This document shows, piece after piece, positions 1 through 32,009 of a DNA stretch of 32,009 nucleotides (position 1 is the stretch's first letter; every line of letters starts with the position of its first letter). The notes beneath the pieces were generated by a model. It had not been told where the DNA came from. It saw only the letters and a program-made list of their open reading frames with translations, and did not search any database. A program made the translations under genes and the position numbers. The stretch spans positions 1 to 32,009 of the IMG/VR virus record IMGVR_UViG_3300035698_015177. One strand, given 5' to 3'. Source of the DNA: a virus.

Positions 1-127
1 ATATTAAAAATGATTACTAAAAATGACCTTGAATTATTGGAGTAATAAATGTGTCAAAATTTTTGTGAGATTTAGCCAGCGTGTTTGTGATAAAAGGTTT
101 AAAAGTGATAAGACGTAATTACGAGGC
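1..127. repeat. 127-bp terminal direct repeat, left copy
   Basis: This stretch is identical, base for base as far as I can read, to the last 127 bases of the window. Bases 5..7 are the stop codon of the gene that is complete at 31536..31889, so the contig closes across this joint. A length of 127 is a usual maximum assembler k-mer, which favours assembly overlap of a circular or permuted genome. A short T7-like terminal redundancy is the alternative. Confidence 0.9.
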
Positions 128-215
128 TAGTATATGTATTTATTTTAACATAATATTTTTAAATGTAAACACTTTTTTTAACTAAATTTAACATGAATAA
201 TAAATATTGGAGAAA
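8..215. other. AT-rich leader without a clear gene
   Basis: No gene of normal size is visible. Two tiny frames each have a GGAG upstream: 10..45 (11 codons) and 49..75 (8 codons). They could be leader peptides or remains of a decayed gene. The stretch contains two GTGATAA direct repeats around 86..111 and long A/T runs. It links the rightward operon that crosses the contig joint to the small gene starting at 216. Confidence 0.4.
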
Positions 216-350
216 ATGAATAATATGTATTACTGCAAAGCATGCTTACCCAAAAAATACAAGAACGTGTACTGGTTAAAGATGACGTATGGTAGATGTT
301 CTAAATGCCAATATTCACATGAGTGTTACAATGTACCGAATATAAAATAA
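216..350 (+). CDS. Small four-cysteine zinc-ribbon-like protein
   Basis: This is a 44-residue frame. It holds two CxxC pairs, at Cys7/Cys10 and Cys28/Cys31, separated by 17 residues, which is the layout of a small zinc ribbon. A fifth Cys is at 37. TTGGAG lies at 207..212, only 3 bases from this ATG. A second ATG at 225 (spacing 12) is equally possible and would remove three residues without touching the cysteines. It is the last gene of the rightward small-gene operon once the contig is closed. Zinc binding is inferred from spacing only; the function is unknown. Such proteins often bind nucleic acid or host proteins. Confidence 0.6.
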   Translation: MNNMYYCKACLPKKYKNVYWLKMTYGRCSKCQYSHECYNVPNIK

Positions 351-519
351 TTTTCTTTCCTCTACCCTCCCCTACTTTGTCAAGGGGCAAATTTATCGCT
401 TTTTTGCCCCCCTCGGCAGGGTAGGGGGGTATTTATCCACAAAATCTGTTGATAAGTATGTTTGTAACTGCATAATATTCTTGTGCATTACTTATTTTAC
501 AGTACAAACAACAGATTGT
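351..519. other. Structured convergent intergenic region with DnaA-box-like palindrome
   Basis: The region lies between the ends of a rightward operon (stop at 350) and a leftward operon (stop at 520). Inner hairpin GGGGCAAA (384..391)/TTTGCCCC (403..410) has an 11-base loop. It sits inside an outer stem pairing about 363..381 with 415..431 (CCCTCC against GGGGGG, one GU pair and a 2-base bulge). Next comes TTATCCACA (433..441), a perfect DnaA-box consensus, in an imperfect palindrome with TGTTGATAA (447..455). A third structure pairs ATCTGTTG (444..451) and TGTTTGTAACTG (459..470) with 500..516. No T-run follows the GC-rich stems, so these are not classical terminators. A bidirectional transcription end, a structured RNA or a secondary origin are the options. 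Confidence 0.55.
378..414. repeat. 37-bp hairpin repeat, copy A
   Basis: This aligns without gaps to 30635..30671, with 27 of 37 positions identical by hand count. Both copies start with TGTCAA, continue into GGGCA and end in TTTTGCCCC, so the stem is conserved while the loop varies. Read on the minus strand, both are a hairpin followed directly by TTGACA. This copy lies just after the small-gene operon that crosses the contig joint; the other lies just before it. Confidence 0.6.
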
Positions 520-816
520 TCATTTATTTACCATTCTATCAAATTTATCTTTAGCTGTTTTATAACTTCTATAAAACCATGCGTATCGCCCGAAATCTTC
601 ATTCCCTGGATATATCTCCATTTCATCTCCATATTTATATTTATTGCTTTTACCAAAAAAGATTTCAGGAACTTTCATTTTTCTTATTTTTACCACCTCG
701 TATACTTTAACGCCTGATGATTTTTTTCGACAATATAAAGCATAGTCCCCTACTCGCTCTTTTTGTGTAAATTCACACCCAATTTTTCTAAAGTTCTCAT
801 TCAGTGTATATAGCAT
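520..816 (-). CDS. Hypothetical 98-aa basic protein
   Basis: This 98-residue soluble protein is the last gene of the leftward replication operon. It is rich in Lys, Arg and Tyr, with no signal peptide or membrane segment. The C-terminal third has YxWFYRSYKTAKDKF, an aromatic and basic stretch. The opposite-strand frame over the same bases starts with TTG and has a Phe/Ile-rich shadow composition, so I prefer this strand. I do not recognise a family. Position next to nuclease and helicase genes suggests a DNA-related or host-takeover role, which is only inference. Confidence 0.6.
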   Translation of the reverse strand: MLYTLNENFRKIGCEFTQKERVGDYALYCRKKSSGVKVYEVVKIRKMKVPEIFFGKSNKYKYGDEMEIYPGNEDFGRYAWFYRSYKTAKDKFDRMVNK

Positions 817-870
817 GTTTTAGACCCGTTTTAGTTTTAGTAGTACGTTTGCATCAATTTCATCTAAAAA

Positions 871-928
871 CGTCTTAAATCTCATTACCACACAATCCTA
901 GACGTGTTTTCAAATAAGATTTAAGACG
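871..928. terminator. Inverted repeat after the VRR-NUC gene, possible leftward terminator
   Basis: CGTCTTAAATCT (871..882) and AGATTTAAGACG (917..928) are a perfect 12-bp inverted repeat. It extends to 16 bp with one mismatch (to 886 and from 913), with a 26-base loop. On the minus strand the second arm is followed by TTTTT, as in an intrinsic terminator. The AT-rich stem makes it weak. The same arm starts a 21-codon frame (820..885, minus) with a distant AGGA; I do not call it as a gene. The repeat may also be a protein-binding site. Confidence 0.4.
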
Positions 929-937
929 AAATATACA

Positions 938-1300
938 TCAATCGTCTCTTAGATAGTTTTCAACCACCCGTATTGCTGCTTCACATCCAAACGCCACCGT
1001 TGCGTAGTAACCATTTCTGTTCAAGTATTCTAGCCAGAATTTTTGGCTATCGCTGACGCTACTCATTTTGCCATCAGAACGCTTAAGTTCGATCCAGAGC
1101 CCGTGGTGACCATTTCTTGGAATAGGTAGGCAAACATCGGGGATCCCAGCTTTTACGCCCATACGCTTAAATTTGGCCCCTTCCCAGGCGTTCCTGAAGC
1201 CACCATTGGGTATGTGAAAGTAAATTATCTTTTTCAGGTCCAAATATTGGCATAAAGCTATTTGCTCTTGATCTTCAGTCGCTGATTTTGTTTTGATCAT
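938..1300 (-). CDS. VRR-NUC family nuclease
   Basis: This 120-residue protein is a small PD-(D/E)xK nuclease of the virus-type replication-repair (VRR-NUC) family. The visible core is GIPD with Asp55, IELK with Glu71 and Lys73, and Gln86 in the following helix; Glu10 near the start fits the first helix. Stand-alone phage VRR-NUC proteins of this size are thought to cut branched or flap DNA during replication and recombination. I chose the ATG at 1300 because AGGAGG lies 7 bases upstream; the open frame continues upstream to 1462 but reads through another gene. It overlaps the end of the preceding small gene by 26 bases. It may serve as the nuclease partner of RecT (6164..6907), but this is inference. 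Confidence 0.85.
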   Translation of the reverse strand: MIKTKSATEDQEQIALCQYLDLKKIIYFHIPNGGFRNAWEGAKFKRMGVKAGIPDVCLPIPRNGHHGLWIELKRSDGKMSSVSDSQKFWLEYLNRNGYYATVAFGCEAAIRVVENYLRDD

Positions 1301-1484
1301 TTTCGACCTCCTGTCTAAGCTTCTTAGAATTTTTCCTTTTAATTTCTTCAAACATCGAATTAATTTTTTCATCCTCATGAAAAGACGGTCGGCTAGATCT
1401 AGTTTTTTTCGATACATTTCCATGGTCCTTAATTTTAATTGCATGACGTCTACAGTAATCAATATATGATATTACATTACACAT
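1275..1484 (-). CDS. Small basic protein coupled to the helicase gene
   Basis: This 69-residue, strongly charged protein starts MCNVISYIDYCRRHAI and continues with a Lys/Arg/Glu-rich helical tail. The ATG at 1484 is set by a perfect AAGGAGG six bases upstream. The start overlaps the last 8 bases of the helicase gene, and the stop lies inside the VRR-NUC start region, so the three genes look translationally coupled. Small helix-rich proteins sit at this place in other phage replication modules. I do not recognise a named family. A helicase- or nuclease-accessory role is inference from context. Confidence 0.7.
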   Translation of the reverse strand: MCNVISYIDYCRRHAIKIKDHGNVSKKTRSSRPSFHEDEKINSMFEEIKRKNSKKLRQEVENDQNKISD

Positions 1485-2754
1485 ACGATACCTCCTTGAA
1501 TGTCTGGGTAGATGCATCAAACAAACACGGTTTTAAACTTCCTGTAAATCCAGACCTATTTTTTGAAATAGTAATATCTGTTGGAATTGGTTTGCCTGGT
1601 ATCATCTCTAAATCTTTTGGTCGATTTAAAAATATCACAACATCTGCGTCTTGCTCAATATTTCCACTATCTCTCAATGAAGATAATTTTGGCGGTCCAG
1701 AATCCTTTTGAGATTCACGGTTTATCTGACTCAAAGCTAAAACTGGTATTTTCAAATTCTTAGCTAGCATCTTTAGCGATCTTGAGATAATCCCTATTTG
1801 CTCATTTCTAGAATTGTAGTCTTTTCGACGTGAACTTGTTTGTATTAAACCAATATGGTCAATAATCACAAAATCAATATCGTAATTCTTTTTGAAATTA
1901 TAAATCTGATTTGTTATATCTGAGATCTCATAGCAGTCGCAATCAATGTAAATCTTGTAGTCAACAAAATTGCTAGTTCCGAGCTTATCGCCCATTTTAT
2001 CAATTTCCGGCTGATGACCACGGTTTAAACCCTCGAAGTTTAATTGCATATCATGAGACATCATTCGCTTGCCGAGCTCGTCATGTGACATCTCTAACGA
2101 GATAATTCCTACTTTGCGTCCAGCCTTCGCCGATTGAACGGCAATCTGAGTCGATAGAGCCGTCTTACCGACCGAAGTGCCTGCCGCTAGGATAATCAGG
2201 CGCCCTCCGTCCAAAAGTCGCAACACGGCGTCCAGATGAGGAATGTTGGACTTCAGGATATCGGGTAATGATTGAGAACATTTGTCAATAGCCGATAAAG
2301 TCATCTCGGTAATCTCTTGCATGTTCTTTTCTTTTCCTGACTCATTAAATTCAAAGTTTTCAATTTGGTCTTTCAGCTTTAAAAAATCATCACCGAAGTT
2401 TTCAATATCTTCGCCAGAGAATGTCATTACTTGATTTACAAGACAGTTCAACAAACTTCTTCTCTTTGATTTTCTCTTAATCATCCTGGCATAGTGACAT
2501 GCATTTGAAATATTGGCATAACCTTCAGTGATAATCTTGACAAGAGATATATCAGCCCCACAGTCAATCAAAGAAACAGCGTCGTAAGGATATCCATTTT
2601 TGTGCTTTTCAATAATAATTGAAAATAGCTCTCTGCTGTTTTTATCAATGAAATCATCTTCAGATACAAGAGATCCAATCTCATCCATATCAGCACCCAA
2701 TAGGATTGCAGCTAACAAAGATTGCTCTATCACAAAATCATTTTCGTCTTCCAT
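1477..2754 (-). CDS. DnaB-like replicative helicase
   Basis: This 425-residue protein has the full DnaB layout: an N-terminal helical DnaB_N-like domain (about 1..100), a linker, and a RecA-type ATPase. Walker A is GTSVGKT at 192..198. SLEM at 219..222 carries the probable catalytic Glu221. Walker B is DFVIIDH with Asp299. SQINRES around 342..348 gives the sensor Gln and arginine-finger-type residues, and RDSGNIEQDAD follows near 361. It should unwind the fork as a hexamer on the lagging strand. AAGGA precedes the ATG. It lies directly downstream of the O-like initiator, the usual initiator-helicase pair. The length is slightly below bacterial DnaB (about 470). Confidence 0.95.
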   Translation of the reverse strand: MEDENDFVIEQSLLAAILLGADMDEIGSLVSEDDFIDKNSRELFSIIIEKHKNGYPYDAVSLIDCGADISLVKIITEGYANISNACHYARMIKRKSKRRSLLNCLVNQVMTFSGEDIENFGDDFLKLKDQIENFEFNESGKEKNMQEITEMTLSAIDKCSQSLPDILKSNIPHLDAVLRLLDGGRLIILAAGTSVGKTALSTQIAVQSAKAGRKVGIISLEMSHDELGKRMMSHDMQLNFEGLNRGHQPEIDKMGDKLGTSNFVDYKIYIDCDCYEISDITNQIYNFKKNYDIDFVIIDHIGLIQTSSRRKDYNSRNEQIGIISRSLKMLAKNLKIPVLALSQINRESQKDSGPPKLSSLRDSGNIEQDADVVIFLNRPKDLEMIPGKPIPTDITISKNRSGFTGSLKPCLFDASTQTFKEVSYV

Positions 2755-2787
2755 TTCAAATTCCTTTTCATTTTAATTTATGTTCAA

Positions 2788-3609
2788 TTAATACACAGGC
2801 TCAAGAATCCCCACAAGACTGTGATATCCATTTGTTGCTTTCTTAATTTCTGGGATCTCATCTTCCCATCTCTGATGTTTAAACCATCTGACGACATGAG
2901 GCATAGCAGCAACAAATTCGTCAGTTCTATTTTTCTTATTTATCCATGCAATCTGCTTTTCCAATGCCAGCAAAATCTCATCAGCCTGGTCGTTGCTCTT
3001 GACCAACTTTTTGAACTGGTCCTTGGCCTGTTTTTTTGAGCCTTTGACGCCCGGGTAGATTTCCCAGATTTGGTCAAACTTCGAGCTGTCTATTTTTTCT
3101 TCCTCTTCCTCTTCAAAAACAAAACCGACTTTATTAGTTTTATATTTAGTTTTAATATATAAGAGTGAATCGTCTTGGGCGGACACTTGTGTCCTACTTG
3201 ACCGGACACATATGTCATTTTTTTTGTCGTATGTGTCCGGGAAAGTGTCACATGTGTCCCCCTTATCTGTATAGTTTTCGTCCATCCACTTGTGCAATAA
3301 AAAATCAAACTTATAGGATGATGTCCCCTCATTTTTGCTAGATTCTATCAATTTGAAGGACCTCAATTCGCTAATATAACGTCGTATTTGTCTTTGTGAA
3401 ATTCCACATTCTTTAGCTAATGTGGCTAACTTTGGATAACACTTTCCGTTACTACCACAATGCTGACTCAAACGTGCAAAAATACATTTAGCTCCAAAAG
3501 ATAATTCTGTTCTAATCATCAACCAATTCGGTATAAAGCTACCTGTAAACATTCCGTAAGGGTTATAAAAGTTACCCTCATTTTGACTATTTATTAGACT
3601 ATTATGCAT
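2788..3609 (-). CDS. Lambda O-like replication initiator with winged helix
   Basis: This 273-residue protein has a winged-helix domain of the HTH_36/phage O type at about 26..105 (FGAKCIFARL, then CGISQRQIRRYISEL as recognition helix). A polar low-complexity linker at about 110..175 includes a run of Glu at 166..171. The C-terminal domain begins FDQIWEIYP at 178, followed by GSKKQAKDQFKKL and later VVRWFKHQRWEDE. That C-terminal signature is common in phage initiators that recruit DnaB-type helicases. GGAG lies 6 bases before the ATG. The DNA encoding the linker holds five copies of an octamer next to AT-rich DNA (3094..3259), as in lambda O, where the origin lies within the gene. Confidence 0.85.
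   Translation of the reverse strand: MHNSLINSQNEGNFYNPYGMFTGSFIPNWLMIRTELSFGAKCIFARLSQHCGSNGKCYPKLATLAKECGISQRQIRRYISELRSFKLIESSKNEGTSSYKFDFLLHKWMDENYTDKGDTCDTFPDTYDKKNDICVRSSRTQVSAQDDSLLYIKTKYKTNKVGFVFEEEEEEKIDSSKFDQIWEIYPGVKGSKKQAKDQFKKLVKSNDQADEILLALEKQIAWINKKNRTDEFVAAMPHVVRWFKHQRWEDEIPEIKKATNGYHSLVGILEPVY
3094..3259. other. Candidate replication origin inside the initiator gene (iterons plus AT-rich region)
   Basis: Five copies of GGACACWW or its complement lie within 79 bases: 3181..3188, 3187..3194 (reverse), 3204..3211, 3231..3238 (reverse) and 3252..3259 (reverse), with a degenerate sixth at 3244..3251. The first two form GGACACTTGTGTCC. CCGGACACATA (3202..3212) and TATGTGTCCGG (3230..3240) form an 11-bp inverted repeat. 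The adjoining 3094..3175 is AT-rich, and its Glu-codon run is a pure purine/pyrimidine tract. In lambda, O binds iterons in its own gene next to an AT-rich unwinding element. The same layout here is what I see; origin activity is inferred. Confidence 0.65.
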
Positions 3610-3644
3610 AGATTACTCCATTATTTGTAAGTTTTTATATCTTA

Positions 3645-3926
3645 TTATTGTGTAAATATTATATAAAGAAGCTCCGTTTTTTCGTAGCTTCGATCAATAT
3701 TTATAAGATTATAATTTTTAAGTTCCTTAAGGTATCGGGATGATTGCTTTTCTCTCAATCCAACCATCCTTGATATTTTAGATAAAGATATGGAACAATC
3801 TTTTTCGTCAGCGCATAATTTCAACAGTACGCCATAAACACATTTTGATCCAAAATAAAGATTTTCTACACATAATAATTCTATAGGAATAGAAATATGT
3901 GAAAAATTTAAAGCGGGTATCGACAT
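3645..3926 (-). CDS. Stand-alone winged-helix protein related to the initiator N-domain
   Basis: This 93-residue protein consists almost wholly of one winged-helix domain. It aligns with residues 26..105 of the neighbouring initiator. Shared features are an IP start, then FGSKCVYGVLLKLC against FGAKCIFARLSQHC, a Ser/Lys-rich turn, VGLREKQSSRYLKEL against CGISQRQIRRYISEL, and LINID against LIESS. It lacks the initiator's linker and helicase-loading C-domain. AAGGAG lies 8 bases before the ATG. It probably binds DNA and could compete at the origin or regulate the operon. It looks like a partial duplication of the initiator; the direction of descent is inference. Confidence 0.75.
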   Translation of the reverse strand: MSIPALNFSHISIPIELLCVENLYFGSKCVYGVLLKLCADEKDCSISLSKISRMVGLREKQSSRYLKELKNYNLINIDRSYEKTELLYIIFTQ

Positions 3927-3954
3927 TTAATATTCTCCTTTGAATGGTACAAAT

Positions 3955-4134
3955 CTATACAATCAGCTTGTTTATTTTTTTAATATGTTTTGATATGTTT
4001 TTAGAAAAATGTGACAATAATTCAGATAATTCATCTGTTGGCTTGCAATATTTAAGCAGCTTATCTTGATAACTCATCAATTCGATTATCTTTTTATAAG
4101 TGCTCTCTAACTCTAAAGAAACATTTCTTTTCAT
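3955..4134 (-). CDS. Small helical protein, first gene of the leftward operon
   Basis: This 59-residue, Lys/Ser-rich, apparently all-helical protein starts MKRNVSLELESTYKKI. I placed the start at 4134 because AGGAG stands 7 bases upstream; the frame extends upstream to 4191 only through the operator region. It has no cysteine pair, signal or membrane segment beyond one Cys at 29. It is the first gene read leftward from the divergent control region, the position of an early regulator or host-takeover protein. I do not recognise a family. It does not look like a CI repressor: it is too short, with no helix-turn-helix signature. Confidence 0.65.
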   Translation of the reverse strand: MKRNVSLELESTYKKIIELMSYQDKLLKYCKPTDELSELLSHFSKNISKHIKKINKLIV

Positions 4135-4242
4135 CACTTTCTCCTTGTGTTTTATGTTCAGAAGAGATAACATATTAACATATGCTATCACGTATAAATA
4201 CTATACATTCAATCAACAGCTTACGCAAGCGGAGTTTAAAAA
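4135..4242. promoter_or_regulatory. Divergent early control region with 24-bp operator palindrome
   Basis: This separates the leftward replication operon from the rightward early operon. GATAACATAT (4166..4175) and ATATGCTATC (4180..4189) form an inverted repeat with one mismatch around a TAAC centre, the size of a Cro/CI-class operator. A rightward promoter may be TTAACA (4175..4180), 18 bases, TACTAT (4199..4204), which would overlap the palindrome. The leftward promoter is not clear by eye. The adjacent Cro/YdaS-like gene (4243..4491) is the obvious ligand. Confidence 0.6.
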
Positions 4243-4491
4243 ATGTCTAACGTTAGAAAAATGAACGAAACATCAATGGATGAACTTAAAAAAGCAGTTA
4301 CTTATTTCGGAAGTCGACGACACATGGCAGCAGCTACTAACCTTGAAATATGCAGAGTAAATCAATTTTTTTGTGGGTTTAGACCAATCCCAGCTAAAAC
4401 TGCAGTAGAGCTTGAGTACCTTTCTAAAGGTAAAATTAAATGTAATAAATTATTAAACTTTCTCCTTGACGAAGAATCATTACGAGAGTAG
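4243..4491 (+). CDS. Cro/YdaS-like DNA-binding regulator
   Basis: This is an 82-residue protein. The segment from about 17 to 67 matches the Cro/YdaS pattern: a helix, FGSRRHMAAATNLEICRVNQF as the helix-turn-helix, then FRPIPAKTAVELEYLSKGKI, where the family typically has 'iP...A..iE..t.G.i'. It should bind the palindrome just upstream as a dimer and turn down early transcription. GGAG precedes the ATG by 9 bases; a second Met at 7 is possible. No CI partner is found on the other strand, so this looks like a timing regulator of a lytic phage rather than half of a lysogeny switch. That reading is inference. Confidence 0.75.
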   Translation: MSNVRKMNETSMDELKKAVTYFGSRRHMAAATNLEICRVNQFFCGFRPIPAKTAVELEYLSKGKIKCNKLLNFLLDEESLRE

Positions 4492-4494
4492 TAT
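4466..4494 (+). promoter_or_regulatory. Sigma70-like promoter for the second rightward early block
   Basis: TTGACG (4466..4471), a 17-base spacer, then TAGTAT (4489..4494). It lies in the end of the Cro-like gene and would start transcripts about 24 bases before the next ATG at 4526. The downstream leader (GTGG, TTAATAAAGGGAGAAA) closely resembles the one after the promoter at 30693..30721. Confidence 0.65.
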
Positions 4495-4525
4495 ATTAAC
4501 TGTGGTTAATAAAGGGAGAAACAAC

Positions 4526-4867
4526 ATGACCAACTTTGAAAACTATCTTGAACAACTAATAGAAATAAAGGGTATAGATTGCTGGCAGGACTGTACGTCC
4601 GAAGAGCAAAAAAACCTCATACAAGACTTGCTTCATGACAATATATTAGATTTGGCTGAAATATGTCTTGAACAATTAGACATCCCATCTTTAATTAAAC
4701 TTAATCTAAACTCAATTCTTAAGAATGACTCAAGTTCACTATTATTTACAAGTGAAATAGCAGATCGTTTAGAAGAAATATGCGGGGATTATGTAGATTT
4801 AGAAATAAAATCATATAATCAGGAAAGATTAGATGTTAATGAATATGACAACGTAATTGGTCTTTAA
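4526..4867 (+). CDS. Acidic hypothetical protein, 113 aa
   Basis: This 113-residue, strongly acidic, leucine-rich protein is probably all-helical. The start at 4526 is set by GGGAGAAA seven bases upstream and by the promoter just before it; the open frame upstream (to 4466) is not preceded by a ribosome site. Sequence marks are CWQDC near 20 and several Glu/Asp-rich helices, with no signal peptide, no membrane segment and no nucleic-acid-binding motif. Small acidic early proteins of phages often act by binding host enzymes or mimicking DNA. That is only a possibility here; no family is recognised. Confidence 0.65.
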   Translation: MTNFENYLEQLIEIKGIDCWQDCTSEEQKNLIQDLLHDNILDLAEICLEQLDIPSLIKLNLNSILKNDSSSLLFTSEIADRLEEICGDYVDLEIKSYNQERLDVNEYDNVIGL

Positions 4868-4891
4868 CTTCAACTTACAAGGATTGTAAAT

Positions 4892-5077
4892 ATGAATACT
4901 GCAAATAGCATAGTAATGGATTTAGTTAATAATGGTATACCACCAAAGACAATAAGCGATTGTGCCGGAGTTTCTCTTAGGTGCATTGAATGTATCATAG
5001 ATGGTAAAACTAAAGAACTAAGCACTAAAAACTTCGATAAAGTTTTGGGATTATACTGTAAATTAATAGGTAAATAA
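4892..5077 (+). CDS. Small helix-turn-helix-like protein, 61 aa
   Basis: The 61-residue product has the rhythm of a small helix-turn-helix domain: NGIPPKTISDCAGVSLRCIE, then IIDGKTKELSTKNFDKVLG, resembling Cro/C1 domains (turn at CAGVS, recognition helix after it). AAGGA lies 11 bases before the ATG, a weak site. It lies within the rightward early operon, two bases upstream of the next ATG. A transcription regulator, possibly for the late operon since no other activator is evident, is a reasonable guess. It could instead be a DNA-binding remnant. Confidence 0.6.
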   Translation: MNTANSIVMDLVNNGIPPKTISDCAGVSLRCIECIIDGKTKELSTKNFDKVLGLYCKLIGK

Positions 5078-5078
5078 A

Positions 5079-5258
5079 ATGAAAGACTACATTAAAGCAA
5101 AGGATAGATTGAAAATAATAAGGGATGGTATAGAAGATGATGATTACATCCATATTAAATCAAGACGTCCTAGATCAAACAACTATAAGTCATTGTGCGA
5201 GCTAGTTGGAGCAATATGCTTCGTAGCTTTGCTTGGTTTAGTAGTTATAGTCTTATAA
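5079..5258 (+). CDS. Small tail-anchored membrane protein, 59 aa
   Basis: This 59-residue protein has a charged N-terminal part (Lys/Arg/Asp-rich, residues 1..37). It ends in one hydrophobic segment, about 43..59 (VGAICFVALLGLVVIVL), that runs to the last residue, so it is probably C-terminally anchored in the inner membrane with the charged part in the cytoplasm. The ATG follows the previous stop by one base, implying translational coupling. It sits among replication/early genes, not in the lysis cassette. Function unknown; membrane attachment of replication or host modification are options. Confidence 0.6.
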   Translation: MKDYIKAKDRLKIIRDGIEDDDYIHIKSRRPRSNNYKSLCELVGAICFVALLGLVVIVL

Positions 5259-5272
5259 AAAAGGAGAAAAAA

Positions 5273-5650
5273 ATGGAAAACAAAAAATTGCTAGATTTAA
5301 TTATAAGTTTAGTGTCTTCTAAAAATGAAAAACATGGTGCTATTGGTAATTATTCAATAGTTAGAACTTATGCAAGCGGCGTTCATATTGGATTCATAGA
5401 AGACGTACAAAGCAATCAGGGTAGAAGCAGAATAACAATAAAAGATTCGCGAAGGATTTGGTATTGGTATGGTGCATTTACATTGTCAAAAATAGCTAAA
5501 GAAGGTGTGAGACATCCTGAAAAACAAAAATTCAGTTGTATAGTTCCTATTCAATATATTGAAGATGTTATCGAAATAATACCGTTAACTTCAGATGTAA
5601 AGAATAATTTATACTCTGTTCCTACGCATGTCGGCGAATATGAAAGATGA
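5273..5650 (+). CDS. Conserved phage protein resembling DUF6948
   Basis: The 125-residue product has the pattern I associate with a widespread small phage family (DUF6948, from memory): YSIVRTYASGVHIGFIED, a short beta hairpin, DSRRIWYWYGAFTLSKIAKEG, then IVPIQYIEDVIEIIPLTSD near the end. The alternating hydrophobic strands suggest a compact beta-rich fold. Its function is not known to me. GGAG lies 8 bases before the ATG at 5273; the frame upstream to 5195 overlaps the membrane-protein gene and is not needed. Its last bases overlap the start of the glycine-rich gene, so the two are probably translated together. Confidence 0.7.
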   Translation: MENKKLLDLIISLVSSKNEKHGAIGNYSIVRTYASGVHIGFIEDVQSNQGRSRITIKDSRRIWYWYGAFTLSKIAKEGVRHPEKQKFSCIVPIQYIEDVIEIIPLTSDVKNNLYSVPTHVGEYER

Positions 5651-5948
5651 TCTAACACATTGGTTTAATAATGGTTCCGGTGACGGTTACGGGTCCGGTG
5701 ACGGTTACGGGTCCGGTTGCAATTCCGGTGAAGGTTACGGTGAAGATTACGGTTACGGTGACGGTTACGGGTCCGGTGAAGGTTACGGGTCCGGTTGCAA
5801 TTCCGGTGACGGTGAAGGTTACGGTGAAGGTTACGGGTCCGGGTCCGGTGACGATTATGCTTCTAGTTCCGGTTCCGGTGACGGTTACGGTGACTGTTTC
5901 GTTGATGGATTCGGTTCTGGTTACGGTGACGGTGATGGATATGTATAA
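5640..5948 (+). CDS. Glycine-rich low-complexity protein, copy 1
   Basis: The 102-residue product starts MKDDLTHWFNNG. The rest is almost wholly Gly-X dipeptides, with X being Tyr, Asp, Ser, Glu or Cys. Because it is built of two-codon units, loss or gain of 6 bases keeps the frame. I use the ATG at 5640 because it matches the start of copy 2; an ATG at 5628 in frame adds four residues. Neither has a ribosome site, so translation must come from the overlapping upstream gene (stop at 5648..5650). Predicted to be disordered and acidic. Codons (TAC, GAC, TCC, GGG) differ from the AT-rich neighbours. Role unknown. Confidence 0.65.
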   Translation: MKDDLTHWFNNGSGDGYGSGDGYGSGCNSGEGYGEDYGYGDGYGSGEGYGSGCNSGDGEGYGEGYGSGSGDDYASSSGSGDGYGDCFVDGFGSGYGDGDGYV

Positions 5949-6141
5949 TATGAAAGATGATCTAAATAATTGGTTTAATAATGGTTACAGTTACTGTGTC
6001 GTTGACGGTGACGGTGAAGGTGATGGTGAAGGTGACGGTTACGGTGAAGGTTACGGTGAAGGTTACGGGTCCGGGTCCGGTGACGGTTCTGTTTCTAGTT
6101 CCGGTTCCGGTGACGGTTGCGGTGAAGGTTACGGTGATGGA
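5673..6141. repeat. Hexanucleotide-based GG-rich repeat array
   Basis: Two blocks (about 5673..5947 and 6000..6141) are made of six-base units GGTTAC, GGTGAC, GGTGAA, GGGTCC and variants. The plus strand has a G doublet or triplet about every six bases, and GC content is far above the surrounding DNA. A 40-bp non-repetitive segment (5947..5986) separates the blocks. Besides coding for Gly-X proteins, such DNA or RNA could form two-layer G-quadruplexes and is prone to slippage. The complementary-strand and shifted frames are open only because of the repeat. Confidence 0.85.
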
Positions 6142-6144
6142 TAA
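5950..6144 (+). CDS. Glycine-rich low-complexity protein, copy 2
   Basis: The 64-residue product begins MKDDLNNWFNNG, nearly identical to copy 1, and continues with Gly-Asp, Gly-Glu, Gly-Tyr and Gly-Ser units. The ATG is two bases after the stop of copy 1 and has no ribosome site, so reinitiation is likely. It stops just before the AAAAGGA of recT. About 40 bp around the start are shared with copy 1 with three differences, so this is a tandem duplicate. Function unknown. A disordered acidic polymer could act as a spacer, DNA mimic or condensate-forming protein; none of these is shown. Confidence 0.6.
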   Translation: MKDDLNNWFNNGYSYCVVDGDGEGDGEGDGYGEGYGEGYGSGSGDGSVSSSGSGDGCGEGYGDG

Positions 6145-6163
6145 TAACTCAAAAGGAAAAAAA

Positions 6164-6907
6164 ATGACAAAAGAAATATCAAATATACTATCTCCCTCTA
6201 ATTTTGAGGAAGCAGTTAAGTTTAGCGAGATGCTATCTAAAAGCAGCATCATACCGGATTGCTACAAACATAAACCGGGAGACATACTAGTAGCTATGCA
6301 ACTTGGATATGAGCTCGGACTTCAACCTATGCAGGCTTTGACCGGGATAGCTGTAATAAATGGTAAAACTACTGTGTATGGGGATACATTATTAGCAATA
6401 TGCCAATCTCATCCTGAATTTGAATATCTAAAAGAGGAAGATGATGGGGAAACAGCTACATGCACAATCAAGAGAAAGGGTGCGCCGAAACATGTGACTA
6501 CATTTAGTATGGAAGACGCAAAAGTTGCTGGATTATTATCAAGACCCGGACCGTGGAAAAGCTACCCAAAGCGTATGCGTCAAATGAGAGCACGCGGATT
6601 TGCAGCAAGAGATCAATTCGCAGATGCTTTATGTGGCCTTATGCCGGCCGAAGAAGTACAAGATTACAACTTTGTGAACAAAGATACTAGCTTGTACGAA
6701 GACGATGAAAACAAAGACAATTCATTTGATGATAGTCTTGAAAAGCATAGAGTATCTCTGTCATGGGCTCAAGACATGGACCAATTGAAAGGAATCTGGG
6801 GATCTATTCCTTTATTGTATAAATCTTCACTGGAAAAGTTAAAAGATGAAATGAAAGAAAAGATAATAGAGGAGGCAAAAATAAATGAAGCTAGTGATTC
6901 AGAATAA
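6164..6907 (+). CDS. recT: RecT-family single-strand annealing protein
   Basis: This 247-residue protein matches the phage RecT type throughout its first 165 residues. Marks are an N-terminal helix with SEMLSKSSIIPDCYK, GDILVAMQLGYELGLQPMQA, the strand pair IAVINGKTTVYGDTLLA, CTIKRKGAP, FSMEDAKVAGLL, then YPKRMRQMRARGFAARDQF and the end of the core, AEEVQDY. These proteins anneal complementary single strands in recombination and replication restart. The last 80 residues are acidic and variable. AAGGA is 7 bases upstream of the ATG at 6164; the longer open frame upstream is repeat-derived. No adjacent RecE/YqaJ exonuclease is present. The SSB gene is nearby (7195). Confidence 0.9.
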   Translation: MTKEISNILSPSNFEEAVKFSEMLSKSSIIPDCYKHKPGDILVAMQLGYELGLQPMQALTGIAVINGKTTVYGDTLLAICQSHPEFEYLKEEDDGETATCTIKRKGAPKHVTTFSMEDAKVAGLLSRPGPWKSYPKRMRQMRARGFAARDQFADALCGLMPAEEVQDYNFVNKDTSLYEDDENKDNSFDDSLEKHRVSLSWAQDMDQLKGIWGSIPLLYKSSLEKLKDEMKEKIIEEAKINEASDSE

Positions 6908-7076
6908 AGAAGAAGCCGTAGACGTTCTTGAGGCTCTATTCAATTATCTTCAATTGACACATGAAAATGATTATCCTCCAATAAATGAAAAATCAGAAGG
7001 TGTGTATTCTGAACATATACTAGATGCAATGAACCATTTTTCTAGTGAACTAAAAAACAACATAAAAGGAAATTAA
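6885..7076 (+). CDS. Hypothetical 63-aa protein overlapping recT
   Basis: The 63-residue acidic product (MKLVIQNKEEAVDVLEALF at the start) is probably alpha-helical. It overlaps the last 23 bases of recT. AGAGGAGG lies 7 bases before the ATG, a strong ribosome site inside recT that supports the start. No signal peptide, membrane segment or cysteine motif is seen. It sits between RecT and SSB genes, so it may be an accessory to recombination. I do not recognise the family. Confidence 0.65.
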   Translation: MKLVIQNKEEAVDVLEALFNYLQLTHENDYPPINEKSEGVYSEHILDAMNHFSSELKNNIKGN

Positions 7077-7079
7077 GAA

Positions 7080-7181
7080 ATGAAACAAGAAACAATTGAT
7101 AATCTTAAGGGTAGTATATTAGTAATTAGTGTTCCGACAGAAGCCAACCTTCCGATTTTGGAAGCAAACAGAGTTAAATAA
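7080..7181 (+). CDS. Possible 33-aa small protein
   Basis: This short frame (MKQETIDNLKGSILVISVP, then TEANLPILEANRVK) lies exactly between the preceding stop (7074..7076) and the ribosome site of the SSB gene. AAAGGA is 10 bases upstream of its ATG. The fit in an otherwise tightly packed operon and the mixed, non-repetitive composition favour a real gene. At 33 residues this cannot be decided from the sequence alone. Function unknown. Confidence 0.45.
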   Translation: MKQETIDNLKGSILVISVPTEANLPILEANRVK

Positions 7182-7194
7182 AGGAGATATTTAA

Positions 7195-7662
7195 ATGGGA
7201 TTTTTTAGCAAAATAAGAAGTGAAGACGAAAAATTAACAGAATCTAAATACAAGCTATTAGCTGATGGCGAGAAGGTTAAAGTTGAAATATTAGACTTTA
7301 CATGTAAAACAAGCTCAAAAGGGGATGAATATCTTAATCTTAAGATGAAGGCATCAAACTCAAAAGGTGAGACAAGCACTATATTTCAGAACTTCTTCAT
7401 GACAGAGAAAGCAAAATGGACTACAGTTGTTTTGTTGAAATCATGTGGTATTTGGCCAGAAGGCACACAAGAAGAAAAAGATGCCTTTCTGGGTCAGCTA
7501 GATCCAAGTGAGTTAATTGGGAAGTTAGCTATTGGGGTAGTCGGTGTCGAAGAATATACAGGAAATGATGGAACAAACAAAAAGAAGAACAACATTAAGA
7601 AATTCCTATTCGATGACCATATAGAAGTGGTCTCTAAGCCACAAGAAGATGTACCATTTTAA
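7195..7662 (+). CDS. Single-stranded DNA-binding protein (phage SSB/DUF669-like)
   Basis: This 155-residue protein has a predicted OB-fold: strands around 18..60 (GEKVKVEILDFTCKTSSKG, then YLNLKMKAS), a helical insertion WTTVVLLKSCGIWPEG, and a second strand block (KLAIGVVGVEEY). The C-terminus ends PQEDVPF, the acidic tip ending in Pro-Phe by which SSB proteins recruit partners. Together with RecT upstream this gives a recombination/replication pair. GGAG lies 9 bases before the ATG. I am confident of an SSB role, less of the exact family (DUF669 versus other phage SSB). Confidence 0.8.
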   Translation: MGFFSKIRSEDEKLTESKYKLLADGEKVKVEILDFTCKTSSKGDEYLNLKMKASNSKGETSTIFQNFFMTEKAKWTTVVLLKSCGIWPEGTQEEKDAFLGQLDPSELIGKLAIGVVGVEEYTGNDGTNKKKNNIKKFLFDDHIEVVSKPQEDVPF

Positions 7663-7684
7663 TAATCAATACAGAGGAAAAACA

Positions 7685-8260
7685 ATGTCAATTAAACATT
7701 TATTAGCTTTAACAACCGCTGTATTTGCTGTATCAAATACATATGCAGCAGTAAGTCATGAAGAAAATCAAAGTAAACTTACATTAAATGCATCTGTATC
7801 AACTGAAAATGCCAATGTATTTAAAGACAACATTAATTCATGGGATCTACAACCAAGCTTTGGTGCTACCTACAACCTAACTAAACATCTTTATGTTGAT
7901 GCTGACGTATTATTACTTAAACAAGAGAAGTATAGCTATTCAGTAGGTGTTGGACAGCAAATTACTCAGGGTTGGGTTACATTATATGCGGATGAAAAGT
8001 TCAATTCTGAGCATAATAATGATGGATTTAAGATCAAATATTATACAATTGATTATGATTTAGGATTGTCAGCTAGACTGCCTTTTGAACGTAAAGTTGT
8101 TCTTGGTATTCAGTTCAATAACCCTATGAAAAAATCATTTGATTATGAGGTTAAAGGTAAAGTATATGTAACTTCTAAGTTAGCCTTAAACGCTGATCTT
8201 GAGTTTGATAACAAATTCAATTACAACAGCGCTGAATTAGGAGTTTCATACGATATCTAA
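7685..8260 (+). CDS. Phage-encoded outer-membrane beta-barrel protein
   Basis: This 191-residue protein begins with a Sec signal peptide (MSIKHLLALTTAVFAVSNTYA, cut after residue 21). It then shows repeated alternating strands, for example LQPSFGATYNL, LYVDADVLLL, YSVGVGQQI, WVTLYADEKF, YYTIDYDLGLSARL, KVVLGIQF and AELGVSYDI, enough for about 8 to 10 strands. The C-terminus ends Tyr-Asp-Ile rather than the usual aromatic residue. AGAGGA precedes the ATG at 7685. It is the last gene of the early operon and unrelated to replication, so it looks like a cargo gene. Lambda Lom and similar proteins change the host surface or block superinfection; that role here is inference. Confidence 0.8.
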   Translation: MSIKHLLALTTAVFAVSNTYAAVSHEENQSKLTLNASVSTENANVFKDNINSWDLQPSFGATYNLTKHLYVDADVLLLKQEKYSYSVGVGQQITQGWVTLYADEKFNSEHNNDGFKIKYYTIDYDLGLSARLPFERKVVLGIQFNNPMKKSFDYEVKGKVYVTSKLALNADLEFDNKFNYNSAELGVSYDI

Positions 8261-8267
8261 AGTAGTT

Positions 8268-8322
8268 TGGGGCAGCTTTCTCCTTCTTCCACACTCCCTT
8301 GTATAAAAGGATGGCTGCCCCA
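8268..8322. terminator. Bidirectional hairpin between convergent operons
   Basis: TGGGGCAGC (8268..8276) and GCTGCCCCA (8314..8322) form a perfect 9-bp GC-rich stem with a 37-base loop. Part of the loop can pair again (CCTT 8297..8300 with AAGG 8307..8310). It lies exactly between the stop of the outer-membrane gene (8260) and the stop of the large terminase gene (8326) on the other strand. No clear T-run follows on either strand, so termination may need Rho or convergent transcription. Confidence 0.55.
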
Positions 8323-8325
8323 CCT

Positions 8326-9663
8326 TTACCACAAACTGTTTGTATTAAACTTATTCTGAACTATCCTATGAGACTTATACTTAGATGATTCTACTTTTGG
8401 AACCGCTTGTGCAACATACATAAATGCATCTGCTCCATGAGATGCCCAGTTATGCAGTGGCGTTTTTGAAAGAACCTTCATAGTCTCATTATAATTAGCT
8501 CTATACTCCTTAAGACATGCTATACCACGCCTACATCGTATAGGATCAATAACTACCCTAGAGAACATACCTCTAGCATTTTCAATATGATCTTGCTTCT
8601 TGGCAGGCCTTTCTAACTTTTTAAATGTAATTCCTAACTTATGACAAGTATCAATTATGCTAGTATTAGTTGTCCATTCTCTCTTGGCACCGTCATGTGG
8701 CGCGAAATGATCTTCGTATACTATCCCATACTTGTTTTTAAACTCATGAAGATAATCAATGTAATACGGAGGGGCTTCATTCTTTGATTCAAAATAATTA
8801 ATTAGGTAAATATACTCATGGTCAACCTGAAAAAACCATATGGCTGTCGAATCAGCAGTTCCGATATCCCAAGCTGTATATACTGGAAGATCCGTTTTAA
8901 TAGGTATTTCTCGTATACGGTCTTGAGCATATGCACCAGATAATTGTTTTCCGAAATATGACCCCTCTTGAGCTGCTTCCCAAGAGCAATAGAACTCTTG
9001 CTGTATAACATTTTCAGAAAGACCAGACCGCCTTAATTCGTCAATTTTTTCACGTGAAACAACAGGACTTCCATCAGGTAATGTAGTGTCATCAACAGTC
9101 AATAATTCAACGTGCCAATCTGGATTATGCAAGTTTGTTTGATATAAATCATACGCATGATTGTTTCCTCTAGGGGTACAAATGATAATCTCAAATCCAC
9201 CATTTTCCATGATAACAGGAGTCATCAAATCTCGCGTATGGGGGTCTTGTACAGACCATTCATCGTATGCAATCCCTAATGCATTAGAACCAATTTTAGA
9301 GTCAACGTTAGTCGATCCAAAAAGAAAGAATAAAGAACCAAACGCAAATTCCAACATTAATGATGTGTTATTTTCATTAACTATAAGTTTTGGATGAAAG
9401 TAGTCTTTAAAACTAACGCCGTCCTTACCTCGACCTAACCACACAACTTCACGGGCTTGTTTCTGACTCTTCATAATATAATAATAGGCACCTGGACGAC
9501 GCATCATCATGGGTACCATCGCATTTATAACGGATATAGTTTTGCCTGCACGTCTGTGCATTACAGCCATAATATGTTTTTTTTCTTCTTCTACGACAGC
9601 GCGTATAAGTGGATTTTGATATTTTCTAGGTTTAAACCTATAAGGTAATTCTATGATGCTCAT
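8326..9663 (-). CDS. Terminase large subunit (DNA-packaging ATPase and nuclease)
   Basis: The 445-residue packaging motor has an N-terminal ATPase: Walker A-like MHRRAGKT at 35..42, Walker B IAYDEW with Asp134/Glu135, and the TPRG coupling motif at 163..166. The C-terminal RNase H-like nuclease has the acidic residues Asp266 (AWDIG), Asp324 (PHDG) and Asp412 (SHGADAF). It cuts concatemeric DNA and pumps it through the portal. It is shorter than T7 gp19 (about 586). The start overlaps the preceding holin stop (ATGA), and it is the last gene of the late operon. The small subunit lies far away, at the operon's start. Confidence 0.93.
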   Translation of the reverse strand: MSIIELPYRFKPRKYQNPLIRAVVEEEKKHIMAVMHRRAGKTISVINAMVPMMMRRPGAYYYIMKSQKQAREVVWLGRGKDGVSFKDYFHPKLIVNENNTSLMLEFAFGSLFFLFGSTNVDSKIGSNALGIAYDEWSVQDPHTRDLMTPVIMENGGFEIIICTPRGNNHAYDLYQTNLHNPDWHVELLTVDDTTLPDGSPVVSREKIDELRRSGLSENVIQQEFYCSWEAAQEGSYFGKQLSGAYAQDRIREIPIKTDLPVYTAWDIGTADSTAIWFFQVDHEYIYLINYFESKNEAPPYYIDYLHEFKNKYGIVYEDHFAPHDGAKREWTTNTSIIDTCHKLGITFKKLERPAKKQDHIENARGMFSRVVIDPIRCRRGIACLKEYRANYNETMKVLSKTPLHNWASHGADAFMYVAQAVPKVESSKYKSHRIVQNKFNTNSLW

Positions 9664-10097
9664 TTAGTAGAAGCCGGAGGAGGTAATGTTATTCCATTCT
9701 CATCTTTATACGTTACAGTTGTGCCTTTAATCTTATCAATACTTCTATATGCCCCTAATCCAAGAAGGCCAACAAGCAATGGTATGAGCTCACCAAGATG
9801 AACCTCAACCATACTTACATGAAATATAGATAGGATGGGGGCTATGAATACATTCATTAAGCTGCCTAGCAAAAACATACCACTTAAACCCCATCCTAAA
9901 AATGGACGCCAACCTGCAACAAATAACTTTGAGCTTTTGGCTTCTTCAATGTTAGTTAGTAATTGTAGTATTTGTGGTTGCTGCTTAAGTCTTTCCATCG
10001 TGATCTTAGCTTCATTTCTTTCAGCGTCACTTGTGAAAAGCTTGTCTAAAGTAGATCCAGCGGCAGAAACTACCGAACCAATATCAATCATCGCCAT
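9660..10097 (-). CDS. Holin of the 3-TM type
   Basis: The 145-residue protein has a soluble helical N-terminal part (1..55) and then FVAGWRPFLGWGLSGMFLLG, the signature stretch of the phage holin '3TMs' family. Two or three hydrophobic segments follow (about 58..85 and 98..115, including LIPLLVGLLGLGAY) and a short polar tail. It should form lesions in the inner membrane that release the endolysin. The spacing of only one base after the preceding stop, with GCAGGA before the ATG, and the overlap with terminase show it is part of the lysis/packaging block. Met3 could be an alternative start. Confidence 0.8.
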   Translation of the reverse strand: MAMIDIGSVVSAAGSTLDKLFTSDAERNEAKITMERLKQQPQILQLLTNIEEAKSSKLFVAGWRPFLGWGLSGMFLLGSLMNVFIAPILSIFHVSMVEVHLGELIPLLVGLLGLGAYRSIDKIKGTTVTYKDENGITLPPPASTK

Positions 10098-10098
10098 T

Positions 10099-10293
10099 CT
10101 ACATTCCTGCTATTTTCTTCACTACGGTTATTAGCCATCCTACCACGTTGATATCTTTGTTGTCTATTAAGTACACAAACAGGACTATCAGCGGTATATA
10201 TACAGATTTTCTGGTTATTATTTCGACAAAATGCTTACGCTTTTTATGCTCACGTAGGAGTTCCCTTATCTCATTTTCTTCCTTTTTGTCCAT
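10099..10293 (-). CDS. Small membrane protein of the lysis cassette
   Basis: The 64-residue protein has a very charged N-terminal helix (1..28, Lys/Glu/Arg-rich). A strong hydrophobic segment SVYIPLIVLFVYLI (30..43) and a weaker second one, VVGWLITVVKKIAG, follow. It overlaps the end of the endolysin gene by 23 bases and is followed one base later by the holin gene. It may be a second holin, an antiholin or a membrane adaptor. A spanin is less likely, as there is no lipobox and no long periplasmic coiled coil. Assignment rests on position and hydrophobicity. Confidence 0.6.
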   Translation of the reverse strand: MDKKEENEIRELLREHKKRKHFVEIITRKSVYIPLIVLFVYLIDNKDINVVGWLITVVKKIAGM

Positions 10294-10765
10294 CTACGTA
10301 ATACCTATATTTACTTACAAATGATTCAGATGTCCCCTTACCTTTTGATGAGTTATAGTACTTTTTGTAGTACTCTCCAAGACCATCAAGATCTTCCGGT
10401 AATGCTTCTGGTTGCCTATAATAATGCGTTCTGCAAATTAGTGTGGAATATGCTAAATTATAGTACAAGTTTCTACTTACAGGCATCATATTAGCTATTC
10501 TGTTTATTCCGCTAATCTCACACAACTTATTTAAATAATTCTCATTATAAGAAAAATAATTTATGTATAAATCTAAATAGGTAGTAGGTTCACATTGGAA
10601 TACACCCATAGCAGGACCTTTTACTTGATGAATATACGTCCCCATATCCGATTCAGTCGCCATCGTGCCGAGAATTAACTTCTCAGCACTTTCACTATAC
10701 CAGCCCATTTCCTTCAAAACAGGCTGTAAAATATATTTTCTATATTGTTCTACGTCTAAACTCAT
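10271..10765 (-). CDS. Lysozyme-fold endolysin candidate
   Basis: The 164-residue protein has ILGTMATESDMGTYIHQ with Glu38 where lysozyme-fold muramidases/transglycosylases have the catalytic Glu (ES motif). GPAMGVFQCEP at 50..60 resembles the family's G..G..Q motif. Later ALPEDLDGLGEYYKKYYN follows. There is no signal peptide, so it would depend on the holin. It overlaps the tail fibre stop by ATGA and precedes two membrane genes, which fits lysis. Enzymatic identity (muramidase or lytic transglycosylase) is inferred. A virion-associated peptidoglycan hydrolase is the alternative. Confidence 0.7.
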   Translation of the reverse strand: MSLDVEQYRKYILQPVLKEMGWYSESAEKLILGTMATESDMGTYIHQVKGPAMGVFQCEPTTYLDLYINYFSYNENYLNKLCEISGINRIANMMPVSRNLYYNLAYSTLICRTHYYRQPEALPEDLDGLGEYYKKYYNSSKGKGTSESFVSKYRYYVDGQKGRK

Positions 10766-12264
10766 AACTTAATCATCTTATTTACAAACGTAGTCAATGG
10801 CCAAATATTCATATAGTCAGAGTTGAAACCAGTTGGAGCACCTGTAGGGACACTTGCATAATTAGGTCCGACAGGTGTATCGTTAGATCCACTATCATAC
10901 TTATTTATTGATGGTGGCCTTTGATACTCATGAGTATGCGTAACACTCTCACCAGCAGTAATAGTATGAGATTCTTCACCTAATGTCTGACCAACTGCCC
11001 TTATCGTATACTGCATTTCAATGGTATGTGTTCCCGTTCCTGTGCTACTTAGATTAATTCCAGTCCCAGCAATAGCGTTAGCCTTAGAAGTAGCCAACCA
11101 TATAGTTGCAGAAGTCTTATTAATAACATAATAATTCGTAGTAGGAGTCAATCCAGTTGGTAAAGCACCTGTACTGCTAACCTGAACCAGTGTGCCGGTA
11201 TACATTAATTCATGGAAACCTGCATCTACTGTAAGAACACCAGGACTTGCTGCAGTTGCTGTAAATGTTGAAGAATCATCAGGAGTGCCCGCGACTCCTG
11301 AAATCCTTCCAATAGTCCTAGGAAGTCTCATGATCTTATTAGACGCCCAATCAGCAGCAGCACTACCACCTCTACCACCAGTCACTGGACACCATGTATC
11401 TAATACGTTAGCCCATAATAATAAAAATAAATCTTCGTTATTATCGCTCGCACTATCCGATCCAGAAGAAGCGCTTCCAAATGTACCATCATCTAACATT
11501 AGCCAACCAGTGTCAGGCGTGTTTTTATACGTTTCTTTCACATCCCCAGTGGTAAAATGAGACTGATTTGCAACAGGTATATAGGCGTAAAGAGCATCTA
11601 ATGCGTCTTTAACCGTCATCTCAGTGGCACCCGTACTTTCATAATAACCAACAATCCTAGAGCCATCGGACCCATTAGACTCATTTTCTAGCTCACTGCG
11701 TAATGCACTATATCCAGATCCTTCAGAAAGTTGACCAGCAATTAATGCACCAGACGAATTTTTAGTCCATACGGAGTACATATCATCTGTAAAAGGAAGC
11801 AACTTAGGTAATCTAGTATCCATTCTGGAACTAGTCGTATCCAATTGAGCAGTTGGATCATAAGTCAAACCACGGTCATACAATAAAGAATTTATTTGTT
11901 GGATCAATACAGTTAGTTTATCAATAGTAAAATCTACAGTTTCAGCTTTAAACTGACCACCCGTCTTAAAATTAATCTCTTGGGTTTGCTGGACGTCACT
12001 CTCAATAGTAATGATATCATTTAGTGTTGCTGCCACCACTAGTACTACATACCCGCCATCTTCACCTAAGACCCCCGTCACAGTGTAATCAACATTCAAT
12101 GTTAGCAAGTCTAATGTCGGGTTTGGGTCCTGACCAACTGGTGTCAAATAAACATCTAAATCGTCTTCTTCAAATATTAAAAAAGGATAATGAAAATTAG
12201 TTGCACCCGAAGCCGCAGTTATCTGTGTACGCCTCCCATTATCATTTACTACTACATCAGCCAT
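10762..12264 (-). CDS. Tail fibre with T7-type N-domain and collar/receptor-binding C-domain
   Basis: This is a 500-residue protein. Residues 1..155 follow the T7 tail-fibre N-terminal pattern (FHYPFLIFEEDDLDVYL, then a strand-rich block), which attaches to the tail. The C-terminal half (about 238..500) looks like a tail-collar domain: GWLMLDDGTF, EDLFLLLWANV, IMRLPRTIGRISG, LGEESHTIT, and THTHEY at 442..447, a metal-binding His motif of trimeric fibres. A roughly 85-residue module (about 333..420, TGALPTGLTPTTNYYV and GTGINLSSTGTGTHTI) is inserted within the collar domain. It should bind the host receptor. GGAG precedes the ATG. Confidence 0.85.
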   Translation of the reverse strand: MADVVVNDNGRRTQITAASGATNFHYPFLIFEEDDLDVYLTPVGQDPNPTLDLLTLNVDYTVTGVLGEDGGYVVLVVAATLNDIITIESDVQQTQEINFKTGGQFKAETVDFTIDKLTVLIQQINSLLYDRGLTYDPTAQLDTTSSRMDTRLPKLLPFTDDMYSVWTKNSSGALIAGQLSEGSGYSALRSELENESNGSDGSRIVGYYESTGATEMTVKDALDALYAYIPVANQSHFTTGDVKETYKNTPDTGWLMLDDGTFGSASSGSDSASDNNEDLFLLLWANVLDTWCPVTGGRGGSAAADWASNKIMRLPRTIGRISGVAGTPDDSSTFTATAASPGVLTVDAGFHELMYTGTLVQVSSTGALPTGLTPTTNYYVINKTSATIWLATSKANAIAGTGINLSSTGTGTHTIEMQYTIRAVGQTLGEESHTITAGESVTHTHEYQRPPSINKYDSGSNDTPVGPNYASVPTGAPTGFNSDYMNIWPLTTFVNKMIKL

Positions 12265-12293
12265 TTTATTTACTCCAATTATTAATTAAGAAA

Positions 12294-14843
12294 CTATAAA
12301 GATTTGTTTCCGTATTCTTTATCAAGTCTCTTTTGTTGATCTTGTCTTGAATTAGGTGAAAAAGAATCTACCATACTGTTAAATATTAATGCATTTAGCA
12401 ATGGCTTAACATAAGGTAAATTTCCATAAGGAACATTGTTATGAGCTAATTTATAAAAATTATTTGTTGCATTAGCTCCGGTAATAGGCGCAGTAGCTCC
12501 CTGTACTATATGTTGAAAATCTGAACCTACGGGACCTGCCATATTGCTAAAAATATTTCTCCCAAATCCAGGAGCAGACTCAGATAAAATCTGTCCAAAT
12601 ATACCAGTGGCATTACCAGCTAAAATACTCTCCCATAAAACACTATTTTTAGTGGGGTCTGGAAGACTCCTTCCATGCATCAATTGTCTTGCTGAAAGAG
12701 ATACATATCCCATAATAGTTCCAAATAAAGCTAAATGTGCAAGTCCTGCATAGTCAGCCCTTCCTTGAGATATCTTTTGATACATGGTGGCACCTTCAGG
12801 ATTGTAAAACATCTCCTTCCAGTTCTCAGCTCCACCACCATACAAAGCATCACCAGCGGTTCTTTTGAAATAAGTTATAGGCCACGACTTAAACATCCCT
12901 AATAACCTTATTGCCATTCCAAATGCCGTACCTTCCTTTGATCCAGCAACTAAGTTTCCAGATATATGAGGGTCTTTCTTAATTAATACTCCTTGAACTA
13001 AATCATGAAAATACATAGATAATGAACGTTTAATATCATCTCTCTTTTTAGAAACCATTTTTGATGATATTCTATTAACCCCTTCATTTCTTAGTATGCT
13101 TCTTATATGATCTTCTGGTATGACGTCTGCCGTTTCTGGTATAATATAACTCAAATTATTTTTCAACTTAACATGGTTAGTTCTTATTGCGTCCCACATG
13201 TCAGATGTAATACCGTATTTTTCCAACGATAAAACATTCCTATTACCATATTTCGCATCTTGCTTAATTATTTGATCAAAGCTCATATTTCTTTTCTCAA
13301 AAAGATACCTCGATGCCATCAAAGAAGCTGTCATTGCATGTCTTTTATCCCATGATGACATCATGCTTAATTTTGTCTGCAACCTATTTAATTTATTAAG
13401 TAATCCATCCTTCATTTCATCTGTGTTAAGAACATCAAACGCACCACCAATCTCTGAATGTGACATAGTCAATAAATAGTTAGCCATTACTGGATCTTTC
13501 ATAAGACCACGTATATTAATTGACTCATTTATAGCACTACCAATTGCCTTTAATGAAGAACCATAGAACTTTCTCGTAAGATAAGTTAATTGAACAGGGT
13601 CCGTTAATGAACCAGCAAGAAGACCTCCTAAACTAGTCAATACTTTCCATGAAATAATGGATCTTCCAACCTTACTATATGCTGAATCTGGGTCGCTTAG
13701 TCTTCCCATGGCGCTATTAAGTGTCCATTGTAATCTAGTTTGATCGCCCGGCTTAAACTTTACACGTCCATACTTTTCTGGGTTCTTTTGAACAATTTCC
13801 ACAATATCATTAATCATTTTATCTGGACTTGAACCCATAGTTTTTAACGTTGCTAACTGAGTAGCACTTGTATGCAATTCATTTGTAATAGCTTCATGTA
13901 ATGTACCGGCACCATACTTAGCATTATATTTAACCCAATTAGATGGGATCATTTTAAGAATACGACGCTTCAACAAACGGTCAAGCATGCTCTCATCGCT
14001 CTTAGCATATAAATTACCATCGTTAGTAAGGTTAGAAAATGATTTCTCAAAAAATGTATCTTTCTGTTCTTCTGTTTTTATGTAATCTGGGAATGTTTCA
14101 TCATCAAGAAGAGGCTCTATGAACTTTCTCCACCGAGAATAGGCTAATTTATAATTTTCCTCATATGTGAATTTGGACTTATTCTTTAAATTATCATATG
14201 CATTATCAGATGTTTTTAACATCTTACTCTTATCATGCATTGTCCTAGTAACACGATCTTCTAATGTATTAAAAAATATTCCATGCTCTTTATACATATC
14301 ACCTGTTTTCTTCAACATTTCATTGTAAATAGCACCTATATTCTTTACATGTTCATCAAGATGGGTTCCAGGGTGAGTTATTTCTTCTGCTATCTTAACC
14401 TCGTTCTCTTTAGAATTAAAAATAGGCATTAGCCCTTCTTGTTCAAGTCTTCTTGTAAATGTATTAAGTATTTCTGCAGTTAAACTAATTTTAGTTAAAT
14501 GTAAAGATTGACCTAAACCAGCCATTCCAAGTTGTGACCCAGCTAATTTAGCAACCAAAACCTTATATAACTTATTAGGACTTTTCATATTCTTTATAAT
14601 AGATAATATCTTATCCTGTTGAACAATGTTTAAATGCATATTCATAGATCTTTGAAGTATCTTTCTTTCTTCTTCATTATGAATTTTACCCCATTCAGAT
14701 TCCAACTTAGAGTGAAGCATATCTGATGACTCAAGTGGAGATATGGCGGCATCTCTTAAAACCTTTTCTATGTTGTCTGCACTATCTTTGTCTGTAATGT
14801 CCTTCAAAGACTCTTTAAGATCATTTATGCAACTATCTGACAT
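12294..14843 (-). CDS. Large internal virion/DNA-ejection protein (gp16-like position)
   Basis: This 849-residue protein lies where T7-like phages code for their largest ejection protein. It is mostly helical and charged at the N-terminus (1..400). Several hydrophobic or Gly-rich stretches lie further on, among them WKVLTSLGGLLAGSL, LAHLALFGTIMGYVSLSA and LAGNATGIFGQIL, which could insert into the cell envelope. I see no transglycosylase ES motif such as T7 gp16 has at its N-terminus, so any wall cutting must come from another protein. AAGGGG lies before the ATG. Identification rests on order and size, not on sequence motifs. Confidence 0.65.
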   Translation of the reverse strand: MSDSCINDLKESLKDITDKDSADNIEKVLRDAAISPLESSDMLHSKLESEWGKIHNEEERKILQRSMNMHLNIVQQDKILSIIKNMKSPNKLYKVLVAKLAGSQLGMAGLGQSLHLTKISLTAEILNTFTRRLEQEGLMPIFNSKENEVKIAEEITHPGTHLDEHVKNIGAIYNEMLKKTGDMYKEHGIFFNTLEDRVTRTMHDKSKMLKTSDNAYDNLKNKSKFTYEENYKLAYSRWRKFIEPLLDDETFPDYIKTEEQKDTFFEKSFSNLTNDGNLYAKSDESMLDRLLKRRILKMIPSNWVKYNAKYGAGTLHEAITNELHTSATQLATLKTMGSSPDKMINDIVEIVQKNPEKYGRVKFKPGDQTRLQWTLNSAMGRLSDPDSAYSKVGRSIISWKVLTSLGGLLAGSLTDPVQLTYLTRKFYGSSLKAIGSAINESINIRGLMKDPVMANYLLTMSHSEIGGAFDVLNTDEMKDGLLNKLNRLQTKLSMMSSWDKRHAMTASLMASRYLFEKRNMSFDQIIKQDAKYGNRNVLSLEKYGITSDMWDAIRTNHVKLKNNLSYIIPETADVIPEDHIRSILRNEGVNRISSKMVSKKRDDIKRSLSMYFHDLVQGVLIKKDPHISGNLVAGSKEGTAFGMAIRLLGMFKSWPITYFKRTAGDALYGGGAENWKEMFYNPEGATMYQKISQGRADYAGLAHLALFGTIMGYVSLSARQLMHGRSLPDPTKNSVLWESILAGNATGIFGQILSESAPGFGRNIFSNMAGPVGSDFQHIVQGATAPITGANATNNFYKLAHNNVPYGNLPYVKPLLNALIFNSMVDSFSPNSRQDQQKRLDKEYGNKSL

Positions 14844-14844
14844 A

Positions 14845-16731
14845 TCAAGAACCCCTTATACATTTAATAAAGTTATCACCTATTTCATTTAACTTCCCAA
14901 TTTTCTCTGATACATTGGTAATCTTATTAAATACATCCCTTTGTTCGTTCGTCATATCAACATCTTTTAATCTGTCATAATTTCCCTCAAACATATCCTT
15001 ATACAAAGATTGAGGGTCTTCTATATCACCAGTAGGAGGTAGATCAGAATTCTTTTTATTAGAAAATGCCTCTCTTGGATTAAACTGTTTTCTTGCAAAC
15101 TCTCTATAGTCTTCAATTGTAGGAGGAAGAGGAGGATCGTTTACATATTTACGTAATGTTTTAATCTGCTTTACAACCCTATCATTGAATAGGAACTTAT
15201 TTAGCTTCTTCTTGTATAAAGAAGATATTTCTTTTGCACTTGATAGATTGTATTTTTCCTTTATAGGGAGAATCTTTTCATTTATTTTTGATAATATTTT
15301 AGTGGCATTTAAGACATCTGCCTCAGTAGTAGGCTTTACATTAATGTCTTTATTGTCTATTATTTCTTTATAATATTCTTCATCATATGCCATCTTATCT
15401 ATTTGATGGGGTAAAAGACCAGTATCAATTATATCCTTCTCAAAGGCTTTAAACTCTAAATTTGAACTCTGTAGATTTGGAAAAGTAGCGTTCTCATTAT
15501 CATCCAATATACTGTTAAAATCTTCTTTAGATAAGTTGTTTTTATGAAGTCTCTGTATAAGATCTATAGCCGCATTAGACTGGGCTTTCTTGAATATATA
15601 ATTAACATTAACATCACGGCCATTTTGCATCTGAGAAGCCGCTGTATAGGTGGCTGCATCAGTCTCACCTTCAGTCATATGACGATAATCATCAAGAGTA
15701 GCATTTAACTTACCTTTAAATTTATCTTTAACTAAAGGCCAAACAGAATGAAGAGGTTCAAAAGCACCCATCATAGCCATATTCATTCCAATGTTTGCTA
15801 TATTTTGAGCAGCATTAAATGGCTTTCCTTCCATATGTTCTGATACAGAATTTATTGCATCTCCTGTTATTCCCATAACCGCGCCTTTAGCACCTCCTAT
15901 AGCCAAATCATTAGCAAATTTAGCAGAGAATGTAGCTGTAGATGCAGCTTTAGACATTAATAATAACTCAGGATCAATAAACATTATCGCACTTTCAGCA
16001 GGATTGGATACAAGACTAGTCAACAAAGATGTAACACCACCAGCAGCTTTAGCTATTAAGTTTTCTCCACTTCCAATATTTGACTCGACACCAACAATTC
16101 TCTTTTGCTGATTAAGTCTATACCAATTCATAGCCGTAGTTTTAGATACTCCTTTTGGTATATCATTAACACCCAACTCTTTTTGCATCTCTGTATGCTC
16201 GTCAGGTGTCATAGGAGGCTTGTCTACATGGCTAAATATATTAGCTAATGGCAATGGAAGAGTGTTAACCATATCATTATAAGCTTGATTTAAATGAGGG
16301 TTATTATCAAACAATGATCTTGCTATATTTGGAACATTTGCCATCTCACTAGAAAATAAACTTTCTTTTGCATGTAACTCTATATCTTCAGGTATGCTTA
16401 ATGATAAATGGGTCGCATCATAAACTTGAGATCCTGGGTCAATCATAGGTGCGCCACCACCAAAGCCATAACTTAAATCACCCGTACCATGAGGCTGAGG
16501 CATCGCTGCTGTATAAATATCATCAGGTTCACTCAATAACTTCTTAGTTAATTCTGGCGTCACTCCATCTGTTATCAACGATGATCCTTGAGAACTGTTT
16601 ATATCAGAACTGATTTGCACAGGGGATTTATCTGAATTATTATCACCAGTATTTGATGCATAATCATAATCCTCTGTCTTAACATCAGATTGATTAAGAG
16701 GTTCAGTAATTGGGGCATCATTATTTTTCAT
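14845..16731 (-). CDS. Internal virion/DNA-ejection protein, 628 aa
   Basis: The 628-residue protein has a polar, Asn/Asp/Ser-rich N-terminus (1..110). A central part (about 225..325) is full of Gly, Ala and Met and amphipathic or hydrophobic (GGVTSLLTSLVS, AGGAKGAVMGITG-like and IANIGMNMAMMGAF). A helical charged C-terminus follows. The central part could form a membrane channel during genome ejection. Its stop overlaps the ribosome site of the next ejection gene. T7 has three large core proteins (gp14, gp15, gp16); here there are four candidates, so the one-to-one match is uncertain. Confidence 0.6.
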   Translation of the reverse strand: MKNNDAPITEPLNQSDVKTEDYDYASNTGDNNSDKSPVQISSDINSSQGSSLITDGVTPELTKKLLSEPDDIYTAAMPQPHGTGDLSYGFGGGAPMIDPGSQVYDATHLSLSIPEDIELHAKESLFSSEMANVPNIARSLFDNNPHLNQAYNDMVNTLPLPLANIFSHVDKPPMTPDEHTEMQKELGVNDIPKGVSKTTAMNWYRLNQQKRIVGVESNIGSGENLIAKAAGGVTSLLTSLVSNPAESAIMFIDPELLLMSKAASTATFSAKFANDLAIGGAKGAVMGITGDAINSVSEHMEGKPFNAAQNIANIGMNMAMMGAFEPLHSVWPLVKDKFKGKLNATLDDYRHMTEGETDAATYTAASQMQNGRDVNVNYIFKKAQSNAAIDLIQRLHKNNLSKEDFNSILDDNENATFPNLQSSNLEFKAFEKDIIDTGLLPHQIDKMAYDEEYYKEIIDNKDINVKPTTEADVLNATKILSKINEKILPIKEKYNLSSAKEISSLYKKKLNKFLFNDRVVKQIKTLRKYVNDPPLPPTIEDYREFARKQFNPREAFSNKKNSDLPPTGDIEDPQSLYKDMFEGNYDRLKDVDMTNEQRDVFNKITNVSEKIGKLNEIGDNFIKCIRGS

Positions 16732-16741
16732 TTAAAACCTA

Positions 16742-19147
16742 TTATTTATGTGATATAAAATTAAGACTTTGATGCTGTAATTTGGATGATATAGATGATT
16801 GTAAGTATCCAGGTCTATCATTTTGAATTTCGTCTATAGTCTTAACATGCGGTACATAAATTGTCTTCTCACCATTTGGAGTGTCGACTATTTTTTTAAC
16901 CATTACTGGATTTCCATTCTTTGAAACTAACATATAACTAGTGTCATTAGGCATTGTCACCCAATGTCCACCAGAAACATTATTCCTAAGATAAACACTC
17001 CTATAATAATCCATTGATTTAACATCATCCGCACTTACTCCATACGTATTCTCAATAATAGAGTCAATTGGTTTTCTTATATCTTCAGCACTAATATTAT
17101 CTTGGTCATGCTTTAAAGAATAAACAACTAAATTCTTATCATATTTAGTAGGTATTCGTATGTTCTGACCTTTTATATTCTCAATGTTATACTTGTTAGT
17201 AAGCATACTAGTTGCAATATTAACTGAAGATTTTATATTTTTATCTGGATGATCACTTTGTACACCCAATGCTATTTTAGCAACAAAGTTTGTTATTCCA
17301 GATTTAATATCTGTATTATTGCTATTAGCATACCCAGTAAATGTAGAAAGTAATGCACCAAGATCTGGATCAAACCAAGGTTTATCAGATATATTACTTT
17401 GTATTTTCTTATTAATGTCCTTAAATGTTTTCTCTCCATTTGGCATTTCACTAACAGGAGTGCTAAATGCATTATTAATAGAATCTAAATAAGGATTGGT
17501 TTCATCAATCATACTCAATAATCTTATGCCATGGTCATCAGGATATTTCCTAGTAAGCTGATTCATAGCAATTCCATAAAACTCAGGGTGATCTCTTTTT
17601 ATATTTCTCATCTCTGCTATCTTTTCAGATGCAGGTACCGTTGGATTAAATAAGGTTTGTTGATACTTTAATTGTTCCGATGAAGGCAATATATCAAGCA
17701 AATGATTAGGTGTTCCTTTAATTACCTGTGCAGCAATCAATGATGCATCTCTACTTGGAGGCTGGTTAGAATATGGGTCCGTACTATAGTTTTTTACATT
17801 AATTCCAGTGGTTCTCAATATTTCATCAGATGTTTGAGAATTTAGCTCCAAACCATTCTTTACAATGTAATCAACGCGGTTTGTGTCTTTTTGTAAGAAC
17901 TCATTATTACTATTTGATAGTACTTTCTCTGCATCAAATCTGACGAATGATTTGCTCTCTTTGCTAAGACCACTAATGTTGGATTTTTCGAAGTTGTCTA
18001 ATAACTTTTGCTGTTGGGGTGGGCTTAAATTTCTTCCTTGCGTAACTAACTGACCAGTAACTTTAGCTTGATTAACTTGCTCAATTATTTTTTGTTTATC
18101 ACCAGGTTTTGCAAACATAACAGCCTGAGAAACATTGTTCTCATTAATCGTTCCCTTTCCCTGCTTTGACATTTGTATTTCTTGTGAAAGAGTATATTTA
18201 GCTAACTCATAGCCTCCACTTCTATTCTTTGCCCACTCACTATCGACTTTATCCAATGAAGTAGCTAATTTCATATGATCTATATTATTGAAATCTTTAT
18301 ACTTGCCATTCAATACATCCGAACGATATTTGGCCGCATCTGATGGGTCATACTGTAGTTTTAAACCATACTGACGCTGCAATAGGCTAATATGAGAATC
18401 ATTTCTAATCTTATCAATTGAAGCATAACCAGCACGAGGAGACTCAAGACCACTATTAATTGCAAGAACATGATAATCAGCAACCTTGCTGATGTTTGCA
18501 TTAATAGCTCCGATCTGCTGGGCTACCATATCTGGATCTGTAGAAGGCTGAAGGTTATTTATACTGTCATGTATAGCGTCTGCTTGAGTCTTAACATTGC
18601 TATAAAATGTTCCTTGAGCAGCTAAATGATTTTTAGATATTCTCATCTGCTGGAATTGCAAATCCGCTTGACCACTTTCGTATTTATACGTATTAGTAAC
18701 AGCCTGTTTATTTTCTTCAGGTATCTGCTGCAACATTTGCTCATGATAGTTGCTTGACATATTCTGAAAATAATTTTGAGCTAATGAAGGGTCATTAGGG
18801 TATTTCTCTATAGAATCGTATTTGTATTTCTTTATCTGAGCCTGCATGTCAGTTGTAACTAACTGCTTATTTGCAGCTAGTCCAGCTTGGTTGTAAATCC
18901 TCTGTGCTTCACCTACGCCCTCAACAGGCTTAAACCCAGGTGTATCACCAGATGACATTCCAGCTTTCTGTGCTTGTTGAAATTGATACTGCTTGAAATC
19001 TTCTTGACTTTCAGATTGAACTTTATGGGCAAGCTCAACTAATGTTTGAGCACCTGCCGCTGATCCTACAACAGATGTATCAACAGGTATGCTTGAATTT
19101 CCAGGTGAAAAACCAGCCGATCTAATATACTTTGGTAAATTTCTCAT
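16742..19147 (-). CDS. Internal virion/DNA-ejection protein (gp15-like position)
   Basis: This 801-residue, Gln/Asn/Ser-rich and mainly helical protein lies between the gp14-like gene and the next ejection gene. The first 200 residues are rich in Gln and coiled-coil-like (DFKQYQFQQAQKAG). The rest carries many charged helices, and the C-terminus ends SISSKLQHQSLNFISHK. No signal peptide, membrane segment or catalytic motif is evident. By order and size it corresponds to T7 gp15, which forms part of the core tube passing DNA through the periplasm. Weak ribosome site (AAAGG) upstream. Confidence 0.65.
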   Translation of the reverse strand: MRNLPKYIRSAGFSPGNSSIPVDTSVVGSAAGAQTLVELAHKVQSESQEDFKQYQFQQAQKAGMSSGDTPGFKPVEGVGEAQRIYNQAGLAANKQLVTTDMQAQIKKYKYDSIEKYPNDPSLAQNYFQNMSSNYHEQMLQQIPEENKQAVTNTYKYESGQADLQFQQMRISKNHLAAQGTFYSNVKTQADAIHDSINNLQPSTDPDMVAQQIGAINANISKVADYHVLAINSGLESPRAGYASIDKIRNDSHISLLQRQYGLKLQYDPSDAAKYRSDVLNGKYKDFNNIDHMKLATSLDKVDSEWAKNRSGGYELAKYTLSQEIQMSKQGKGTINENNVSQAVMFAKPGDKQKIIEQVNQAKVTGQLVTQGRNLSPPQQQKLLDNFEKSNISGLSKESKSFVRFDAEKVLSNSNNEFLQKDTNRVDYIVKNGLELNSQTSDEILRTTGINVKNYSTDPYSNQPPSRDASLIAAQVIKGTPNHLLDILPSSEQLKYQQTLFNPTVPASEKIAEMRNIKRDHPEFYGIAMNQLTRKYPDDHGIRLLSMIDETNPYLDSINNAFSTPVSEMPNGEKTFKDINKKIQSNISDKPWFDPDLGALLSTFTGYANSNNTDIKSGITNFVAKIALGVQSDHPDKNIKSSVNIATSMLTNKYNIENIKGQNIRIPTKYDKNLVVYSLKHDQDNISAEDIRKPIDSIIENTYGVSADDVKSMDYYRSVYLRNNVSGGHWVTMPNDTSYMLVSKNGNPVMVKKIVDTPNGEKTIYVPHVKTIDEIQNDRPGYLQSSISSKLQHQSLNFISHK

Positions 19148-19165
19148 TTATAGGACGCCTTTATT

Positions 19166-19738
19166 CTATGAACCATTCCAATCAGAGCCTCCACCCATAT
19201 CTCCGCCAGAATTACTTCCACTACTAAATGTTCCATTATGCATACTCTGTCCAAAACTAGTCAAACCACCAATTTGATTGCTGAAGTCTTTTTCGTCATC
19301 ATTGTCAAGTTGGGTATTAAGATTTTTATTAATCAATTCTTGATTGTTTTTCAATGTATGTAGGTTTTGGTCATAAGCAAGCTTATCGTAATCTAAGTTT
19401 AGTTTAGATAGGTTGTCATCATAAGCATATTGATTAAATGCGTTGGCTTGAACCGCCCAAGAGGATGGTGAATATGCAGTACCTCTAGCTCCTAAAGTAG
19501 CTATTTGAGATGCCATTATCTCATTAAGTCTACCCGTTCGTTGTGCACCCCTAACCAATTCACTATCTTTTTGTTCTTGGTACTGCCTCTCTACACTCTG
19601 TTTCTCTTGTGCTAAACGAGCCCTTTGAGCATCACTTCTATTAAATGCATCTTGGTCAGCAGCACTGGACGCATTTTGACTAGCAATAGACCCAGCGATT
19701 AAAGATCCTACAGACATTACTCCACTTATCATTCCCAT
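19166..19738 (-). CDS. Small internal virion protein (T7 gp14-like)
   Basis: The 190-residue protein starts with a hydrophobic, Gly/Ser-rich segment (MGMISGVMSVGSLIAGSIAS). A long Gln/Arg/Glu-rich helix follows (about 30..75), then a helical middle and a Gly/Ser-rich tail. This plan, and its place directly after the nozzle gene, match the gp14-type core protein that makes the pore in the outer membrane. Its ATG shares bases with the preceding stop (TAATG), so it is translationally coupled. Confidence 0.75.
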   Translation of the reverse strand: MGMISGVMSVGSLIAGSIASQNASSAADQDAFNRSDAQRARLAQEKQSVERQYQEQKDSELVRGAQRTGRLNEIMASQIATLGARGTAYSPSSWAVQANAFNQYAYDDNLSKLNLDYDKLAYDQNLHTLKNNQELINKNLNTQLDNDDEKDFSNQIGGLTSFGQSMHNGTFSSGSNSGGDMGGGSDWNGS

Positions 19739-21813
19739 TATGCTGTAACCTCATATCCAATTGCTAAAACAGTAAATGGGAGTGGATCTAATTGTGTTAT
19801 TTCAATATCCGTCGTCCTTTCCCAACCCATCTCATATATCTGTTCTACCCCAGTTTGAGGATTTCCTGAAGGTATCAAACTACCCTGATCAAACTGATCT
19901 CCAAATTCAAGATTTGGCAATAACTTCCCATTTACATAAATACCTAAACTTTCATAATAATAAACAAATATACGATTTACACGTTTGGGAGTAGCATTAG
20001 TGATGCCAGAATTATTGTCTACAACCAAACTCATTGGCTTAACGAGAGGTATGAATTTCAAACCAACAGAAACCTTTATAGCTCCGTCTGTAACACCAGG
20101 TATATTGTTTGATATATCTATAGATCCACCTGAAACTACTCTTGTAGGAAATACTCTACCATCCCCTGTGACCTGTACCGTCTGGCCTTCTAAATGGTTA
20201 AGACCACTAACTATTGTGATTAATCCACCATATGTTTGAGTCTTAGTGCAGTCTGTATACACATCCCAGTCTAGTTTTTCAATGTAGACTTTATTAGCAC
20301 CATCTATAAAACGCTCAATTATAAAATAAATATCGTCACCAATAGCCGTTACTTGTTTAAACTTTGCCGGGTATTCTTGGTTATCAATATATGAAAATGT
20401 ATCAGCTAATGTCCAAGCTAATATATTTTGCTCTCTCACACTTTGTAATATAGATAGCGTTCCATCACTGTTTACTAACATTAAATAAGTATCATTATTT
20501 AAGAAGTCACCAGTATCATTTACCTGGGCACCCGTTAAAATAGCCGAATCAATAGGATTTCTTATTATTTCAGAACTAACAATACTAACTGATTTACATT
20601 GATAAGATTCACTTTCATACGAAAACTCATAGGCTATAACTTCTTTACCACCCTGCTTAACAAACATTGTTACATTGTCATTTAGAACCGGTTCAACAGA
20701 GCTTGCGCCCTTATTACTTTGTTTATGTATTACTATATTTGATGGCGTTAAAGGAGTGTCCATTGACTGCGTTGGAGCCCATTCAGACTTCTTAGTAAAT
20801 ATTTGTAAAGTCCTATCTGAAACCATATGGATAACAATGTTATTGGAATTACTATTTAATGGTAATCCAATTGCATCATTATCAAGACCAGTCCTAGCTT
20901 CAAAATCTGTATATTCTAATACACGAGAACCCCATACCCACCCTGGCAATGATCGAGATCCACCGAACCACAATCTTCCTTGGTGAAATGTGACCGTCCT
21001 TGGCCATCCTCTATCGCCACTCGTATCAGACTCAGTACTTGACCAAGCTTTTTCTGCAATAACACAGTTTTCAGTTTTAATCGTTCCAACACCAGTATAG
21101 GTACTATCAAACGGTAATATAATCTGAACTCCAACGGTGGTTCCTGCGCCACCAATAGGGCCAACTATTCGAGATAATCCTATGGAACTTGTTACATATA
21201 ATGGTGCAGCAGAAAATATACCGCCTATATATGCCTCTGTGAAAACAAATGTACCGGTGTCGACAGTTAAGGTAGCAGTAGTGGAAATTGCCATGTATGA
21301 ACTTAAATGAAAAGTGCTACCTCCATACTCACCATTTGTATAATCATGTGCGGGATAATAATCAATCGGAAGTATAGAAAATTTCCATACCGTCTCATCA
21401 GTCGTATCACGTGTGATTTGGTAAGGTTCAAGGTCCTTATGAGATAGAACCATAATATTGGCTGACTGGGTAAAGTCAACTTCCATCATCTGGGTTCCAG
21501 TATACGGAGATGCAACGGAGACTAAAAAGGAATCATTTTTATATACTAATAAAAAATCTTCAACTAAAAATAATTGATATATATTGCTTTCATTAAAAAT
21601 AAATTCAAATTGTCTAATCTCGTCGGAATTATAACCAATTAACTCATTAGTAAAAGTAGTACCGAATCTGCGTCTAGCTCCACCTTCCGGGATAACGCAT
21701 ACGTTTCTTAATCTCTCAGCACCTTTATTATATAAAGTTGTGTCAGATCTCGCAGCTAACTTCGAATCAAGTTCGCCATGTGAGAAGTCATTTTGTATTG
21801 TTTTAATGGGCAT
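19738..21813 (-). CDS. Tail tubular protein B / nozzle (T7 gp12-like)
   Basis: The 691-residue protein opens with the typical nozzle start: NDFSHGELDSKLAARSDT, then KGAERLRNVCVIPEGGARRR. A long beta-rich body follows, with segments such as WPRTVTFHQGRLWFGGS, VIHMVSDRTLQIFTKK and FVKQGGKEVIAYEF. It forms the hexameric tail tip on top of the gp11-like gatekeeper and is closed until the fibres bind. It starts four bases after the stop of the gp11-like gene. Length is close to T7 gp12 (about 794) but shorter. Confidence 0.88.
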   Translation of the reverse strand: MPIKTIQNDFSHGELDSKLAARSDTTLYNKGAERLRNVCVIPEGGARRRFGTTFTNELIGYNSDEIRQFEFIFNESNIYQLFLVEDFLLVYKNDSFLVSVASPYTGTQMMEVDFTQSANIMVLSHKDLEPYQITRDTTDETVWKFSILPIDYYPAHDYTNGEYGGSTFHLSSYMAISTTATLTVDTGTFVFTEAYIGGIFSAAPLYVTSSIGLSRIVGPIGGAGTTVGVQIILPFDSTYTGVGTIKTENCVIAEKAWSSTESDTSGDRGWPRTVTFHQGRLWFGGSRSLPGWVWGSRVLEYTDFEARTGLDNDAIGLPLNSNSNNIVIHMVSDRTLQIFTKKSEWAPTQSMDTPLTPSNIVIHKQSNKGASSVEPVLNDNVTMFVKQGGKEVIAYEFSYESESYQCKSVSIVSSEIIRNPIDSAILTGAQVNDTGDFLNNDTYLMLVNSDGTLSILQSVREQNILAWTLADTFSYIDNQEYPAKFKQVTAIGDDIYFIIERFIDGANKVYIEKLDWDVYTDCTKTQTYGGLITIVSGLNHLEGQTVQVTGDGRVFPTRVVSGGSIDISNNIPGVTDGAIKVSVGLKFIPLVKPMSLVVDNNSGITNATPKRVNRIFVYYYESLGIYVNGKLLPNLEFGDQFDQGSLIPSGNPQTGVEQIYEMGWERTTDIEITQLDPLPFTVLAIGYEVTA

Positions 21814-21817
21814 ATAT

Positions 21818-22417
21818 TTATCCTATGCCAAATTTAGCAGATTGTATTCTGTCTCTCTGAACTGAAGTATTAGGATACATTTTACTATCTAAATTCTTTG
21901 CTAACCTTTTCTTAACTTCAGCTTGCTGAGTTAGGAGAGATGTTAAACCTGATTGCTCAGTAATGGGTTGTGCTAACCATGATGCTAAATTATATATAAC
22001 ATATGAATTGAAATATGCTGGGAAATATTGCTCGCCAGGATTGTATATATAATCACAATACAATGGGTTATTTAAGTTAGTCCATATCTGGTCTTTGTAT
22101 AATCTAAAATCAACAAATCCATCTTTGACACCATCAACAAATATCCTCTGCATAAGCAAGTAACCCAAAGGTACCTGGTATGCAAAATTCCATGCAGAGT
22201 TAATTGGATCTGTAGTCAATTGGTCTAATAATATAGTGTTAGTTGCAAAACGCCAATAATGGGACGTTAAACATTCATATAATACGAAATCATAAAGATT
22301 TGATGCTTGTTGAGTGGCATTACTATCATCTAAATCATTTGTAGGTCTGTACTTTCCAATGACAGTAAATGCAGCACTAATTAATCCTACTTTTGATGTA
22401 GCTGTTACTAATGACAT
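21818..22417 (-). CDS. Tail tubular protein A / gatekeeper (T7 gp11-like)
   Basis: The 199-residue protein matches the small gp11 type in size, position and pattern: N-terminal helix VGLISAAFTVIGKYRP, then LYDFVLYECLTSHYWRFAT (the conserved helix followed by W.FA), PLGYLLMQRIF, and a C-terminal helix with AEVKKRLAK. It forms the ring joining the portal to the nozzle. GGAG precedes the ATG by only a few bases and sits directly after a terminator-like hairpin, so its expression may be lower than that of the capsid genes upstream. Confidence 0.85.
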   Translation of the reverse strand: MSLVTATSKVGLISAAFTVIGKYRPTNDLDDSNATQQASNLYDFVLYECLTSHYWRFATNTILLDQLTTDPINSAWNFAYQVPLGYLLMQRIFVDGVKDGFVDFRLYKDQIWTNLNNPLYCDYIYNPGEQYFPAYFNSYVIYNLASWLAQPITEQSGLTSLLTQQAEVKKRLAKNLDSKMYPNTSVQRDRIQSAKFGIG

Positions 22418-22425
22418 ATGTGCTC

Positions 22426-22454
22426 CAAAAATAAGGGGTGAAATTAATCACCCC
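22426..22454 (-). terminator. Intrinsic terminator after the capsid/head-fibre cassette
   Basis: On the minus strand GGGGTGA (22454..22448), loop TTAATT, TCACCCC (22441..22435) is followed by TTATTTTT. This is a textbook intrinsic terminator with a 7-bp GC-rich stem. It lies between the head-fibre gene and the gp11-like gene, both on the minus strand, so it probably reduces rather than ends transcription into the tail genes. Confidence 0.8.
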
Positions 22455-22461
22455 ATTATTA

Positions 22462-23253
22462 TTATGATGCTGCTCTTAATACTGTGTAATACACTTCAGT
22501 ACTTGCACCTGGATTTGTATTCCAAGTGAATGTAACAGTGTCAGTAGTAGGAACTGCTTTAAGAATATACGATACGTTCGTATATGCTTTAGCCGTAGAA
22601 ACAACTAGATCTGTTGATAATGCACCAGTTACAGTCGCTGCGTCAAATGTACCACCACCACCATAGGAGTGTGTTCCGGCATAAACAACGATGTAAGCAG
22701 GTGTAATACCAGCATCTAAGTTCTCAAGACTTACTGCATCATCTTCAATTTTTGCATTAGTTATTGAATTAGCTGCTAATTTAGCTGTTGTTATTGCATT
22801 AGCTGCTAATTTAACTGTTGTTACTGCAGTATCTGCTAATCCATCTGTTGTTACTGCACCATCTTCAATTTTTGCATTAGTTACTGCATTAGCTGCTAAT
22901 ATATCTGTTGTTACTGCATTAACTGCTAATTTAGCTGTTGTTACTGCATTAGCTGCTAATTTAGGTGTTGTTACAGAACCATCAGCAAGATCAGCACTAT
23001 CAATTACTAATGCTTCAGTTACAGTTACATCAGGATCGATGGCTGTGACAATAACCATGTCACTGCCATCACTACCTAACAAACAAATATAGTCTCCAAT
23101 GTTTGGCAATGGGACCATACTGTTAAAGTATGCTGATGTTTTCATAGTAGCTAAACTGCTTGTCGCATCAACAAAACTATACCAGTTGACGGCATTAGTA
23201 GTTGATTGACCAGCACTTAATCTAGCTAATTTTGATTGTGTAAAAGCTGTCAT
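22462..23253 (-). CDS. Putative head fibre/decoration protein with decapeptide repeats
   Basis: This is a 263-residue protein. Residues 92..181 are nine exact-length ten-residue repeats with consensus NAVTTAKLAA (variants GAVTTDGLAD, NSITNAKIED). The N-terminal 90 residues form an attachment-like domain, and the last 80 residues (GTHSYGGGGTFDAATVTG onward) a compact beta-rich tip. Such repeats build trimeric beta or triple-helical shafts in phage fibres. The position directly after the major capsid gene, within the capsid promoter-terminator cassette, argues for a head fibre made in high amount rather than a tail fibre. GGAG before the ATG. A tail appendage is the alternative. Confidence 0.7.
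   Translation of the reverse strand: MTAFTQSKLARLSAGQSTTNAVNWYSFVDATSSLATMKTSAYFNSMVPLPNIGDYICLLGSDGSDMVIVTAIDPDVTVTEALVIDSADLADGSVTTPKLAANAVTTAKLAVNAVTTDILAANAVTNAKIEDGAVTTDGLADTAVTTVKLAANAITTAKLAANSITNAKIEDDAVSLENLDAGITPAYIVVYAGTHSYGGGGTFDAATVTGALSTDLVVSTAKAYTNVSYILKAVPTTDTVTFTWNTNPGASTEVYYTVLRAAS
22711..22980 (-). repeat. Nine 30-bp repeats coding for a fibre shaft
   Basis: The nine decapeptide units are encoded by tandem 30-bp units (plus-strand theme GTTGTTACTGCATTAGCTGC). DNA conservation between units is high in several places, so unequal recombination could change the shaft length by multiples of ten residues without breaking the frame. Confidence 0.85.
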
Positions 23254-23266
23254 TTTTTAATACTCC

Positions 23267-24115
23267 TTAAGATTCGTCACATTGGACTTTAACAATACCT
23301 TCAGAGAAGATAGCTTTTGAACCCATGCGTAGTACAGGTACTACACGGTGAGATAAGTTATCTTCATCAAATGAGATTCTAACACCAGGATTTCCAACAA
23401 CGTCTAAAACTCCATAACCGCAGGCAATAGAGTCTTTATGGAAAGCAAAGTTATCACGAATATCAGATGCTAAAGTCAAACCACCTTCAGCACGGTTACC
23501 AATCCATAAGAATTTGAAACCATAAAATGTATCAATGTTACCTTGCACTAATGTTTGAACACTGTTGTAGTCTGTGCTAGTCGTCTCAGTTTGACCCAAT
23601 AAACTTTGCTTTTCATTAGTATGAGCTAGCCAGTAACGATCTTCCATAGGAACTTCGTTTCTGTCCATAACTGCAGATGCTTCACGAATCTTTTCAACAG
23701 TAAGACCAACACCGCCGTCAACAATAGTAGTTGCGGGGGTAGCTGCTTCAAATTGATCGATGATGATTTGATCTTCCATTCTTGCAATAGCATATGCTGA
23801 TTGTTTAGCTAGTTGCTGAACTTCGTTGGCATTAACTTCTGCTTGTTGGAAAATATCAGAGTTCACACGAGCTACCTTATTAGATAAGGTCATTTGAACA
23901 TCTGTGTATTGAACTTCAGTAGAGGCGATATTTGATTGATATGCACCACGGTCATGAAGGATGAATGGGTTAGCTACTTTAAAATGGTAAACTGAACCAA
24001 CAATACCCATATGACGTTGAACAGCCATTGGGATTTCTTTTTTCTTAGCTTGATACGCAATTTGAAACATGTCTTCGAACATTTCAACTGCGACATTACT
24101 CAATGGTAAGGACAT
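23267..24115 (-). CDS. Major capsid protein
   Basis: The 282-residue protein lies directly after the scaffold, with a dedicated promoter and leader. Features fit an HK97-fold coat protein: an N-terminal arm with AVEMFEDMFQIAYQAKK, beta strands VQYTDVQMTLSNKVARV, a helical P-domain rich in Gln/Ala (ANEVQQLAKQSAYAIARMED), and a C-terminal part with FAFHKDSIACGYG and PGVRISFDED. It is shorter than T7 gp10A (345). GGAG stands 8 bases upstream of the ATG. Identification is by pattern and gene order; no other gene in the window competes for this role. Confidence 0.85.
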   Translation of the reverse strand: MSLPLSNVAVEMFEDMFQIAYQAKKKEIPMAVQRHMGIVGSVYHFKVANPFILHDRGAYQSNIASTEVQYTDVQMTLSNKVARVNSDIFQQAEVNANEVQQLAKQSAYAIARMEDQIIIDQFEAATPATTIVDGGVGLTVEKIREASAVMDRNEVPMEDRYWLAHTNEKQSLLGQTETTSTDYNSVQTLVQGNIDTFYGFKFLWIGNRAEGGLTLASDIRDNFAFHKDSIACGYGVLDVVGNPGVRISFDEDNLSHRVVPVLRMGSKAIFSEGIVKVQCDES

Positions 24116-24289
24116 AGTAAATACTCCGCAAAATTAATATGATTAGCCAAAATGGCTTCCTATCTTCTTTTACGGGTATCTAATTATGTAGGCCGCTACT
24201 CGATGATTAATTAAAAACATTGAGTAGGGCACAAGATGTGTGGTATCCCACTTATCAATTAATGTACAACAGGTATATTATATTGTCAA
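24116..24289 (-). promoter_or_regulatory. Capsid promoter and structured leader
   Basis: On the minus strand TTGACA (24289..24284), 17 bases, TACATT (24266..24261) is a sigma70-like promoter that starts directly after the scaffold stop codon. The transcript leader of about 140 bases holds a hairpin CTACTCAATG/CATCGAGTAG (arms 24218..24227 and 24196..24205, one mismatch). A small hairpin AGCCA/TGGCT lies closer to the ATG. No T-run follows, so these are probably stabilising or processing structures, as before other phage capsid genes. Confidence 0.7.
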
Positions 24290-25102
24290 TTACTTGTTGT
24301 AATACATGGATAACGTGGCTTTCCTGAAGTCATTATCAGTAGCAAATCGAGGGTCAGCCATACGAGACTTTCTATCCATTGCGCTATTCCCATTTCTTTC
24401 TTTACTAGATGTTGGTATTTGATTCTCTCGAGTCAATTTGTTAATTAACTCATTTATAGCAGAAAGAGATTCAGCGTTATCAATGCTCGAACTAATCGCT
24501 TTAAAGTTCTTATCGTCTAAATTATTCCTAAGAAAGTTAGTAACATTATCCGCAATCTTTGGGCCATCTTCGCCTAACTTAGCTAACTCAGATTGACGAT
24601 ATTCTGTTAACTGCTCATCAGTTGTTTCAAATTGACTAGTCATGCTTCTCAAATAAAGATCAATAGCTTTATTGAAGTCCTCATTGTTCATATTCATGTC
24701 TTGTGCCATATCGGCAAAATCACTCAAAAAAGGGCTATCAGAATCAATATCAATTCCCTTCTCTGTAAGATCATCAGCAATACTTAACTCATATTCTTCA
24801 GGAGATGTTTTAGATCCTCCTAATTTCTTCTCAAGCTCTCTCTGGGCTTTTGCCTGAGCATCTACAGTCTTGTATTTATCCTTGTTAAACCATTCTGGTG
24901 CTTCACCTTCACCGGGTACATCCTCCGACCAAAACCAATTTGGGTTGTCAGCTTCTCTTGATTCTTTATCAGCTAAAGACTCAATTGGCTCAGATGGATT
25001 AGCGTCAATCTTATGCGCCGTTACATTATCAACATTAGTCACCGCCGGTGATGGTGTACTATCAACAACAGCATTATCCGTTTGCGTCAATTCTTCGCTC
25101 AT
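24290..25102 (-). CDS. Capsid assembly scaffolding protein
   Basis: The 270-residue, highly acidic and probably elongated helical protein lies between portal and capsid genes. It has a disordered N-terminus (1..50). The motif WFWSEDVPGEGEAPEWFNKDKYK follows in part (57..79), then SPEEYELSIADDL, as in T7-like scaffolds. The basic C-terminus SRMADPRFATDNDFRKA is the segment that normally binds coat protein. It guides procapsid assembly and then leaves. AGAGGA precedes the ATG. Confidence 0.85.
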   Translation of the reverse strand: MSEELTQTDNAVVDSTPSPAVTNVDNVTAHKIDANPSEPIESLADKESREADNPNWFWSEDVPGEGEAPEWFNKDKYKTVDAQAKAQRELEKKLGGSKTSPEEYELSIADDLTEKGIDIDSDSPFLSDFADMAQDMNMNNEDFNKAIDLYLRSMTSQFETTDEQLTEYRQSELAKLGEDGPKIADNVTNFLRNNLDDKNFKAISSSIDNAESLSAINELINKLTRENQIPTSSKERNGNSAMDRKSRMADPRFATDNDFRKATLSMYYNK

Positions 25103-25376
25103 TTCTATTCCTCTGTTTGTGTTTTATTTTATATAGATTAATGTTTGACAATATCTTCCTAAGAAACCTATTCTCGCCTTCTCGCATGAAAGGATACCAT
25201 TCAGGAAAACTCTTTGCTTTATCAACAGCCGGTAATAATGGGCTATACAAATACCTATGCTCCCAATACTCTAATAACTTCTTAGCAGCATCTGTCTTAA
25301 ATACAGCTTGAACCATTTCTATTTCCGACCATTGGTCTTCGCTGATATGAATATCACGAAACTTATCTTCATCCAT
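25074..25376 (-). CDS. Small protein between portal and scaffold (possibly Bbp19-like)
   Basis: The 100-residue protein overlaps the start of the scaffold gene by 29 bases, so translation is coupled. The pattern MVQAVFKTDAAKKLLEYWE and later FMREGENRFLRKILSNI recalls the small Bbp19-type proteins (an 'F.t..g..vL' segment followed by 'EG.r..i..I'), found next to portal genes in some podoviruses. The C-terminal 20 residues are very basic. The function of that family is unknown to me. The match is by memory and moderate. Confidence 0.65.
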   Translation of the reverse strand: MDEDKFRDIHISEDQWSEIEMVQAVFKTDAAKKLLEYWEHRYLYSPLLPAVDKAKSFPEWYPFMREGENRFLRKILSNINLYKIKHKQRNRNERRIDANG

Positions 25377-25388
25377 TTCAATTCTCTT

Positions 25389-27101
25389 CTATTTTATTAG
25401 TGAGTTCTGTACATCAACAGGGGTTGGATTACCTGGTGCAGCCGCCGACTGAGGTCCTTGCTGTCCTTGTGCTGCTGGATTTATATTCAATACATTCTTA
25501 AGCGATTTAATCAAAGGGGAAGTAGCAAAATCTGGATTGACTAACTCATTATCAATACCTAATTTCCTAAATACGGTTTCTGGAACCTTTTCTACATTCA
25601 AAGATAGCAATGCTTCGGTTATATTCTGTGGACCAAACATGTTTTGTAAGAACATAATACCTTGCTCTATCGCCTGTATATCGTCTTCATCCTGAATCTT
25701 AGCCATAGGAGTTGTGAACTTAAGCTTTAACATAAGATTATTAGTATCAAGCGGACATTCAATACCGTTTACCTTTAGCTTTGGTAATGAACCCATCTTC
25801 TGCAATACGTGTACTGACTTGTTAATCAATTGAGGAAATAACTCAGTTGATAGCCTATTGAAAAACCCTTGATTCTTACGTATCCATTCATTAGCCAAAA
25901 TCTTAACTTTAGTAGCAGACTCATTAGGTGTAGTGTGAGGACCGATAGGATTTGTAAACATTATCTCTTTAACAGTCATCTGCATCATATCAATGATTTT
26001 CATTGGATACTCAGGTGATACACCAAGATCAAGTCTTGATATCTGCTCATGTAAAGGCCCATTATCTCCAACAGTTATAATAGATCCTGCTTCAATTGAT
26101 AGTGTCCATGGGTTAATTTCACTTGTGTCTCTAGCTAAAAACGCAGGTACTAAAGAAAACTTTAGACCCTTCGTTACCATTTCCATAATCACATTCAATT
26201 GACGGACATAAGGTAATGCTGTCAATGCTGGGCCACGTCCGTAGACTTCCCCAGGACTCTTATAGCCCCTAAAGGCAATCCATTTATCCATATCCAACCA
26301 TTCTGAATAGATCTCGTTCTTTCCTTCTTCATCCATTACAAAATAATAGTATTGATAGCCCTTGTCATTGGTTGGATAGTAAAGAGTTCCATCCACTAAC
26401 CTTACAATTTCATCCGGAGTACGCTTTATAATTCCTTCTAAACTCTTAGGTATTGATGCTTTCGGCCATAAATTCTTTATGTTTCTAGCTCTAACACTCA
26501 AAGGACGCCATATGTTCTTAAGACAATCATTAGTACCACCTTCAATAAGGACATTGTTTGCAGGTACAGAATAGAACTCAAGAGGATTATCAATGTCGCC
26601 AGCATTAATCATTATGACACCAGTGCCGACGGCTAAATCAGTAAATGATTCATTTATTACTTGTGATAAATTAGACTTTTGGAATTGCTCGAATAATATC
26701 TCATTTATTTTATCTAGTTGATACCTAATACTATCTACAGTTTTCTTATCAATCTTACCGTATTTGTCAGTGTATGACGGGGGTAAATCCTCAATGTTAT
26801 CTGAAATATCAATCTCAGCCCATCTTTGAAAATCAGGCATAAGAGTAGATTGCATATTGTTAGCAAATGTTATAACAGACTCAGTACCTGTAGGATCCCA
26901 GATCTCTTTCGTCCTATCAGCACCTTTGTTTACATAGCCAGCATTGAATGTAGACACTGAATCTTCAGCAAGAGGTAGTCTATTTGGAAGCATAAAGCGA
27001 TACACTTGGTCAAACTCTTGAGACCATTTTTCACGCTCATATACCGCATTAGAGTATCTGCTTTTTCTTTCTTCTAAAGATTCTACACTTCTACCTGTCA
27101 T
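25389..27101 (-). CDS. Portal (head-tail connector) protein
   Basis: The 570-residue protein matches the T7 gp8-type head-tail connector throughout. Features include an N-terminal helix with RYSNAVYEREKWSQEFDQVY and FMLPNR, then WDPTGTESVITFANNMQST, LPDFQRWAEI-like segments, EVYGRGPALTALPYVRQLN and a helical wing ending in PQNITEALLSLN. The tail is Pro/Gln/Ala-rich. It forms the dodecameric ring at one vertex for DNA packaging and exit. Its ATG overlaps the preceding stop (TAATG). Length is close to T7 gp8 (536). Confidence 0.92.
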   Translation of the reverse strand: MTGRSVESLEERKSRYSNAVYEREKWSQEFDQVYRFMLPNRLPLAEDSVSTFNAGYVNKGADRTKEIWDPTGTESVITFANNMQSTLMPDFQRWAEIDISDNIEDLPPSYTDKYGKIDKKTVDSIRYQLDKINEILFEQFQKSNLSQVINESFTDLAVGTGVIMINAGDIDNPLEFYSVPANNVLIEGGTNDCLKNIWRPLSVRARNIKNLWPKASIPKSLEGIIKRTPDEIVRLVDGTLYYPTNDKGYQYYYFVMDEEGKNEIYSEWLDMDKWIAFRGYKSPGEVYGRGPALTALPYVRQLNVIMEMVTKGLKFSLVPAFLARDTSEINPWTLSIEAGSIITVGDNGPLHEQISRLDLGVSPEYPMKIIDMMQMTVKEIMFTNPIGPHTTPNESATKVKILANEWIRKNQGFFNRLSTELFPQLINKSVHVLQKMGSLPKLKVNGIECPLDTNNLMLKLKFTTPMAKIQDEDDIQAIEQGIMFLQNMFGPQNITEALLSLNVEKVPETVFRKLGIDNELVNPDFATSPLIKSLKNVLNINPAAQGQQGPQSAAAPGNPTPVDVQNSLIK

Positions 27102-27391
27102 TAGCCGCCCAACAATGTTGATTTAATTTCTCCACCAGGAGATCCATATCCACGTTTTAACCCATTAAATTCTTCTTGTTGAAGTTGTTTTTTCAACATA
27201 TCATTACGTTTTTTAATGGCCGAACGTCTCTTGTCAATATCTGATTCATCTGCATCTGCATCTGGATCAGATTCCTGTGCTTTCATTCTATCTTCTATAT
27301 CCTTCTTCCAAGCTGCACTTCCAATAATTCCTCTTGAACCAGCATAAACTTTAGAACTATCACTAGATTTTCCGCCTGAATTTCCGCCCAT
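27101..27391 (-). CDS. Hypothetical 96-aa charged protein before the portal
   Basis: The 96-residue protein has a Gly/Ser-rich N-terminus, an acidic stretch (SDPDADADESDIDKRR), a Lys/Gln-rich helix (KKRNDMLKKQLQQEE) and a Gly-rich end. It is probably largely disordered with one helix. GAGG precedes the ATG, and its stop shares bases with the portal start. Similar small charged genes precede the portal in other podoviruses; the role is not known to me. A head-assembly accessory is the contextual guess. Confidence 0.65.
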   Translation of the reverse strand: MGGNSGGKSSDSSKVYAGSRGIIGSAAWKKDIEDRMKAQESDPDADADESDIDKRRSAIKKRNDMLKKQLQQEEFNGLKRGYGSPGGEIKSTLLGG

Positions 27392-27401
27392 TAACTAATC
27401 C

Positions 27402-27806
27402 TCACATGTAAACTTTGATATGCTTTATTGGTGATCTATAGTCACCCCTGATACTAATCTTTAAAAGGTTCTTATAAAATGCATAAGGTGTAAATCCTTT
27501 AACATTTATCCCCATTATATACTTAACTAAGTTAACGCAATTAGCCCACTTAAATAATTTAAATCTGGACCTAGTTAACTCATCCTTAACATCTATCTGT
27601 ATTATTCTATGTGTCTTACGTAATACCTGAGTTATATCTTCATCAGATGAATATGGAAGAATCACTGTTCTCATCACATCAAACAAGGGATCTATCAATA
27701 TCCAATTAAATCTGTCTTTGCTTAACAAAGAAACATGTGATATATCATCATTTAAAAAATGAGACAATAAACTGTTTCCCTTTTTAAACAACAACCAATA
27801 TGTCAT
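27402..27806 (-). CDS. Structural-block protein, possible permuted papain-like fold
   Basis: The 134-residue protein has DISHVSLLSKDRFNWILIDP near the start (His24, Asp39) and KWANCVNLVKYIMGI later (Cys90), followed by FTPYAFYKNLLK. A His in a strand before a Cys at the start of a helix is the order of circularly permuted NlpC/P60-like (YiiX/YaeF-type) hydrolases. I recall similar small proteins near portal genes in other phages. Catalysis is not shown. AGGA lies within the tiny preceding gene, 9 bases from the ATG. Confidence 0.6.
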   Translation of the reverse strand: MTYWLLFKKGNSLLSHFLNDDISHVSLLSKDRFNWILIDPLFDVMRTVILPYSSDEDITQVLRKTHRIIQIDVKDELTRSRFKLFKWANCVNLVKYIMGINVKGFTPYAFYKNLLKISIRGDYRSPIKHIKVYM

Positions 27807-27809
27807 CTA

Positions 27810-27926
27810 TTATTTCCTATATCCACCAGTTGCCGTTCCAGTTGTGAAATTATTTGTACCATCACCAAGTGTTGGAGTCCATGATCCAAATGAATAAAAA
27901 CTTGTATTACCCCAGTTATCGCTCAT
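27810..27926 (-). CDS. Tiny 38-aa protein resembling a structural-domain fragment
   Basis: The 38-codon frame encodes MSDNWGNTSFYSFG, then SWTPTLGDGTNNFTTGTATG and YRK. The 'WTPTL.DGTNNFTT.TA.G.Y' pattern is the opening of a beta-rich domain found in many phage fibre and appendage proteins, but the frame stops where that domain would continue. Only a weak ribosome site (AAGTAA) is present. It fills the gap between neighbours exactly and carries the ribosome site for the next gene. Either a real miniature virion protein or a decayed fibre remnant. Confidence 0.5.
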   Translation of the reverse strand: MSDNWGNTSFYSFGSWTPTLGDGTNNFTTGTATGGYRK

Positions 27927-27945
27927 TTTTATTACTTATATTTGT

Positions 27946-28926
27946 CTACATAGTGAACCACTGATTTGATCCTTTTGCATAAATCCTGATAACACCGTAA
28001 CCTGATGTGATCTCTTTTGTAGATACACCGTCTATTGTCTCTGAACCTTCAGTTGCAATAATAATGCTATTAGGAGATCCTGCCGTACCTTCTTCATCTT
28101 TTATTATTTTTATATTTCCGGGTATACAATCATTCGATTCTAAAGTAATAGTTCTTTGTGATGAATTGTCAGTTACGCCTATTATTGATGTAAGGCCGTC
28201 AACACTAACAGTTGTAGATGAATAACTTAAATATAACTCACCTGTTAATGTGCAGTCAGCAAATGTAACTGCATTAGTAGTTGATACACCTTGATCAAAA
28301 GTTAGATCAGTATTAAATGCAACACTTCTAGTAGCATTATTTACTGTTAGATTTAGTATTCTATTAGCTGATAAGTCTTCGTTACACTTAATCATCAACG
28401 TATTATCAACAGCTGAATCGTATAATGATAAGCTAGACCAAGTTAATGTACCTGTATTTCCTGCAATCTGAGTTAGTTGTCCATCAGAATATAATTGACA
28501 TATGTTCGTATTATCAATATTAAATGTTAAAGAGTCTGGTGGTGTTGGAGTGCCAACAGCACCGACAGAGAAAATACCAGTACCATTTTCGTCAATAACA
28601 AATTGAATAAACTCTGAGTTAGTTATATCGCTACGTGCATTTAATGTTAATGAACCTCCTGTAGCAGTACCATTTGACTTAAAAACTATATCTGTATTAC
28701 CATCTGTTGTACTTGTCTGAAAGTGAACTTCACTACCAGTCCCTGCCGTAAAATTAGCAGTTATCGTACCTGCGAAATCAGCGTTATTATTAACAAATGT
28801 CTTTACAACAGATGCAGCAAGTCTACTTGTTCGCCATGAATTATTTGAGTCATCAGAAGCGAACTCATCATCCTCTGCTAATGTAGCAATCTGATATGGA
28901 AAGTTATGTATTTGTTCGTTAGCCAT
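27946..28926 (-). CDS. Beta-rich structural/appendage protein, 326 aa
   Basis: The 326-residue protein has a short adaptor-like N-terminus (FPYQIATLAEDDEF, WRTSRLAASVVKTFV). A long Thr/Asn/Ser-rich beta region follows. The C-terminal domain contains IKIIKDEEGTAGSPNSIIIA, TIDGVSTKEITSGYGVIRIYA and NQWF, a pattern common at the end of phage fibre-like proteins. It is probably trimeric. It lies before the portal, away from the main tail fibre, so it could be a second receptor-binding or head-decorating protein. GGAG precedes the ATG inside the upstream gene. Confidence 0.65.
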   Translation of the reverse strand: MANEQIHNFPYQIATLAEDDEFASDDSNNSWRTSRLAASVVKTFVNNNADFAGTITANFTAGTGSEVHFQTSTTDGNTDIVFKSNGTATGGSLTLNARSDITNSEFIQFVIDENGTGIFSVGAVGTPTPPDSLTFNIDNTNICQLYSDGQLTQIAGNTGTLTWSSLSLYDSAVDNTLMIKCNEDLSANRILNLTVNNATRSVAFNTDLTFDQGVSTTNAVTFADCTLTGELYLSYSSTTVSVDGLTSIIGVTDNSSQRTITLESNDCIPGNIKIIKDEEGTAGSPNSIIIATEGSETIDGVSTKEITSGYGVIRIYAKGSNQWFTM

Positions 28927-28929
28927 CTA

Positions 28930-29109
28930 CTAAGCTCCAATTATTACGTAATCACCAGTTGGAGATTGCAATACAAAGTCTCCTGAAGGCGCTTGAATCC
29001 AATATCCCGATCCGATTGGTGGCTCAGGTGCTATCTCATTGTCATGCTGCTGATACAAATCCGATGAATACGGATAATTTTGTATAATTTTTTTGTTACC
29101 ACTATACAT
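28930..29109 (-). CDS. Small structural-block protein with internal repeat, 59 aa
   Basis: The 59-residue protein ends with two tandem units, APSGDFVLQ and SPTGDYVII, a short beta repeat. The N-terminal half is polar (Tyr/Asn/Gln-rich). I place the start at the ATG at 29109; the codon before it is TTG. The start overlaps the previous gene's end by 8 bases. Probably a virion accessory. No family recognised. Confidence 0.55.
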   Translation of the reverse strand: MYSGNKKIIQNYPYSSDLYQQHDNEIAPEPPIGSGYWIQAPSGDFVLQSPTGDYVIIGA

Positions 29110-29443
29110 CAAAATACCTAATATTTACTTGCGCTTGAGATAACGGTCTAATGCGAATCGTATCACCCGGATCTACATTACGTCCCACAGGGTTCATTTC
29201 ACCGAAATATGACGCTGTAGTGTTCATTCCTGTTAAATCTGGAATAGCTGTATCGCCAAATCCGATATATACAACCTCACCACCTGGATAAGTAAACAAT
29301 ACGCGACGTTTCCCGGCTGGAACAGTCAATGTGTATTCTGTATTTGCTACATAATCACCAGTAAGTGTTTCAGAATCTTCAGGCTGAGGAAGGAAAAAGG
29401 TAGGTGTTGAGTGTTCATCACGCCCTATAGTAAGGTTAGTCAT
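29102..29443 (-). CDS. Hypothetical beta-rich virion protein, 113 aa
   Basis: The 113-residue protein has alternating strands (YTLTVPAGKRRVLFTYPGG, EVVYIGFGDTAI, IRIRPLSQAQVNIRYFDV), resembling small phage proteins that decorate the head or cap the tail. It has no cysteine, signal or membrane segment. It lies within the run of small genes between small terminase and portal. A decoration or head-completion role is inferred from position only. Confidence 0.6.
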   Translation of the reverse strand: MTNLTIGRDEHSTPTFFLPQPEDSETLTGDYVANTEYTLTVPAGKRRVLFTYPGGEVVYIGFGDTAIPDLTGMNTTASYFGEMNPVGRNVDPGDTIRIRPLSQAQVNIRYFDV

Positions 29444-29447
29444 ATTT

Positions 29448-29615
29448 CTATCGCTCTAAGTTAAAAATTATAACGACGTCATCATCGTTGTACGTGCGTG
29501 AGAGTAGCTCTTCGCGCTCTTCACTACTGTGCGAGATGAAAAACTTTAACTCTCGCTTATCTAATTTAAGTCTTTGCTCTATAAGACCTAACTTTTTGAG
29601 CATAGCCTTATTCAT
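29448..29615 (-). CDS. Small charged protein, 55 aa, ATGA-coupled
   Basis: This 55-residue frame reads MNKAMLKKLGLIEQRLKLDK, then a Glu/Arg-rich helix and DDDVVIIFNLER. Its ATG overlaps the stop of the preceding gene as ATGA, and the next gene starts four bases after its stop, so it fills the space exactly. The charged helical composition with a short hydrophobic end is not random-looking. Function unknown; it could be a coiled-coil assembly factor. Confidence 0.6.
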   Translation of the reverse strand: MNKAMLKKLGLIEQRLKLDKRELKFFISHSSEEREELLSRTYNDDDVVIIFNLER

Positions 29616-29836
29616 TTTTTAAGCAATGACCTTTTTGATTTCATCTTCTTAGAAGCAGGCTTCAATACATTAAGAAAGAAATTAGCTTGTTTCTTTTGTA
29701 GAGGAGTACCGTCTTTAGCTAGCTTCTTAACTTTAGACGACTTATCAGAAGGCTTTCCACCAACTTCTTTAGTAAGAGCACCTGGACGCTTAATAGCACC
29801 CTTAATAAAATCTTTAACTTTCTTTTTGACTTTCAT
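29612..29836 (-). CDS. Very basic small protein (IKGAIKRPGAL motif)
   Basis: The 74-residue protein is about one-third Lys/Arg. It has VKDFIKGAIKRPGALTKEVG near the start and TPLQKKQANFFLNVLKPASK later. The 'FI..AI.RPGAL' and 'K.QA.F' elements occur in small basic proteins encoded by many phages and large viruses. Charge and place in the late operon suggest it is packaged with DNA or binds nucleic acid. AAGGA precedes the ATG. Exact role unknown. Confidence 0.65.
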   Translation of the reverse strand: MKVKKKVKDFIKGAIKRPGALTKEVGGKPSDKSSKVKKLAKDGTPLQKKQANFFLNVLKPASKKMKSKRSLLKK

Positions 29837-29847
29837 TTATTTAATCC

Positions 29848-30054
29848 TTATGCACTTGTTACTGCTTGCCAATCTGAGCCAGTATAAAAGTTAAGTTTGC
29901 TAGTAGTGCTATTAAAGATAACTTCACCTGCATAAAGTTCTTCACCTGCCAACGCATCACGCTGTGTAGTTGTATAAGACGGCGCTTTAAAGCCTGTAAG
30001 TGTTTTTAGTTGTGTACTAAGTGTGTCAGCTTTACTGTCTCTGAATGTTGTCAT
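29848..30054 (-). CDS. Small virion-associated protein, 68 aa
   Basis: The 68-residue protein ends GEVIFNSTTSKLNFYTGSDW followed by QAVTSA. That end motif is frequent in short phage structural proteins and at the ends of fibre-associated proteins. The first half is polar with a YTTTQRDALAG segment before it. AAGGAAA precedes the ATG, and the start overlaps the small terminase stop by one base. It is probably part of the head or tail surface. Confidence 0.6.
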   Translation of the reverse strand: MTTFRDSKADTLSTQLKTLTGFKAPSYTTTQRDALAGEELYAGEVIFNSTTSKLNFYTGSDWQAVTSA

Positions 30055-30557
30055 TATAAGTTTCCTTTGGTTTCTTGTTCGATAGCTTCAAGTCGAGCTT
30101 CAAACTCTGTTTGTTGTTCTAGTGTTGCGTAAACGCTAATCATATCACAACCTTTTTTTGCTTCATCAAATGTTATTCTACCGCTTGCTAACGATTTCAA
30201 TATGTAATCTGCTTTAGATTTCCATCCTTCGCACTCGTTAAATCCAGGGAGCTTGGCAAATCTATCTTTAGTTCCAAGACCCATTTTTGCTTTAGTTATA
30301 AATTCGAAAAGATTTGTGTTGAAGTTCTTGTTTTCTAGGTTTTGACGTCCTTTTTCAAGATGCCAAGATAGGGAATATTGCTTAGCGCGTGTAAATGATT
30401 CGGAAAATATTTCATGTTTACTTGAATATTCATACAATGAATCGATATGTACATCACATGCGTCTGCCATTTCTTCGACATACATGCCTTTTTTGCCACA
30501 CTCTATGACAATGTCGCACATTTCTTCTCTATACTTGGTTGGTTGTCCTGCTGTCAT
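30054..30557 (-). CDS. Terminase small subunit
   Basis: The 167-residue protein has the usual small-terminase beginning, TAGQPTKYREEMCDIVIECG. A helix-turn-helix (MYVEEMADACDVHIDSLYEY) and a long central helix for oligomerisation follow, with FEFITKAKMGLGTKDRF typical of the family. It recognises phage DNA and presents it to the large subunit. I start at the second ATG (30557), because AGGA is 6 bases upstream of it but touches the first ATG (30563). It is the first gene of the late operon, about 20 kb from the large subunit, unlike T7. Confidence 0.85.
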   Translation of the reverse strand: MTAGQPTKYREEMCDIVIECGKKGMYVEEMADACDVHIDSLYEYSSKHEIFSESFTRAKQYSLSWHLEKGRQNLENKNFNTNLFEFITKAKMGLGTKDRFAKLPGFNECEGWKSKADYILKSLASGRITFDEAKKGCDMISVYATLEQQTEFEARLEAIEQETKGNL

Positions 30558-30634
30558 TTTCATTCCTATTAATGTAAATACAGTATTGTATATACAAACT
30601 AGTCAAAAAATCAACAACATGATGCTTATTAATC

Positions 30635-30671
30635 TGTCAATGGGCATATTTTCTCATATTTTGCCCCTATC
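30635..30671. repeat. 37-bp hairpin repeat, copy B
   Basis: Gapless match to 378..414 (27 of 37 by hand count). The stem is GGGCA (30642..30646)/TGCCC (30662..30666). On the minus strand the hairpin is followed directly by TTGACA, as in copy A. It stands upstream of the small-gene operon, in the same orientation as the copy downstream of it. Confidence 0.6.
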
Positions 30672-30692
30672 ATTTAAATTTTATATATGTGC

Positions 30693-30721
30693 TTGACTAA
30701 TTAGTTAACGTGAGTTAATAT
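30693..30721 (+). promoter_or_regulatory. Sigma70-like promoter of the small-gene operon
   Basis: TTGACT, 17-base spacer, TAATAT; five of six bases match consensus in each box. Transcripts would begin near 30728, about 25 bases before the ATG at 30754. Box quality and leader are very like those of 4466..4494, so the two operons are probably co-expressed early. Confidence 0.75.
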
Positions 30722-30753
30722 ATCAGTGTGGAATTAATTAGGGAGAAAACAAA

Positions 30754-30939
30754 ATGGAAGAATTACTTGAGCATTACTGTGGTCATGTTGTATCACATAA
30801 AATCAGAACTAAATCATTAAAAGAGCAGATTGCATATATAGAGTATGTAAGATCTCATGATTGCATTAACTGTGATGAAGACGTTGACTATGCGCCTCAA
30901 AAGGTGATGAATGAAACGAATTGGAGTGCGATCTTATGA
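30754..30939 (+). CDS. Small His/Cys-containing protein, 61 aa
   Basis: The 61-residue protein has HYCGHVVSHKIR near the start and HDCINCDEDVDY in the middle (CxxC). A zinc site is therefore possible using Cys9, His12 or His16 and the CxxC pair. The rest is helical and acidic. GGGAG is 8 bases upstream of the ATG. It is the first gene after the promoter at 30693, so it is transcribed early. Function unknown. Confidence 0.65.
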   Translation: MEELLEHYCGHVVSHKIRTKSLKEQIAYIEYVRSHDCINCDEDVDYAPQKVMNETNWSAIL

Positions 30940-31256
30940 GTAATTTAGCCATCAGTCATGACAACTTATCGAATGACATCACGTTACATTCTGAGGTATT
31001 GGGTGTAGTTGATGAGATGAGGACTTTAAAGTTAGAAATTGACAAGCTTAAGAAGCAGTTTGACGTTAGAAAGAAGCTTGTGCAAGAGTACATGCAGGAT
31101 AACGAGTCTTTATCTAATGAAAATGACCATATTGTCATATCTTGGAAGTATCAGATTAAGGACTATTTTTTATCATCCAAGCTTAAGAAGGAAGATGAGG
31201 AATTATATTCTAAGTACGTTGACAGTCGAATTGAGAGACGATTTATAATCAAATAA
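30936..31256 (+). CDS. Orphan C-terminal domain of YqaJ-type phage exonuclease
   Basis: The 106-residue protein begins with a coiled coil (EMRTLKLEIDKLKKQFDVRK) and continues QEYMQDNESLS, HIVISWKYQIKDYF. It ends with LKKEDEELYSKYVDSRIE then RRFIIK. This succession (helical hairpin, a 'vsWK' strand, 'LK.e.pelY.kY', terminal RRF.IK) is the ending I know from YqaJ viral recombinases. The nuclease domain that normally precedes it is absent here. The start overlaps the previous stop (ATGA), with GGAG upstream. It may bind DNA or partner with RecT or VRR-NUC. The family match is from memory. Confidence 0.7.
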   Translation: MSNLAISHDNLSNDITLHSEVLGVVDEMRTLKLEIDKLKKQFDVRKKLVQEYMQDNESLSNENDHIVISWKYQIKDYFLSSKLKKEDEELYSKYVDSRIERRFIIK

Positions 31257-31272
31257 AACGATTTTACCGACG

Positions 31273-31317
31273 GTACCTCATCCTTAGTTAATTCTTTGGG
31301 TGGGGTATTTTAATTTA
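31273..31317 (+). terminator. Intrinsic terminator or attenuator inside the small-gene operon
   Basis: GTACCTCATCC (31273..31283) pairs with GGGTGGGGTAT (31298..31308) over 11 positions, with three G-T pairs and a 14-base loop. It is followed by TTTTAATTT. It lies between the YqaJ-tail gene and the next gene on the same strand, so it would cut or reduce read-through to 31331 onward. Confidence 0.65.
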
Positions 31318-31330
31318 AGGGGAATAAATA

Positions 31331-31522
31331 ATGTATATAATAATTTATTACGACAATGGCCAGCTATGCTGTAATTATGAACTTAACAGTGCTAATTGCG
31401 AGTTATTTTTATCAGGTCTGGATGAATCTGCTAAAGCATTAGTGCATAAATTTAACGAAATAGGAGAATATAAAAAGATTGTTAACTATGAGTATGTGAA
31501 AGTAGCAAAGATATTTAGTTAA
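31331..31522 (+). CDS. Hypothetical 63-aa protein
   Basis: The 63-residue protein starts with a strand, MYIIIYYDNGQLCCNYELNS, then has a helix and VNYEYVKVAKIFS at the end. It is a small alpha/beta protein with three Cys in the first 25 residues. AAGGGGA lies before the ATG, after the terminator-like hairpin. No family recognised; it lies in the early small-gene operon. Confidence 0.6.
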   Translation: MYIIIYYDNGQLCCNYELNSANCELFLSGLDESAKALVHKFNEIGEYKKIVNYEYVKVAKIFS

Positions 31523-31535
31523 AAGGAGAAAATAA

Positions 31536-31889
31536 ATGCATGAAGAATTAAATAATGAGCATGACAATATAGGTGGTCTATACAATAAATTTATAATGAT
31601 TTACTTCCCGTATTGCCCAGAGTGCAATGATGTTGTTGAGAAATATGATTATTTATATAAAAAATATCTTGATTTTTTGACCATAGAGTCATCATGTCAT
31701 GGTGAATCAATTAAATGTAATATTTATAGGGGTGATCTTATACGTTTCTTGAAAACTAACGATGATGGGAATTATTCAGAAATTCGTGTTTCGGAAACTT
31801 TAGACATTAAAAATAAAGGAATTAACCTCATAGACTGTAGATATTTAACCTACAGAAAGAGATCTACATTCAACCCTTGGAGATATTAA
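31536..31889 (+). CDS. Hypothetical 117-aa cysteine-containing protein
   Basis: The 117-residue acidic protein has YFPYCPECNDVVEKYDY near 28..44 (CxxC), then Cys54 and Cys61, followed by a mixed alpha/beta second half (FLKTNDDGNYSEIRVSETL). The four Cys could bind zinc or form a redox pair; the CPEC pattern alone cannot tell. AAGGAG is 9 bases before the ATG. Its last seven bases lie in the terminal repeat, so it is complete only at this end of the contig. No family recognised. Confidence 0.6.
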   Translation: MHEELNNEHDNIGGLYNKFIMIYFPYCPECNDVVEKYDYLYKKYLDFLTIESSCHGESIKCNIYRGDLIRFLKTNDDGNYSEIRVSETLDIKNKGINLIDCRYLTYRKRSTFNPWRY

Positions 31890-32009
31890 AAATGATTACT
31901 AAAAATGACCTTGAATTATTGGAGTAATAAATGTGTCAAAATTTTTGTGAGATTTAGCCAGCGTGTTTGTGATAAAAGGTTTAAAAGTGATAAGACGTAA
32001 TTACGAGGC
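31883..32009. repeat. 127-bp terminal direct repeat, right copy
   Basis: Identical to 1..127. It starts inside the stop-codon region of the preceding gene, not at a natural gene border, and it has no inverted ends. With the repeat counted once the genome is 31,882 bp. Confidence 0.9.

Follow-up and report, generated by a model that had tools for sequence, protein, structure and literature searches.

Gene organization of the initiator locus

The locus lies on the minus strand of a viral contig of 32,009 nucleotides (IMG/VR record IMGVR_UViG_3300035698_015177), and this whole stretch of DNA is referred to here as the window. The gene at positions 2788-3609 encodes P0001, a protein of 273 aa that was assigned as a replication initiator on the basis of its matches to HTH_36, phrog_270 and phrog_9327 and of the pattern of order and disorder in its AlphaFold2 models. 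P0001 matched HTH_36 of Pfam (E 1e-9). Its match to phrog_270, annotated as 'replication initiation protein', extends from residue 24 to residue 262 and so takes in both the N-domain and the C-domain (E 3.7e-30), and its residues 174-252 matched phrog_9327 ('primosomal protein'). In the full-length AlphaFold2 model, residues 105-175 were disordered and a helical C-domain was weakly predicted. Since this model was too weak for a fold search (pLDDT 44.5), the search was limited to a model of the N-domain alone (residues 25-110; positions 3280-3537, minus strand), which reached a mean pLDDT of 84 and displayed an H-H-H-E-E wing arrangement, as predicted for a winged-helix DNA-binding domain. Its Foldseek neighbors were CodY/MarR-type wHTH structures in PDB and, in BFVD, numerous helix-turn-helix proteins and replication proteins of phages, among them a putative replication protein O. 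The C-domain appears to be helical and DnaT-like, and we infer that it recruits a helicase.

Lambda O and P22 gp18 both match the Pfam family Phage_rep_O (PF04492) at about 1e-35 or better, whereas P0001 gave no match to this family up to E 0.1. BLASTP of P0001 against lambda O and against P22 gp18 detected no significant similarity, and a sequence search of PDB found no relative of either P0001 or lambda O. Judged by these sequence comparisons, P0001 belongs with phrog_270/HTH_36 and stands outside the Phage_rep_O family, in which it differs from the initiators of both lambda and P22.

The next gene downstream (1477-2754, minus strand) encodes P0003, a DnaB-type replicative helicase of 425 aa, which matched DnaB_C (E 8e-59) and DnaB (E 1e-9) of Pfam as well as phrog_19 (E 4e-75), and which shares 26% identity with P22 gp12. 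The next gene upstream (3645-3926, minus strand) encodes P0002, a 93-aa protein that is similar to the winged-helix domain of P0001 (31% identity across 72 aa, E 7e-12) and was taken as its stand-alone paralogue. Divergent from this replication operon, at 4243-4491 on the plus strand, lies a gene for a Cro/YdaS-like regulator (YdaS_toxin, E 6e-9; P22_Cro, E 6e-4), which suggests a control region of the temperate type.

An octamer cluster in the linker-coding region resolves into four iterons

The original prediction held that five copies of the octamer GGACACWW fall in both orientations within 79 bases of the linker-coding part of the gene. An exact count bore this out, locating the five copies at 3181-3188 (+), 3187-3194 (-), 3204-3211 (+), 3231-3238 (-) and 3252-3259 (-), all inside 3181-3259. 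Over the whole window, with both strands counted, the octamer occurs eight times where 3.0 copies would be expected by chance, and the remaining three are dispersed (10848, 13719 and 26100). The cluster thus stood up to the genome-wide count that had been set beforehand as a check, with five copies inside it and three elsewhere.

The prediction had also treated each octamer as one iteron unit. The cluster itself was upheld and the number of units was revised, because the octamers are themselves half-sites, belonging to four imperfect palindromes of about 14 bp that follow a GGACACNNGTGTCC-like consensus. In the order of the gene, these are iteron 1 (GGACACATGTGACA; 3246-3259, minus strand; gene nt 351-364), iteron 2 (GGACACATACGACA; 3225-3238, minus strand; gene nt 372-385), iteron 3 (GGACACATATGTCA; 3204-3217, plus strand; gene nt 393-406) and iteron 4 (GGACACTTGTGTCC; 3181-3194; gene nt 416-429). 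Both half-sites of iteron 4 are perfect, and this iteron alone contains two of the five octamers; iteron 2 has a single good half-site. When all positions of the contig were ranked by their mismatches to the GGACACNNGTGTCC consensus, three of the four iterons were the top matches, while the iteron at 3225 combined one perfect half with a poor second half. The start-to-start distances are 21, 21 and 23 bp, or about two helical turns, and the four sites together occupy codons 117-143, within the part of the gene that encodes the disordered linker.

A repetitive stretch of this kind could be a functionless cluster, produced by chance or by a DTxDT-rich linker peptide whose codons happen to spell GGACAC. 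Iterons 1 and 2 indeed share a reading frame (GDTCDTFPDTY), and the repetition is to that extent a matter of the peptide. To this explanation we opposed 20,000 synonymous recodings of the initiator gene, in which the protein was kept and the codon usage was that of the phage itself. None of them contained five octamers, and the maximum of three was reached only once; the cluster was therefore imposed on the DNA and is no by-product of the protein sequence. Furthermore, the copies lie in both orientations and in different frames, and their spacing is that of the iterons of lambda and P22. A functionless origin of the cluster is accordingly scarcely credible.

An AT-rich tract lies directly 3' of the iterons

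In a nearest-neighbor stability scan, no 40-bp segment of the gene was less stable than that at 3131-3170, which ranked among the lowest 0.1% of the whole contig. This AT-rich tract starts at gene nt 440, directly 3' of the iterons, and is a probable DNA unwinding element. Its minimum is only mildly unusual for a gene encoding this protein, since 7.5% of the synonymous recodings were as weak. Beyond it, the coding strand carries a purine tract of 22 nt (GAAGAGGAAGAGGAAGAAAAAA; 3093-3114, minus strand). The AT-rich, purine-tract segment that had been predicted beside the octamers was thus recovered as a stability minimum and a purine run. GC skew did not change at 3.2 kb. Its flip near 4.2-4.5 kb follows the orientation of the genes, and because the skew tracks the gene strand, it was set aside as evidence on the origin.

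The layout coincides almost exactly with that of the lambda and P22 origins

To compare the locus with well-known intragenic origins, the lambda iterons were taken from the annotation, and the P22 rep_origin is annotated at gene 18 nt 353-497. The four iterons start at gene nt 351, 372, 393 and 416 here, at 349, 369, 393 and 416 in lambda O, and at 352, 372, 396 and 419 in P22 gene 18. The AT-rich 40-mer starts at gene nt 440 here (the least stable one), at 436 in lambda and at 435 in P22 (the most AT-rich one in each). As in P22, four mid-gene iterons at nearly equal positions and spacing are followed directly 3' by an AT-rich tract, and an O-like initiator gene precedes a DnaB-type helicase gene (the 18-12 order). 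The lambda origin in gene O likewise consists of four imperfect inverted-repeat iterons at nearly equal gene coordinates and shares the purine-run asymmetry, with a purine run present in the lambda AT-rich tract as well. Apart from the initiator family described above, the differences concern the iteron sequence, which is unrelated both to that of lambda and to the TTTACC-n-GGTAAA of P22, and the supply of the helicase. Lambda uses its P protein as a loader together with the host DnaB, whereas the phage here encodes its own DnaB. Both motif and arrangement had been expected to depart from lambda; this was right for the motif and wrong for the arrangement.

This comparison also bears on a reading of the inverted repeats as RNA structure in the initiator mRNA that would serve translation or attenuation control. 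The transcript of this stretch folds at -42.3 kcal/mol, with a z of -7.4 against shuffles. The equivalent stretches of the two origins known to act at the DNA level, however, fold equally well (z -7.2 in lambda and -5.8 in P22), and the fold was therefore rejected as an independent signal and regarded as a by-product of the inverted repeats. No terminator-like site was found in the region, and control through RNA structure is very improbable.

The palindromes might instead be operators through which P0001, P0002 or another wHTH protein autoregulates the early leftward operon, with no origin involved. Palindromes are typical of the sites of wHTH dimers, and the stand-alone wHTH paralogue P0002 is encoded directly upstream. 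On the other side, the sites lie about 350 bp into the gene, where a promoter scan gave no strong match, and the region upstream of the operon, the expected place for operators, is free of octamers. Four phased sites at 21-23 bp with a flanking AT-rich tract, moreover, constitute the lambda/P22 origin layout. We consider a purely regulatory function of the palindromes improbable.

A model for initiation within the gene of P0001

Altogether, the segment at 3131-3259 is very probably a theta-replication origin of the phage, situated inside its own initiator gene, that is bound by P0001, opened at the AT-rich tract and supplied with the phage helicase. The lambda-style origin foreseen by the original prediction is in this way supported by the winged-helix N-domain, the linker iterons, the AT-rich tract 3' of them and the adjacent helicase gene. 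What the sequence itself shows are the iterons and the intervals between them, the AT-rich tract, how the domains of P0001 are arranged and the order of the genes. By analogy with lambda, P22 and their relatives, dimers of the P0001 winged-helix N-domain would bind the four imperfect palindromes spaced by two turns and wrap the iteron DNA, the wrapping would open the AT-rich tract at 3131-3170, and the C-domain of P0001 would then place the phage's own DnaB-type helicase, P0003, on the opened strand.

We also considered whether P0002 recognizes the iterons of P0001 as well, as a competitor or a helper of the full-length protein, which appears unlikely. If it does, binding of P0002 to the iterons would imply control of copy number or timing at the level of the origin by a truncated initiator. 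A short truncated-initiator gene upstream was not a recurring feature of the helicase loci, among which none was found, and a weak match occurred only in Vibrio phage 1.042.

A probable origin of a known kind with a private recognition motif

Lambda, P22 and phage L each carry a private iteron motif in the initiator gene, and phage L parallels P22 in having its own iterons in gene 18 and a DnaB-type gp12 (PMC8022706). Stx phages likewise carry private iterons within the initiator gene, and at the lambda/Stx ori, O dimers bind the iterons and the AT-rich tract is unwound (PMC7466680). At oriL of SPP1, located in gene 38, the origin-binding protein binds to direct repeats that lie within the gene encoding it, next to an AT-rich unwinding element; by description, SPP1 resembles the present phage in encoding a DnaB-type helicase and differs from it in relying on gp39 as a distinct loader and in having another origin, oriR, far from the first (PMC6316719). 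For Francisella phage KIRK, private iterons in the initiator gene have been proposed (PMC7924643). Because private initiator-gene iterons have already been described in lambda, P22, L, Stx phages and SPP1 oriL and proposed in KIRK, the probable origin described here is of a known kind. Its design is not new, and the recognition sequence is the phage's own. The suggestion of a new iteron type was hence abandoned, as private motifs are normal for such origins, those of lambda, P22 and L included (PMC8022706). The intragenic layout of lambda and P22 now extends to an initiator of another sequence family, HTH_36/phrog_270.

Distant relatives and the frequency of linker iterons

No close relative of P0001 was found in viral contigs or genome contigs, and no close relative of the phage emerged from blastn against phages, from a terminase-based search of viral contigs, or from a scan of viral contigs for a direct pair of the iterons. 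The distant relatives were the rep proteins of lactococcal P335/BK5-T phages, similar in both domains, and a protein of Vibrio phage 1.042, similar in the N-domain. The distant alignment provided no block usable for further searching.

The BK5-T-type rep resembles P0001 (about 26% identity) in its membership of phrog_270 (1e-62 for BK5-T rep), its HTH_36 N-domain and its YP-KKGK/WED C-domain, and its gene likewise carries linker iterons with an AT-rich tract directly 3'. In BK5-T, the linker part of rep contains an annotated repeat_region, with 12-mer matches at 275, 298, 320 and 343. The iterons differ from those described here, being of the GGGGTAT type or the TTTACA type, and, unlike at the present locus, the annotations of the BK5-T and 28201 regions place no DnaB helicase next to rep. 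Analysis of 41 lactococcal loci revealed four classes of recognition helix, each with one iteron type, and an AT-rich stretch directly 3' of the iterons was nearly invariant. The one-to-one correspondence of helix class and iteron type, which was observed in the lactococcal relatives only, is consistent with recognition of the iterons by the N-domain, although it may reflect shared ancestry or block exchange instead of independent covariation. In Lactococcus phage D6890, the C-domain of rep is present a second time just downstream of rep (L088:2998-3540; phmmer E 4e-11 to P0001).

The replication gene of Vibrio phage 1.042.O also encodes an HTH_36 initiator and carries three imperfect-palindrome linker repeats spaced by 21-26 bp, and a short wHTH-like ORF weakly similar to P0002 precedes it (L085:2157-2432). 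It differs in the repeat sequence (TGTGACAnACAGTCCA), in a C-domain that is not detectably related to that of P0001, and in having no adjacent DnaB annotated.

Initiator candidates beside distant DnaB homologues were then surveyed for linker repeats, with the criterion of at least four copies and a score above a codon-shuffle null. Such repeats were present in 21 of 59 candidates, which is an upper count because some matches are 12-bp codon repeats and not iterons, and in 20 of these 21 they were centered mid-gene. Among the controls, none of the 59 helicase genes and 7 of the 133 other ORFs qualified. The locus fits a broader trend, with phage initiators encoded beside DnaB helicases often having private linker iterons. 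Initiator specificity and its site would therefore move together as one exchangeable cassette, and linker iterons could serve as a simple marker for locating the origins of uncultured phages.

Other repeats on the contig

Two adjacent arrays on the plus strand, at 5673-5948 and 6003-6140, consist of 6-bp GGTKAC/GGTGAA units with periods of 12, 18, 30 and 48. They sit in the ORFs at 5628-5948 and 5671-6144 and in the 5' end of that at 5981-6907 (RecT-like), and a near-identical text, 'aatatgaaagatgatcta...ttggtttaataatgg', precedes each array. In addition, the ORF at 22462-23253, near a tail-protein gene, contains about seven 30-bp repeats (GTTACTGCATTAGCTGCTAATTTAGCTGTT) at 22731-22983 on the minus strand.
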